Shown here piece after piece: positions 1 through 64,000 of a DNA stretch of 64,000 nt. Below the pieces are notes generated by a model that was not told the DNA's origin, made no database searches, and saw only the letters and a list, made by a program, of their open reading frames with translations. Made by a program: the position numbers and the translations under genes. Position 1 is the first letter of the stretch. Each line of letters opens with the position of its first letter. Source of the stretch: Bacillota bacterium (lineage in GTDB: Bacteria > Bacillota > Sulfobacillia > Sulfobacillales > Sulfobacillaceae); NCBI GenBank assembly GCA_021820485.1, contig JAKADO010000004.1, positions 1 to 64,000 of the forward strand, given 5' to 3'.

Positions 1-96
1 CCCGAGTGGCTTATTGGATGCGGATGGTTGGGGTTGGCGACCCTATGGGGATGGCTCGTCTGGGGTCGCTTGCACCTGCCGCTCTTCGAAATCTAG
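1..96 (+). CDS. C-terminal fragment of a possible membrane protein, truncated at left edge
   Basis: Frame 1 reads PEWLIGCGWLGLATLWGWLVWGRLHLPLFEI then TAG; hydrophobic helix-like tail. Too short for family assignment. Confidence 0.35.
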   Translation, partial: PEWLIGCGWLGLATLWGWLVWGRLHLPLFEI

Positions 97-217
97 TTGT
101 GCGCAAAGACGCCCTAAAGATACGGCTCACCCGGGTGGCATGCTACAAATGAGGTGAAAGAACCTACGTCCTGCCCGCGATGCTGACCCTTTTCCGAGGG
201 AGAGGTCGACTCGTCTC

Positions 218-541
218 AAGAAGAGAAGACAGGCACTGGGCCTCTCGGTTGACCAAGTCCCCGGGGGTTCCGGATCTGCCATTCGTGCCCACGAGGTCGG
301 GCGGCAGATTCGTCCCCCATACCGCATTGGATTACTGGCCCGCGCACTGCATGCCGCTCCCGACTGGCTGGCTGGGGCCGAACCCGGCCAACGGGTCGAG
401 CAGAGAATACGCCTCATCCAAGAGCTCGGGTCGACCGGACATGAGGTGGACGCGTACGCGCAGGCCCTCGAACTCATCTGTTTTGCCTCGCGCACCAAGG
501 ATCATCCTTTGATGGAGCGCCTGCGTCCCTGGGCACAATAC
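218..541 (+). pseudogene. Possible degraded XRE-type HTH regulator
   Basis: Frame 2 reads KKRRQALGLSVDQVPGGSGSAIRAHEVGRQIRPPYRIGLLARALHAAPDWLAG, resembling an XRE HTH with a shortened turn region. No ATG/GTG/TTG in frame between the upstream stop (155-157) and the HTH. Confidence 0.3.
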
Positions 542-864
542 TGTTCATTCGGAAAGACCGTGGGAGTGTCCCCCGGCCTGAGCCAACCGCAACTCGGCGC
601 GGGGGCGGGACGGGCCAGCCAGGTGGAACTCACTGAGCGCATGCCCCGCGATCGAGAGGCGTCTGCCGTCCAAAGGGCCACAGCCTATCAAGACCGAGCC
701 GAGGCATTTCATGGTCTCGGATATGCGGATCAGCGTCTTTGCGGCAAGCGATCCTATGCTTCGGTCCCGACAGCATAGCCCCTGTCTCGATATTTGAGTC
801 AGCAGGAATCTCACCTCCGGTTCGCGAATCACCCGACATCAACTCATGAGAGGATGGCCGTACC

Positions 865-2001
865 ATGCATTGGGCGCTCCCCCATAACCTGCCGGCTTCA
901 GGCATTCGCGACATTCTCAACCGGGCCATTCGACAGCCTGGCACCATTCGTTTGGAAACAGGCGAACCCAACTTTCCGCCGCCCGCTCACGTCTTGGAAG
1001 CTTATGTTGCGGCCTCGAAAACTGGCCACAACCGCTACACGGCCACCGAGGGCATCGAGCCTCTACGCCAAGCCATCGCCGCGAAATCCCTCCGGGTCAA
1101 CGGCGTGGAACGCTCCGCCAACCAAGTGCTCGTCACCCCAGGGGGCATCCCCGGCCTTTTCCTGGCATTCATGGGAACCGCTGGAGCGGGCGACGAGATT
1201 CTTGTCCCCGATCCCGGATGGCCCGACTACCTGGGCGGCATGGCCAGCCTAGGAATCCGCCCCGTCTTCTACCCTTTGGCCGCCCCCGATTACATTCCCG
1301 ATCTCGACGTCTTGACCGCACACTTAAGCCCCAGGACCCGCGCCGTCATCGTGAATTCGCCGGGAAATCCCACCGGCCGAGTTTTTCCTGCTGAGACGGT
1401 GCAACACATCGTGGAATGGGCCAGATCCCATGACCTCTGGATCATCTCCGACGAGGTCTATGACCAAATTGTTTTCGAGGGCGCTCCCGCCTCCCCCGCC
1501 TTGTGGGCGCCAGAGTGCACCCTATCCGTCTACAGCTTCTCAAAAACCTATGCCATGACGGGATGGCGATTGGGATACCTGTGTGGCCCAGTGGATGCCA
1601 TGGAATCCCTGACTCGGGTGGCCATGGGAACCTGGTCCTCGGTGGCGGAACCGCTGCAATATGCCGGATTGGCTGCGCTCCAAGGACCCCAGGATATGGT
1701 CGACGAGATGCGGGCCGCCTATGAGAGACGGCGGGATTTAGCACGCGACACGCTCAGCGGTTGGGGGCTCGAAACCAGTCGACCCAATGGAGCATTTTAT
1801 CTTTTGGCCCGCATTCCCGAAGGCCTCACGTCGCGCCAATTTGCCCTCGAGCTGCTTCAGGAGGCTGGTGTGGCGGTAGCCCCGGGCTCAGCGTTTGGCC
1901 AAGAAGCCGAAGGGTGGGTGCGCATTTCCTTAGCCTCTTCTGAAGGCGACCTTAAGGAAGGACTCACGCGCCTCGGGCAATTCAGCGCCGTAAGACACTA
2001 G
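865..2001 (+). CDS. Pyridoxal-phosphate aminotransferase, class I/II
   Basis: 378 aa; NSPGNPTGRVF, SDEVYDQIVFEG and SVYSFSKTYAMTGWRLGY (PLP lysine) motifs. Confidence 0.93.
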   Translation: MHWALPHNLPASGIRDILNRAIRQPGTIRLETGEPNFPPPAHVLEAYVAASKTGHNRYTATEGIEPLRQAIAAKSLRVNGVERSANQVLVTPGGIPGLFLAFMGTAGAGDEILVPDPGWPDYLGGMASLGIRPVFYPLAAPDYIPDLDVLTAHLSPRTRAVIVNSPGNPTGRVFPAETVQHIVEWARSHDLWIISDEVYDQIVFEGAPASPALWAPECTLSVYSFSKTYAMTGWRLGYLCGPVDAMESLTRVAMGTWSSVAEPLQYAGLAALQGPQDMVDEMRAAYERRRDLARDTLSGWGLETSRPNGAFYLLARIPEGLTSRQFALELLQEAGVAVAPGSAFGQEAEGWVRISLASSEGDLKEGLTRLGQFSAVRH

Positions 2002-2474
2002 TCCTGCCGGGCGATGGGGGCCGTCACGGCTTGGCTTGCCCGGATTAGATCCGTTCCTGCCAAGAGAATTTGCATTCCTCGCTTGCCAGCGCTGACACTG
2101 ACCAACGGCAAGTCTTCCACGCCCTCCTTGATGTAGATGGGCAGGCGCTTTTTGGTCGCGAAAGGAGAAACCCCTCCACGGACGTATCCGGTTATGGCTT
2201 CCAGCCGATCGACCGGAACCAAGCTTACCGACTTTTCTTGGGCAACACGGGCCAACCGTTTCAAGTCCAGCAATTCCGGCCCCGGGATCAAGGCCAGATA
2301 GTAGGCGTGCGAGTCCCCCTGCACGACCAGTGTTTTATACACCAGAAACGGATCCAGGCCGATGAGTTCGGCCACATGGGTCGCCTCCAAATTGCTTGGA
2401 TCGATGGGATAGGTTCGCACTTCATAGCGGATTTGGAATTGATCCAGTTGGCGCATCGCCTGCGTCTTATTCAC
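1998..2474 (-). CDS. ybaK: YbaK/EbsC-type Cys-tRNA(Pro) deacylase
   Basis: ORF 1998..2525 matches the YbaK fold (VYKTLVVQG, GGVSPFATKKRLPIYIKE). Start refined to GTG at 2474 preceded by GGAAGGAG; the longer ORF would run through the citrate synthase terminator. Confidence 0.85.
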   Translation of the reverse strand: MNKTQAMRQLDQFQIRYEVRTYPIDPSNLEATHVAELIGLDPFLVYKTLVVQGDSHAYYLALIPGPELLDLKRLARVAQEKSVSLVPVDRLEAITGYVRGGVSPFATKKRLPIYIKEGVEDLPLVSVSAGKRGMQILLAGTDLIRASQAVTAPIARQD

Positions 2475-2495
2475 CTGTTGGCTCCTTCCACCACG

Positions 2496-2521
2496 AAAAA
2501 GGGAGGGCGTTGGCCCTCCCT
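2496..2521 (-). terminator. Rho-independent terminator of citrate synthase gene
   Basis: Minus strand GGGAGGGCcaacGCCCTCCC followed by TTTTT. Confidence 0.85.
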
Positions 2522-2536
2522 CCACGGCTCACTGCG

Positions 2537-3664
2537 TTACCGCTGTTCCAAGGGGACGAAATCGCGGTGGGTGGGGCCGGTGTATTCCGCACGAGGCCGG
2601 ATTAACCGATTGTTGTGATATTGCTCCAGCACATGGGCTGTCCATCCCGACACCCGGCTGATCGCAAAGACGGGCGTGAAGATATCGGTCGGAATGCCCA
2701 TCTGCGCGTAAACCGACCCGGAGTACAAGTCCACATTGGGATAAAGCTTCTTGGATCCCATGATGGCTTCACGCACTTCGTTCAGCATGTGATACCAGCG
2801 CAGGTCGTTGGCATCCTCGCCGACTTCCTTGGACAACCGGCGAAGGATGACAGCCCGGGGGTCCTCGGTGCGGTAGACACGATGGCCAAAGCCCATGATT
2901 TTTTCCTTGCGCGCCAAAGCATCCTCGATCCAAGGCTTGGTGTTCTCCACCGTGCCGATTTTCTCGAGCATGTACATCACCTGCTCGTTGGCACCGCCGT
3001 GGAGTGGTCCCTTCAAGGTCCCCACCGCCGAGGTTACCGCCGAGTAGATGTCGGACAATGTGCCGGCTGTCACCCGCGCCGAAAATGTCGACGCATTCAA
3101 TTCGTGGTCGGCATGCAATATCAGGGCTGTGTTGAATACGCTGGCATGTAACGCTTTCGGCGTTTCGCCGTGCAGCATGTACAGGAAGTTTTGCGCTAGA
3201 GAGAGCGACGGATCGGGTTCCACCGGCTCCTTCCCATGGCGAAGACGGTCAAACGTCGCAACAATCGTAGGCACCTGCGCAACTAGGCGTACGGCCTTGC
3301 GGTGGTTGGCCTCCGGCGCCATGGAATTCCCGTCAGGATCATAAATCCCTGCCAAGCTGACTGCAGTCCTCAGGGCGTCCATCGGATGCGTATCTTTTGG
3401 CAGGGAGTGGAGCAAGTCTTTTACCGGTTGAGCCAGCGTCGCCGACGCTTTCAGCTCCTCCTTCAACTCCTTCAATTGTGAGGAATTCGGCAAGTCCCCC
3501 TTCCACAAAAGATATACGACTTCTTCAAAACTTGTGGTCTCAGCCAAATCTGCCACATTATACCCGCGGTAGACGAGGCGACCTTCACGTCCATCAATGA
3601 AACAAATTTCCGAGGTATTTGCCACCACATCTTCCAGTCCGGCCTTGAAGCCTTCTTCTGGCAT
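2537..3664 (-). CDS. gltA: Citrate synthase
   Basis: 375 aa; GPLHGGANE and GFGHRVYRTEDPRA motifs. Confidence 0.95.
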   Translation of the reverse strand: MPEEGFKAGLEDVVANTSEICFIDGREGRLVYRGYNVADLAETTSFEEVVYLLWKGDLPNSSQLKELKEELKASATLAQPVKDLLHSLPKDTHPMDALRTAVSLAGIYDPDGNSMAPEANHRKAVRLVAQVPTIVATFDRLRHGKEPVEPDPSLSLAQNFLYMLHGETPKALHASVFNTALILHADHELNASTFSARVTAGTLSDIYSAVTSAVGTLKGPLHGGANEQVMYMLEKIGTVENTKPWIEDALARKEKIMGFGHRVYRTEDPRAVILRRLSKEVGEDANDLRWYHMLNEVREAIMGSKKLYPNVDLYSGSVYAQMGIPTDIFTPVFAISRVSGWTAHVLEQYHNNRLIRPRAEYTGPTHRDFVPLEQR

Positions 3665-3834
3665 GCTTACTGCCTCCTTGTCTAAGTGCTATGTAATGCA
3701 CGGCAAAGCGGATGGTTTCGAACTACAACTAAATTGTACTCCTCTTCCACTAAAACGGATCCCCCCAATTTAACCTAAGGGCCCCTCCAGGATCCAAACC
3801 GCCCTTAGCGGGTGTGTCTCGGTCCCGCAATTGC

Positions 3835-3840
3835 TATAAT
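3835..3840 (+). promoter_or_regulatory. -10 element TATAAT upstream of NUDIX gene
   Basis: TATAAT, 34 nt before the proposed TTG start; no convincing -35. Confidence 0.45.
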
Positions 3841-3873
3841 AGCGGTAACAGAGTGTTCGTGGAGGCTACCGAT

Positions 3874-4410
3874 TTGTTAAGAAACCGAATTCGCAAGGTG
3901 CCTGTGACCGTTCGAGGCACCCACTATATTCATGAGTATTTAGTGTTGCCTGATGTGTGTGCTGTTATTGCCGAGGTTCCCGACGGGATTGTTCTGGTTG
4001 AGCAGTTTCGCCCCGCACTAGGTCGGCGCATTCTCGAGTTGCCGGCTGGCCGATTGCGCCGTGGCGAGGAACCGGTCCAGGGTGCGCGTCGCGAGTTGGC
4101 GGAGGAGACCGGATATCAGGCTGGCGACCTGCGGTTGATTTCCCGTTTCTATCCATCGGTGGGCTTGTCACGCCACAAGGTTCACCTTTACTACACGGTA
4201 AATCCTGCTCCGGGTGAAACACATTGGGATGCCACCGAGGAAATCGACGTCAAGATTATCCCGGTCGCCGAAGTTCCCAACCTCCTCATCGAGGGACGCG
4301 CAGCGGACGCCAAGACGCATTTGGGACTGGTCTACTTTTTGAATGCTCGAGGCTGGATTATGCAGCGTGGACGCTGGCGGCCAACTGAATTGGCCCAACC
4401 CAAAAACTGA
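3874..4410 (+). CDS. NUDIX hydrolase (ADP-ribose pyrophosphatase-like)
   Basis: NUDIX box GRLRRGEEPVQGARRELAEETGY. Start refined from 3814 to TTG at 3874 with GGAGG at 3861-3865, because the 3814 start lies upstream of a TATAAT. Confidence 0.88.
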   Translation: MLRNRIRKVPVTVRGTHYIHEYLVLPDVCAVIAEVPDGIVLVEQFRPALGRRILELPAGRLRRGEEPVQGARRELAEETGYQAGDLRLISRFYPSVGLSRHKVHLYYTVNPAPGETHWDATEEIDVKIIPVAEVPNLLIEGRAADAKTHLGLVYFLNARGWIMQRGRWRPTELAQPKN

Positions 4411-4508
4411 CGAAACGGGGCAGGTTTTGGCAAACAAATTCTCCTATACACGACGGAAAAATCGGCTACAATGGCGGTAACAAGATCTGAGGGGAGGCGG
4501 CCCAGACG

Positions 4509-4760
4509 ATTTGTGAACACTGCGGCGCCAAAGTGGTGGACGGTGGACCCGTTTGTTCTGCATGCGGGATGTCGCGCAACACGGACCCGCCTCGCCCTCG
4601 TGACCCGGGCAAGGTTGTCCCCTTTCGACCACGCAAGCGTGCTGCCGAAAAAAGTTCTGCGCCGAAACTGAAAAAGCGGCGACCGCCATCCGCCACGTTC
4701 TGGTGGATTATTGCCATCGTCGCCATCTGCCTGGTTGTCCCGTACGTCATGCACTTGTGA
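4509..4760 (+). CDS. Small zinc-ribbon, single-TM protein with apparent ATT start
   Basis: Continuous frame from ATT at 4509 reads (M)CEHCGAKVVDGGPVCSACGM...PPSATFWWIIAIVAICLVVPYVMHL. First CxxC lies upstream of the GTG (4533) used in the ORF track. Confidence 0.6.
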   Translation: MCEHCGAKVVDGGPVCSACGMSRNTDPPRPRDPGKVVPFRPRKRAAEKSSAPKLKKRRPPSATFWWIIAIVAICLVVPYVMHL

Positions 4761-4772
4761 GCCGAGGGCTCC

Positions 4773-5750
4773 TCACGCCCATTCACTGGCATCCAACTGT
4801 GGCTGCAGCGCGCGATTCAGTGCTTCGGCCAGGACTTCGGCCATGTCATCAATGAGCACGTCAATTTCCTTGGGTGTGACCATCAACTCGGCAAACCGGG
4901 AGCCCAAGACCTCGTCGATCAGGCCGCGCTGCTCCGAAGGGGCCATTTGCTTGAGAATATCGTAGAAGGCCATGTCGTCGGCCAGTTGATTGGCCAGTTG
5001 ATGGATGGCTTCCTGGGCAATGCTGATGGATTGCACGACCGTACAGACCCCAATGGCAATCACGGGCACGCCGACGCTCTCTTCGGTCAGCCCGGACCGG
5101 CGATTGCCCACCCCAGATCCTGGATGAATTCCCGTATCAGCAATCTGCACGCTCCCGAGCAGCCGATCAAGATTTCGTGCGGCCAATGCGTCAATCGCCA
5201 CCACCATGTCAGGCTTGGCTTCGTTGACAATTCCCCGGATAATGTCCAACGTCTCAATACCGGTCGTTCCCAACACGCCGGGAGCCACGGCGGACACCGG
5301 CCGCATGCGGTTCTTGATATCCTCAGGCACCACCGCCCCGAGATGCCGGGTCACGAGAAGCCGTTCAATGACGCGCGGACCCAAAGCATCCGGAGTGGCG
5401 TTCCAGTTTCCCAGTCCGACTACCAGCACACTGTGCCGCGTGTCTTGCGGAAACAGCTCCTTCAATTGATCTGTCAAGCGCGCCATCAAGTGCCGCTTCA
5501 AATCAGGGTCACGGTCCTTGAATGTCGGCACATCCAACGTAATGTAATGCCCCCGAGGCTTTCCCATCAATCGCTCTGCAGATTCCTCGTAGATTTCCAC
5601 TTCGGTAACGACTACGCCATTGCTCTTGGATTCCTTTACCCGCACCCCAGGAATTTCTTCCTTTGCATCGCCCCGCACGATATCGCGAGCTTCGATTGCC
5701 ATGTCGGTATACACGTGAATCGGCTCAAACGCCGCACTCCGTTCAGCCAA
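4773..5750 (-). CDS. gpr: Spore germination protease GPR
   Basis: 325 aa; DMAIEARDIVRG..EEIPGV, VVGLGNWNATPDALGP, DALAARNLDRLLGSVQIADTGIHPGSGVGNRR. Confidence 0.95.
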   Translation of the reverse strand: MAERSAAFEPIHVYTDMAIEARDIVRGDAKEEIPGVRVKESKSNGVVVTEVEIYEESAERLMGKPRGHYITLDVPTFKDRDPDLKRHLMARLTDQLKELFPQDTRHSVLVVGLGNWNATPDALGPRVIERLLVTRHLGAVVPEDIKNRMRPVSAVAPGVLGTTGIETLDIIRGIVNEAKPDMVVAIDALAARNLDRLLGSVQIADTGIHPGSGVGNRRSGLTEESVGVPVIAIGVCTVVQSISIAQEAIHQLANQLADDMAFYDILKQMAPSEQRGLIDEVLGSRFAELMVTPKEIDVLIDDMAEVLAEALNRALQPQLDASEWA

Positions 5751-5792
5751 GACCTCCGCCTCCGGTTGGGCTCACGGGCCCATGAGATACCG

Positions 5793-6971
5793 TTAGACTT
5801 CTCTGGCGATAGAACGATTATGCACACGCCGGCGCCACCACGGCCGAGCCGCAGCCCACGCCAAGGTCAGATCGCGAATGGCGATCACTGGCGGCACCAC
5901 CACCGCGACAAACCGGCTTAGGAGCGGATTGCCTGTTGTCCCGAGGGCGAGCCATTGCATGGCCATCCCAAAATCCAACAAACCAGCGATATTCATGACC
6001 ACTAACTGGATTGGGTTGATTTCCAGCCACAGCGCAGCGTAGTACACCCACAAAAGATATTGCGGACTGTACACCTTGTTGCAGAGAAGCCACCAGGCCA
6101 ACCCCGCCGCACCCGCCGCAATGGGGTTCAACCCATCCTTCCAGACCGCCGCCAGCAGCACCAGCCCCCCAAGAGCGGTCACCAATAGGCTTAAGAGGTT
6201 GACATTCCCGGTATTGAGGAGATGCCAATGCACCAAAACGCCCCAAATTCCCGGATCGGGCGGGCGTCCGCTATTAAAGGTAAAGAAGTCAGACCATCCC
6301 TCTTCCGCAAAAATGGCGAAGGGGAGATTCAATCCCACGGCCGTGATGGCTGTGCCCCAGAGGAACTGTCGCAACTCCACCCGTTGGCCGCGGGACCGCA
6401 GCTTAAAGAGCGCCAAGCCGAGGTATGGAAAGAGCACAATGGGAAAAAACTTGGTCGCAATTCCCAGTCCAAGCCATAACCCGGCAGCGCGGTAATGCTT
6501 TCTCTCATAGGCAAGAACGGTGAGACCCCAGGTGGCAATGCCCAACAAGTCCCAATTCAAGAGTGCGTATACGCCTAAAAGAGGAGAAAGGCTCCACCAC
6601 AGCACCGATTTTCCGCGCCCCTGGCTTAACACGAGCGCTGCCGTCAAATAGGCAGCCGCCAAACCGGCAACAGACCCCAGGAAATAACCCAGAAGTCCCG
6701 GAAGAAGGGCCATCCCGGACATGTACAGTCCCAAAACAACGGGATACTCGATAACATTCTGAAAATAGGGCCAAAGATGCAGGTACAGTCTGCGCGCCCC
6801 ATAAAGCGCCACCATGTCCGAATAGCTCCAATGACTAAAGCTGTAGGCGTAATAGCTGAAGTCCGGATGCCCGGCAGCGGTGACCACCGCTGGCGGATAA
6901 ATGCGAATGGCTTGGATCAGGATCCACACCAATCCGGGGATGACATATGCGATTCTGCGCTTACCAGTCAA
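5793..6971 (-). CDS. Polytopic membrane protein, DUF2029/GT87-like glycosyltransferase
   Basis: 392 aa, many TM helices; LGLGIATKFFPIVLFPYL segment typical of GT87/DUF2029. Confidence 0.7.
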   Translation of the reverse strand: MTGKRRIAYVIPGLVWILIQAIRIYPPAVVTAAGHPDFSYYAYSFSHWSYSDMVALYGARRLYLHLWPYFQNVIEYPVVLGLYMSGMALLPGLLGYFLGSVAGLAAAYLTAALVLSQGRGKSVLWWSLSPLLGVYALLNWDLLGIATWGLTVLAYERKHYRAAGLWLGLGIATKFFPIVLFPYLGLALFKLRSRGQRVELRQFLWGTAITAVGLNLPFAIFAEEGWSDFFTFNSGRPPDPGIWGVLVHWHLLNTGNVNLLSLLVTALGGLVLLAAVWKDGLNPIAAGAAGLAWWLLCNKVYSPQYLLWVYYAALWLEINPIQLVVMNIAGLLDFGMAMQWLALGTTGNPLLSRFVAVVVPPVIAIRDLTLAWAAARPWWRRRVHNRSIAREV

Positions 6972-7053
6972 TTTGATTCCCTCACGTCGTAATCAGCAAC
7001 CGCGCAATCCCCGATTGCCCCTCCCTGCCCGGCGACCACCCGACGACCGTGCG

Positions 7054-7815
7054 TCACGATTTTCGGGAGACCTTCTTTAACGGCAACGGCGCCCGATAAA
7101 TTCGGTGCGCTTCACTTAAGCTTATCACATGGTCCGCCACCATGCTCTCCAACACCTGCCACTGACGGTTTTTGGCCGCCAGCCAGTGTAGCTTGGGATC
7201 GTAGGCAGTGGGCGCTTGCGGCAGGCCCGCGATTAGGGCCGCTTCAGGCAGCGTCAATTGACGCGGCGCGACGCCAAAGTAACGCTCACTCGCGGAAAAA
7301 ATCCCATAAGCGCCGTCCCCGAGATACACTTCATTGAGATAGAGGGTCAATATTTCGCGCTTCGAGTAGAGTGTGGTCATCAGCGTCGCCAACAAGGCCT
7401 CAGAGACCTTGCGCCGAAACGTTTTAACCGAACTGAGGAGCATGTTCCGCACCAGCTGCTGGGTCAGCGTGCTGCCGCCCTGTTGCAACTGGCCGCTATT
7501 GAGGTCGACAAGCACCGATCGCCCAATGCCTTCAAAGCTAATCCCCAAATTGGAATAAAACGTCCTATCCTCCGTCGCGATAAGAGCCTCCGGAACCCAA
7601 TGGGAAATATCCCGAAGCGGCGTCCACCGCCCGCCCGTGCGCGTCTCACGCGCCGTCACCATGGCGGGCATTGCCCGGAGCCGATGCCAGTAGCTTTGAT
7701 AGAAGCGTTCAATGGGCATCGCCGTAATCAATAGCATTACGCTAACGACCACGCCGATCCAGGTGAGCCCCCGACGTCCCCGTTCCCGCAAGCAAGTTCC
7801 CGTCCCTTCGCTCAT
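7054..7815 (-). CDS. Monofunctional peptidoglycan glycosyltransferase (GT51)
   Basis: 253 aa; N-terminal TM, ATEDRTFYSNLGIS, GGSTLTQQLVRN, SKREILTLYLNEVYLG. No transpeptidase domain. Confidence 0.9.
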   Translation of the reverse strand: MSEGTGTCLRERGRRGLTWIGVVVSVMLLITAMPIERFYQSYWHRLRAMPAMVTARETRTGGRWTPLRDISHWVPEALIATEDRTFYSNLGISFEGIGRSVLVDLNSGQLQQGGSTLTQQLVRNMLLSSVKTFRRKVSEALLATLMTTLYSKREILTLYLNEVYLGDGAYGIFSASERYFGVAPRQLTLPEAALIAGLPQAPTAYDPKLHWLAAKNRQWQVLESMVADHVISLSEAHRIYRAPLPLKKVSRKS

Positions 7816-7839
7816 ACATGTAATGGGGAGGGATGGACA

Positions 7840-9342
7840 ATGCAGCCGCGTACAAGAAAATCACTCTGGTGGGGAACATTGACCCTCACGTCAGCGGCTT
7901 TGGCCTCCCGCGGTCTTGGGCTCATCTATCGCATGCTGCTGGCCCGTTTCTTGGGCGGAGAAGGTCTCGGCCTCTTTCAGATGGTATTCCCTTTTTACGT
8001 GGCTCTTGTCACTCTGGCTGTCGCTGGAACCCCTGTCGCCGTCTCCCAAATGCTGGCGGAAGGCAAAGCTCCAGCACATCGCTTGTTGCGCGTTGCCACC
8101 CTCATAGTGTTAACGATTAGCGTACCATTAATTATCTTCGTCGTCGTCTGGGCACGCCCCCTAGCGGTGACATTGTATCACGACGAGATGTTTGTCCCGA
8201 TGTTGTGGGCATTGGCGCCAGCTTTGCTGGCTGTGGCGTTTTCGAGCGTGCTGCGGGGCTATTTCATTGGACGGCAAGAAATGGAGTATCCTGCGGCCGC
8301 CCAGGTGGCGGAGCAGATGGCTCGGGTGGCCATCTTGTTTTTACTGCTGAATTTGGTCAGCCGCCACCTGTTTCCGAATCCCCCGCTCATTGCCGTGCTG
8401 CTCATCCCCTTTGGCGAAGGCATCAGCCTCATGATCTTGGCGCTCGGCTACTTCCGCCAACCGCCCCAAGCCATGGAGAACACCGCTCCCCAGGGATTGG
8501 CCCGGGCCATTTTACGGCTATCCGTCCCCGTGACGCTTGGACGTCTCTTGGGATCCGCCATTGGTGTGGTTGAAGCCTCCCTCATACCTCTGAGGCTCCA
8601 ATTATCCGGCATGACACGCGCGGGGGCAATACGCTACTTTGGGCAGCTGACCGGGATGGCCCTGCCCCTAATCTTGTTCCCCACAGCGCTGACCGTCTCG
8701 TTGTCTACAAATCTCATCCCCGCCATTGCCGAGGCCTCCAGCCACAACCAAAGAGAGCGCGTGCACGGATACATCGTAGACAGCATACGCGCCACCGCGC
8801 TTTTGACAGTCCCGATCACCTTTGTTCTCCTCACCTTGGGGCTGCCGCTGGATGATCTGTTCTTTCATGCTTCCGTGCCGTCGACCGTGTTTATTCCTCT
8901 TGTCATCGGCGGCTTTTTTCTCTATTTCGACATTGCCTTTGCTGGGATCTTGCGCGGCCTCGGCCGGACCGATCTGCCGCTCTGGAACGACCTTCTGGCA
9001 AGCTTGGCGGAGATTGCGCTGATTTGGGTGTTGGCAAGCCATCCGGGCCGAGGCCAAGAGGGCATCGCCATTGCGGTCTCCATTGGCTTTGTCGCCTCGT
9101 CAGTGCTGAACCTGTATCAGGTTTTGAAGCTAACGCAGGTGGCCATTCCTTGGGGGCGGATCTTTGGGAAGCCGCTCATCGCCTCGTTCCCCATTTGGCT
9201 GATTACCCCGCTATGGCAGGCGTGGCTGAGCGGACAACATGTAAGCCATGTGCTGACGCTGATTAGCAGCGTCCTAGTCTCGGTGGCCGTATACTTTGCC
9301 GCCCTCACGGTCTCGGGAACGAAGCTCACCCGTCTTCTTTAG
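7840..9342 (+). CDS. spoVB: SpoVB/MurJ-like polysaccharide flippase (MATE/MOP superfamily)
   Basis: 500 aa polytopic protein; SRGLGLIYRMLLARFLGGEGLGLFQMVFPFY and repeated FPTALTVSLSTNLIPAIAEA. Confidence 0.8.
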   Translation: MQPRTRKSLWWGTLTLTSAALASRGLGLIYRMLLARFLGGEGLGLFQMVFPFYVALVTLAVAGTPVAVSQMLAEGKAPAHRLLRVATLIVLTISVPLIIFVVVWARPLAVTLYHDEMFVPMLWALAPALLAVAFSSVLRGYFIGRQEMEYPAAAQVAEQMARVAILFLLLNLVSRHLFPNPPLIAVLLIPFGEGISLMILALGYFRQPPQAMENTAPQGLARAILRLSVPVTLGRLLGSAIGVVEASLIPLRLQLSGMTRAGAIRYFGQLTGMALPLILFPTALTVSLSTNLIPAIAEASSHNQRERVHGYIVDSIRATALLTVPITFVLLTLGLPLDDLFFHASVPSTVFIPLVIGGFFLYFDIAFAGILRGLGRTDLPLWNDLLASLAEIALIWVLASHPGRGQEGIAIAVSIGFVASSVLNLYQVLKLTQVAIPWGRIFGKPLIASFPIWLITPLWQAWLSGQHVSHVLTLISSVLVSVAVYFAALTVSGTKLTRLL

Positions 9343-9909
9343 CTATTCCACGGGAAGGTGGCGGATCGCATTGAGATAATGGGTCGCCATCGCCAAGTTG
9401 GACATGGCACCTGTATAAACCGCCCGAATGACCCCATTGGGGCCAATAAACACCGAGGTGGGAAGTGCCGTCACACCGTAGGCTGCGGCCACGCCACCTT
9501 GGGAGTCCAGCACCATCGGATAGGTCAGACCGCGTTCGGCCGAAAACTTGGCGACCGTCTGCGCCGATTCCTGAACGTCCACGCCGATTATCTGCACTTG
9601 GTTTCCGAATATCTTGTGCTCCTGCTCGACAATCGGCAGTTCGACCTTGCAATTGGGGCACCAGGTGGCCCAAAAGTTCAGCCACACGCCGTGCCCGCGC
9701 AGGGAGGACAACTCAACCGTTTTCCCGGCCGGGGTCTTCAACACAAAGTTTGGCGCCACATCGCCCGGAAGGTCTCCGACGGTCGCGTGATGTTCCTGGC
9801 CTGCCGAAGTCACCGTTCCCGGCGGATGGGCGGCCTGATGAATAAGATAGCCTGAATAGACGACAGCCGCAGCCAGGACGCCTACCGTGGTCGCTTTCCG
9901 AAAATCCAT
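9343..9909 (-). CDS. TlpA/ResA-family thioredoxin-like membrane-anchored protein
   Basis: N-terminal TM; WLNFWATWCPNCKVELP (WCxxC). Start refined to ATG at 9909. Confidence 0.88.
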   Translation of the reverse strand: MDFRKATTVGVLAAAVVYSGYLIHQAAHPPGTVTSAGQEHHATVGDLPGDVAPNFVLKTPAGKTVELSSLRGHGVWLNFWATWCPNCKVELPIVEQEHKIFGNQVQIIGVDVQESAQTVAKFSAERGLTYPMVLDSQGGVAAAYGVTALPTSVFIGPNGVIRAVYTGAMSNLAMATHYLNAIRHLPVE

Positions 9910-9937
9910 GCCACCTCGTCCCCCTCTTCCCGATAGT

Positions 9938-12538
9938 TTATCCCACCGGAGCCTTTGACTCAATGCTCATGGTCAGGCCCGCCTCGCCAACACCGACCCG
10001 GACGGTGGCGCCGTCCGGAATCTCTCCTGCCAAGAGCTTCACCGCCAGCGGATCCTGGAGATGCCTTTGAATCATGCGTCGCAACGGCCGGGCCCCAAAT
10101 TCCGGTTGATAGCCCCGGTTGGCCAAGTAGTCCAACGCTTCATCGGCGATCTCCAGGTGGATCCGCCGTTCGCCCAGCCGCGCCTCCAAATCCTTGAGCT
10201 GCAGGCGGACAATCCGGCGCAGCTCCGCGTTGGCCAAGCGCGAAAAGGTGATCACCTCGTCAATGCGATTCAGGAACTCTGGCCGGAGTGCCTGCCGCAA
10301 CACGTCGGCAATCATGCGCTGGCGACGTTCTGGGTCATCTTCTTCCAAAATGATGTCGCTGCCCAAGTTGGAGGTCATGATGATGACGGTGTTGCGGAAA
10401 TCGACCGTCCGACCCTGCCCATCCGTCAGCCGGCCATCATCCAGCACCTGCAGCAGCACATTGAAAACCTCCGGATTCGCCTTTTCAATTTCATCCAGCA
10501 AAATCACGGCATAGGGACGGCGGCGCACCGCTTCGGTCAGTTGACCGCCTTCCTCATACCCCACGTATCCCGGTGGCGCGCCGACCAGCCGGGAGACCGT
10601 GTGGCGCTCCATGTATTCCGACATATCGATCCGCACCAACGCGTTTTCATCATCGAAGAGGAAGGCCGCTAAAGCCTTGGCCAATTCGGTCTTCCCCACC
10701 CCGGTCGGCCCCAAAAACAGGAACGAGCCCATAGGCCTCCGAGGGTCGGAGAGACCCGCGCGGGCCCGGCGCACCGCGTTTGAGACAGCCTCCACCGCTT
10801 TGGACTGTCCCACCACGCGCTCCGCCAAGCGCTCTTCCATATGCACCAGCTTTTCACGCTCCCCCTCCAGAAGTCGCGTAACCGGGATCCCCGTCCACTT
10901 GGCGACGATGGCGGCAATGTCGTGTTCAGTCACCTCCTCCCGCAACATGCGGTTTTCTCCTTGGGACTGCTCCATCTCCTTTTGGGCCGTCTCCAAGTCA
11001 CGCTGCAACTGGAGCAGTACCCCGTAGCGAAGTTCCGCCGCCCGTTCCAGGTTCCCTTGCCGCTCGGCCAGCGCTTCTTCCGTCTTGGCTTGGTCAATCT
11101 GGTTCTTAAGATCCCTTACCCGATTGACCAGGGCCTTTTCCTGTTCCCATCGCGCCTTCAGCCCGTTGCGTACCTCATTGAGGTTGGCGAGCTCCGATTC
11201 CAGTCTCCTAAGGCGCTCTGCCGCGCCGGGATCGTCGCCCTCCTTGGTGAGAGCTTGCCGCTCAATTTCCAATTGGATGCGCCGTCGTTCCAGCTCGTCC
11301 AGTTCCTCCGGCATGGAATCCATCTCCACTCGCAGATGCGACGCCGCTTCATCAACCAAATCAATAGCCTTGTCGGGCAAAAATCGGTCGCTGATGTAGC
11401 GATGGCTCAGCGTGGCTGCCGCTACCAGGGCACTGTCTCGAATGCGCACGCCATGGTGCACCTCATACCGTTCCTTGAGCCCCCGCAAAATGGCCACCGT
11501 ATCTTCCACGGAGGGCTCGGCCACGTAAACCGGTTGAAAGCGCCTTTCCAACGCGGCATCTTTCTCAATATAGGTCCGATATTCGTCCAAGGTCGTGGCT
11601 CCGACCGCCCGAAGCTCTCCTCGCGCCAAGGCCGGCTTCAACAGATTGGCAGCGTCCACCGCCCCCTCCGCCTTGCCGGCTCCCACCAGCGTATGCAGCT
11701 CATCGATGAAAAGGATGATGGCCCCCTCTGCCGCCTCAATCTCTTTCAGCACCGCCTTCAACCGATCTTCGAACTCACCGCGGAATTTGCTGCCGGCAAT
11801 GAGTGAACCGAGGTCCAAGGCCAGGACCCGCTTGTCGCGCAGCCCCTCGGGCACATCTTGGGCGACAATGCGCTGCGCCAAGCCTTCCACGATGGCCGTT
11901 TTTCCCACGCCCGGCTCTCCGATGAGAACGGGGTTGTTTTTGGTTCTGCGCGACAGCACCTGTATCACCCGACGAATCTCCTCGTCGCGGCCTATCACAG
12001 GGTCGAGCTTGCCGCGCCGGGCAAGGTCCGTGAGGTCCTTGCTATACCGACTGAGCGCCTGGTATTTGTCCTCCGGATTGGGATCGGTCACCCGAGCGCT
12101 CCCTCGGACGTCCTTTAAAGCACGCATGAGTCCGTCGGTGGTAACCGCGTAGTTCCGTAAAATTCCGGCTGCGGCCCCTTGGGTCCGAGCAGCCAAGGCC
12201 AGCAGCAGGTGTTCCGTGGAGATGTACTCATCTTTGAGTTCTTCAGCACGGCGTTCCGCATCTTCGATGACTTCGACCAGCTCGGGGGCCAAATAGGCAC
12301 CCGGTTGGGTGCCGCTCACCTGAGGCAGCTTGCCAATCGCCTCGAAGACGCGATTGGTGAGCGGATTCAGCGCTACTCCCAGTTTCTCGAGCAACGGCCG
12401 AACCACGCCAGCCTTTTGTTCAATCAGCGCGGCCAACAGGTGCACATCGCTCACCGCTTGATTGTTATGCTCGCGGGCGCGGTTCTGGGCGTCTTGCAGC
12501 GCTTCTTGAGACTTCACGGTCAATTTATCGAGGCGCAT
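9938..12538 (-). CDS. clpB: ATP-dependent chaperone ClpB
   Basis: Two AAA+ modules ([30 protein letters not shown]) and middle coiled coil. Start refined to ATG at 12538 (AGGAGGGGAG RBS). Confidence 0.95.
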
Positions 12539-13457
12539 GAATCTCCCCTCCTGCTTCCTCATGATGATTCTTCAACTGGCTGTACAGTGTATCGTCTTCA
12601 GATGAGAACGGCTCCGGGAACCGAAGTTCCACCTCCAGCATCATGTCTCCTTTGACCTTCGCGCCACGGTGGGGTAGGCCCATGCCCTTCAGCCGCAAGA
12701 CTTTGCCATGATTCGTATGCTTCGGAATCTTGACCGTTACCGATTCGCCAAGCAACGGTTGAATCGCGACTTCGCCGCCGGCCGCGGCAACCGGCACGGC
12801 CACCATGAGCCGGCCCACCAAGTTGTCTCCTTGCCGTTGGAAACGCGGATGCGGCGCCACTTCCACGCGCAACCGGGCGTACTCGCCCACTTTCAGAACC
12901 GCACCATCCTCCACCCCAGGCGGCACGGTCACGTCGAATCGGCGCGGCTCCGCGACCTGCCCGAGGCCCCCGCACCGGGGACAACTGGAATCCCTGCCGT
13001 GGCACACCACGCATTCGCGCACATCGTTCACCGTAAGGTTGACTGTCGTCCCCTGCGCCACCTGTTCCAGCGTAATCCGCACCGTGTCTTCCGGCACGGT
13101 GCGCGGCTCCGGTCTGCCGAAATCCCGGTTGCCGCTAAAAAGATCCTCGAAGATAGTCCCGAACCCGCCAAAATCCTCCGGCGACCAATCATAGCTGACG
13201 CGCTCGAATCCAGGGCCTTGACGACGCGACTGGTGCTCGGCATAGCCCCGCCGCAGACGATCGTATTCGGCGCGCTTCTTCGCGTCTGAGAGGACTTCGT
13301 AGGCTTCGTTGATGTCCTTGAACTTATCCTCTCCCGCTTTGCCGCTGACGTCGGGATGATATTGGCGGGCCAGCCGATGATAGGACTTTTTGATGGCGGC
13401 CGCATCGGCCTTGTCATCAACCTCAAGGATTTTATAGTAATCTTTGGGTGCTGCCAC
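12525..13457 (-). CDS. dnaJ: DnaJ-family co-chaperone with reduced zinc domain
   Basis: J domain [31 protein letters not shown]; only two CxxC-type motifs ([14 protein letters not shown]); C-terminal substrate-binding domains. Confidence 0.9.
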
Positions 13458-13480
13458 GGTGCATCACCTCCGAAAGACAA

Positions 13481-13505
13481 ACAGGCGAGGACTAGCCCCG
13501 CCTGT
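13481..13505 (-). terminator. Intercistronic hairpin between dnaK and dnaJ
   Basis: Minus strand ACAGGCGGGGCTAGTCCTCGCCTGT followed by TTGTCTTT; partial T-run only. Confidence 0.5.
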
Positions 13506-13528
13506 AGTGTCAACGCATGATGGGTTCC

Positions 13529-15430
13529 TCATTCTGTGGGGCGAAAATCGGCGTCAATGACATCCCCATCGTCGCCGCCCGGCGCGTTTCCTGGCGGGGG
13601 AGTCGTGCCATCGCCACCAGCTTGGCCCTGCGATTGGTACAACTGCTCCGCAAGCTTGTGCGCGCTGGCCTCCAACTTAGTGAGGGCACTGTCGATGGCG
13701 TCCTTGTCCGTCCCGTTCATCGCCTCCCGAACCGCTTGAATCGCGGATTCGGCGTCGCTCTTGTCGGCGTCGCTGACTTTATCGCCCAGATCCTTCAGAG
13801 ACTTCTCGGTGGCGTAAACCAGCGACTCGGCACGATTCTTCACTTCAGCCAAATCGCGCTTGCGCTCGTCTTCTGCCGCCTTCTCCTGCGCCTCCCGCAC
13901 CATCCGGTCCACATCTTCCTTACTAAGCTGGGTCGACGCGGTGACCGTGATGCGCTGTTCCTTGCCCGTCCCCAAGTCCTTGGCCGAGACATTGACAATC
14001 CCGTTGGCATCGATGTCAAAGGTGACCTCAATCTGCGGAATGCCGCGCGGCGCGGGCGGAATGTCGCTCAAACTGAACCGTGCCAAAGTGCGGTTGTCGC
14101 CGGCCATCGGCCTCTCGCCCTGCAAGACGTGAATTTCGACGCTGGTCTGATTGTCTGCCGCTGTGGTGTACACCTGACTCTTGCGGGTCGGGATGGTGGT
14201 GTTTCGTTCAATGAGCTTGTTGAACACACCACCCAGCGTCTCAATGCCCAGTGACAAGGGAGTCACATCCAGCAAGATGACATCCTTCACCTCACCAGCC
14301 AAGACGCCACCTTGAATGGCCGCACCAATGGCCACCACTTCATCGGGGTTCACCCCACGATGGGGTTCCTTGCCCGTCAGACGCTTGACCAGTTCCTGAA
14401 TCACCGGCATGCGGGTCGAGCCACCCACTAGGATGACCTCGTCAATTTGGCTTTCAGACAACTTCGCGTCTTGGAGCGCCTGCCGGAATGGACCCACGCA
14501 CCGTTCGGTGAGGTCTTGAGTCAGTTCCTCGAACTTGGCGCGGGTGATTTTTTGCTCCAAGTGCTTGGGCCCCGTTTGGTCCGCCGTGATGAACGGCAAC
14601 GACACCTGAGTCTCAGTCACCGACGACAATTCAATCTTGGCCTTTTCTGCTGCCTCAATAAGCCGCTGCAGCGCTTGACGATCCTTTCGCAAGTCAATCC
14701 CATATTCTTTCTGGAACTGCTCCGCAATGTAGTCCACCAACTTCATGTCGTAATCGTCGCCGCCCAAGTGGGTGTCGCCTGAGGTGGACTTCACCTCGAA
14801 TACGCCATCGCCAACTTCCAACACAGAGACGTCAAAAGTACCGCCGCCCAAGTCCCATACAAGGATCGTCTCATTTTTTTTCTTGTCCAATCCATAAGCC
14901 AAAGCCGCCGCGGTTGGCTCGTTGATGATGCGGAGAACTTCAAGACCCGCGATGCGGCCGGCGTCTTTGGTGGCTTGGCGCTGGGCATCGTTGAAGTAGG
15001 CCGGCACAGTGATGACGGCTTGCGTGATGCTCTCGCCCAAGTACTTTTCCGCGTCCGCCTTCAGCTTGGACAGCACCATGGCGGAAATTTGCTCAGGCGT
15101 CAGGTTTTCGCCAGCATTGGGCAATTCCACCCGCACCTGGTTGTTTTGTCCGTTGACAACCTTATAGGGAACCCGCCCCCGTTCCTCGGACACCTCATCG
15201 AATCGCCGCCCGATGAACCGTTTGATGGAGAACACCGTATTCTCCGGGTTCATTACGGCTTGCCGCCGGGCCAACTGCCCAACCAAGCGTTCGCCATTCT
15301 TGCTGAATCCCACCACCGACGGCGTGAGGCGGCTGCCCTCGGTGTTCAACACCACCGTGGGCTGCCCCCCCTCCATCACCGCAATGACGGAATTGGTGGT
15401 GCCTAGATCAATGCCTACTACTTTTGCCAT
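13529..15430 (-). CDS. dnaK: Chaperone DnaK (Hsp70)
   Basis: 633 aa; [47 protein letters not shown]. Confidence 0.98.
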
Positions 15431-15734
15431 ACGTCGTCACCCTCGCTTTTGGGCCAGCTGTTGCGCTGACGCCTCCTAAAATAGCGCGGATCCCAGCCGG
15501 GTTAATGCCTTGTCCCGCTAAATCTCGGATCCGGATTAAGAGATGGAAGTCATTCTCAGAGTAGAGCCGATTGTTGGTGCTTGTGCGATACGGATTGACA
15601 AGCGCTTCGCGCTCCCATGCTCTCAGTGTCTGAGCAGTCACCCCCACCAGTCGGGCCATCACCCCGATGGTGTAAACCGGTTCATCCGGACCATGAATGG
15701 GCATGGAATGATCACTTCCTCTACCGGAGTCCAT
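15408..15734 (-). CDS. hspR: MerR-family heat-shock regulator, HspR-like
   Basis: [46 protein letters not shown]; overlaps dnaK start by 23 bp. Confidence 0.85.
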
Positions 15735-15873
15735 CTTTCATATTAAAAATCTCTCTCCCAGCGATCAAGAATCTTATTGGCCGCCGACAAGGAATTTTTC
15801 CTATGGACTCAACCAGTTTATGCCCGCCCGCGACTATTTTGCATCAATCGGGGCCTGCGCATACTGGCATGGC

Positions 15874-15888
15874 GATTGATCTTCAATC
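15874..15888. repeat. Perfect inverted repeat GATTGA-TCT-TCAATC
   Basis: Read directly; lies in the intergenic region between hspR and the ClC gene. Confidence 0.4.
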
Positions 15889-16012
15889 CATGCCTCGGCT
15901 TCCAAATGAAGACGCAAAATTTCGTCAGCAAGCATCCTTTATACTGGAATTACCGATACTGGCGCGGTAGTCTTCTATGATTTATCCGATAATCGCTTGA
16001 GGAGGTGACATC

Positions 16013-17335
16013 ATGCGCCGCATTTTGGAACCGATTATGATGGGACGCCAATTGGTGCTGTGGATTATTTTAGGCTCCGTGACGGGAAGCCTGGTCGGCG
16101 TTGTCGTCACCTACTTCCTAAAATTGCTCTTTTGGTCGATTCACCTGGCCCATCCCGTAGCGGTGCCCCTATTGCTAATCCTGCTTCCGCTGGGGGGACT
16201 TGTCACTGGAATTCTTATTCATTATGGCGCGCCCGATGCTGCCGGGCATGGAACGGAAGCCGTAATCCGGGCGGTACACCGCCAGTCCGGACGCATCAAT
16301 TGGAAGGTCGCCCCGGTAAAGGCGATCGCCACCCTGACCACCATCGCCCCAGGCGGTTCCGCCGGCAAGGAAGGCCCCTCAGCCCAGATTGGCGCCGCCG
16401 TGGCCTCGGCGTTGGCCGACCTCTTCCGATTTTCTGCGGAACAACGAAAGCGCATTGTCATCTGTGGCATTGGAGCCGGTTTTGCCGCAGTGTTCGGGAC
16501 GCCCGTGGCAGGAGCCATTCTGGGCATCGAGGTTCTAAGCATCGGGGACATGTGGTATGACATGCTGCTTCCTTCCTTCGCGTCCGCCATCATGTCGTAC
16601 CAAGTCTCCCAGTGGCTTGGGCTGACCTGGTACTATCCGGGAACCCAAGAGCGCCTCAACTTCGGCTTGAGCGTCTTCGGACGGCTCATTCTCATCGGCA
16701 TTGCGGCTGGCCTGGCCGCCTATCTTTTGGTGCTGTTGATGGGGCGCCTTCACCATCTGATGAACCGGCTGAAGGCCGACCGGCACTGGTGGCCCCCGCT
16801 CTTCCCAGCCATCGCGGGGATGGCGTTGGCGATCCTGATTCTGCTCGTGGGACGGTCCTATGCGGGACTCTCCCTAGGGCTTCTTGACCAAGCGCTCAGA
16901 GGTCACGCCGTGGCTGCGCCGGCCTTTCTGTGGAAGCTCGTTTTTGTCAGCATTACGCTGGGATTTGGCATGAGCGGTGGCATCATCACCCCGTTGTTTG
17001 TCATCGGGGCCACATTGGGATCGACCTTAGCCGGCATTTTCGGATTGCCGCTGGCCATCGGGGCGGAACTAGGGATGGTGGCGGTCACGGCAGCCGGGGC
17101 CAACGCACCCATTGCCGCCATTATCATGGGAATGGAGCTTTTCGGCACCCGTCTGGCACCCGGCTTCCTAACGGTCGCCATCCCCGCCTTCATCATGATT
17201 GGCAATCACAGTGTCTACCCGAGCCAACAAGTTCGCTTGCAAAAGTCGCCCTGGATCCCCATTCGAACTGGAGTCGCCCTGGAAGACAGCGAGGAGGAGC
17301 CTCCCCCTCCCAAACAGGCTCAGAAACTGTCGTAG
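16013..17335 (+). CDS. ClC-family chloride channel/transporter
   Basis: 440 aa; GSAGKEGPSAQIGAA (GxEGP selectivity motif); RBS GAGGAGGTG. Confidence 0.92.
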   Translation: MRRILEPIMMGRQLVLWIILGSVTGSLVGVVVTYFLKLLFWSIHLAHPVAVPLLLILLPLGGLVTGILIHYGAPDAAGHGTEAVIRAVHRQSGRINWKVAPVKAIATLTTIAPGGSAGKEGPSAQIGAAVASALADLFRFSAEQRKRIVICGIGAGFAAVFGTPVAGAILGIEVLSIGDMWYDMLLPSFASAIMSYQVSQWLGLTWYYPGTQERLNFGLSVFGRLILIGIAAGLAAYLLVLLMGRLHHLMNRLKADRHWWPPLFPAIAGMALAILILLVGRSYAGLSLGLLDQALRGHAVAAPAFLWKLVFVSITLGFGMSGGIITPLFVIGATLGSTLAGIFGLPLAIGAELGMVAVTAAGANAPIAAIIMGMELFGTRLAPGFLTVAIPAFIMIGNHSVYPSQQVRLQKSPWIPIRTGVALEDSEEEPPPPKQAQKLS

Positions 17336-17351
17336 CGACCCCTGTGGGCTA

Positions 17352-18050
17352 CTAGGCCTTCGGCCGGGAGTGCGCCAGAATGTACTCGGCAATGTCGATG
17401 GCGGTGTGCTCGCGCAAGCCGCCCGGATTTACCCCTTCTTCCGGCGCGAGCGGCATGGCCTTCTGAATGAATGCGGCCAGGGCGCCTGGGTGTGCCAGCC
17501 CTGCCGCCCGCGTAAAGGACTGGCTTCCCCATAATGGCGGGGCGTGAAACGCATTGGCCTCTCCTTGCCCATTCATCCCATGGCAGGAGACGCAGGCTCT
17601 TTCGTACCAGGATCGGCCCATCGCCAAGTTGGGCTGCCCCGTTGTCCGCAGCGGATGAAAAGCCGTGGGGACGCCCTCAAGGTGCGATACATAGAGAGAG
17701 AGCGCCTCTAAATTGACACTGTGATCCGGCAACCGGCGACCCTTGAGACTGTACACAATGCATTGATTGATGCGGTTCGAAAGACTGATGGTGCGGTGCG
17801 CCCGCGAACTGTAGCGAGGATATTGCGCCGCGACGCCGAGGAGCGGCAGCGCATCGGGGTCGCGGCCGCCCTCTAAGTGGCAGGAGGTGCAGGCCAGCGC
17901 ATTTCCGCCGATGCCCCTGGGCCGCATGAACAGCACGCGCCCCCGCTGGACCAGCGGCCCAGGCGTCGCTGCGGCGCCCTGATGTCCCATGCAAATTCCT
18001 GCCAATGTGATCCCCAGAATGCCAAGTGCCCATCCAGCACCGTTCATCAT
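17352..18050 (-). CDS. tsdA: Dihaem cytochrome c, TsdA-like thiosulfate dehydrogenase
   Basis: N-terminal signal-like helix; CTSCH and CVSCH haem sites; RINQCIVYSLKGRRLP and PPLWGSQSFTRAAGL...AAFIQKAMPL resemble TsdA. Confidence 0.72.
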   Translation of the reverse strand: MMNGAGWALGILGITLAGICMGHQGAAATPGPLVQRGRVLFMRPRGIGGNALACTSCHLEGGRDPDALPLLGVAAQYPRYSSRAHRTISLSNRINQCIVYSLKGRRLPDHSVNLEALSLYVSHLEGVPTAFHPLRTTGQPNLAMGRSWYERACVSCHGMNGQGEANAFHAPPLWGSQSFTRAAGLAHPGALAAFIQKAMPLAPEEGVNPGGLREHTAIDIAEYILAHSRPKA

Positions 18051-18173
18051 GTCCCCGCCTTCGTAAAGATTGTAGCCCGCCGGGGAGCGGGCTACAGGGA
18101 GAGGAGAAACCGGAAGGTACCAACCGTTGGGAGCAGTTGGCGCCTGCTTTAGTATGGGCCTGGCACGAGGGCT

Positions 18174-19469
18174 CTATGCATTCCGCACTTGATGATAGCG
18201 ATTGAAGAATCCAGGATAGCTTATTTGTACGCTTTCTTCCCCGACCAACTGGGTCGCAGACTCGGCCACGGTCGCCGCCACGGCCGCCAGCATCGCCATG
18301 CGGTGATCGTCTGCCGCATCCACCTGCGCGCCGTGAAGCGGTGCGGGACCCTCAATAATCCAACCATCGTCAAGCTCTTCGAGTTGCGCCCCCATTGCTC
18401 GCAGAATGCGGGTGGTGACTCTAAGCCGGTCGCTCTCCTTTACACGCAGCTCCTGAGCCCCGCGGATCTCGGTGACGCCCTCGGCTTGGGTGGCCAGAAG
18501 CGCCAAGAGCGGCACCTCATCAATCATTGAGGGGATGTCGTCGGCCCCAACCGAAATTGCGGAAAGGCCGCGGCCTTCTACGGCCACGCTGCCCCAAGGC
18601 TCGGGAACCGTCCCGGCAGGGCGCCATTCCAAGGCTGCTCCCATCTTCTCCAGGGCACGAAAGAACCCTGTCCGCGAGGCACTGAACAACAGGCTTTCAA
18701 TCGTAACCCGGCGGTGGGGGCGAAGAGCCGCGATGGCTCCCCAAAAGGCCGCGGACGAGGGATCGCCGGGCACCGTGAAGGAAATCGCCTCCAACCTTTG
18801 CGGCTCCACCGTTACCGTTCGTCCACGCGTGACGACCATCCCCCCCATGGCCTCAATCAGGCGTTCTGTATGATCCCGGGTGGGTATGGGCTCCTCGACC
18901 GACACGGATCCTTCGGCAGAAAGGCCTGCCAACAGGAGCGCGGACTTGACTTGGGCGCTGGCAACGGGAAGCGAAAAGGCACCTCCTCGATGCGGGCCTC
19001 CCCCAATGGCGAGCGGAGCCACCCCTCCTTGGCGTGCAAGAATGCCAAGGCCCATCTCTTGCAACGGCTCAATCACCCGCGCCATCGGCCTCCGGCTGAG
19101 CGAGTCATCTCCTCGGAGGATGGTTAGCCCGGAAACGGCACTGGCGACGCCAGATCCGAGGCGCATGGTGGTGCCGGAGTTACCGCAATCCACCACGTCT
19201 TGCGGTTCGTGCAGCGAGTCCGGGCGCCGGAGAACCAGTCGTCCCGGCGCGTCCTCCACTACCTGCACGCCCCATGCCCTTACCAGGCGAAGACTGGACC
19301 GGGTATCTCCGGCATCCAACCATTGCAGAAGTTCCATCGACCCATGGGCCAGCGCACTCATTAAAATGCCGCGATGGGTTAAGGACTTGTCGCCCGGGAC
19401 TGTCACCCGAGCCTCAACCGGCCGATTCCAAGGAGTTAATTCCAGCATGGATTGCTTCCCCGCCTTCAA
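18174..19469 (-). CDS. aroA: 3-phosphoshikimate 1-carboxyvinyltransferase (EPSP synthase)
   Basis: 431 aa; GDKSLTHRGILMSALA, DCGNSGTTMRL, RVKESDRL, DDHRMAM. Confidence 0.96.
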   Translation of the reverse strand: MKAGKQSMLELTPWNRPVEARVTVPGDKSLTHRGILMSALAHGSMELLQWLDAGDTRSSLRLVRAWGVQVVEDAPGRLVLRRPDSLHEPQDVVDCGNSGTTMRLGSGVASAVSGLTILRGDDSLSRRPMARVIEPLQEMGLGILARQGGVAPLAIGGGPHRGGAFSLPVASAQVKSALLLAGLSAEGSVSVEEPIPTRDHTERLIEAMGGMVVTRGRTVTVEPQRLEAISFTVPGDPSSAAFWGAIAALRPHRRVTIESLLFSASRTGFFRALEKMGAALEWRPAGTVPEPWGSVAVEGRGLSAISVGADDIPSMIDEVPLLALLATQAEGVTEIRGAQELRVKESDRLRVTTRILRAMGAQLEELDDGWIIEGPAPLHGAQVDAADDHRMAMLAAVAATVAESATQLVGEESVQISYPGFFNRYHQVRNA

Positions 19470-19477
19470 TCTTCTGG

Positions 19478-20302
19478 TTATTTGCGGTGCCCTAGTTTCC
19501 TTGTCGCCCGCTGGGCGACAGGCGCTTGCCGCGGTGGTTGGGGGTTCCTCAATACGGCACGCCAGTGGCTCAGCTCTTCCTCGATAGCCTCGACCGCTTG
19601 CGCCAATTCCGCGCGGTTGGCCTCAATGAAAGGCCAGAGGGCCTCCAATGAACTCAAGCCAACTCGCGTGGTGTCCCGAAATCCGGGTCCCGCCAACCGA
19701 CGGGCTTCGGGGAATTCGCGGTCGATAACCATGCGCAGCGCCCGCGACACGATAAACGGGAGTTGACTCACCCAAGCGATGGCAGCGTCATGCTCGTCGA
19801 TGGTCCAAAACCCCACCGGCAAGGTGTCCAACTGGTCCCGCCACCAACCCACCGTTTCCAGATCCGGAACGCCCATGCCCACGTCAATCACCGCAAAAAC
19901 GCAACCCTTGAAGAGGTCGGCATCCGACGCCCCCAAACCGGCCAATTCCCGTCCTGCCATGAGGTGGACCGGCATGACCTGAACCCGCTCGCCTGCCCAC
20001 AGCAGCGCCTCCTGCACTGGTCGCTTCATGGAACTCACATCCACCAACCAGGCGGTCGATGCCATTTTGGGTACGATCTGATGAATTATGGCGGGCACCT
20101 CAAGAATCGGAATGCTCAGCACTACGGCGTCCATCTTGTGAATCCATTGGGGCCAAGCCTCTACGGTGCCCAGGCTCATCGCCCTCAGTTGGTCTCGGGT
20201 GGACGCATCCGCATCATCCAAAAAGAGCTCCACGCCCCGCTGGCGGAGAGCCCTCGCCAAGGAGCCGCCAATGAGACCCACACCAATAATGCCGACTTTC
20301 AC
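19478..20302 (-). CDS. tyrA: Prephenate dehydrogenase
   Basis: 274 aa; GIIGVGLIGGSLARALRQRG, PVHLMAGRELAG (HPMAG-like). Confidence 0.9.
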   Translation of the reverse strand: MKVGIIGVGLIGGSLARALRQRGVELFLDDADASTRDQLRAMSLGTVEAWPQWIHKMDAVVLSIPILEVPAIIHQIVPKMASTAWLVDVSSMKRPVQEALLWAGERVQVMPVHLMAGRELAGLGASDADLFKGCVFAVIDVGMGVPDLETVGWWRDQLDTLPVGFWTIDEHDAAIAWVSQLPFIVSRALRMVIDREFPEARRLAGPGFRDTTRVGLSSLEALWPFIEANRAELAQAVEAIEEELSHWRAVLRNPQPPRQAPVAQRATRKLGHRK

Positions 20303-21162
20303 AGGTCGCGCCCCAAGGCTTGGGCAATCAGCCCCACTTCACCCATCAGCTCTTCCAAGTGACGGAAATTCAAGCTTTGAGGGCCATCAGACAAGGCTTC
20401 GGCGGGATTGGGATGCGCTTCGATGATGAGTCCATCAACGCCTGCCGCGACCCCGGCCCGCGCCAACGGTGCCACCCACTGCCATTGACCGGCGGCATGG
20501 GATGGGTCGATCACCACCGGCAAGTGGCTCAATTGCTTCACCACCGGAACAGCACTGATGTCGAGTGTGTTGCGGGTCTTGGTCTCATACGTACGGATGC
20601 CGCGCTCACAGAGGATGATATTCATGTTGCCGTTGGCCGCAATGTATTCCGCCGCCATCAGCCATTCGTCAATCGTGGCAGCCAGTCCCCGCTTGAGGAG
20701 CACCGGCTTGCCGGTTTGGCCGGCGGCCTTCAGAAGCTCAAAATTTTGCATGTTGCGCGCGCCAATTTGGACAATGTCCGCCCATTCGGCCACATTGGCC
20801 AAGCTCTCGTGATCGACGGCCTCGGTCACAATCAGCACACCGTAACGCTCCCGCGCTTCGGCCAAAATCTTGAGGCCCTCCACCCGCATGCCTTGAAAAC
20901 TGTAGGGCGAAGTGCGGGGTTTATAGGCGCCGCCACGAAGAACCGGCACACCGATCCGCTGCATAAACTCGGCCGACTGCATCACCTGTTCGCGGCTCTC
21001 CACGGCACACGGTCCAGACATGACAATCACTTTATTGCCGCCGAAGGCGACATTGCCGACTTGAATGACGCTGTCATCGGGATGAAAATCCCGACTCACC
21101 AACTTGTATGGCTTCCTTACCGACACGACCGGCTCTGCTGTCTCCGTGGATCCCACCCGCAC
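20299..21162 (-). CDS. aroF: 3-deoxy-7-phosphoheptulonate synthase (DAHP synthase)
   Basis: 287 aa; VIMSGPCAVESREQV, RGGAYKPRTSPYSFQG, CERGIRTYETKTRNTLD, DPSHAAGQ. Confidence 0.95.
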   Translation of the reverse strand: MRVGSTETAEPVVSVRKPYKLVSRDFHPDDSVIQVGNVAFGGNKVIVMSGPCAVESREQVMQSAEFMQRIGVPVLRGGAYKPRTSPYSFQGMRVEGLKILAEARERYGVLIVTEAVDHESLANVAEWADIVQIGARNMQNFELLKAAGQTGKPVLLKRGLAATIDEWLMAAEYIAANGNMNIILCERGIRTYETKTRNTLDISAVPVVKQLSHLPVVIDPSHAAGQWQWVAPLARAGVAAGVDGLIIEAHPNPAEALSDGPQSLNFRHLEELMGEVGLIAQALGRDL

Positions 21163-21200
21163 TCACCCTTCCCTCGCATCAAATCCCTCATGGCTCGCCC

Positions 21201-21489
21201 AAAAAACACCAAAAGCCCTCATCCCTGATAGGGACGAAGGCTTCTCCGCGGTACCACCCTAAGTGGCTCTCGCCATCTTCGGCAAGAACCCTCTTGTGTC
21301 GGCTGCCAACACAGCCGCTCCGAATAACGGACGGATGCCGGATTCTCTACTCTTCTCACGAATTTCGATGCACACTCACGGGGGTATGGTCTCGGGGAAA
21401 GGGTTCGGCTTTCACCATCATGCTGCCGACTCTCTGGGCCACTTCCACTCCGGACGCCGTCCCGCTCATCGCTTTAGGGTATGGAATTT
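21201..21489 (-). promoter_or_regulatory. T-box leader upstream of aroF-tyrA-aroA
   Basis: Minus strand contains AGGGTGGTACCGCGGAGAAG (T-box), AGAGAGTCGG stem I motif, and terminator GCCTTCGTCCCTatcAGGGATGAGGGC with T-run. Confidence 0.92.
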
Positions 21490-21495
21490 CTCCGC

Positions 21496-21524
21496 ATCTT
21501 ACACTACTCGATGAGTGGTGTCAA
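21496..21524 (-). promoter_or_regulatory. Sigma-A-type promoter for aro T-box
   Basis: TTGACA-N17-TAAGAT; -35 overlaps the trpA stop codon. Confidence 0.8.
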
Positions 21525-22321
21525 GCCTTCGTCACCATATTGTCCAGCGCCAATCGCAATTCGTGGACACAATCGTAAGCCACCTGCTCCGCCGCGTTAG
21601 GCCGTTCGGCAATGGCCTGCACGAGAGCGCTCCCGACAATGACGCCATCCGCCACGCGGCCGACCTCCACTGCCTGACGTGGGCCAGCGATGCCAAATCC
21701 CACCGCTACAGGCAAATCAACCATCGCTTTGACCCGCTGCACCAAGGGCTCTACGCCCTGGTCCACCGTCTGACGAACGCCTGTCACTCCCGTGACGGAG
21801 ACTCCATACACAAATCCTTGCGCCTTCTTGATGGCCGTCAAGTGCGCATCGGTCGACGTCGGCGCGACCAAAGGAATCAACGCCAATCCGCTTCGCTCCG
21901 CGGCCCGGCGCATGTCCCGTCCCTCGATCCATGGCAAGTCGGGAATGATCAGGCCGGCCATCCCCGCCGCCTTGGCGTCGTGCGAAAACTGTTCAATCCC
22001 ATAGTGAAAGACGGGGTTGATATAGGTGAGGAAAACCATGGGAGGCGCTTCGCCCGTCAGACCCGACACCGCATCCAAAATGGCGCGCACCCGGGTTCCC
22101 TGAGCCAACGCCTCCGTGGCCGCCTTTTGCAGCACCGGACCATCCGCCAAGGGGTCAGAAAAGGGAATGCCCACCTCGATAATGTCGGCCCCGGCCTCCG
22201 TCAACGCGCGCACTAGCCCGGGAAGCCGTTCGAGCTGCGGAAATCCAGCCGTCACATAGGGAATGAGGGCAGGCCGGCCTTGGGCGTTGGCACGCGCAAA
22301 AGCCTCGGCAATTTTATTCAT
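21521..22321 (-). CDS. trpA: Tryptophan synthase alpha subunit
   Basis: [28 protein letters not shown]. Start refined to ATG at 22321. Confidence 0.95.
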
Positions 22322-23516
22322 GATGGCCTCCTTGCTCGTAAAGAAAGACTTGGTCAACATCCTTATCCCCTCGTCCCGAGAGATTAATCAGGACGCGCGC
22401 TCCCTCGCGCTTTAGCCGGTGGGCTTCCTGGATCACCCAAGCCACGGCGTGAGCGCTTTCGAGCGCGGGGATAATGCCTTCCCAACGAGACAGTTGATGA
22501 AAGGCCTCGAGCGCTTGATCATCGCGAATGGCCACATATTGCGCCCGTCCGGTATGGTGGAAATAGGCATGCTCCGGCCCCACGCCGGGATAGTCCAGTC
22601 CGGCAGAGATGGAATGCGCCGGTTGGATTTGTCCATCCTCGTCCTGCAAGAGATAGCTAAGGCTTCCATGCAGGATTCCGGGCTCAGCCACCTGAATGCT
22701 GGCCGCATGACGGCCGGTTTCGACGCCTTCGCCGGCGGCCTCGACGCCGATTAGCTGCACCGCATCATGCCGAAAGGGATAGAAAATGCCCATGCTGTTC
22801 GAACCCCCGCCAACGGAGGCCACAATGTGAGTCGGCAAGTCTCCTGTCACCTTCAGCATCTGCCGGCGCGCTTCCTTGCCGATAACCGATTGAAAATCGC
22901 GCACCATCATGGGATAGGGATGCGGTCCAACAACGGAGCCAATGACGTAGAACGTATCGCGCACATTGGTCACCCAGTCGCGAATCGCTTCGTTGGTGGC
23001 GTCCTTCAGGGTGCGGGTGCCGGATTCGACCGGATGCACCTGGGCTCCCAAGAGTTTCATGCGATAGACGTTCAACGCCTGTCGCTTGACATCTTCGGCC
23101 CCCATGTAGATTTCCGCCTTCAGTCCGAACAGCGCCGCCGCCGTGGCGGTAGCCACGCCGTGCTGGCCCGCTCCCGTTTCCGCGATAATGCGCGTCTTTC
23201 CCATGCGTCGGGCCAACAGGACTTGGCCAATGGTGTTGTTAATCTTATGAGCGCCGGTATGGTTCAAGTCCTCCCGTTTCAGATACACGTCAAATCCCAC
23301 CGCTTGGCTCATTTGGTCCGCACGGCGAAGAGGGGTGGGACGACCTACGTAATCCTTCAAGAGCTCGCCCAGGTCCCGGCGAAAACCGGAATCGCGGCGC
23401 GCTTCCTGATAGGCGTGCTCCAATGCATCCACTGCCGGCATCAAGGTTTCCGGGACATAACGGCCGCCAAACGGGCCGAACCGTCCAAACCGATCAGGTA
23501 CTTTCTTTGTCGCCAT
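22314..23516 (-). CDS. trpB: Tryptophan synthase beta subunit
   Basis: [31 protein letters not shown] (PLP lysine), [11 protein letters not shown]. Start refined to ATG at 23516. Confidence 0.96.
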
Positions 23517-24066
23517 GTTTAACCTCCTGAATAAACCGCGCAATCAGCTCCACGCGTTTCTGACCATCTTTTTCGACACCGCTGGACACATCGACACCCT
23601 CAGGGCGCAGCCTCCGCACCACCGCTTGGACATTGTCTGGATGCAGACCACCCGCAAGCCAAATCGGCCGGCTATAGGGAGGCTTGGTCCATTCCCGCGG
23701 CTGACCGCTCCCCGGGACGGTGCCGTCCAAGAGCACCACATCGGCATTGGGGTCCAGTTGGGTTGCAATCGCCCACTTCCCCGCCGCCCGGGTCCGGACG
23801 ATCCAATCGGCTGGGGTCTTCCCATGCAGTTGCACTCCCGCGACCGGAAGTCTCAGCATGGCTTGAAACAGCGCGTCCGGCACATCGCGTCCCACCGCCA
23901 CAAATTCGGCCCCCGGCACTTCCGCTATTAGTGCGGCTGCCGCTTCAACACTGATCCTACGGCGACTTTCCGTCAGAACGACCCCTAAATAGTCGGCCCC
24001 CAGCGATCGCGCCGCCCGTGCTGTCCCAGCGTCCTGGAGACCACATATTTTAATGACGGTCGCCAT
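23494..24066 (-). CDS. trpF: Phosphoribosylanthranilate isomerase
   Basis: [44 protein letters not shown]. Confidence 0.95.
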
Positions 24067-24823
24067 CAGACCAAGTCCTTAGGAGAGCACTGCCCCGCAT
24101 CAGGGACTCGCCAACCAGCACCGCCTGGTAGCCCCACGACTTCACCAAGCGCAGGTCATCAACGGTTTGAATGCCGCTTTCGCTGACGCGCACGATGGAC
24201 GGGTCCAACCGCGCCGCCATGTCACGCGAAAACTCCAGCCGCGTGTCAAACGAGTCAAGATCCCGATTGTTGACCCCAACGATGGCCGGATTCAAGGCCA
24301 AAGCCCGCTCCGCCTCGGAGGCCGAGTGAATTTCCACGAGCACCTCCAGTCCAATGCCCCGGGCCGTTTCACACAAGTCCTTCAGCCGCGCATCATCCAC
24401 AATGCGTACGATAAGGAGTGCCGCATCCGCGCCATGTGCACGCGCCTCAAAGAGTTGCACGGGATCCCGAACGAAATCCTTTCGGAGCACAGGCAGTCGC
24501 ACCTTGGCGCGAACTGCTTCCAAGTGACTCAGGTCTCCGGCAAAGTATTCCGGCTCGGTCAGCACCGAGATGGCGCTCGCCCCTTCCTGCTCGTATCGCA
24601 ACGCTTGCGCTACGGGATCGTAATGATCGGTCAGCCAACCCTTCGAGGGTGACTTTTGTTTGCATTCCGCAATCACCTGGAGACCACCCTCATCCGCCGT
24701 CAAGGCTTGGCGAAGCGACCGCGCCGGTCCCGCGGCCTCGGCTCGTTGGCGCAGTTCCGCCGCATCCTTCTGGAGGCGCTCGACCCGCTCATCGACGGAG
24801 GCTACAATGGCATCCAAAAACAT
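24050..24823 (-). CDS. trpC: Indole-3-glycerol phosphate synthase
   Basis: VIAECKQKSPSKG, LPVLRKDFVRDP, VGVNNRDLDSF, VSESGIQT. Confidence 0.96.
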   Translation of the reverse strand: MFLDAIVASVDERVERLQKDAAELRQRAEAAGPARSLRQALTADEGGLQVIAECKQKSPSKGWLTDHYDPVAQALRYEQEGASAISVLTEPEYFAGDLSHLEAVRAKVRLPVLRKDFVRDPVQLFEARAHGADAALLIVRIVDDARLKDLCETARGIGLEVLVEIHSASEAERALALNPAIVGVNNRDLDSFDTRLEFSRDMAARLDPSIVRVSESGIQTVDDLRLVKSWGYQAVLVGESLMRGSALLRTWSDGDRH

Positions 24824-25865
24824 CAGGCGTCCCTCCGTTCGCGCATCATGTCATCCGACGCTCGTATCAAATCCTCGAGGACCGCATGGGCCCGCCCTGC
24901 CTGAATCACGCCACGAGCCATCTCTACCCCCTCGCGAGGAGACATGGCCAGTCCACCCACGTAGAGCGCCACACCCGCATTAGCCAAGACCATGTCGGTC
25001 ATCGGCCCCTCGGCCCGCTCACTCACAATCGCCCGACAAATGCGAGCGTTCGCGGCCGGGTCCCCACCGGTGAAGGATCCTACCGGGTATTGGGGCAATC
25101 CCAAATCCTCCGGGGTCAAAATCCCTCGGCTGATTTCCCCGTCAATGACCAGACCATACGTGGTTGGCCCCGACAACGAGACCTCATCCAGCCCGCCATG
25201 CCCATGCACCACCATGGCGCGCCTCACGCCCAGCCGCGCTAAAACTGCGGTGAGGGGTTCAACCCATTCGGGCGCAAACACACCCATCAATTGGTACTCC
25301 GGCGCACAAGGATTGGTGAGAGGCCCTAAAATGTTGAAGACTGTGCGCACACCCAGCTCTTTCCGGGTTGGGGCGGCATGGCGCATGGACGTATGCACCT
25401 GCTGGGCAAACAAGAACCCGAACCCAACATCGTCAATGAGTTCCGCCACACGGGCAGGTTCACTCTGGATCGCAATGCCGAGGGCCTCTAGCAAGTCCGC
25501 GCTGCCGCTTTTCGACGTGGCCGATCGATTGCCGTGCTTCGCCACGTGAAGTCCTGCACCCGCCACCACGAAAGCCGACACAGTGGACACGTTGAATGTA
25601 AATGAGCGATCCCCGCCCGTGCCGCAGGTATCAATCAGTGGATGATGCTTGACGGGGACCATCTCGGCATGGCTTCGCATAGCCTCCGCGAAGCCTGTCA
25701 GTTCATCCACTGTCTCGCCACGCACTCGCAGTGCCATCAGCACGCCCCCAATTTGAGACGGTGTGGCCTGGCCTTGCATAATGGCATCCATAAGCTCAAA
25801 GGCCGTCGCACGGCTGAGAGTGTCGCCCCGACCCAAGGCCTCGAGACTGTCGAGAATAATGTCCT

Positions 25866-25869
<4 letters not shown>
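24823..25869 (-). CDS. trpD: Anthranilate phosphoribosyltransferase
   Basis: DTCGTGGDRSFTFNVST, KHGNRSATSKSGSADLLEALG. Confidence 0.96.
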
Positions 25870-26455
<586 letters not shown>

Positions 26456-26465
<10 letters not shown>

Positions 26466-27904
26466 TCCTCCTCTCCGGGCGCGAGCACCTTGAGGGCCGC
26501 TGCCGCCTTATTCAACGACTCTTGGTATTCCAGTTTCGCGTCACTGTCAGCGACAATGCCAGCACCAGCCTGGACGTACGCCATGTCTTGCTCGATTTCC
26601 AGCGTCCGAATGGTGATGCACGCATCCAAATCCCCACGGTGTGACCAATATCCGACGATGCCGCCGTATGCTCCGCGCGCAACCGGCTCCAATTCCTCAA
26701 TGATTTCCATAGCCCGGATTTTCGGAGCCCCCGTCAGTGTGCCGGCCGGAAACGACGCTGCGAGAACATCCAGGGCGTCCATATCCTGGCGCAGTCTCCC
26801 TCGCACCTCGGAAACGATGTGCATCACGTGCGAATAGAGCTCCTTCACCATAAATTCCTCGACGGTGACCGTTCCGTACTCACAGATGCGGCCGAGATCG
26901 TTCCGAGCCAAGTCAACCAGCATCACGTGCTCAGCCCGCTCCTTGGGATCACTGAGAAGGCTTTCCCACAAGGCGGCATCCTCCTCTGCGGTCTTGCCGC
27001 GCGGCCGGGTCCCGGCAATGGGCCGATTGATGGCCATGTCCTTCTCCACACGCACCAACGTTTCTGGGGATGAGCCCGCAAGCGTGCGTCGGGGCGTATC
27101 CATGAAAAACAGATATGGCGATGGATTCACATGGCGCAACCGCCGGTAAAGATTGAAGGGATCGCCCGCAATCCGGGCGCCCAACCGCTGCGACAGCACC
27201 ACTTGGAAGATGTCCCCCAGGACGATGTGCTCCTTGGCTCGCTCGACCATGGCGACGAACTCGGGCTCCGTCAACGTCGATTCCACTCCGGTCAGGGCGC
27301 GGGCAATCGGTTCGGCCAGCATCAACGGTTGGCGCAACGCCTCCACCAAAATCCCCAAACGCGCTCTGCCCTGGTCAACCTGATCGCGCATCGTCTCCAC
27401 AATGACGGTCACTTCCTGCCGACGATGGTCGAACGCCACCACCGCTTTGGGCCACACCCACTCCCAAGCGGGACCGCGGCGCTCGTGCTGGCGCGGTAAC
27501 CGCTCCAAATGACGGACCCAGTCATAGGCAAAGTAACCGACAGCGCCACCGACAAACGGAAGTTCCACCGCTTCAGGTACGGCGATGAGTTGCCGGGCTT
27601 GCTGCTTGCGGATGAGCACGAGGGGGTCAGTTTCTACTTCGGTCCCTTCGGGACTCACCAGCACTGCTTGGCCATTGGCCTCCAGCAAACGGGCCCATTC
27701 GCCGATGGCGATGAACGAATAACGGGCAACCTTGTCGTCGCCCTCCACACTTTCCAGAAGCGTATGCGCACCGAGGGGCCGCAGCCGCAGATAGGCGGAA
27801 ATCGGCGTCAGTTGGTCAACCGCATACTTTCGGACAATGCTGACATGTTCGGCCTGGCCATCATCCCAAATCTGCTCGCCGGACCTTGCTTCAATAATCT
27901 CCAA
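26456..27904 (-). CDS. trpE: Anthranilate synthase component I
   Basis: AGTRPRGKTAEED, LARNDLGR, GTLTGAPKIRAMEII. Start refined to TTG at 27904 (GGAGGGAATAAT-TTG); ORF-track start lies inside the T-box. Confidence 0.93.
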
Positions 27905-27918
27905 ATTATTCCCTCCGC

Positions 27919-28196
27919 AAAAAACAATAAGACCCTCATCCTCAAGGGACGAAGGTTCCTCCGCGGTGCCACCCCAATTAGGCTGAAAGCCTCTCTCACA
28001 CATACGGGATTTGAAAACAAATCCGATATGCCTTCCTGGTTAACGGAGGAAGAATCCGGCTACGCCTACTGCATCTTCGGGTAGCAGCTCCTGGGGCCAT
28101 TCGCCGTCTTTCCCTTGCCGGGCTCCCACCTTCTCCGGCTCGCTTGTAAGTTCCACGACGGGTACTCTTCCCATTCATCGCCTGTCGAAACATATT
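27919..28196 (-). promoter_or_regulatory. tRNA-Trp-type T-box leader upstream of trpE
   Basis: Minus strand TTGGGGTGGCACCGCGGAGG (T-box), stem I with GGGAAGAGTACCCGTC...GACGGCGAA-TGG-CCCC giving a UGG specifier at 28097-28099, terminator with TTTTTT. Confidence 0.93.
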
Positions 28197-28202
28197 TATC
28201 CC

Positions 28203-28232
28203 ATGATAACAGCACTCACATGGTCCTGTCAA
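28203..28232 (-). promoter_or_regulatory. Sigma-A-type promoter for trp T-box
   Basis: TTGACA-N18-TATCAT, just downstream of the preceding wHTH gene. Confidence 0.78.
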
Positions 28233-28243
28233 GGCATGCACGG

Positions 28244-28558
28244 CTATTGGCCCGGCCCATCCCGCAAGAACCGCAGCAGGTCACCCACTGTGAACCGGTT
28301 CTCCACTGGGTGACGCAATGGCTGGTCAAAATGCACCACGTAGCGGTTGCGCCGCCCAACCCGTTGCCGGGACACGTATCCCTCATTGGCTAAATCGGCA
28401 ACAATGCGCTGCACCGCCCGCTCCGTAATCCCCACCTGACGGGATAAATCGCGGGCGCGGATCATGGGTTCCTGCGCAATGAGAATGAGAACGTGGCCGT
28501 AGTTGGTTAAAAATGTCCATGATATCAAAGCGCCTTGCGCCGGGGTATCGTTCGGCAT
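28244..28558 (-). CDS. Small winged-helix transcriptional regulator
   Basis: 104 aa; MIRARDLSRQVGITERAVQRIVADLANEGYVSRQRVGRRNRYVV wHTH pattern. Confidence 0.8.
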   Translation of the reverse strand: MPNDTPAQGALISWTFLTNYGHVLILIAQEPMIRARDLSRQVGITERAVQRIVADLANEGYVSRQRVGRRNRYVVHFDQPLRHPVENRFTVGDLLRFLRDGPGQ

Positions 28559-28603
28559 ACCGACCTCCTCCCACGGAAGCTCCGCAGCATCTATCGTTTG
28601 TCT

Positions 28604-30724
28604 TTAGTGTAGCACATGGCCGGGAAGTGCCGCTTCGAGAGCCTCGAATACCCAGGTTCTCAGTCCCTGATGAACGTCATGGGCCAGCTCTGGATCCTCG
28701 GTTAAAATGGCGCGCGCCACCTCGCGGGCGTGCTCCAACAGGGCTAAGTCCTTCAACGGATTGGCCAATTGAAACCCGGCCACACCGTGCTGACGCACCC
28801 CCAACACTTCGCCCGGACCGCGGATTTCCAGGTCATGTTCGGCCAGCTTCAAACCATCTTGCGTTTCCACCATCGCCTTGAGGCGTGCTTCTCCCTCCGG
28901 GGTAGACGGGTCCGCCAGCAAGAAACACTCCGACGCGTGCTGCCCACGCCCCACGCGCCCCCTGAGTTGATGCAACTGAGCCAATCCAAAGCGATCGGCA
29001 CCTTCGATGACAATTACCGTAGCATTGGGGACATCAACCCCGACTTCCAAAATAGTGGTTCCCACCAGCACGTCGATCTCGCCATCGCGAAAGGCCTCCA
29101 TCACGATGGACTTGTCTTTCGCGGACATGCGGCCATGAATCAAGCCGACCCGCCATCCGGGAATTTTCTGCATACCCTCCGCCAATAATGTCGCAGCACG
29201 GCCCTGACTTTCTTCACTCTCCTCTACCAGCGGGCAAATCACATAGGCCTGGCGCCCCTGTCGAACAGACTCCATCACCTTCAAGTACGCGTCGCGCCGA
29301 TCCTTCATGGGCACGTGGTGGGTCGCGATGGGCTGTCGCCCAGGCGGCAGTCCGCGGATCTGCGACACTTGGAGATCCCCGTAAAGGGTCAAAGCCAGCG
29401 TTCGGGGAATGGGTGTGGCTGTCATCACCAGCATATGGGGGAACAGTCCCTTTGCCCCTAACTGCGCCCGTTGTCGGACCCCAAAGCGATGCTGCTCGTC
29501 CACGACCACGGCACCCAACCGTCCGAATTCCACGCCCTCCGACACCAAGGCCTGCGTACCAATGGCCACCAAGGGCTCATCGCTGGCCAGTCTGGACTTT
29601 AACGCCGCCCGATCGCGTCCCCGACCCGTCACAAACAGAACAGTGACGCCAAACGGGGACAGCAAGCGCTCAAACAACAGAAAGTGTTGTTCGGCCAGCA
29701 ACTCGGTTGGGGCCATCAACGCAGCCTGATACCCGCTGCCAACCGCCGAGACCATGGTCAGGGCGGCCAGCATGGTCTTCCCGGATCCCACATCGCCTTG
29801 TAGCAGACGGGCCATTGGGCGATGGTCGGACAAGTCCCGACGAATCTCCTCCCAGGCGCCTGCCTGCCCCGTCGTGAGCTGAAACGGCAAGCCATCAAGG
29901 AACCGGGACACCAACCGATTAGCCGTATCCAGCGCGGGCGCCTCCACCCCCGGCTCGGTCCGATGAAGCCATAACACGGCCAAGGACATCCGCAGAAACT
30001 CGTCAAACACCAATCGACGCCGCGAGCGCTCCAACTCGTCCGCGTTGACGGGAAAGTGCTGGTGAAGAATGGCCCATGCCCGTTCCGGCAGATCCTCCTG
30101 CTTCTTCAGCATCTCGGGTAAGGGATCGGCCATTTGGGCGGCCCAGCGCGGCACGACGCGCTCGGCCAATTCCTGCACAAACCGCTGCTTCAAATCACCG
30201 GCCAGGGGGTAAACCGGAATCAGCCCCAACCGCGGGGCCTGCCCGGTTTCCAGCACTTCCACTTCGGGGTGCGTCATGGACAGGCGGTTTCGAAACGCCT
30301 CAACCCGTCCCGACAGGACCACATCGGCACCGGGCACCAGTTGGCGCTTCAGCCAGGCAGCATGAAAGAACGTGACCTCGAGGGTTCCCGTGCCATCGGC
30401 AACGCGCACCTTTAGATAGCTCCTGCGAGGACCCGGAAACCGCATCTCCGCCGCCTCAACACGGGCCCGAACGGTGGCGTGCACACCCGGCCGAAGCTGC
30501 CATATCGGCGTCAATACGGTACGGTCAACGTGCCGCCGCGGCCACAGCGTCACCAAGTCCTGAATGGATTCGACCCCCAGCTTGGCGAAGTCCTGTGCTC
30601 GTTTGGGACCCACGCCGGGCAATCGCCCAACGCCGTCAGCCAAGCCTAAGCCTGCCAGACGATCTCCATCCAGGGACTTTGATGGGGCACCTGCACGAGT
30701 TCGGCGTTGAATGCGTCCTGCCAA
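28604..30724 (-). CDS. recG: ATP-dependent DNA helicase RecG
   Basis: LLQGDVGSGKTMLAAL, VVDEQHRFGVRQR, MTATPIPRTLALTLYGDL, QLRGRVGRGQHASECFLL. Confidence 0.96.
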   Translation of the reverse strand: MAGRIQRRTRAGAPSKSLDGDRLAGLGLADGVGRLPGVGPKRAQDFAKLGVESIQDLVTLWPRRHVDRTVLTPIWQLRPGVHATVRARVEAAEMRFPGPRRSYLKVRVADGTGTLEVTFFHAAWLKRQLVPGADVVLSGRVEAFRNRLSMTHPEVEVLETGQAPRLGLIPVYPLAGDLKQRFVQELAERVVPRWAAQMADPLPEMLKKQEDLPERAWAILHQHFPVNADELERSRRRLVFDEFLRMSLAVLWLHRTEPGVEAPALDTANRLVSRFLDGLPFQLTTGQAGAWEEIRRDLSDHRPMARLLQGDVGSGKTMLAALTMVSAVGSGYQAALMAPTELLAEQHFLLFERLLSPFGVTVLFVTGRGRDRAALKSRLASDEPLVAIGTQALVSEGVEFGRLGAVVVDEQHRFGVRQRAQLGAKGLFPHMLVMTATPIPRTLALTLYGDLQVSQIRGLPPGRQPIATHHVPMKDRRDAYLKVMESVRQGRQAYVICPLVEESEESQGRAATLLAEGMQKIPGWRVGLIHGRMSAKDKSIVMEAFRDGEIDVLVGTTILEVGVDVPNATVIVIEGADRFGLAQLHQLRGRVGRGQHASECFLLADPSTPEGEARLKAMVETQDGLKLAEHDLEIRGPGEVLGVRQHGVAGFQLANPLKDLALLEHAREVARAILTEDPELAHDVHQGLRTWVFEALEAALPGHVLH

Positions 30725-32094
30725 AAGGCTGCCTCCTCCCGCCGTGCATTTTGACTTAAGTACACTGTAATAACGCCTAAATGCGGGATTTCCCGCTGCA
30801 CCGCCGCTCCCAACGCTTGGCGGGACTCATACACCGTCCCCGCCCACTGATACCCCGTCCCGACCCGGTTGACGATCCACCAACGCATGGCGCGTAGACA
30901 CGCCTCCATTCGCTCGCGATTGACGCTCCATGATTCACCGGGATCGTATTCCATCGTTACCTGGCCCGCCGCCCCCACGGACGGCACCGCCAAACCCTGC
31001 TCCAACGCTTGCGGCGGGTTAATCCAGAGGGTGTGGGGCGCATCGACGCCCACTTCGGGCGTCAGTACGCGGTGGGCATCACGAAACAGCGGGTGGAGCG
31101 GGACCGGCGCAACGACGGTCAATCCCGGCGCTATATGGCGCTCGGCCACCTGTTGTCGCATATCCAAGCACTCCATCTGGCGAATGTCGCCGACACGGGT
31201 CAGGAGCTCCATCAGGCGAACTGGTTGGTCGGTATGCACGTGGATTTTCAGTTGATCCCGGCCCGGCGCAATCACAACCGAATCTCCAATGCGGGGCAAT
31301 TGCTCTGACAGGAATTCGGCCGGGTCCTCCATGCGGAACCGGTACACGAGGGCCTCAACATCATAAAAATAGGGAATCTCTGCATCATCCGCCACCGCAT
31401 GATGCGAATGCGTGGCTTTAGGCAGCGACTCGGCCACAGGGGCTGGCCCTTCGCCACGAGCCGCCAATAGCCAGCCACGCACCAAGGACACGTATCCCAA
31501 TGCGCCGGCATCCACCATGCCGGCATGGGCTAGCGCAGGCAACTGCTCTTGCGTGTGGAGCAGCGCCTCTTCTCCTGCGTCCACCGCGCTGGACAGACAC
31601 CCGATTAGATCCCCATCATCCCGGCATCCCTCCGCCATGGCATCAGCGACCGTCAGAATTGTTCCCTCCACGGGATGCGCGACCTGCTGTCGGGCCCGCT
31701 CGGCTGCCCGTCGAAAGGCGCGCTTCAGGTCGCGCGCCTCAAAAAAAGACAGCGCCTCGGATGACTCAGAAAACCCCATCAGTATTTGCGACAAAATCAC
31801 TCCCGAATTGCCCCGCGCACCCATCAGCGCACCGTCGGCAATCCTTTGCCACACAGCCGCCAAGGTGCTGTCACCGTTCGACCGCATGGCGCGCACAGCA
31901 CTTTCCACCGTTCCCACCATATTGTGCCCCGTGTCTCCATCTGGCACGGGAAAGACATTCAGTTGATTCAGTTGCTGCTCGTGCCGGGCCAACTCGGCCA
32001 ATCCACCCTCCATCCAGGTCATTAGGGTGGCACCGACCATACGCCATAATCCCGGCTGTGCGACTTCATTCGCCAACGGCTCGGACTCCTTCAA
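30646..32094 (-). CDS. DhaL-domain fatty acid kinase-like protein (YloV/FakA)
   Basis: NVFPVPDGDTGHNM, GARGNSGVILSQIL; position matches yloV next to yloU and recG. Confidence 0.92.
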   Translation of the reverse strand: MKESEPLANEVAQPGLWRMVGATLMTWMEGGLAELARHEQQLNQLNVFPVPDGDTGHNMVGTVESAVRAMRSNGDSTLAAVWQRIADGALMGARGNSGVILSQILMGFSESSEALSFFEARDLKRAFRRAAERARQQVAHPVEGTILTVADAMAEGCRDDGDLIGCLSSAVDAGEEALLHTQEQLPALAHAGMVDAGALGYVSLVRGWLLAARGEGPAPVAESLPKATHSHHAVADDAEIPYFYDVEALVYRFRMEDPAEFLSEQLPRIGDSVVIAPGRDQLKIHVHTDQPVRLMELLTRVGDIRQMECLDMRQQVAERHIAPGLTVVAPVPLHPLFRDAHRVLTPEVGVDAPHTLWINPPQALEQGLAVPSVGAAGQVTMEYDPGESWSVNRERMEACLRAMRWWIVNRVGTGYQWAGTVYESRQALGAAVQREIPHLGVITVYLSQNARREEAAFWQDAFNAELVQVPHQSPWMEIVWQA

Positions 32095-32422
32095 TGTGTA
32101 TGTTGATGTGATCTGGGTAAAGGCCGACCGCGTCCTTTAGCGCTGCATTGATTTGGTCGGCCACCTGCCGGCCAATCTGCGCCATCCGCATGCCATACTG
32201 CACCACCAGATGCAGTTCGACGCTGTAATGCCCATCGGGAAGTTCAGTGACCCGTACACCGCGTCCAATCACATCATGCCGAACCAGGCTGTTGAGGTTG
32301 TCGCCAAGGCCGTGCTGGGTCATGTGGACCACCCCGGGAACGGCCAATGCGGCGCGGGATGCGATGGCCCCCAAAACCTCGTCATGGACCACGGTCTGGC
32401 CCCATTCGGTGCGCTTCTCCAT
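32066..32422 (-). CDS. Asp23/Gls24 family envelope stress protein (YloU-like)
   Basis: 118 aa; VVHDEVLGAIASRAALAVPGV, VELHLVVQYGMRMAQIGRQVADQI. Confidence 0.92.
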   Translation of the reverse strand: MEKRTEWGQTVVHDEVLGAIASRAALAVPGVVHMTQHGLGDNLNSLVRHDVIGRGVRVTELPDGHYSVELHLVVQYGMRMAQIGRQVADQINAALKDAVGLYPDHINIHIEGVRAVGE

Positions 32423-32511
32423 GCTGCCAACATCCTTTCGATGCTTGCATCTGCTTGGCTCCTATGTTACCATAGCTAAGAATGTCACGGCGTCGAAGGA
32501 GGGTCCGAATT

Positions 32512-32703
32512 ATGGCATATCGTTGCGAAATCTGCGACAAGCACACGGTTCATGGCAACAACGTGAGCCATTCGCACAAGAAAACCAAGCGCGTATGGAA
32601 GCCAAACATTCAGCGTGTTCGTGCGCGAATTGACGGCCGAACCAAGCGGATTTATGTGTGCACGCGTTGCCTTCGTTCCGGTCGGGTCGAGCGCGCCATC
32701 TAG
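32512..32703 (+). CDS. rpmB: 50S ribosomal protein L28
   Basis: [37 protein letters not shown]; start refined to ATG at 32512 with GGAGGG RBS. Confidence 0.95.
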
Positions 32704-33581
32704 GTTGACGCGCTCTTCCGAAAGGATTCCAGTTCATCCGTTTGAAAGTGATAGGCTGTGCGGCAAAAGTGACAGGTCACCTCGGCGCCGCCATCGCTGA
32801 TGAGGTCCAAGAGGTCGCTGTCCGGCAAGGTTTTCAACATATCTTGAATCCGCTCCCGGTCGCACCAGCAACGCCATGCCAATGGCTCTTGGGAATACCA
32901 GTGAATCGGTTCGGGCAGCACTTCCTGCACTAGCGATTCCAACGTTTCGCCGTCGGCCAGCCGACGGCTTATTTGTGTCAACTGCTCAAACTGGCCCGCG
33001 ACGCGGTCAACCAGGTCCTTGGGACATCCAGGCAAGGCCTGAACCATCACGCCGCCCGCACCAATGACCAATCCTTCCGTCCCAACCAGCACACCAACGG
33101 ACACCGCACTCGCCACCTGATCGGACTGCCACAAGTAGTGCAGAAAGTCCTCACCAATCTCGCCCGATTGAAGCTCCACCTGACCCTGATATGCGTTGCC
33201 GAAGAGATCTTGCCGCATGACCCGAAAGTAGCCGTCAACGCCGACAGCTTGTCCCACCGGCAATTTGCCGTCCGCCCGCAGGGGGAGGTCGACCGCTGGG
33301 TGCTGCACCCGCGCGCGAAGACTCCCATCCGGACGGATTTCCGCCACCACCCGGCCCAAGGGACCACCGCCATTCACTTCGACGGTAATTCGTCCCACAT
33401 CCTCTTTCATATCGCTGCCCACCATGGCGGCCGTTGTCATCAGCCGGCCCATGGCGGCGGCAGCCACCGGCCATGCTTGATGGGCCAGTTGGGCCTCGCC
33501 TGCAGCCCCGGTGAGAGACACCGCCACCGCACGCAACAATCCCTCCGCTGCCGTCGCCCGAATCCGATAATCCGTTTTCAT
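32700..33581 (-). CDS. hslO: Redox-regulated chaperone Hsp33
   Basis: Hsp33 fold and C-terminal CWC...CHFC zinc cysteines. Start uncertain: ATG at 33581 or TTG at 33608. Confidence 0.92.
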
Positions 33582-33592
33582 CACCTCGTCTG

Positions 33593-33673
33593 TTACTTGG
33601 TGCTCCAAAACCCCAGCACTACCTGAAGAATTTTACCAATAAACCGCGGCACTTTAACGACTTGAACCTGCAT
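33593..33673 (-). CDS. spoVM: Stage V sporulation protein M, 26 aa amphipathic helix
   Basis: MQVQVVKVPRFIGKILQVVLGFWSTK, same length as B. subtilis SpoVM (MKFYTIKLPKFLGGIVRAMLGSFRKD) and same locus; AAAGGA RBS 8 nt upstream. Confidence 0.85.
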   Translation of the reverse strand: MQVQVVKVPRFIGKILQVVLGFWSTK

Positions 33674-33708
33674 CGCACCCATCCTTTCTTTTGTCCCCGA
33701 ACCACAGG

Positions 33709-33930
33709 CTAAGATGCTGACAAGATCCGCCAGCCCACCCAAATCAATGCGCCACCGACAACGATTGGTCCTAGGCCGGCCCACAGCAGCCAAAGTCCGA
33801 TACCAAACGGCCAGATCCACAGCGGCAACACCTTCAAGATAAGCAGGGCCCCGGCAATGGCAATGACAACACCCCAGATCTTCTTAGGGCCATTGCTTCG
33901 AAATCGAAGACCATACCGGAAGGTTCGCAT
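33709..33930 (-). CDS. Small hydrophobic two-TM protein
   Basis: 73 aa from ATG at 33930: MRTFRYGLRFRSNGPKKIWGVVIAIAGALLILKVLPLWIWPFG...; GGGGTGGGG upstream. Confidence 0.6.
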   Translation of the reverse strand: MRTFRYGLRFRSNGPKKIWGVVIAIAGALLILKVLPLWIWPFGIGLWLLWAGLGPIVVGGALIWVGWRILSAS

Positions 33931-34004
33931 ATTCCCCACCCCCTTCGCCAGCGTCGATGACTGTGGCAATCATCATGCTACGAAGGCGGGCAAGGAAAGG
34001 TGCC

Positions 34005-34646
34005 TCAATCGCGGCGAAGAATTTTGATGCGCTCGACGGGATCCGTCGCGCCAAACACATAAGATCCGGCCACGAGAATTTCGGCGCCGGCCTCCCGCGC
34101 CTGCGGCGCCGTCTCGGCATTGATTCCGCCGTCAACTTCAATCAAGGGACGCGCCCGATCGCCGCGCAGCGAGACGACTCGCCGCAACTTATCCAACGCC
34201 CTCGGCCAAAACGCTTGACCGCCAAACCCGGGGTTGACACTCATCACCAGCACATAGTCCAGCTCTGGCAGGATGTCGACCAAGACTTCCACCGGTGTGG
34301 CCGGGTTAATCGCAACGCCGGCCAGGGCCCCGACCTCGTGAATGAGGCCAACCGTCCGCTCCAAATGGGGACACGCCTCGACATGAACGGAAATCATATC
34401 GGCCCCAGCTTTTCGGAATTCGGACACGTATCGATCGGGTTCCACAATCATCATATGCACATCCAGCGGCAGATCAGTCGCTTTTCGGACAGCTTCGACA
34501 ACCATGGGACCCATGGTAATATTCGGCACAAAGCGGCCGTCCATGATGTCCAGATGCAACAAGTCGGCCGCCCCGGCGACCTTTTCAATATCTTGCGCGA
34601 GATGCGCAAAATCCGCGGACAATATGGATGGAGCGATTTGCAGCAA
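34005..34646 (-). CDS. rpe: Ribulose-phosphate 3-epimerase
   Basis: PSILSADFAHL, LHLDIMDGRFVPNITMGP, VMSVNPGFGGQAF. Confidence 0.96.
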   Translation of the reverse strand: MLQIAPSILSADFAHLAQDIEKVAGAADLLHLDIMDGRFVPNITMGPMVVEAVRKATDLPLDVHMMIVEPDRYVSEFRKAGADMISVHVEACPHLERTVGLIHEVGALAGVAINPATPVEVLVDILPELDYVLVMSVNPGFGGQAFWPRALDKLRRVVSLRGDRARPLIEVDGGINAETAPQAREAGAEILVAGSYVFGATDPVERIKILRRD

Positions 34647-34670
34647 CCATTCCGCCTCCCTTCGTTTGCC

Positions 34671-35528
34671 CTAGTAGGCTTTCACCCATTCCGTCAACAG
34701 CTTTTGGTAATGCTGATATCGCCATTCCGCAATCTCCCCGGTCGACAAAGCTTCCTTCACCCCACAGCCAGGCTCCTGACGATGGAGACAATCGGCAAAC
34801 CGGCACCGGTGCCCCTCAAACTCAGGAAATCCTTCCCGAATCATGGCCGCTTCCGCGACCGTGGATTCCAAGGCGGTGTACCCCGGGCTGTCGGCCAGCC
34901 AGTATCCGTGCATCTGGTAAAGCCGTACCCACCGCGTCGTCTGCTGACCACGTCCGATGCGGCTCAGTTCCTGAGTCTCAGCTTGGGCTGAGGGTATGAT
35001 AGCCTTCAGCAGCGTGGACTTGCCGACTCCGCTTTCCCCAGTCAGCACCCAAATCCCGGCGCGCCGCTCCCGAACCAGTTCCTGAAGGCCCAGCCCCCGG
35101 GGACTGGATACCTGCCACACGCGATAGCCAGCCGCCTCGTACACCTGCTGAATGCGGCTCAAGTCTTGCCTGTTGCCTGGCAAATCCGCCTTGGATAAGA
35201 CAATCTCCGCCTCCAGCCCGTGGATTCGCGCCATCACCAGCCGCTTGTCCAACAACTCCAGGCTTCCGGAGGGCTCGGTCAGGCTGAATACCACAAAGAG
35301 TCCGCCCACGTTGGCCACCGGGGGCCGCACCAACTGATTGTCCCGGGGCAAGACGGCGTCGATCCGGGCTTCCCCGGGGTCTGTTGGTTCGATGATGACG
35401 CGGTCGCCAACCATGATGCGGCCCACGTCCCGCTTGATGCGCCCTTTGAGATAGCACAGATAGGTTGTGCCATCGGGGAGGGAGACCGTGGGCCGGTTGG
35501 CTTCCAGCAGTGTCACCAGTCCCTGCAT
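34671..35528 (-). CDS. rsgA: Ribosome small-subunit-dependent GTPase RsgA
   Basis: LSKADL, GESGVGKSTLLKAI, DSPGY; circular-permuted GTPase plus C-terminal zinc cysteines (CRFADCLHRQEPGC). Confidence 0.95.
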   Translation of the reverse strand: MQGLVTLLEANRPTVSLPDGTTYLCYLKGRIKRDVGRIMVGDRVIIEPTDPGEARIDAVLPRDNQLVRPPVANVGGLFVVFSLTEPSGSLELLDKRLVMARIHGLEAEIVLSKADLPGNRQDLSRIQQVYEAAGYRVWQVSSPRGLGLQELVRERRAGIWVLTGESGVGKSTLLKAIIPSAQAETQELSRIGRGQQTTRWVRLYQMHGYWLADSPGYTALESTVAEAAMIREGFPEFEGHRCRFADCLHRQEPGCGVKEALSTGEIAEWRYQHYQKLLTEWVKAY

Positions 35529-37508
35529 CTAGTGCCCTCCACTAGGCGCCGAGGTGCTTGAATTGGACGAACTGGGGCCTGTGCTGGTGCTGGGCGCGCT
35601 GCTCGAAGGCGTCGGCGTGGTGCTGGAACTCAGGTTCGGCGTCAATGTCTGGGGAGCCTCCACCTGTCCGTTCAACGAGACAAAGATCTGCCCATTGGTT
35701 CCATACCATGTCACCGGATATTCCACCTGCTGGCCTGGATTGACCTGCTGGTAAAACACCTCGGTGTTCCCCGCCTGGTCCGTGACCACCACCTTAAAGA
35801 GAGATTTGGGGCTGGCACTGGACGGAATGGTCCAGCGCGCCACGGTCACGTTTTTCGGCAGCGACGCACTGACGGGACTCGGGCCGTTCGACACCGTGAC
35901 GCTTACGCTGGTTACACCCTGAAGGCTGGAATACGGCGCCGGACTTTGGTCAATGATGGTGTTGGCCGGTTCAGTGGACCATTGGGAACTCGGCGTGCCT
36001 ACGGTCACGTTCAAGCCAGCCAGGGCACTGGCCGCCTGCGGCACCGTGAGCCCAATCAGGTCCGGCATGCCGGATGCCGCCGCCTTGGGGCCGTTCGAAA
36101 CCCATACGGTGACGGTGCTTCCCTCAGCCACGGAGGTACCACCGCGCGGACTTTGGCGCACCACCTCGCCACCAGGCAGGTTGGAGGCGACATGCCGAAC
36201 CCGCACTTTGAGGCCCATAATCTTGAGTGACTGTTGCGCTTGATAGATATCCTCATTGGTCACCCCAGGGGTCGGAACGGTGGTTGGACCCGAGGACAAA
36301 ATCAGCGCCACCGCCTGGCCTGACTTGATGCGCGAACCGGGTCCCGGATTTTCCCGCAATACGTAGTTTTTGGGGACGCGAGACGACGGCGCGTGCCCAT
36401 TGACGACCGGCGTCAGCCCACGTTTCGACAAGAGCGACCGCGCTTCGGCCAGCGACCGCCCGTTCACATTCGGAACCGCCACAATGGGCGGATTGAGCCA
36501 ACGGTTGAAAGCATATGCTCCGCCTCCCACCAGCAGGACCACCGCAGCCCCAACAATGGCCCAGGGGAGCCACTTTCGGCGCTTCACGGAAGACGCCGGG
36601 GCTGCCTCAGCGGTGGGTCGGTTGGTGCGACGACCGGCCGGAGTCTCAACTGGCACCACTTCGTGGGGCCCTTCTCCGACGAATTGTTCCGGGTGCAGCA
36701 CTCGTCCGATATCTTGCCGCAAAGCGTGGGCCGAATGATAGCGTTCAGCCGGGTCTTTGCTCAACGCGCGCTCCACAATGTTAGCCACCACTTCGGGCAC
36801 TTCGGGGCGGAGTACATCAATCCGCGGAGGCTCATCTTGCAGATGCTTGATGGCCACGCCGATGGCGCTGTCGCTTTCAAAGGGAAGCTTCCCCGTCAAC
36901 ATCTCAAACAGCACAACCCCAAGGGAATAGAGGTCGGATTGCGGTCCGATCAGCTTGCCCCGAGCCTGTTCCGGACTCAGGTACTGCACCGTGCCCAACA
37001 ACGATCCGGTATTGACCAGCGTTCCTGTAGTGGCGGCATAGGCAATTCCGAAGTCGGTGACTTTGACCACGCCATCCGGCGCTATCAGGACATTCTGCGG
37101 CTTAATGTCGCGGTGCACCAGCCGACGCGCATGGGCGACCTCCAGCCCTTGGGCCACTTGGTCCGCAATGTCCAAGGCGGTGTTGACGGGAAGCGGCGCC
37201 TCACGATCGATTTTGGCACGCAAGGTTTCGCCAGCCACCAGTTCCATGACCATATAATGAATGTCGGGCTCATCGCGACCGACATCATACACTTGAACAA
37301 TGTGCCGATCCACCAATGATGCGGCGGCGCGCGCCTCTTGATCAAAGCGCCGCACAACTTCGGCATCCTCTGCCCACTGATGCTTCAATATCTTCACGGC
37401 GACCAACCGATTCAGGGTGATGTCCCGCGCCCGGTAAACCAGAGACATGCCTCCCGTGCCGACCCGCTCCAGCACTTCATACCGGTTGCCCAGTACGCTA
37501 CCGACCAT
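35529..37508 (-). CDS. prkC: PASTA-domain Ser/Thr protein kinase
   Basis: Kinase domain (VHRDIKPQNVLI, DFGIAYA), TM, about three PASTA repeats, Ser/Thr/Pro tail. Start refined to ATG at 37508. Confidence 0.95.
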   Translation of the reverse strand: MVGSVLGNRYEVLERVGTGGMSLVYRARDITLNRLVAVKILKHQWAEDAEVVRRFDQEARAAASLVDRHIVQVYDVGRDEPDIHYMVMELVAGETLRAKIDREAPLPVNTALDIADQVAQGLEVAHARRLVHRDIKPQNVLIAPDGVVKVTDFGIAYAATTGTLVNTGSLLGTVQYLSPEQARGKLIGPQSDLYSLGVVLFEMLTGKLPFESDSAIGVAIKHLQDEPPRIDVLRPEVPEVVANIVERALSKDPAERYHSAHALRQDIGRVLHPEQFVGEGPHEVVPVETPAGRRTNRPTAEAAPASSVKRRKWLPWAIVGAAVVLLVGGGAYAFNRWLNPPIVAVPNVNGRSLAEARSLLSKRGLTPVVNGHAPSSRVPKNYVLRENPGPGSRIKSGQAVALILSSGPTTVPTPGVTNEDIYQAQQSLKIMGLKVRVRHVASNLPGGEVVRQSPRGGTSVAEGSTVTVWVSNGPKAAASGMPDLIGLTVPQAASALAGLNVTVGTPSSQWSTEPANTIIDQSPAPYSSLQGVTSVSVTVSNGPSPVSASLPKNVTVARWTIPSSASPKSLFKVVVTDQAGNTEVFYQQVNPGQQVEYPVTWYGTNGQIFVSLNGQVEAPQTLTPNLSSSTTPTPSSSAPSTSTGPSSSNSSTSAPSGGH

Positions 37509-38277
37509 GGCTATCACCTTCCGATTCGTCCGGCTCAGCCAAGACAACCGTAATATTGTCGGGTCCGCCGCGGTTCAACGCCAGTTCAATCAGGGCATCA
37601 ATCAGGGCATAGCCGCTTAAACGCCGGCTGCAGTCCAAAATGTCATCGTCAGAGAGTACCGCCGTCAAGCCATCCGTGCATAGAAGCAACCGGTCGCCCG
37701 ATCCCCAGGAAATTTCCGTCACATCGATCCGGACTCGGTCAAACGGGCCAATGACCCGTGTCAATACATTGCGGTTGGGATGATGCTGCGCCTCCTCCGG
37801 GGTGAGGCCGCCAGCGCGTTCCATTTCAGCGGCCAGGGAGTGGTCGATGGTCAAGCGCACTAAATGGTCATCCAATAATTGATAAGCACGGGAGTCTCCC
37901 ACATGGGCGACCATAAGTCGCCCAGGAAAAACTACGGCGGACGTCAGTGTCGTCCCCATGCCATTGAGCGCGTCATCGCGCTGGCCCGACTCGTAAATGC
38001 GACGATTCGCCAAAGACACCGCCGAAGCCAACCGGGCAATATCCTTGATCTCGATCCCCACTGCATCATCCAACGTTTCGAGCGCCATGCGACTCGCCTC
38101 TTGACCGGCAGGACCGCCGCCGACACCGTCGGCCACCGCCACGAGAAACCCCTCGCCAGCCACAGGCCTCATCAAATAGGCGTCCTCATTATTGGGCCGT
38201 TTCAAGCCACGGTGACTTCGCCCAAACGTTCTCAGGGTGATACCGTTTCCTCCTCCCGCAGCCTCAACTGGCCGCAT
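37498..38277 (-). CDS. prpC: PP2C-family Ser/Thr phosphatase (Stp/PrpC)
   Basis: RPNNEDAYLM, VADGVGGGPAGQEAS, VAHVGDSRAY, GGPDNITVVL. Confidence 0.94.
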   Translation of the reverse strand: MRPVEAAGGGNGITLRTFGRSHRGLKRPNNEDAYLMRPVAGEGFLVAVADGVGGGPAGQEASRMALETLDDAVGIEIKDIARLASAVSLANRRIYESGQRDDALNGMGTTLTSAVVFPGRLMVAHVGDSRAYQLLDDHLVRLTIDHSLAAEMERAGGLTPEEAQHHPNRNVLTRVIGPFDRVRIDVTEISWGSGDRLLLCTDGLTAVLSDDDILDCSRRLSGYALIDALIELALNRGGPDNITVVLAEPDESEGDSHGR

Positions 38278-39296
38278 GCCGCATCAATCTCCTGACCTAA
38301 TTCTCTCCGTATCGTACAAGAAATTCCGTAATCTTGCACGATGCTTTGAAAACGTCGGACATGGTCACGGGGTGACGGCTGAAAGGGATGCTCATCGACA
38401 GGATTCCACGGAATCAAATTGACGTGGCTGGGGAATCCCCGCACCAGTTCCGCCAGTTGGCGCGCTTCCGCCTCACCATCATTGATGTCGTTTAGGAGCA
38501 GGTATTCAAAGGTTACCCGGCGGCCGGTCGTTTCCGCGTAATAGCGGCACATGGGCATCAGTTTCGCCAAGGGGTAGGCGCGATTCACCGGCATCAACTT
38601 CAACCGCAGTGCGTCAGTGGGGGCATGCAGCGACACGGCAAGTGTCACCGGCAGGCCGCTGTCCGCCAATTGCTTCATGGCGGGAACCAGTCCGCTGGTC
38701 GACACCGTAATGTGGCGATAGCTTATATTGAGGCTCTCCGGGTCATGAACCAGTTCTAAGAACCGGATAAGATTCGCATAATTGTCCAAAGGCTCGCCAA
38801 TTCCCATGACGTCAATGCGGCTGATTTTAGCGCCCCGCTCGCGGAGCACCTGATTGCCGAATGCCACTTGATCAGCCATCTCCCCAGCCGTCAACTGCCG
38901 CACACGCCCCTTCAGCCCCGAGGCGCAGAACTTGCACCCCATGGCGCACCCTACCTGCGAAGATACGCAAACGCTGTAGCCATAGTGATGCGGCAACAGC
39001 ACGGTCTCTACCCGTTGGCCGTCCTTCATCTGCAGCAACAGTTTAGTGGTCCCATCATGCGCCACTTGCTGCTGCACCAGTTCGAGCCGTTGAAAAGGGT
39101 GGCGTGCCGTCATCTTCTCCCGCAAATCCTTGGGCCACACCTGAATGGCTTCGTAGCTCTCCGCTCCGTGGCGCCAGAGCCATTCAAACAGCTGCTTGGC
39201 GCGAAATCTCGGCACGCCTAGAGACTCCAACAAGGCCGCCATTTCCTTGGGCACCATCGACAGCACGTCGCCAAATTCCACCCTGCTTGTTGTCAT
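38232..39296 (-). CDS. rlmN: 23S rRNA/tRNA (adenine-C2) methyltransferase RlmN
   Basis: SSQVGCAMGCKFCASG radical SAM motif, GIGEPLDNY. Start refined to ATG at 39296. Confidence 0.95.
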   Translation of the reverse strand: MTTSRVEFGDVLSMVPKEMAALLESLGVPRFRAKQLFEWLWRHGAESYEAIQVWPKDLREKMTARHPFQRLELVQQQVAHDGTTKLLLQMKDGQRVETVLLPHHYGYSVCVSSQVGCAMGCKFCASGLKGRVRQLTAGEMADQVAFGNQVLRERGAKISRIDVMGIGEPLDNYANLIRFLELVHDPESLNISYRHITVSTSGLVPAMKQLADSGLPVTLAVSLHAPTDALRLKLMPVNRAYPLAKLMPMCRYYAETTGRRVTFEYLLLNDINDGEAEARQLAELVRGFPSHVNLIPWNPVDEHPFQPSPRDHVRRFQSIVQDYGISCTIRRELGQEIDAACGQLRLREEETVSP

Positions 39297-39297
39297 G

Positions 39298-40653
39298 CTA
39301 TCCCTCCTTTGTGATCGGGGGTTCGCTCCCCGGTAAACCGGCGATTCCGACGCGGATGCGGGCAATGTAAAAACCGTCCATGCCCAAATCTCCCGGAGCC
39401 AGCACCAAAGCCTTGTCTTCTACAAACGCGCCGAGTGCCTCATGCGGCAAATAGGGGGAAACGTCTTCCTTCACCATATCGGGGTGCCGATCCAATATGC
39501 CCCTTAACACCGCCTCCGTTTCCTCCGGTTCCGTGGAGCACGTGCTGTACACAATGATGCCTCCACGCTTGACCAAGGTCCACGCGGATTCCAAGAGCGA
39601 GCGCTGTTCAGCGGCCAGATCGCTGAAGTCTGCCTCTGTCTTCTTCCAGCGCGCATCCACCCGTCGGCGCAGAACGCCCAGCCCGCTGCACGGAGCATCC
39701 AGGATGACGCGGTCAAACTCACCGCTATGCTGTGCTGCATACCGTTCCGCAGGAGAATGGACAATCCGAACCGAGTCTTGATACCGAGTGCGTGCCAAGT
39801 TCTCCTTCAATCGTGCCAAACGCGCTTCGGAGATGTCCAGTGCCGTCAGGCGCACGGTATCGCTCGCGCGCTCCAGCGCGTGAATGGCTTTCCCCCCCAG
39901 ACCCGCCGCCATGTCGCAGACCAATTGACCCGGCTGAGGATCCAACACCCAAGCCACCAACATCCCGCTCTCATCCTGAACGGTGACCAATCCCTCGCGA
40001 AACGCCGGCAGATCTTCGAGCCAAACCGCCCCACTGACGCGGATCGCTTCCGGAAGATAAGGCGAAGGATCCGCCTGGATCCCCATCTCAGCCAACTGCT
40101 CCAAAACAGCCGCGCGACTCGTCCGACTCAGATTGACTCGAAAGGTCAGGGGCGGAACCTGGTTATCGGCTTTGAGGATGTCTTCAACCCGGACTCCATA
40201 GCGCTTGCGCCAGCGCTCCACCAACCAGTCAGGATGGGAGTATTGCTCGCCCAGCGACAATCCCTCAGGAGGATGCGCCGCGCCGCGCCGCAAAATCGCA
40301 TTCACCAGGTTGGCGGCGCGCGGTTGATGAGCCTTGGTTTGCTCTACTGCCGCGTTGACCACGGCGTAAGCGGGTACCCGGTCCAAAAACCCTAATTGAA
40401 AGAAGGCCAATCGTAAAATGTTGGCCACATCCGGGTCGAGGGGAGTCCGGAGGTAGGGCTTCATCCACGCATCCAAATAGCGCTGATGGCGCAGAACGCC
40501 GTAGACCAGTTGCGTCATGAGAGCCCGGTCTTGCGGACTGACGCGCCGGCCAGCCTGTATCGCATCGCTGACCGGGGCGCCGCGACGCACCCTTGCCAGT
40601 GCCTTTAGGGCCTCCTCCCGGGCGATGCCAACACTTGTCAGTTGAGTGCCCAT
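39298..40653 (-). CDS. rsmB: 16S rRNA (cytosine-5) methyltransferase RsmB
   Basis: NusB-like N-terminus; DMAAGLGGKAIHALE, DAPCSGLGVLRRRVD, YSTCSTEPEE. Confidence 0.94.
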   Translation of the reverse strand: MGTQLTSVGIAREEALKALARVRRGAPVSDAIQAGRRVSPQDRALMTQLVYGVLRHQRYLDAWMKPYLRTPLDPDVANILRLAFFQLGFLDRVPAYAVVNAAVEQTKAHQPRAANLVNAILRRGAAHPPEGLSLGEQYSHPDWLVERWRKRYGVRVEDILKADNQVPPLTFRVNLSRTSRAAVLEQLAEMGIQADPSPYLPEAIRVSGAVWLEDLPAFREGLVTVQDESGMLVAWVLDPQPGQLVCDMAAGLGGKAIHALERASDTVRLTALDISEARLARLKENLARTRYQDSVRIVHSPAERYAAQHSGEFDRVILDAPCSGLGVLRRRVDARWKKTEADFSDLAAEQRSLLESAWTLVKRGGIIVYSTCSTEPEETEAVLRGILDRHPDMVKEDVSPYLPHEALGAFVEDKALVLAPGDLGMDGFYIARIRVGIAGLPGSEPPITKEG

Positions 40654-41558
40654 TCCTGCTCTCCTCGCCTACCGCGCACGTAATCACCGGGGGTCATGGC
40701 CCGACGTCCGGCGGGTTGAATGAGACGCACCACCACCGAACCGTCTCCCGCGGCGACACGCCAGTGGTCACCGTCCAGCCTTGCTGTCCCGGGGGACCCA
40801 ACCACTCGCTTGGCGTCCGCATGCGCCAGAAGAATTTTGATCCGCTGATCATAAAGCATAGTATAGGCGCCCGGCTCCGGGGTCATGCTTCGAATCCACG
40901 CGTCAAGCCGAGTCGCCGGATCGGCCCAATCCAAATGACCGGCATGGCGGTCAAACTTCGGCGCCAACGTGGCGCCCTGATCGGGTTGAGGCTTCGCCGC
41001 GAGCACGCCGGGGTCCTTCCCCTCGGTCATGCTCTTCCAGAGTTCCGCTGCTCGATCGGCCAAACGCTCGGTCAATGCGCCGGTCGTATCCGTGGGCAGA
41101 ATGGCCACCGGCGCTTGCGCCACGATGGGACCGGTATCGACTCCCGCATCCATGGCCATCAGGGTGACCCCGGTCTCAGCATCCCCGCTTTTGATGGCCC
41201 AGGCGATGGGATTGGCGCCGCGCCAGCGAGGCAGCAGCGAGGCGTGCAGGTTGTACGCGCCAAACCGGGGCAGGCCAAGGAGCCATTCGGGAAGGATGCG
41301 GCCATAGGCGGCCGTAAGAATCCAATCCGGCGTGAACGCCCGCCAGGTCTCCTCGAAGTCCTTCAAACGCCGGGGCTTAACCACTTTCAAGCCTTGCGCT
41401 TGAGCCCAACTGGCGACCGATGAGGGCGTCAGAATCTGCCTTCGCCCCACCGGCATGTCCGGCTTCGTGACGATCAGCCATTCATGCTGAGGATGCCAAA
41501 CGGCCTCCAAAATGCGTCGGGCATAGTCAGGTGTTCCCATATAAATGATGCGTGCCAC
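40638..41558 (-). CDS. fmt: Methionyl-tRNA formyltransferase
   Basis: IIYMGTPDYARRILE, NLHASLLPRWRGANPIAWAI. Confidence 0.95.
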   Translation of the reverse strand: MARIIYMGTPDYARRILEAVWHPQHEWLIVTKPDMPVGRRQILTPSSVASWAQAQGLKVVKPRRLKDFEETWRAFTPDWILTAAYGRILPEWLLGLPRFGAYNLHASLLPRWRGANPIAWAIKSGDAETGVTLMAMDAGVDTGPIVAQAPVAILPTDTTGALTERLADRAAELWKSMTEGKDPGVLAAKPQPDQGATLAPKFDRHAGHLDWADPATRLDAWIRSMTPEPGAYTMLYDQRIKILLAHADAKRVVGSPGTARLDGDHWRVAAGDGSVVVRLIQPAGRRAMTPGDYVRGRRGEQEWALN

Positions 41559-41597
41559 AAGAGACCTCCCTCTAAATGCAAACCGAACGGGGATGCG

Positions 41598-43784
41598 CTA
41601 CATGAGGAAATAGGGATCGCGAGTAATGCTGACACCAGGCTGGCGTGATTGAAAGTCTTTCAACGCCATGGCCAGGCCGTCGGCTTCTCGAGTCCGGTCC
41701 ATCTTCATCAGCACATGATACCGATATAGCCCGCGCACCCGCGCCAAGGGCGCCGGCGCCGGCCCCAAGACCTCCGCATCCGGCCAATGCTCCCGCAAGT
41801 CCAAGGCCGCCTGAACGGCGCGCTGCCTCACCTCCGCTTCCTCCGGCCCCTCCGTGACCATGAGCCACAAATCGGCATAGGGGGGATAGTGGGTGGCCTC
41901 GCGAAAGCGGATCTCCTCCTCATAAAACGCGGCATAATCGTGCCGGTAGGCGTGATGAATCGCATAGTGCTCCGGATTGTAGGTCTGAATGACCACCCGT
42001 CCAGGAACCTCCCCCCGTCCGGACCGACCACCCGCCTGCACCAACAGTTGAAACGTGCGCTCGGCGCTCCGGTAGTCCGGCAAGTGCAACGCAGTATCAG
42101 CCGCAACTACCCCCACCAGGCTGACCCGGGGAAAATCCATCCCCTTGGCTATCATCTGCGTCCCTACCAGCACGTCGGCCTCACCGCCCAGGAACTTCTG
42201 GTAGAGTTCGGCGTAATCGGCGGGCCGCGTCAGCGTGTCGCGATCGGCTCGAAGAATGCGCGCTTCCGGAAAGTGGCGCTGCACTTCTTCCACCACGCGC
42301 TCGGTTCCAGCCCCGAAATAACGAATTTTGTCGCTTCCGCACTCGGGACAACGCTTGGGAACCGGCGATTCCCGCATGCAATAATGGCACACCAACCGGT
42401 TTTCCCGCTGGTGGTACGTCAACGAGACCGCGCAATGCCGACACTCGAGCGCTTGGCCGCAGGAGCGGCACAGCACGAACGTGGAGTAGCCGCGGCGGTT
42501 GAGAAACAAGATCGCCTGCTCGCCCCGCTCCAAGGCATCTGCCAGCGCTTCCCGAAGCGCGCTGCTGAAGATGTCGCGGTTACCCAGCCGCAACTCTTCG
42601 CGCATATCCACAACCGTGACCTCGGGGAGCGAACGCCCCAGCACCCGCTCGGGAAGCCGCACGTGGCCTATTTGGCCAGACAACGCGCTGTAGCGCGTTT
42701 CGATGGCTGGCGTGGCACTGCCCAGCACGATGGTTGCCCCTTCCCGTGCTCCCCGCCACAACGCCACTTCCCGGGCATGGTAGCGGGGATGTTCCTCCTG
42801 CTTGTAGGTGGGCTCATGCTCCTCGTCGAGGACAATCACACCCATCGCCGGAAACGGCAGAAAGACCGCTGAGCGGGCGCCAACAACCACAGGAATCTTT
42901 CCCTGGCGCACCCGTTCCCAAGTCTGGCGCCGCTCTCCCGCACTGAGTCCTGAATGCCAAACCGCTACCTGATCGCCAAATCGATCGCGAAAGCGACGGA
43001 CCACCTGTGGGGTCAAGGCGATTTCCGGCAATAGGACCAGAGCTTGACGACCTTCATGAAGCGCGTTTTCGATGAGGGCCAGGTACACCTCCGTTTTCCC
43101 GGAACCCGTAACCCCCTCCAGCAGCCATGGCCTTTTCGGATCCCGCAAAATCACTGCCAGCGCCTCTTGTTGCGCCGGAGTCAATCCATAGCCAGCGGGT
43201 GCCCCCGCCACCCGGTCCGGAGCGTGGGTCAGCACCTCGAGGGCCCCCTCCGCGACCAGCGCGCGCAGCGCGGGACCCGCGTTCGGAAAAGCCTCTGCAA
43301 GGTCTGCACGGCTCACGGCCGGTTGCGCCGCCACGTAGTCGAACAGGCGCTGTTTCAACGACGCTCGTCCTTGCCGGACACCCACCGTCCGATACCACAC
43401 CATGCTAGGGCGGGACCCCACATCTTTCCGCACGGATGCGGGAATCATGGCGCGCAATGCCTGCGCCCCATAGCAAAGGTAACGATCGGCGAGCCAATCA
43501 GCCAGTTCCAGCAGAAGCGGCGTCACCACCGGTTCAGTCTGCAGAATGGCTTCCACCGCTCTAGTTTGGGAACCGGCCTCGCCCCAGCGCAGGTTCCGCA
43601 CCACACCCTGAACCCGGCTTCCGCCCAAAGGCACGCGCACCAACTGGCCAATCCGAATGGTCTCTTTCAAGAAATCCGGCACCGAATAGGTGAAGGGATG
43701 ATCCAAGGCCTCGGCCACCCGGTCGATGATGATATCCGCCAAGTAGGGCATGGCTAGGCTCCTTTGGTCTGGTTGCGAATCCAA
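41598..43784 (-). CDS. priA: Primosomal protein N' (PriA helicase)
   Basis: LLEGVTGSGKTEVYLALI, VLDEEHEPTYKQEEHPRYHAREVA, zinc-binding CRSCGQALECRHC...CHYC...CPECG. Confidence 0.96.
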   Translation of the reverse strand: MDSQPDQRSLAMPYLADIIIDRVAEALDHPFTYSVPDFLKETIRIGQLVRVPLGGSRVQGVVRNLRWGEAGSQTRAVEAILQTEPVVTPLLLELADWLADRYLCYGAQALRAMIPASVRKDVGSRPSMVWYRTVGVRQGRASLKQRLFDYVAAQPAVSRADLAEAFPNAGPALRALVAEGALEVLTHAPDRVAGAPAGYGLTPAQQEALAVILRDPKRPWLLEGVTGSGKTEVYLALIENALHEGRQALVLLPEIALTPQVVRRFRDRFGDQVAVWHSGLSAGERRQTWERVRQGKIPVVVGARSAVFLPFPAMGVIVLDEEHEPTYKQEEHPRYHAREVALWRGAREGATIVLGSATPAIETRYSALSGQIGHVRLPERVLGRSLPEVTVVDMREELRLGNRDIFSSALREALADALERGEQAILFLNRRGYSTFVLCRSCGQALECRHCAVSLTYHQRENRLVCHYCMRESPVPKRCPECGSDKIRYFGAGTERVVEEVQRHFPEARILRADRDTLTRPADYAELYQKFLGGEADVLVGTQMIAKGMDFPRVSLVGVVAADTALHLPDYRSAERTFQLLVQAGGRSGRGEVPGRVVIQTYNPEHYAIHHAYRHDYAAFYEEEIRFREATHYPPYADLWLMVTEGPEEAEVRQRAVQAALDLREHWPDAEVLGPAPAPLARVRGLYRYHVLMKMDRTREADGLAMALKDFQSRQPGVSITRDPYFLM

Positions 43785-44935
43785 TCCAAAATCTGGGTGG
43801 CTGTCAGGGTTTTACTGCTGCCTTCAAGCGCCTGCACACCCGATTCGGTCACCAGCCATGCCTGATGGAGGCCCTCCCCAAAGCCCTGTCCGTCCCCTAC
43901 GAAATTGGCAACCACCGCATCGAGGCCCTTGGCGGCGCGCTTCTTGGCGGCCTGTTCCAGCGCGTTCTCGGTCTCAGCCGCAAAGCCAATCAGGAGCTTC
44001 TGACCGCGATACTGTTCGGCCATGATCCGGATCACGTCAGGATTCCGTTCCATGTTCCACGAGAGGCCCACCGCCTCCTTGTGCGCCTTTTGGTCCAAAC
44101 GCTCCGCAGGCCTAAAATCCGAGACCGCCGCGGCGCCGATAAGCACATTCGCTTGGGGCATGGCGGCAGACACGGCGTCCAACATCTCCCGAGCACTCAC
44201 CACCGACCGTTTTTCGACCGCCGGGTGCAGCGGGTGTGTCGCCGTCGGTCCGGCCACCAGCGTCACGGACGCGCCGCGCCGCGCCGCTTGATTGGCCAAC
44301 ATCACCCCCATGAGCCCGGTGGATGGATTGGTCAATAGACGGACCGGGTCAAAATATTCCCATGTCGCCCCGGCAGTGATGACGAGACGCAATCCCGTCA
44401 AGTCCTTCGGCGCAGTCACGTCGTCGAGCGCATCGACGACATCACTGGGCTCGGCCATGCGTCCCCATCCTTCCAGGCCGGAGGCCATGCGTCCGTACAC
44501 GGGCCCGACAATATGCACGCCGTCCTGTTGCAGCGTACGAAGGTTTGCCTGGGTTCGCGGGTGCTCCCACATCTCCGGCTCCATGGCGGGCGCCAACACC
44601 ACCGGGCCACGAAAGCCGAGGTAGACCAAGGACACCATCTCCGAGGGATTCCCGGTAGCCAGACGAGCCATCAAAGCCGCTGTAGCCGGCGCAATAACCA
44701 TGGCCTCGGCCCAATGGGAGAGGGTCACGTGAGAGATGGGCCCTTCCGGTTCATCACCCGATTGCATCCCGACGTCATGTCCTGAAAGCGCGCGAAAAGT
44801 GAGCGGCGCCACAAATTGTGCCGCCGCTGGGGTCATGGTCACTCGTACTTCGTGGCCGGCTTTGACCAACCGACTGACCACCTCGCACGCTTTGTAGGCG
44901 GCAATTCCTCCTGCCACCCCTACGACAATGCGCAT
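43754..44935 (-). CDS. coaBC: Phosphopantothenoylcysteine decarboxylase/synthase (CoaBC)
   Basis: VGVAGGIAAYKACEVVSRL, VITAGATWEYFDPVRLLTNPSTGLMG. Confidence 0.95.
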   Translation of the reverse strand: MRIVVGVAGGIAAYKACEVVSRLVKAGHEVRVTMTPAAAQFVAPLTFRALSGHDVGMQSGDEPEGPISHVTLSHWAEAMVIAPATAALMARLATGNPSEMVSLVYLGFRGPVVLAPAMEPEMWEHPRTQANLRTLQQDGVHIVGPVYGRMASGLEGWGRMAEPSDVVDALDDVTAPKDLTGLRLVITAGATWEYFDPVRLLTNPSTGLMGVMLANQAARRGASVTLVAGPTATHPLHPAVEKRSVVSAREMLDAVSAAMPQANVLIGAAAVSDFRPAERLDQKAHKEAVGLSWNMERNPDVIRIMAEQYRGQKLLIGFAAETENALEQAAKKRAAKGLDAVVANFVGDGQGFGEGLHQAWLVTESGVQALEGSSKTLTATQILDWIRNQTKGA

Positions 44936-45145
44936 TTATTTGATGCCGGAAGGCGGCACTTCCACCGAAACCAGACCGCGCTGAATTTCCTCAAGCGCAA
45001 TGGTAACCGGCTTGGTGGCGTGCACCTGAACCAACGGCTGATATCCATCCATAATGGCCCGGCCGCGGCGCGCAGCCGCCACCACCAATGCATATTTGCT
45101 TTTGGTCTCATTCACGAGTTCTTCTACAGATGCTGCCTTGGCCAC
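44936..45145 (-). CDS. rpoZ: RNA polymerase omega subunit
   Basis: SKYALVVAAARRGRAIMDG, KPVTIALEEIQRG; start refined to GTG at 45145. Confidence 0.85.
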   Translation of the reverse strand: MAKAASVEELVNETKSKYALVVAAARRGRAIMDGYQPLVQVHATKPVTIALEEIQRGLVSVEVPPSGIK

Positions 45146-45146
45146 G

Positions 45147-45431
45147 TTATTCCTCGTCCTCCTCGTCGTCCTCGTCATCGGCCTCCGCCGGACGGCTGGT
45201 GAGTCGATTCGCCACCGTCTCCGGTTGGACCGCCGAAAGAATCACGTGGTCGCTATCGGTCATAATCACCGCGCGTGTCCGCCGTCCATAGGTGGCATCA
45301 ATCAAGACTCCCCGGTCACGCGCTTCGGTAATGATGCGCTTGATCGGGGCCGAATCTGGGCTGACAATGGCCACAATCCGATTTGCCGACACGATATTGC
45401 CAAACCCAATGTTGACCAACTTGATATCCAA
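45147..45431 (-). CDS. remA: DUF370/RemA-family regulator
   Basis: [72 protein letters not shown]. Confidence 0.95.
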
Positions 45432-45552
45432 GAGGATCCTCCCTCATCGTGCTTCGGGCCTATGTCCGTTTCTCGTTGGTATCGTACGGAAAAGTGACTC
45501 GGATGTCAATCAACGGGACGCTGGATCCCATGTCCTGAGCGGGTTCCAGTGG

Positions 45553-46347
45553 CTAGTCGCGAAATGGTTGAAACCAAAGAACCAGGGCGCTGAAGAAGAC
45601 CATGTAGAGGGCGTACACCACCAGACCATGCCATAGGGCAGCGCCGTTGGGGGGATAGCTTAATACATCCGATATCCGCGAGAAGTAACTGGTGAAAAAG
45701 AGGTCCCGCACCCGCGTCAAAAACGGCAAGTCGCCCAGCATGGCCAAGACGATGAGGCTTCCCATCGTGACCATGATGGCGGATACCGCATGTCGGCTAA
45801 ACGCGCTGACAATCAACGCAAACGTCGAGACGACCGCCAACCCCGCGACCGCGTATCCCATCATCATCATCAGAATGCGCCAGAAGTCCCCAGGGGCCGC
45901 ATTGATCCCCGACGGCAGCGCGGAGCCATGCAGTCCGAAGAGAAGAAAGCCCGCCATCAGGCTCGAGCCCGACAACACCACCGTGGCCAGAATCCCGTAT
46001 CCCAGCCCGACCAGCCACTTCGCCCAAAAAGCGCTCCAGGGATTGACTCCATGGGTCAGCAGCGTAGCCCAGGTTCCCAATTGGCGTTCGCCCGCAATGC
46101 TGTCAGCGCTGAAGAGAGTCACAAAGAATGGCAACATGATGCTGGTGGACATGATGAGGGCCAAAATGGGCACAAAAAAACCGTTCGCAAGGCCCCGTCC
46201 CACGTAATCCATCACCGCCGCCTGTCCGTGCATTTGGCTGTAGCCGTACGCGAACAGCGCCCCCAGCAGCACCAGCGAAAACAAAGAGCCCCAAAATCGC
46301 ACCAAGCGAAACTGACGCCGGCATTCCCATTTAACGTACGTCCACAT
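45553..46347 (-). CDS. ABC-2 type transporter permease
   Basis: 264 aa, six TM-like segments; next to the ATPase. Confidence 0.85.
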   Translation of the reverse strand: MWTYVKWECRRQFRLVRFWGSLFSLVLLGALFAYGYSQMHGQAAVMDYVGRGLANGFFVPILALIMSTSIMLPFFVTLFSADSIAGERQLGTWATLLTHGVNPWSAFWAKWLVGLGYGILATVVLSGSSLMAGFLLFGLHGSALPSGINAAPGDFWRILMMMMGYAVAGLAVVSTFALIVSAFSRHAVSAIMVTMGSLIVLAMLGDLPFLTRVRDLFFTSYFSRISDVLSYPPNGAALWHGLVVYALYMVFFSALVLWFQPFRD

Positions 46348-47266
46348 GGCTGTCCTCCAAGTAGGCTAGAAGTCGCGATTCCAAACTTGCTGTCCGCCGC
46401 ATGACGGTTCGGACGGCCAATCCCTCGCGCATTAGAGCGGCGTTGACTTGCCCCAAGTCGAGGCTGCCATCCCAGACCGCGGCGATTCGCCCCTCTCCCG
46501 CCGGCCGAGCATCCAACCCTAGATTGCGAAGATAGCGAAGACCGCGCTCAACGGGCCAGAGCTCCCATAAAATCTCTTCTGGGATGCGACTGCCCAACGT
46601 ATTCACAGGGCCCACGTAGCGTATCCGCCCATTGTCAAACACGGCAATCCTGTCGCACAGGCGCTCGATGTCAGAAATCACGTGGCTCGACATAATGAGG
46701 GTGCTGCCGTACTCCTGACGGACCCGGCCCAAAAGCTGGCGCATCTCCGCTAGGCGGGCTGGATCCAATCCATCCTCTGGCTCGTCCAAAATGATAAGGC
46801 CTGGTCGCTTCATGAGTGCGGCGGCAATGCCCAACCGCTGCCGCATCCCGTGGGAATAGCCGCCCACCCGCTGTTCCGCTGCCCCATCCAAATGCACATA
46901 ATGAAGCGCCTCGTCGACACGACGAGCGGATCCGTGGGTGAGTTCCGCGAGCATCATCAAGTTCTCACGGCCGGTAAGATACGGATAGAATCGGGGCGTA
47001 TCCACGAAGCCACCCACCTGCCGCATCGCCGACGCGGGATCAGGCCACAGCGGCTGGCCGTTGTAGTAGATCGCTCCGCGAGTCGGGCGCATCAGCCCCA
47101 AGAGCATCTTGAGCAGCGTGGACTTTCCCGCCCCGTTCGGCCCAACCAAGCCAAGCGCCGATCCCGCGTCAATGCTGAACGAGACGTTCTCCAGCGCCGC
47201 GGTTTTGCCATAAAACTTGGTGACGCCTTCTACATCGACAGCTATCGCCATTCCGATTGAGCCCAC
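46331..47266 (-). CDS. ABC transporter ATP-binding protein
   Basis: VGPNGAGKSTLLKMLLGL (Walker A), YSHGMRQRLGIA (signature), LIILDEPEDGLDP (Walker B). Confidence 0.95.
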   Translation of the reverse strand: MGSIGMAIAVDVEGVTKFYGKTAALENVSFSIDAGSALGLVGPNGAGKSTLLKMLLGLMRPTRGAIYYNGQPLWPDPASAMRQVGGFVDTPRFYPYLTGRENLMMLAELTHGSARRVDEALHYVHLDGAAEQRVGGYSHGMRQRLGIAAALMKRPGLIILDEPEDGLDPARLAEMRQLLGRVRQEYGSTLIMSSHVISDIERLCDRIAVFDNGRIRYVGPVNTLGSRIPEEILWELWPVERGLRYLRNLGLDARPAGEGRIAAVWDGSLDLGQVNAALMREGLAVRTVMRRTASLESRLLAYLEDSHVDVR

Positions 47267-48333
47267 CTCGCTAACTCAGTTTGTGTTCGACTTCCCATCA
47301 ACGTGATCTCCCGCCGATTCCGCCGAAACGTGACCACGCTGAATACACCGTCGGTCACCCCTCGAAACTGAGCGGAACCGCGAATAGGCCTCAGGAAACT
47401 TTGGGCTCGACGACCAGTCCAAACCTTGGCCGGTGTGCTCAACACCAGCACACGCCCCGGCCCAGTCCCATACACGGCGATGGCATTGTCTCCGGCTTTC
47501 CGCTGACTCGTGCGGATTAGTGGACCCAAATGGCGGGGAAACGGTGCCGGGGGGAGTGCATTCGAGCTTCCGGCCAACTGGTGCGTCACCTGATTCAAGG
47601 CTGGAGAGACATGCCAGGCGACCACGGTCCCCGCCGAGGGGGGACTTGCTGAGGATCCCGGTGAGCCTTCCGTAAAGACGGCCGCTTTGACTGAAAAGAC
47701 GGTGCTGCCGCTCTGATCCCGCACACGCACCCCGAGCGGGACAAAGTACTGTCCCTGAAACCAGTACGTAACCGATCCCCACAACGTCCCCGGAACCCGA
47801 GGCGTGAGTGTCACCTGATATGCGGGAAGGTTGCCAATGTGGGTGACGGCGGTACTGGCGGACCAGTCCTTCTCCCACGTGCCAGGGGCTGGAATTTGCC
47901 ACAGGGTCCACGGCGACTGCAACGCTGCCGGCAACGTGCTGATGGTGCGCTGGTTGTCTTGGCCTTGGTAGGTAACCAGTTGATTGTGATCCCGGGCCAC
48001 CACCCCGACCACCGCGTCGGCCTGGTTAATCTCCTCAAAACGCCACGAATGGGGAGAGTTTTGGTAGAGATTGATAGTGGTTACGCTGCCATCCGGCACC
48101 GGCAAATTGATTAAGCGCGCCAGATTCACCTGTGGTGGCAAGAGGCTGTTCTGATAGGTCAAGGTTTCACCGAACGAATCCGTCCGCAAGGATGCCCAAC
48201 TATGCCGAAAAATCGCATTGGCACCCATCGGCTTCAGATGCGCTTCCGCTTTGGCAAAGGGCGCCAAGTAGATGGCCAGCGCCGTGGCTCCGCCGACCAG
48301 GGTGGCGATTGCATACCATTTCTTGCGATCCAT
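47242..48333 (-). CDS. Secreted or membrane-anchored protein, possibly LolA/RseB-like fold
   Basis: 363 aa with one N-terminal hydrophobic segment; overlaps the ABC ATPase by 25 bp. Fold call is weak. Confidence 0.6.
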   Translation of the reverse strand: MDRKKWYAIATLVGGATALAIYLAPFAKAEAHLKPMGANAIFRHSWASLRTDSFGETLTYQNSLLPPQVNLARLINLPVPDGSVTTINLYQNSPHSWRFEEINQADAVVGVVARDHNQLVTYQGQDNQRTISTLPAALQSPWTLWQIPAPGTWEKDWSASTAVTHIGNLPAYQVTLTPRVPGTLWGSVTYWFQGQYFVPLGVRVRDQSGSTVFSVKAAVFTEGSPGSSASPPSAGTVVAWHVSPALNQVTHQLAGSSNALPPAPFPRHLGPLIRTSQRKAGDNAIAVYGTGPGRVLVLSTPAKVWTGRRAQSFLRPIRGSAQFRGVTDGVFSVVTFRRNRREITLMGSRTQTELARWAQSEWR

Positions 48334-48457
48334 GTGGAACCCCCCTTTTCTGTCCCATAGTTTACCCGCGGTGCCAAATTATCACTCGGTCTCCTGAAAT
48401 TTTCCTGCCCGGGCGGTGTGCTATACTGTGCTCATTCCACACACGAGGAGACCGGAA

Positions 48458-49084
48458 TTGCTCACCATTTTCAACACCGTCAGCCATTGGCTGCATGCCG
48501 TCGGAGTCGGGGCGATTTTTCTGGTCTTGTTTGTCGAGTGCTTCGGAGTGCCCAGTCCTGACGAGATAATCCTGTTGTTTTCCGGATACCTGATCTCCGT
48601 ACATCGATTCAGCTACCCGATTGTCATTGTTGCCGCGGTGGCGGGCAGCACCGCTGGAGCAACGGGCGCCTATTTTCTGGCGCGATTGGGCGGACGCAAA
48701 TTGATGCTGAAATACTTCCGCTTCTTGTTCCGAACCCCAGAGCGGTTGGAGTATTGGGAACAATACTTTCAACGTCGGGGCGACATTGTGGTGCTCATCG
48801 GCCGCATCATCTCCGGCGTGCGTGCCGTCATCTCATATCCCGCCGGCCTGTTCAACATGCCGTACTGGCGTTTTCTCGCCTACACCGTCGCCGGATCCCT
48901 CATCTGGGCCCTCATCGCCGTCACGGTCGGATACATTCTTGGACCCCACGTCGTACGGGCGCTCAATGCCACCAAACACTATGAACTGCCAGTGATTCTC
49001 GGTCTGGTTGTCCTAGGGGTGTTGTGGTACCTTTGGGAGCGCAAAAAAAAGAAGCGACGGCCTCCGTCGCCGTCGCCCCATTGA
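48458..49084 (+). CDS. DedA/SNARE-associated family membrane protein
   Basis: FVECFGVPSPDEIILLFSGYL, GRIISGVRAVISYPAGLFNMPYWRF. Start refined to TTG at 48458 (GAGGAG RBS), after TATACT. Confidence 0.9.
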   Translation: MLTIFNTVSHWLHAVGVGAIFLVLFVECFGVPSPDEIILLFSGYLISVHRFSYPIVIVAAVAGSTAGATGAYFLARLGGRKLMLKYFRFLFRTPERLEYWEQYFQRRGDIVVLIGRIISGVRAVISYPAGLFNMPYWRFLAYTVAGSLIWALIAVTVGYILGPHVVRALNATKHYELPVILGLVVLGVLWYLWERKKKKRRPPSPSPH

Positions 49085-49097
49085 ATGGCGGTCCAAT

Positions 49098-49931
49098 CTA
49101 TTCGCTGTCCACCCAGGAACAATACCCGTGGAACACTTCCCGTGCAGGACCCGTCAGATAGACCGGGTGACTCTCGTCTCTGTCCCATTCGACCGTTAAC
49201 ACGCCTCCCGGCACCTCCACGGCAAGCGGCGATTCCACCAAGCGAAGACGGAGGGCCAGCGCCGCCGCGCCGGCCGCCCCGGTCCCGCACGCCAGAGTCT
49301 GCCCGGCTCCCCGCTCCCAGTGGCGCATCTTCACGCCGTGCCGACCCACCACCTCAGCGGAATGGACATTGATGCGCCGAGGAAACCACTCGTGGCGTTC
49401 CAGCAACGGTCCCCAGCGAGCCATCTGCTCCCGATCCCACAACGTCCCGAAGATAACAAGATGCGGATTGCCCATCGAGACCGAGTAGGCAGGAAACCGA
49501 AGGCCGCCCGCAGCAATGTCAGAACTGCCGCCCGGGAGGACCTCGAAGCGGGGAACCCCCATGTTGATGCGGAGCAGTTCAGCCCGCCCTTCGACCGACT
49601 CGACAACCTCTGGAAAGCGAAGTCCCGCACCTGTCCGTATGGTTTGGTGTGTTCCTGCCAATCCTCGGTCATAGAGCCATTTGGCCATCCCTCGGAGCCC
49701 GTTGCCGCACATCTCGGATTCGCTGCCGTCCGCGTTGAAGATCCGCATGACGGCATCGACGCCCTGGCCTTGCGCGATGGTGATGATGCCGTCGGCCCCG
49801 ACCCCGAAGTGCCGGTCTGACAGCCGCCGCGCCAGTTCGTTCCAGTTGGGGGTCACCGGCCAGGGGTCTCGAACGTCGAAGTACAGATAATCGTTGCCGA
49901 GACCTTCAAGCTTCCAAAATTCCAGTTCCAT
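49098..49931 (-). CDS. dapF: Diaminopimelate epimerase
   Basis: LEGLGNDYLYFD, NADGSESEMCGNGLRGMAKW, ACGTGAAGAAALALR. Confidence 0.96.
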   Translation of the reverse strand: MELEFWKLEGLGNDYLYFDVRDPWPVTPNWNELARRLSDRHFGVGADGIITIAQGQGVDAVMRIFNADGSESEMCGNGLRGMAKWLYDRGLAGTHQTIRTGAGLRFPEVVESVEGRAELLRINMGVPRFEVLPGGSSDIAAGGLRFPAYSVSMGNPHLVIFGTLWDREQMARWGPLLERHEWFPRRINVHSAEVVGRHGVKMRHWERGAGQTLACGTGAAGAAALALRLRLVESPLAVEVPGGVLTVEWDRDESHPVYLTGPAREVFHGYCSWVDSE

Positions 49932-49939
49932 AATTTCTC

Positions 49940-52642
49940 CTAGCGCGCCGGCATCCGTGCCGCACGCTTGAACGGCCGCAGCACGACATCGCGAACGGCA
50001 GCCAGCACTTGAATGAATCCCGATGCCGCCACAACAATCGCCCAGTCTCCCACCGCCAGAGGATCCGTCTTGAACAGCTGACTAAGCCACGGCACGTACA
50101 CCACAGCTAGCAGCATCGCAATCGATGACAGCACCGCCAGGACGGCCCAAGGGTTGGAGAAGAGCCCCACTTCAAGAAAGCTGCGATCTTCGGCCCGTGC
50201 GTCAAACACATGAAACAACTGACTTAAGATTAGTGTGGCAAGCGCCATGCTGCGGGCCTCTCGGAGCCCCATGCCCAAAGGGCCCATGGACAGCGCGAAC
50301 ACTGCCAATGTGCTCACACCAATTAAGATACCGCGGAAAGCGATTTTGGTGCCCAGCCCACGGGCAAAGATGCTTTCTGATGGTGGCCGGGGCGGGCGGT
50401 CCATCACTCCCGGCGACGGCGGATCGATGCCCAGGGCCATCGCAGGCAATCCGTCGGTCACCAGATTGACAAACAGGATCTGAATGGGCAGCAACGGCAA
50501 CGGCAACCCCATGAAGGCAGCTAGGAACATGACCAGTACCTCGCCGACGTTGCACGACAAGAGATAGCGGATGAATTTCCGAATGTTGTCGTAGATGGCG
50601 CGCCCTTCCTCAATCGCACGCACAATGGTGGCAAAGTTGTCATCGGTAAGAATCATGGCGGAGGCTTCCTTGGTGACGTCGGTGCCGGTCATCCCCATGG
50701 CCACTCCAATGTCTGCCTCCTTGACAGCCGGCGCATCGTTGACCCCGTCTCCCGTCATGGCGACGACGTGACCACGCGCCTTCCATGCCCGCACCACCCT
50801 GAGCTTATGCGGTGGCGATACACGCGCGTAGACGCGGATGCGATCGACTCGGTCAGTCAACTCCTCATCGCTCAGCAAATCCAGTTCGCGTCCCGTAATG
50901 ATTTCGTCGCCGCGCCCCAGCATGCCCAACTCGCGTGCAATGGCGCGCGCCGTATTGGGATGGTCTCCGGTTATCATCACCGTCCGCACGCCCGCCCGGT
51001 GCGCCTCCCGTACGGCTTCCATCGCTTCTGAACGGGGGGGGTCAATCATGCCGGTCAGTCCAAGGACAATCAACTCATCTTCCCATGCTTCAACCGGTTC
51101 TCCCGGCCGCGAAGGGCGGTATGCCACCAGCAGCACGCGCAACGCATCCTCGGCCATCGCGTCGTTGGCCAGCATCACCTCGCGCCGCTTGGCATCATCG
51201 AGTGGCGTGACCTGTCCGTTCACTTCAATGAAGCGGCACCGCGGCAGCAGCGCATCGGCCGCCCCTTTGACATACACGAATGATTGGTTTTTCGCGTTTC
51301 TGACCGCCACCGCCATGCGCTGCCGCTCTGACTCGAAGGGTATTTCCCCCACACGCGGAAACTCTTTGGCCAAGTCGGAAGGCTTTTCCCCCTGTTCCAC
51401 GGCGGCCCAGAGCAGAGCGAGTTCGGTCGGGTCGCCTTGACCCTCGGCCTCGACCGAGTCCGCATCTTCGCGCGTCAATCGAGCGTTGTTGCAGAGAACC
51501 GCACCGCGGACGAGATGGGCCAACGCCTTCTGGGTATCCAAGTCTGGTCGCTCTCCGTTGACAAGAAATCCATGTCCTTCCAGACTGCGCTTAAGACGCC
51601 GCCCATTGGCCCAGATATCGGTGACCGTCATCTTGTTTCGGGTGAGCGTGCCGGTTTTGTCGGAGCAGATGACCGTGGTGCATCCGAGCGTCTCTACAGC
51701 GGGCAGGCGTCGGACAATGGCGTGTGCCTTAATCATGCGTTGGACGCCTAATGCCAGGGCAATGGTGACAATAGCGGGAAGACCCTCAGGAATGGCTGCA
51801 ACGGCTAGGCTCACGCCCGTGAGAAACATTTGGTAGAGAGGTTCCCCGCGGATAAGCCCCGTCATGACCACAACACCGACAATCAACAGCGAGAGAATGA
51901 CGAGAACCTTTCCCAACTGCTCCAAACGCCGTTGCAAGGGCGTCTGATCCTCTACGGCCTCCCGGATCAAGTGGGCAATGGTCCCCATCTCCGTGGTCAT
52001 GCCCGTAGCCACGACGAGAGCCCGTGCCCTTCCCCGTGAAACCGTCGTGCCCATGAACACCATGTTGGTCCGATCAGCCAACGGAGCCTCCGGATCCGGG
52101 ATGTCCGCGACATGCTTTTTTACAGTGGTCGACTCACCGGTCAATGCCGCTTCCTCTGTCTCAAGCCCGGTTTGAAAGATGATGCGGCAATCGGCTGGAA
52201 CCCGGTCTCCTGCCTCCAATTCCACAACATCCCCCGGCACTAAGTCACGCGCGGGAATCTCCGCCAGTGTGCCCGCTCGCATCACCTTCGCCTCTGGGGC
52301 GGTCAGAGCCCTAAGTGTCTCCACCGACTTTTCCGCCCGGTATTCCTGCATGAAACCCAGAATGGCATTCATGATGACAATCGCCACAATGGTAATGCCA
52401 TCACCAGTTTCCCCCAGCAAGAAGGAGATGACAGTCGCTGCCAACAGCACCATCACCATGAAATCCTTGAACTGCTCAATAAAAATCTCCATGGGAGATG
52501 TCTTGCGCGCTTCCTTGAGGGCGTTTGGCCCTGCTTCTTGCAGCCGTCTCTCAGCTTCGGCAGGGGAAAGCCCCCGTTCGCCATCCGATCGAAGCTGCAT
52601 AACGGCTTCATCGGCTTTTAGGGTGTGCCATAGGGCAGCCAA
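49940..52642 (-). CDS. P-type cation-transporting ATPase, Ca2+ type (PacL/PMR1-like)
   Basis: CSDKTGTLTRNKM, TGDGVNDAPAVKEADIG, IPEGLPAIVTIALALG. Confidence 0.93.
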   Translation of the reverse strand: MAALWHTLKADEAVMQLRSDGERGLSPAEAERRLQEAGPNALKEARKTSPMEIFIEQFKDFMVMVLLAATVISFLLGETGDGITIVAIVIMNAILGFMQEYRAEKSVETLRALTAPEAKVMRAGTLAEIPARDLVPGDVVELEAGDRVPADCRIIFQTGLETEEAALTGESTTVKKHVADIPDPEAPLADRTNMVFMGTTVSRGRARALVVATGMTTEMGTIAHLIREAVEDQTPLQRRLEQLGKVLVILSLLIVGVVVMTGLIRGEPLYQMFLTGVSLAVAAIPEGLPAIVTIALALGVQRMIKAHAIVRRLPAVETLGCTTVICSDKTGTLTRNKMTVTDIWANGRRLKRSLEGHGFLVNGERPDLDTQKALAHLVRGAVLCNNARLTREDADSVEAEGQGDPTELALLWAAVEQGEKPSDLAKEFPRVGEIPFESERQRMAVAVRNAKNQSFVYVKGAADALLPRCRFIEVNGQVTPLDDAKRREVMLANDAMAEDALRVLLVAYRPSRPGEPVEAWEDELIVLGLTGMIDPPRSEAMEAVREAHRAGVRTVMITGDHPNTARAIARELGMLGRGDEIITGRELDLLSDEELTDRVDRIRVYARVSPPHKLRVVRAWKARGHVVAMTGDGVNDAPAVKEADIGVAMGMTGTDVTKEASAMILTDDNFATIVRAIEEGRAIYDNIRKFIRYLLSCNVGEVLVMFLAAFMGLPLPLLPIQILFVNLVTDGLPAMALGIDPPSPGVMDRPPRPPSESIFARGLGTKIAFRGILIGVSTLAVFALSMGPLGMGLREARSMALATLILSQLFHVFDARAEDRSFLEVGLFSNPWAVLAVLSSIAMLLAVVYVPWLSQLFKTDPLAVGDWAIVVAASGFIQVLAAVRDVVLRPFKRAARMPAR

Positions 52643-52730
52643 CAGAATCCCTCCTGTCCATCCTCGCCATTAAGGTATGTCCTCTCCGGCGTGGACAGAA
52701 CTGCTCGCCCGCGGCCCCCAATCCCAAGGC

Positions 52731-53672
52731 CTAGGAAGTCTCTGGATGTTCCCCTGGCCCCGTACGCAATGCCTCTCCCAATGTGCCGGACCGACCCTCC
52801 CGACTCAAGAGCAGCGCTCCCACCACGATGAGAATCGAGCCGGCGAGAAACCCCCAGCGAATGGGCTCCTTCAGCACCAACCACCCCAGAAGCGTCCCAA
52901 CCACTGGTTGCAAAAAGAAGTAAATTCCCGCGGCGGCTGCGCTCACGGCCTGAACTCCCTGATTCCAGAGAAAGAAAGCCCCTGCCGTCGCCACGACACC
53001 GACATAAAGAAGGCCCTCCAGAGTGCCCCATTGCGTCAGGCGGGGCAGCATTCGAACAAAGGGGCCGAGCGCCGCCGGAGTGAGCAGAGCCCAAGCGACC
53101 AGCATGCCATAGAACGTAACCAGGAGCGGCGAGTAGGTATGCGGCACCTGCTTGACCATGACCGACATCAACGCCCAAGTCAGCGCCGCTGCCCCAAGGA
53201 TGAGTCCTCCGACAGCCTGCCGCGAGCCCAGCGGCCCTATGCCCGCGATGACCAAAACACCCAGGGTTGCCGCTCCCAGCGAGAGCGCGCGTCTAAGCGT
53301 AATGGGCTCGTGCCGAATTAACCGGGCAAACACCACCATGAAGGCTGGCGTGGCGGCTGTCACTACCGAGCCCATCTGCGCGGTGGAGAGCGCCGTTCCC
53401 ACAAATTGAGCCCCAATTGATATCACATATCCAATTACGCCGATGGCGGCCACAAGCAGCACGTGTTGAGGCTCAACCCTCCACGACGCGCGCCTTAACA
53501 CCAGGGCAAAGCCCAGCACTACAAGAGCTATGAGGTATCGAATCCACATCAAGAGGGGCGCGCTCATCTCGGTAAGCAAGACCTTGGAAACCACGTACAT
53601 GCCGCCCCAGGCACTGGCCGCGAGAATGAGAGAGATTGGACCTACCCAGCGCGAACGTGTTTTCATACGCAT
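52731..53672 (-). CDS. EamA/DMT superfamily transporter
   Basis: 313 aa, about ten TM segments, duplicated EamA pattern. Confidence 0.88.
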   Translation of the reverse strand: MRMKTRSRWVGPISLILAASAWGGMYVVSKVLLTEMSAPLLMWIRYLIALVVLGFALVLRRASWRVEPQHVLLVAAIGVIGYVISIGAQFVGTALSTAQMGSVVTAATPAFMVVFARLIRHEPITLRRALSLGAATLGVLVIAGIGPLGSRQAVGGLILGAAALTWALMSVMVKQVPHTYSPLLVTFYGMLVAWALLTPAALGPFVRMLPRLTQWGTLEGLLYVGVVATAGAFFLWNQGVQAVSAAAAGIYFFLQPVVGTLLGWLVLKEPIRWGFLAGSILIVVGALLLSREGRSGTLGEALRTGPGEHPETS

Positions 53673-53726
53673 TACTTCGCAATTGGCCGCTATTCTCCTG
53701 TCATCTCCGAGACTTTTTTCAACCTC

Positions 53727-53755
53727 TCGACAAGGCAGTGCAGACGGAATATAAT
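53727..53755 (+). promoter_or_regulatory. Sigma-A-type promoter of proBA
   Basis: TCGACA-N17-TATAAT. Confidence 0.75.
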
Positions 53756-53764
53756 ACGTTCATC

Positions 53765-53778
53765 TGTATATTTATGCA
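53765..53778 (+). promoter_or_regulatory. ARG-box-like site TGTATATTTATGCA
   Basis: Near-palindrome just downstream of the proBA -10; 13-mer recurs at 60267-60279. Confidence 0.4.
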
Positions 53779-53799
53779 CATCGCCCAAGGAGGAGTCCC

Positions 53800-54588
53800 A
53801 TGCGCCGCGTGATTAAAATTGGCACGTCAACGGCACTCACCCCCCATGGCTCGATACACGAGCAGCGTCTTTCGGAAATCGCCACTGGTCTGCGTCTTCT
53901 GATCGCCCGCGGAGACCAGGTTGTCCTGGTGGTCTCGGGGGCGGTCGGGTTGGGCCGCAGCCTTCATCCCAAGACCCCGTTGTCCCACGCGGCGCGCCAG
54001 GCCCATGCGGCTCTGGGACAGACCTTGCTGCTGGAAGCCTATCGCACGGCTCTCCGGCCGCTGGCCGCGGCGCAGCTCTTGGTCACCGGCGCGGACTTTC
54101 AGGACCCTGTTGTAAGCTCCACCTTTCGGGACACGCTGCTCCACTTGATGGCCATTGGCGCCGTGCCCCTCGTGAACGCCAACGATCCCATTACGAGCCA
54201 CCAGACCTCGATCGACAACGACACCTTGGCGGCCCATGTGGCCGCGCTTTGGGGCGCCGGACAACTCGTGCTGCTCTCCGACGTGGATGGCCTATACAGC
54301 GATAACCCACGCACCAATCCCAACGCCTACCGCATACCCGTCATGTCCTGGGTCACCCCCGCACATCTCGATCAGTTTGCGCACGGCAGTCCTGGCCCGT
54401 GGGGCTACGGCGGCATCGTGTCGAAGCTCCGCGCCGCTCAAATTGCCCAGGAGGCGGGAGTTGAAACCATACTGATGGCGGGAGATTCCCCCGGGGTCTG
54501 GCATGCCCTCGCATCCCGAGACTATCGCCAAGCCACCCGGTTTCAGGCCAACAAGGAGGACCGCCATGCTGCAGGAACGATTAGCTGA
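53800..54588 (+). CDS. proB: Glutamate 5-kinase, short form lacking PUA domain
   Basis: 262 aa; VVLVVSGAVGLG, FQDPVVSSTFRDTL, LLSDVDGLYSDNP. Confidence 0.92.
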   Translation: MRRVIKIGTSTALTPHGSIHEQRLSEIATGLRLLIARGDQVVLVVSGAVGLGRSLHPKTPLSHAARQAHAALGQTLLLEAYRTALRPLAAAQLLVTGADFQDPVVSSTFRDTLLHLMAIGAVPLVNANDPITSHQTSIDNDTLAAHVAALWGAGQLVLLSDVDGLYSDNPRTNPNAYRIPVMSWVTPAHLDQFAHGSPGPWGYGGIVSKLRAAQIAQEAGVETILMAGDSPGVWHALASRDYRQATRFQANKEDRHAAGTIS

Positions 54589-55804
54589 AGCCAAGGACGC
54601 ACAACGGTCTTGGGCTCAATCCACCCTTGCCGCGAGACATCGGGTATTGAGCCTCATGGAAGATCTCCTCTTTCATCGCCAAGACATTGTCTTGAAAGCC
54701 AATCAGGAGGACCTCGCGCACGCCGAGCGCCAAGGATTGGATGAGCCGCGCCGCGCCCGCCTTCGTCTTTCGGAGGCGAAACTTCAAGGCCTAGCTCAGG
54801 GCCTTGCCGCTGTCCGGCAGCTCCCCGACCCTCTAGGACTCGGCACGCGGCGAACGCTCGCCAATGGGCTCGTTTTGGAGCAAGTGCAAGTGCCGCTCGG
54901 GGTTGTTGCACTCATTTATGAAAGCCGACCAAGCGTGACGGTGGAAGCGGTCAGCTTGGTGTTGAAAAGCGGCAACGCGATTCTCTTGCGTGGAAGCCGC
55001 GAAGCGCAGCACACCAATGCAGCCTTGGTCACCTTATGGCAAGAGGCGCTGAAGCAAGCGGAGTGCCCCCAGTCCCTGGTGCAGCTGCTGGATGATCCAA
55101 GCCGCGCGATGGCCCGACAGCTCATGCATCTTGAAGGCCTTGACCTCTTGATTCCCCGCGGGGGAGCGTCGCTCATCAAGACAGTGGTGCAAGAAGCCAC
55201 TGTCCCCGTGGTGGAAACCGGGGTCGGCAATTGTCATCTGTATGTTGATGCTGCGGCCGATCTTGCGATGGCGGTTCGCATCCTTCGGGACGGCAAGGTG
55301 GGAAACCCGGCGGTCTGCAATGCGCTTGAAACCGTTTTGGTTCACCGGTCCGTGCACCGCGCGTTTCTCCCCATGGCGAATGACGCGCTCAAAGCGGATG
55401 GCGTCGTGTGGCACGGCGACGCGTGCGTCCAATCCCTGGTGCCAGGTGCGCTCCCGGCCACAGAGGCGGACTGGTCGGAGGAATACTTGGGACTGCATCT
55501 CGCCGCCCGGGTCGTGGACAGTCTTGACGAGGCGCTGACTCACGTGCACCGTTACGGCACCCGCCATTCAGAAACCATTGTCACCAACGACCACGCGGTG
55601 GGGGAGCGATTCCTGGCCGAAGTCGACGCGGCCGTGGTGTACTGGAATGCTTCAACGCGGTTCTCTGACGGATATCAGTTTGGCTTGGGGGGCGAAATGG
55701 GCATCAGCACCCAAAAGCTTCACGCCCGCGGGCCGATGGGAATGGCAGCCTTGACCAGCACCAAAACGCTGGCCTACGGAAACGGCCAGACACGCGATTT
55801 CTAG
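54566..55804 (+). CDS. proA: Gamma-glutamyl phosphate reductase
   Basis: VPLGVVALIYESRPSVTVEAVSLVLKSGNAILLRGSREA, NPAVCNALETVLVH. Start refined to ATG at 54566 (AAGGAGG RBS). Confidence 0.95.
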   Translation: MLQERLAEAKDAQRSWAQSTLAARHRVLSLMEDLLFHRQDIVLKANQEDLAHAERQGLDEPRRARLRLSEAKLQGLAQGLAAVRQLPDPLGLGTRRTLANGLVLEQVQVPLGVVALIYESRPSVTVEAVSLVLKSGNAILLRGSREAQHTNAALVTLWQEALKQAECPQSLVQLLDDPSRAMARQLMHLEGLDLLIPRGGASLIKTVVQEATVPVVETGVGNCHLYVDAAADLAMAVRILRDGKVGNPAVCNALETVLVHRSVHRAFLPMANDALKADGVVWHGDACVQSLVPGALPATEADWSEEYLGLHLAARVVDSLDEALTHVHRYGTRHSETIVTNDHAVGERFLAEVDAAVVYWNASTRFSDGYQFGLGGEMGISTQKLHARGPMGMAALTSTKTLAYGNGQTRDF

Positions 55805-55809
55805 TCAAA

Positions 55810-55830
55810 AGGGGCGGCACTGCCGCCCCT
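55810..55830. terminator. Bidirectional terminator between proA and glutamate synthase
   Basis: AGGGGCGGCAcTGCCGCCCCT; TTTT on the minus-strand exit. Stem overlaps the glutamate synthase stop codon. Confidence 0.7.
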
Positions 55831-58800
55831 ATTCTGTCGATATCTGCTGGTCCAACCCGCCGGCTTCTGGCACGACCTTGAGAAAGTGGCTCAGGGGATC
55901 TCGCAACAGGGGTTCCAAGTCCGAGACCCGTTCGGGCTGCCCACTGGCTTCCAAGGCTTCGACAGCGTGCCGCAGCAAGGCCTGAATGGGACCCGCGTCG
56001 GCGCTCTGCACTGCTTGGAGCTTCACAGCCGCTCCGCGCGACAGTCTGGTCCGCAAGAACGCCTCGGTTAGACCTCGCCCTGGGTCATGCAAGAGGTAGA
56101 TGATGCCGCCGGTCATGCCAGCAGCCAGCCAGGGTCCCGGATCGGCCAGCACCATCGCCTCCCCTTGTGTCATATATTCGAAGCCAAACCCCTTGATTGC
56201 AGCGCTTTCCCACCATCCCCCGGATCCGGGATCCGGAAGGCCATCACCCATAATGACTATGCGCGCGCCAGCCAAGCGTACGCCCGCCCGGGCGTCGGCT
56301 CCCCCCTGAACGATAATGGTTCCGTCTTGAGCGCCGTAGGCCAGACTCTTGCCCACGTGCCCACCGAGTCCACGGGATTTCATCACCCAGATGCGCCCGC
56401 CGGATGCCCCCTTGCCCACGCCATCCTGAGCGCCTCCCCACGCCAGGCAACTTAACCCCGCCGTCAGAAAAGCGCCAAACCCCTGACCCGCCACCCCCGG
56501 CACCACCACCTGCTCCGGCCACTCGGCCTGGCGTGCTGCCAACCGCCCCGCTTGGGACACGCCAGCCAGACGCATGCGATGTCCATTGTCCGCGCCGGAA
56601 CCGGCTCTCCGGTCCGCTGGCACAGCCGCACCGTTCACTTCTGACAACAACGTGTCTTCCTCGGCCAGTGACTCAACCCATGCTCGAAAGTCCAGCCGCT
56701 CCTGAGCGCCCCATTGCCGCAGCCATTGCCATTGCCCCACCGCCTCCCGCACCGAGGCAATCCCGAGATGCTTCAAACGAGAAGCCAGTTCCTCGCCTAA
56801 GCCCTGAAAGAACCGGGTCAAATGGTCGACCGCAACATCCAGATGTTGCGGCTGAAAGCGCTTGACACCGCGGGTCGCGGCCTCCGCCTCACTGTCGATT
56901 TGGGTGGTAATGCCTACGTGGCAGGTGTCCTTTTGGCATTGCCGGCAGATGGTGCACCCTAGAGCCACCATAGCCATGGTGCCGAAGCCCACGCGATCCG
57001 CCCCCAGCAAAATCAACTTCAAGACATCATCACTGGTGCGCACCCCGCCGTCAGCCCACAGCTCAACCCGCGACCGGACGCCAGACTGCACCAATGCCTG
57101 ATGGACCAGCGGCACGCCAATATCGACGGGCAATCCCGCGTGGCGAAGCGCATGGAGACGGGCCGCGCCAGTTCCTCCGTCAAATCCGGACAGGGCAATC
57201 ACATCGGCCCCAGTCTTGACAATGCCGACCGCAATCGTGCCAATGTTTGGCACTACGGGAACCTTCACCACTACCCGGAGACTGGGATTAACGGCCTTAA
57301 GCTCCTCGACCAGTTGACGCAGATCCTCAATGGAATACAAATCATGGTTGTTGCTTGGTGAAATCAAGTCGATGCCCGGCTTGGCGTTCCGGGCTTTGGC
57401 GACTTTTGGTGAGACTTTCCGGCCCGGAAGATGTCCCCCTTCTCCGGGCTTCGCACCCTGGCCGATTTTAATCTCCACATAGCGAGCGCCGTTCAAGAGC
57501 GTCGCGTTCACACCAAACCGCCCGGATGCCACCTGATATCCACGCCAAGGCGCGTACTGCCCGATCATGTCGGGAATCTCCCCGCCTTCCCCGTTCATAG
57601 AGACGATATTGAGCACCCGCGCAGCCTCGGCATAGGCCCGAAAAGCTGTCTCGCCTTGCGATCCGAAGGACATCGACGAAATCACGAACGGGTAGTCATG
57701 GGTTCCCGTTTTCAAGGAGGTTGCCGCGATCGGGTGCGCATCATGCCGCGTCACGCGCAGCACGTGCCGCATCTGGGTGGGCAGTTGCTGCTCCACTGCG
57801 CGGACAGCCAGTAGGAAGTCCCGTCCCGAAATCTCCCCGGAAGCCATGCGCAACCCCGCCTTGTAGACGTGCGTACTCGAGCGCAAGATGAAGCGCGGCT
57901 TCTCCTCGGAGGCCATCACAGCCATCCGTTCCTGCCATATTAATTGACGCCGCCGCTCCCAATCTTCCAACTTGGGCGCCGCAAAGGTTGGCACCCCCAG
58001 AAGGTCGGCCACCTCGGCCGGAAGCCCAATAGCCGAAAAGTTTCTCCCATAGCCTGCCAGCCAATGGGTCCCCATTGTGGAAATAATCTTTTCAAGTCCA
58101 TGGTTCAAGACCGGGAGGGCCGACCCGACGTCTCCCATCAGCCCCCACAGGGCATAGGGAACCAGAGCGCTTGCACCCAGTCCCAGGAGAACCGCCGCAT
58201 CGTGCAGGTGTCGAATCGAACCACTCCGCACCACAATGGATGCCTGCCGGTCCAAGCCTGCTTCCCGAAGGGCGGTCTTGACCGCCGCCAACGCCAGCGC
58301 CGGATCAAGCCCAACCGAAGCCTCTGGCTGATAAGCGCCACGATCGTCCAAGACCAGCACCACCGCTCCCTGGCGCACCGCCGACTGCGCTGTTTGACCG
58401 AGGCGCTTTGAAGCGGCAATCTCGGCCACGTTCCGGGGCCAGTGCAGCGGCAAAATGACCGGGGCTTCGGGAAAGTGTCCGGCAATTGCCTCTAAATCCT
58501 GATCCGTCATCCAGGGGTGCTCAATATGCAGGATCGCCTCCTTCCCGAGAGTCGCGAAATTCGAAGGTCTCGAGCCAATCCATCCGTCCAAGCGGAAATG
58601 CTCCGCCTCGCGTTCGCGGTCAAGCGCGGGGTTGGTCACCACTGCCACCGTCTCGTGCAAGTGGTCTGCCACCGTTACATTCCCGTCCGCCAGAGCTGCC
58701 AAAGGCCCATCAAACCCCAACGACCCAATGGGCTCCTGCCCTGTCTCCCGCCACGCCTTCACCACATTCAGATCATCGCGCGTCCACCCGTCAGCAGCCA

Positions 58801-60043
58801 GCCGCCACGAAGGCAAAGGGACGGCATAGGCGCCAGTTCCGGTGCTGATGGTGCGGACCGAAGGCTGGGGACCTATCCTCCTAACCAGCGATTGCTGAAT
58901 GGATTCCGCCGCCCATGATTGAATCGGGCCTTCGCGCTCCCACGTCCAAGCCAGAACCTCTCCAGCTCCCATGATGCGCGGCTCCGCAATCCACTCCTTC
59001 GACGGCACAATTCCCGGTTCAGACGACACCACGATGGTGGTATCGGTTTCGAGCACCCACAGCGGCCGGAGACCCATGGCATCCACAGCCGCAACCAAAG
59101 AGAAGCCGTCTGTCACAACCAGTGCCTGGGGCCCCTGAACGACTGGGGGCCAAAGCGTTTCCACTTGTGCATGCACGGTTTGCCACTCGGCCGGCCAATC
59201 CTGAACCATGGACGGCGGCGGCGCCGACAAAAGACGCACCGTCTCGGCCAATGAGAGTCCCCAACGGCGGCGCAGCAAGGCCAAGGCATAATCCAGCGAT
59301 TGCGAGTCGCTTCCCTCCCGCACCGGATTCACGCCGAGGCCGGCCAACTCACTGCGCACGCGGTCGATGGTGTTGATCTCCCCGTTGTGGGCCAATCCCA
59401 GGAATGGCTGAACCCGCATTAGGGAGGTCGCAGTGTTGGTTGAAAATCGATTGTGTCCCACGACCAGCCGAGGATGGAATCCATCGCCCCAGAGTTTGTG
59501 GGCATATTCCCGAAGCCGCTGACTATCCCCGCGGCACTTCAATACCGCCAGCTCGCGGTCAAAAGACGCCACTCGCCCGGGCAATGCGCGTTCAAGCCGC
59601 TCAAGAGCCGCGACAAAGCGACGATCATCGTCGTCTCGTGGGTTGAGTTCCAAAGCCGCGCTCCACAGCCCTTCATCGCCATCGATGACGTCCCAGTATG
59701 CCGAAATGACGGAAAAACCTTCGTGTCCCAGCTCTGACCGCACCAACTCCGCTGTAGACCGCTCTTCGGCCAGCGGGATGGCCAGCGTAAGATACCACAA
59801 TTGGTTCCGATTCAGTGGCCGGTCTGACAACCGTAAATTCCATAGGTGACGCGGGCGACTGACGAGAAGTCCTGCCCCATCCGATTGCCCGTCAATTTTG
59901 CCAGCCCGATGCTCCATCGTCTGAAGCGCGTCCAAGGCGCCGACCCACAACGGCTGAGCCGCCTGAGGCGCTGGATCCTTGAGAACCGCCGCATACACCG
60001 CGCACGCATCATACTCGGGCTTTGAAACTTGCGCTATACGCAT
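55829..60043 (-). CDS. gltB: Glutamate synthase large subunit
   Basis: GATase II N-terminus (EYDACAVYAAVLKDP), FMN domain (KPGEGGHLPGRKVSPKVAKAR), CTICRQCQKDTC Fe-S motif, GXGXG C-terminus. Start refined to ATG at 60043. Confidence 0.94.
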   Translation of the reverse strand: MRIAQVSKPEYDACAVYAAVLKDPAPQAAQPLWVGALDALQTMEHRAGKIDGQSDGAGLLVSRPRHLWNLRLSDRPLNRNQLWYLTLAIPLAEERSTAELVRSELGHEGFSVISAYWDVIDGDEGLWSAALELNPRDDDDRRFVAALERLERALPGRVASFDRELAVLKCRGDSQRLREYAHKLWGDGFHPRLVVGHNRFSTNTATSLMRVQPFLGLAHNGEINTIDRVRSELAGLGVNPVREGSDSQSLDYALALLRRRWGLSLAETVRLLSAPPPSMVQDWPAEWQTVHAQVETLWPPVVQGPQALVVTDGFSLVAAVDAMGLRPLWVLETDTTIVVSSEPGIVPSKEWIAEPRIMGAGEVLAWTWEREGPIQSWAAESIQQSLVRRIGPQPSVRTISTGTGAYAVPLPSWRLAADGWTRDDLNVVKAWRETGQEPIGSLGFDGPLAALADGNVTVADHLHETVAVVTNPALDREREAEHFRLDGWIGSRPSNFATLGKEAILHIEHPWMTDQDLEAIAGHFPEAPVILPLHWPRNVAEIAASKRLGQTAQSAVRQGAVVLVLDDRGAYQPEASVGLDPALALAAVKTALREAGLDRQASIVVRSGSIRHLHDAAVLLGLGASALVPYALWGLMGDVGSALPVLNHGLEKIISTMGTHWLAGYGRNFSAIGLPAEVADLLGVPTFAAPKLEDWERRRQLIWQERMAVMASEEKPRFILRSSTHVYKAGLRMASGEISGRDFLLAVRAVEQQLPTQMRHVLRVTRHDAHPIAATSLKTGTHDYPFVISSMSFGSQGETAFRAYAEAARVLNIVSMNGEGGEIPDMIGQYAPWRGYQVASGRFGVNATLLNGARYVEIKIGQGAKPGEGGHLPGRKVSPKVAKARNAKPGIDLISPSNNHDLYSIEDLRQLVEELKAVNPSLRVVVKVPVVPNIGTIAVGIVKTGADVIALSGFDGGTGAARLHALRHAGLPVDIGVPLVHQALVQSGVRSRVELWADGGVRTSDDVLKLILLGADRVGFGTMAMVALGCTICRQCQKDTCHVGITTQIDSEAEAATRGVKRFQPQHLDVAVDHLTRFFQGLGEELASRLKHLGIASVREAVGQWQWLRQWGAQERLDFRAWVESLAEEDTLLSEVNGAAVPADRRAGSGADNGHRMRLAGVSQAGRLAARQAEWPEQVVVPGVAGQGFGAFLTAGLSCLAWGGAQDGVGKGASGGRIWVMKSRGLGGHVGKSLAYGAQDGTIIVQGGADARAGVRLAGARIVIMGDGLPDPGSGGWWESAAIKGFGFEYMTQGEAMVLADPGPWLAAGMTGGIIYLLHDPGRGLTEAFLRTRLSRGAAVKLQAVQSADAGPIQALLRHAVEALEASGQPERVSDLEPLLRDPLSHFLKVVPEAGGLDQQISTE

Positions 60044-60219
60044 ACGCGCACCTCCTTGCGGCAATAGAACCATCGAGAGCGGCCACCAACGTTCCGCTTC
60101 GATTCGGAATATGAGAACTAACTGGGGTATTGTGGACCACGCCAGCACCGTGGACTAGAAGCATCGGCGTCGGCTGCACACAATGTGATGACTGAGTTAT
60201 TCTGCGGGGTATTGGCATG

Positions 60220-60249
60220 ATTATACAACACATTCCGCTATTTTGCCAA
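60220..60249 (-). promoter_or_regulatory. Sigma-A-type promoter of glutamate synthase gene
   Basis: TTGGCA-N18-TATAAT on minus strand. Confidence 0.75.
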
Positions 60250-60266
60250 ACATTATGAGGATACTA

Positions 60267-60279
60267 TGTATATTTATGC
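60267..60279 (+). promoter_or_regulatory. ARG-box-like site TGTATATTTATGC upstream of gltB / MBL hydrolase
   Basis: Identical 13-mer to 53765-53777. Confidence 0.35.
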
Positions 60280-60362
60280 TGTCTTTGGGATGACGTAACC
60301 GATATCAGGGTTTTGTATTAGAATATCCTTGCAGACGTCAAATTCTGAAGGAGCACCCAACT

Positions 60363-61337
60363 ATGCCTGTCACCCGGATAACCCCGCACGTGGTCCTACT
60401 GCCCGTTCCGGTCCCACTGCCCGTGCACCACACCAATTGCTATGCCCTTGACACCGAAGATGGCTTCATCCTCATCGACACCGGCATGGACACTCCCGAC
60501 GCCAGAACTGCATGGCAGGCCTACGATGCCGAATTGGGACTGCACCGCAACCGTGTCCGACTCATCTTCGTGACCCACTTTCATCCGGACCACTTGGGCC
60601 TGGCCCATTGGCTCAGCGATCGCTTTGAGGCGCCGGTCGCCATGATGGCGGGCGACGCGGATACCGCAGAACATTACCTGGACTCGCCGGAAAGTCTGAC
60701 GGACGAGACCGCGCGCAACTTTTACACCGCGCATGGGGTTCCTCACGACCTCTTGGAGTCTTGGCGGAAGCTGGATGATGCCTTTCATCAGACCTTGTCA
60801 TTGCCGGCGGTGATCGAGCGTTACCACGATGGCCAAACCCTCAACATTGGCGCCCTGCGGCTCCAGTTGATTGAGCAAGGCGGCCACACGGACCACCAAG
60901 GGCTGGTGTACCTAGAGGATCAAAACTTGCTCTTCACGGGGGATCAGGTGCTGGCGCGCATTACACCCAATGTGAGCCGGTGGCCTGCGGGGCATTCCAA
61001 TCCGCTTGACGCCTACCTGAACTCCCTCCGGATGCTTCTTAAGCTGGGCCATCCCCAGGGGCTGCCAGCCCACGAAGCCATGCTGGATGATGTCAACGTG
61101 AGAATTCATGAACTCATCGCCCACCATGACCGCCGCAATCGCGACATTTTAGGGATACTGGGTGAGTCGCCCAGCTCCGCCTATGACCTCACACCCAAAT
61201 TGTTTCGGCGCAACCTCGATGGATATCAGTTCCGGTTCGCGCTTGGCGAAGCCTTAGCTCACTTGGAATTCCTCACGCAGCAAGACACCGTTCGAGTGAG
61301 TCAATCCCACGGCATCTGGATCTATGAGTGTTCCTAA
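60363..61337 (+). CDS. MBL-fold metallo-hydrolase
   Basis: VTHFHPDHLGLA, EQGGHTDHQGLVYLEDQNLLFTGDQVL. Confidence 0.92.
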   Translation: MPVTRITPHVVLLPVPVPLPVHHTNCYALDTEDGFILIDTGMDTPDARTAWQAYDAELGLHRNRVRLIFVTHFHPDHLGLAHWLSDRFEAPVAMMAGDADTAEHYLDSPESLTDETARNFYTAHGVPHDLLESWRKLDDAFHQTLSLPAVIERYHDGQTLNIGALRLQLIEQGGHTDHQGLVYLEDQNLLFTGDQVLARITPNVSRWPAGHSNPLDAYLNSLRMLLKLGHPQGLPAHEAMLDDVNVRIHELIAHHDRRNRDILGILGESPSSAYDLTPKLFRRNLDGYQFRFALGEALAHLEFLTQQDTVRVSQSHGIWIYECS

Positions 61338-61357
61338 GTGGAAAGGAGAGAGTTTCC

Positions 61358-62113
61358 GTGAAGCCCTGGGTCACCTTTGACCTCGACAATACCCTCTTGC
61401 GAAATCCCTACTGGCGCCTCCACTTCCGTCCCTGGCTGGAAGAGCAGGCAGCGCGTCAAGGTACGGATTATCGCGCGCTCTGGAATGCTTTCCGGCTGGA
61501 GGGCGAACGTCGGTGGCGTCAGGGACAGTGGGTGGAATCCTTTGATTGGCCGGATATTGCCCGTGAACTGGGATTGGAACCGCTCCCCGATCCCGTCCGA
61601 CCCTCTGCCCACGAAGTGCGGGCTCTCATCCTTCCCGGAGCCGAATCAGCCCTGAGACGACTGCATGCCGCCGATGTCCGCCTCGGTGTCGTCACCAATG
61701 GATTTCTGCGGTTCCAGAAGCCATACCTGGACGCGCTGGGCTGGGAGTATGGCTTCAAGGTTGTTGTAACCCCCGATCTGGTGGGAGCCGCCAAGCCCGC
61801 TGCCCGTGTCATGGCTCACGTCAGTCCGGGATTAGCCCACATCGGGGACCGTTTGAGTCACGACATTCTGGTGGCCCAGCGCACCGATCGAGTCGGAATT
61901 TTAATTGGGGAAGGCCGATTGGAGACCGACCGCATCGATCCGCTCGGGCCCGCCCGAATTATTCCCGACATTCACCTGCACCACTTAGGCGATTTGCCAA
62001 ACATCGTCACCTGGTTGTTAAACCGCGATCAACAGGCATCGTCTCCAAGGGATGGATTGCGACCCCGCTCCCCAGTGTCACTGCCGCATCAACGACCGAT
62101 TGGTGATGTGTGA
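61358..62113 (+). CDS. HAD-superfamily hydrolase
   Basis: TFDLDNTLLRNPYW, GVVTNGF, GAAKPAARVM, HIGDRLSHDI. Start refined to GTG at 61358 (AAAGGAGAG). Confidence 0.88.
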   Translation: MKPWVTFDLDNTLLRNPYWRLHFRPWLEEQAARQGTDYRALWNAFRLEGERRWRQGQWVESFDWPDIARELGLEPLPDPVRPSAHEVRALILPGAESALRRLHAADVRLGVVTNGFLRFQKPYLDALGWEYGFKVVVTPDLVGAAKPAARVMAHVSPGLAHIGDRLSHDILVAQRTDRVGILIGEGRLETDRIDPLGPARIIPDIHLHHLGDLPNIVTWLLNRDQQASSPRDGLRPRSPVSLPHQRPIGDV

Positions 62114-64000
62114 AATAGAAGATCTGGGTCGTCTGGGCAAGGGAATGCAAGACCTTCAGAGTGGCCAGGGTCCGCTCATCGTCAAAATGCACCAGAATAT
62201 CGTCAAGAATCATGGGGAGCGGCTGTGACTGCGCCAAGTGCTGCTCCACAAAGGCTAGTCTCAGGGCAAAAAACAGCTGGTCACGGGTCCCGTCGCTCAG
62301 CATGTCGATCCGTCGTCTCTGAACGCCGCCCAATTCCGCCTCCAGATACGGTGCATGCCCATCATGCTCCACCGCGATGCCTTGGTATCGACCAGCCGTC
62401 AATTCGCGAAACAGTTCTCCTGCCCGGGATACCACCGAGGATTGGTTTCGTTCGCGAAACGTGTCAACCGCCCGCGCCAAAACCTGCCGCGCCAATTCCA
62501 CCCGAAGATATTCATTGAAGTACCGATCGACTTCGGCTAAGTGACCCTCTGCCGCTTGGGCACTCTCTGCGGCTTCCGACGCGTTGCCGTTCAGCGCTTG
62601 AAAAGCCATCTGGGATTCCATGCGCTGGCGATGAACGTCGTCCACCCGCGTCCGAACCTCCGCCAATTTTGCGTCTAGGGCTTCCAGCCGCCCTTCCAGC
62701 CCGTCCGTTCCAACCGAAGCGTTGAGGTGCACGACTTCTTGTTCCAGATCGGCAAGAGAAAGACCATCGCCCACCTCGCGAAGCAAATTCTCGTGATCCC
62801 GAACTTCCGAAGCCAGCCTCTTCTGCGCGACTGACTGCTGCACCAGCGTGAGCAAACCCTGGTCATCCGCACAATGATAGGCCGACCGCCATTCCGCCAG
62901 CTCGCGCTCCCGATTCTCCCATTCGTCTAAAGCAGCCTTCAGTTGTTCCTCCCGAACCTCAACTTCCCGAGCCAAGCTCTCGTAGCTTTGCTGAGAGGCT
63001 TGAGCCGTGCTGAGACGATCCCGCACATGGCGCACCCAGACGGCCACCGTCGGGAAATCCGTCATGCGTTCCCCGAAACGTTCGCAGAGCATCCGTGCAC
63101 GGGCCTCAAACCGATGGACCGCCTGCTGTTTGGCTGCAATCTCCGATTCAATCCGCTCCATGTCCGCCACAGCGCTGAAGAGCTCCTTCAATCGAGCCAC
63201 ATACCGGACCGCGATTTCTGGTGCTTCCGGCAGGAGCGGATGCCGAGATCGCAAGCTGGACCACTGTTCTTCAACTCTGGCCAATGTCTGTTGGGCCCTC
63301 TCCACCGCGGCGGTCTCATCACGCAGCGAGCCCTCGGCGACGGCCAACCGGGTCCGCAATTGCTCCCGATCCTGCTCCTGCTCCCGGATAACCTCAAGAT
63401 CTTGGAGCGCAGAGGCCAAGAGATGCGACAGGTCACCGTCGGTCCACTCGAGGGAGAGTGTCCTCGCCTCCTCCATCAGTCGGCGCCGGTACTCGTCACG
63501 CTGCGAGCTGAGATATCTCAGGTGCTCCTCGAGCGATTCCATTTGAGCCGCCCGCTCCCGCAAGGGTCGATGGACATTGGTCAGAAAGTCCTTCATCTCG
63601 GATGGGCTTTTTGGCTCGATGCCGGCCGCCACCCACTCCGCTCTCCAACGCTCGTGCCATTGCTGAACCTCTTTCTCAAGGGTCAAATGCCGGTCGGTCC
63701 AGAACGCGATGCTTTGTTCAGCCTGTTCCAACTGCCGGCGCAGCAGCGCCCGTTGCGCCGACCCGCGGGCATCCCGCCGCATCCAGTCAGCCGTTTCGTC
63801 AGCGCGTTGCACCGCCGCCTCGAACGCTTCGGCAAGCGTTCCCGTGCCGGCATAATCCCGAACATCCTCCGAACTGGCACCATTCTCCAGCCATGCCTGC
63901 TTCACCAATCGCCAGCCCCGATCACGCTGAGCACGCGATGCCTGAAGGTCCTCTTCAATGGGGACGCCGCCGGACTCTTCAATTTCAGCCAATTGATGGG
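62007..64000 (-). CDS. YhaN-like SMC/RecN-type coiled-coil ATPase, C-terminal part, truncated at right edge
   Basis: Long coiled coil; DMLSDGTRDQLFFALRLAFVEQHLAQSQPLPMILDDILVHFDDERT (signature and Walker B); no Walker A in window. Confidence 0.8.
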   Translation of the reverse strand, partial: HQLAEIEESGGVPIEEDLQASRAQRDRGWRLVKQAWLENGASSEDVRDYAGTGTLAEAFEAAVQRADETADWMRRDARGSAQRALLRRQLEQAEQSIAFWTDRHLTLEKEVQQWHERWRAEWVAAGIEPKSPSEMKDFLTNVHRPLRERAAQMESLEEHLRYLSSQRDEYRRRLMEEARTLSLEWTDGDLSHLLASALQDLEVIREQEQDREQLRTRLAVAEGSLRDETAAVERAQQTLARVEEQWSSLRSRHPLLPEAPEIAVRYVARLKELFSAVADMERIESEIAAKQQAVHRFEARARMLCERFGERMTDFPTVAVWVRHVRDRLSTAQASQQSYESLAREVEVREEQLKAALDEWENRERELAEWRSAYHCADDQGLLTLVQQSVAQKRLASEVRDHENLLREVGDGLSLADLEQEVVHLNASVGTDGLEGRLEALDAKLAEVRTRVDDVHRQRMESQMAFQALNGNASEAAESAQAAEGHLAEVDRYFNEYLRVELARQVLARAVDTFRERNQSSVVSRAGELFRELTAGRYQGIAVEHDGHAPYLEAELGGVQRRRIDMLSDGTRDQLFFALRLAFVEQHLAQSQPLPMILDDILVHFDDERTLATLKVLHSLAQTTQIFYFTHHQSVVDAAVTLGSGVAIHPLETMPVDRGLTTR

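Follow-up and report, generated by a model that had tools for sequence, protein, structure and literature searches.

A small gene in a member of the Sulfobacillaceae encodes a tail-anchored zinc-ribbon protein that appears to be translated without any of the customary start codons. Initiation very likely takes place somewhere within two adjacent codons, ACG followed by AUU or AUC (AUY), behind a strong and well-placed Shine–Dalgarno (SD) sequence. Homology and spacing lead us to favor the first of the two, the ACG at positions 4506–4508 of the window (the whole stretch of 64,000 nucleotides that was analyzed), as the initiation codon, with a probability of about 0.55; it would be a weak start that keeps the protein at a low level. 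A sequence-only reading of the same DNA had already argued that a non-canonical start was needed, and we agree: no ATG, GTG or TTG start fits the conserved protein. Where we differ is on the codon, as described below.

A zinc-ribbon gene behind a Nudix hydrolase gene

The coding region runs on the forward strand from 4506 to 4760, ends with a TGA at 4758–4760, and specifies a protein of 84 amino acids. What the sequence-only reading had described at 4491–4760 as a zinc-ribbon membrane protein is borne out, with CEHC, CSAC and a C-terminal hydrophobic helix all present. The ribbon, CEHC-x10-CSAC, occupies 4512–4565. Pfam's curated cut-offs are not reached (Zn_Ribbon_1, 19.3 bits against 25, E 0.00096; DZR_2, 18.6 bits against 27), although the CxxC-x10-CxxC pattern itself is there. 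A basic linker contains the motif KVVPFRPR (4611–4634), which the ortholog alignment marks as conserved, and a membrane helix predicted from the sequence (FWWIIAIVAICLVVPYV, 4698–4748) finishes three residues before the stop. Such a tail anchor suggests that a cytoplasmic zinc ribbon is held at the membrane. The Pfam families Zn_Ribbon_1 and DZR and the N terminus of TcaA have the same general arrangement, a four-cysteine ribbon at the N terminus with a membrane helix after it. The protein described here differs from them in its sub-cut-off scores, its tail anchor, its length of 84 residues, its own KVVPFRPR motif and its position behind a Nudix gene.

That Nudix hydrolase gene (forward strand, listed frame 3814–4410, the true start probably being a TTG further inside) lies directly upstream of the zinc-ribbon gene in nearly all genomes of the family, and the arrangement extends into the order. 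Within the family the Nudix protein is 82–95% conserved and the zinc-ribbon protein 31–60%. In the window's own genus and its sister genus the germination protease gene gpr follows the zinc-ribbon gene on the opposite strand. The constant place behind the Nudix gene suggests a function shared by the two. A search of 34 genomes of the family (E up to 1e-4) returned orthologs in 32 of them, one copy each, and a few genomes in other families of the order carry one as well. With so many orthologs, the same Nudix neighbor and a dN/dS well below 1, the frame at 4491–4760 is, on these comparisons, a real gene, beyond chance.

The start column and its surroundings

After an in-frame TGA at 4488–4490 the sequence reads GGG GAG GCG GCC CAG ACG ATT TGT GAA CAC TGC. 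A start further upstream in this frame is ruled out by that TGA, which in the ACG genomes stands shortly before the SD. As the sequence-only reading noted, the interval from the TGA to the first cysteine codon (4512) lacks an ATG, GTG or TTG in frame; the first such codon is the GTG at 4533, rightly rejected then as a start, since it would delete CEHC, a CxxC kept in all orthologs. The SD itself, GGGGAGG at 4491–4497, is 8 nt from the ACG and 11 nt from the ATT at 4509–4511, the latter spacing being the one originally given. The TACAAT reported as a −10 element is likewise present at 4467–4472, and a TATACA 16 nt upstream of it makes a weak partner of the sigma-70 type; this TATACA/TANAAT pair (4445–4472 in the window, forward strand) is seen again in most members of the two genera. 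All nine genomes of these genera, and G011 as well, have an ATG that overlaps the −10 element (TACAATGG / TAAAATGG, window 4467–4475). We considered translational coupling to the short open reading frame that begins at the ATG inside TACAATGG and rejected it, the frame and its length varying between genomes. A search for an RNA element gave no Rfam match, and the leader folded no better than shuffled sequences.

In the aligned orthologs one codon separates the start codon from that of the first cysteine, M-(I/T/Y/V)-C-x-x-C-G, and they do not begin with the MCxxC that an AUU start had led the sequence-only reading to expect. At this column the 32 family orthologs have ATG (22), ACG (6), GTG (2) or TTG (2), and nothing else. 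The ACG genomes comprise four members of one genus (the window's G000, with G002, G005 and G006) and two of its sister genus (G013 and G021). The remaining three gene-bearing members of the window's genus have GTG (G001 and G003) or ATG (G007), so that ACG is found in six of the nine genomes of the two genera and ATG or GTG in the other three. Both TTG genomes have an in-frame ATG seven codons upstream, as do some of the ATG members, which makes their true start less certain. Whether they have ACG, GTG or ATG, members of both genera have 8 nt between GGAGG (GGGGG in G002 and G006) and the start column. In G002 and G006 (L005, L007) the first cysteine codon is preceded by CTG-ACG-ATC, three near-cognate start codons in a row.

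Could the gene simply be broken? A pseudogene or an assembly error, with a lost start and a frame that is no longer translated, would account for six genomes having no canonical start, but we regard it as highly improbable. In the two closest ACG pairs, the only ones used because dS is too near saturation in more distant pairs, dN/dS is about 0.10–0.15 (dN 0.049 and dS 0.51 for G002/G006; dN 0.11 and dS 0.73 for G013/G021). The zinc-ribbon genes of the ACG genomes have no stops or frame changes, and their promoter and SD are conserved. Purifying selection on the protein in these genomes argues that it is translated and useful. The six assemblies also agree on ACG, which excludes the sequencing error that the sequence-only reading had named as a possible refutation.

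ACG, the codon after it and the history of the column

Three things favor initiation at ACG: the column is homologous, the spacing is 8 nt and the codon has persisted. The ribosome would start at 4506–4508 and make fM-I-C-E-H-C-G. Isoleucine (ATC, ATT, ATA) is residue 2 in the GTG and ATG members of the window's genus too, which argues that the ATT is ordinary coding sequence. An ancestral ATG would have become ACG no later than about the time the two genera separated, and the ACG would then have been kept. The weak codon–anticodon pair, disfavored by initiation factor IF3, would hold the protein at a low level.

The serious competitor, which we consider a distinctly weaker prospect than ACG, is that the ATG decayed to ACG and initiation moved one codon down to AUU or AUC, as in infC, to give fM-C-E-H-C-G. 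This is what survives of the AUU start first proposed for the gene; the homologous start codon is the ACG, and the ATT corresponds to residue 2. The two products differ by one residue and the zinc knuckle is identical. An AUY codon does follow the ACG in all six genomes (AUU in four, AUC in two), and the infC genes of the family tell a similar story. In 14 of 14 family genomes examined (L034–L047) the infC start column has no NTG but AUC or AUU behind an SD. Together with what is established about infC, this makes it probable that the family's ribosomes begin at AUY in one gene or more. Biochemistry, too, favors AUU. In a reconstituted E. coli system, second-base non-Watson–Crick pairs (the ANG/CNU set, including ACG with CAU), examined with N-acetyl-proline as the initiator, mostly failed to yield full-length product, while AUU with CAU met with partial tolerance and gave some fMet product (PMC10158994). 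Against these points, the AUY codon is 11 nt from GGAGG, compared with about 8–9 nt for the infC AUC in most genomes; an isoleucine codon is found in same-genus GTG and ATG members, where no start function is needed to explain it; and a start at AUY would leave nothing to keep the preceding codon ACG in six genomes.

A strong SD might instead place the 30S subunit so that ACG and AUU, and in G002 and G006 also CTG, are each used at low rates, producing proteoforms one residue apart. The near-cognate codons do adjoin within reach of the SD, as the CTG-ACG-ATC run illustrates, but the CTG is present in two genomes only, and we think such shared use improbable. More improbable than any of these is that C-to-U editing of the mRNA turns ACG into AUG. 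In its favor, ACG is the codon from which this change makes AUG, and most orthologs have ATG at the column; against it, no bacterial case of C-to-U mRNA editing is known to us. The model for it is the plant chloroplast, where an ACG start is commonly edited to AUG (PMC9845219); the chloroplast cases resemble ours in that conserved genes have ACG where the start codon belongs, and differ in the editing.

How firmly is the ACG, as our favored start, held in place? Between the six ACG genomes, four-fold sites in three neighboring genes (citrate synthase, Nudix and gpr) are near saturation: pairwise identity is 34–42% (59% for G002/G006), and 16 of 328 such sites are identical in all six. Not one of 37 conserved threonine codons is ACG throughout, and the start-column ACG is the same in all six. 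The leader directly upstream is likewise conserved, with four of eight spacer columns invariant in the six, and this makes the invariance of the ACG weaker evidence than the four-fold sites imply. The case for constraint on the codon is suggestive, not conclusive. A tree of seven concatenated neighboring or housekeeping proteins has the ACG genomes as its earliest branches, at four points, with the GTG and ATG members together in a single clade nested among them (support 95/94); its root is weakly placed (79/89). At least three start-codon changes are required on the species tree, a minimum that a single gain of ACG with later return to ATG and GTG would fit. Because ACG may have had a single origin, the six genomes cannot be counted as six independent tests.

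Other genes, precedents and what an ACG start would mean

An altered initiator tRNA was another candidate that we set aside, the initiator tRNA sequences of the window's genome looking ordinary. GGGCTCATAACCC occurs at two places in that genome, one of which ARAGORN identifies as tRNA-Met with anticodon CAT. We likewise rejected genus-wide use of ACG starts, on a comparison of G000 (607 kb sampled) with G013 (400 kb sampled). Nine of its 104 reciprocal-best gene pairs were flagged as conserved before the first NTG, the zinc-ribbon gene being the only convincing one. Shadow frames and leader alignments accounted for the others, together with a selenoprotein that its TGA had split in two. No second ACG start was found among the 104 pairs, in a test that passes over genes with a chance upstream NTG, such as infC of the window's genome. 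When SD-backed NTG starts of one of these genomes were mapped onto the other, most results were slips of the alignment by a few codons, and no counts were taken from them. The split gene (L116:10638–10865, on contig C30 of G000) probably specifies a selenoprotein: its Rdx-family, SelW-like product is interrupted by an in-frame TGA in ...EIEYCTA-U-GF..., with conservation in G013 (L125), and the part after the TGA matches Pfam Rdx (E 2.8e-12).

Among known systems, infC, which encodes IF3 and starts at AUU or AUC, comes closest. There too a non-canonical start has long been kept behind a strong SD, with AUC or AUU standing in the infC start column of this same family. The mismatch in infC falls on the third base, while the homologous codon of the zinc-ribbon gene, ACG, has it on the second. 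In addition, infC is autoregulated by its own product. The sequence-only reading had suggested infC-like autoregulation here, for which we see no support: the start column is ACG and the product is a zinc-ribbon membrane protein, not an initiation factor. Outside infC, the GTC start of Streptomyces sigR has been tested experimentally and keeps its protein scarce through IF3 (PMC5472188). It differs from our case in being GTC rather than ACG and in belonging to a sigma factor. The zinc-ribbon gene has the sequence features of IF3-discriminated starts of the infC and sigR kind, namely no compatible canonical start and an ACG conserved among orthologs. By analogy, weak, IF3-limited expression is the likely effect of such a start. 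A fuller claim, that ACG is a genuine initiation codon across the two genera, retained by selection because it limits the amount of a membrane protein and links that amount to IF3 activity, with the start codon itself as the regulator, is one we put forward tentatively and would not yet bet on.

Non-canonical starts are thus already known, but a conserved bacterial ACG start is not described in the literature searched, of which our coverage was partial. Should AUU be the codon used, the gene would be an infC-like AUU case outside infC. To our knowledge, gene finders in practice accept only ATG, GTG and TTG, so genes with such starts are cut short or lost. The rule derived from E. coli is that the first two bases of a start codon must pair. 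A natural, conserved mismatch at the middle base would, if true, contradict that rule and provide, ready-made in nature, a way to test how initiation is set by IF3 and a strong SD. For these bacteria, an ACG start would be a very unusual way to begin, and probably to hold down, the production of a protein.
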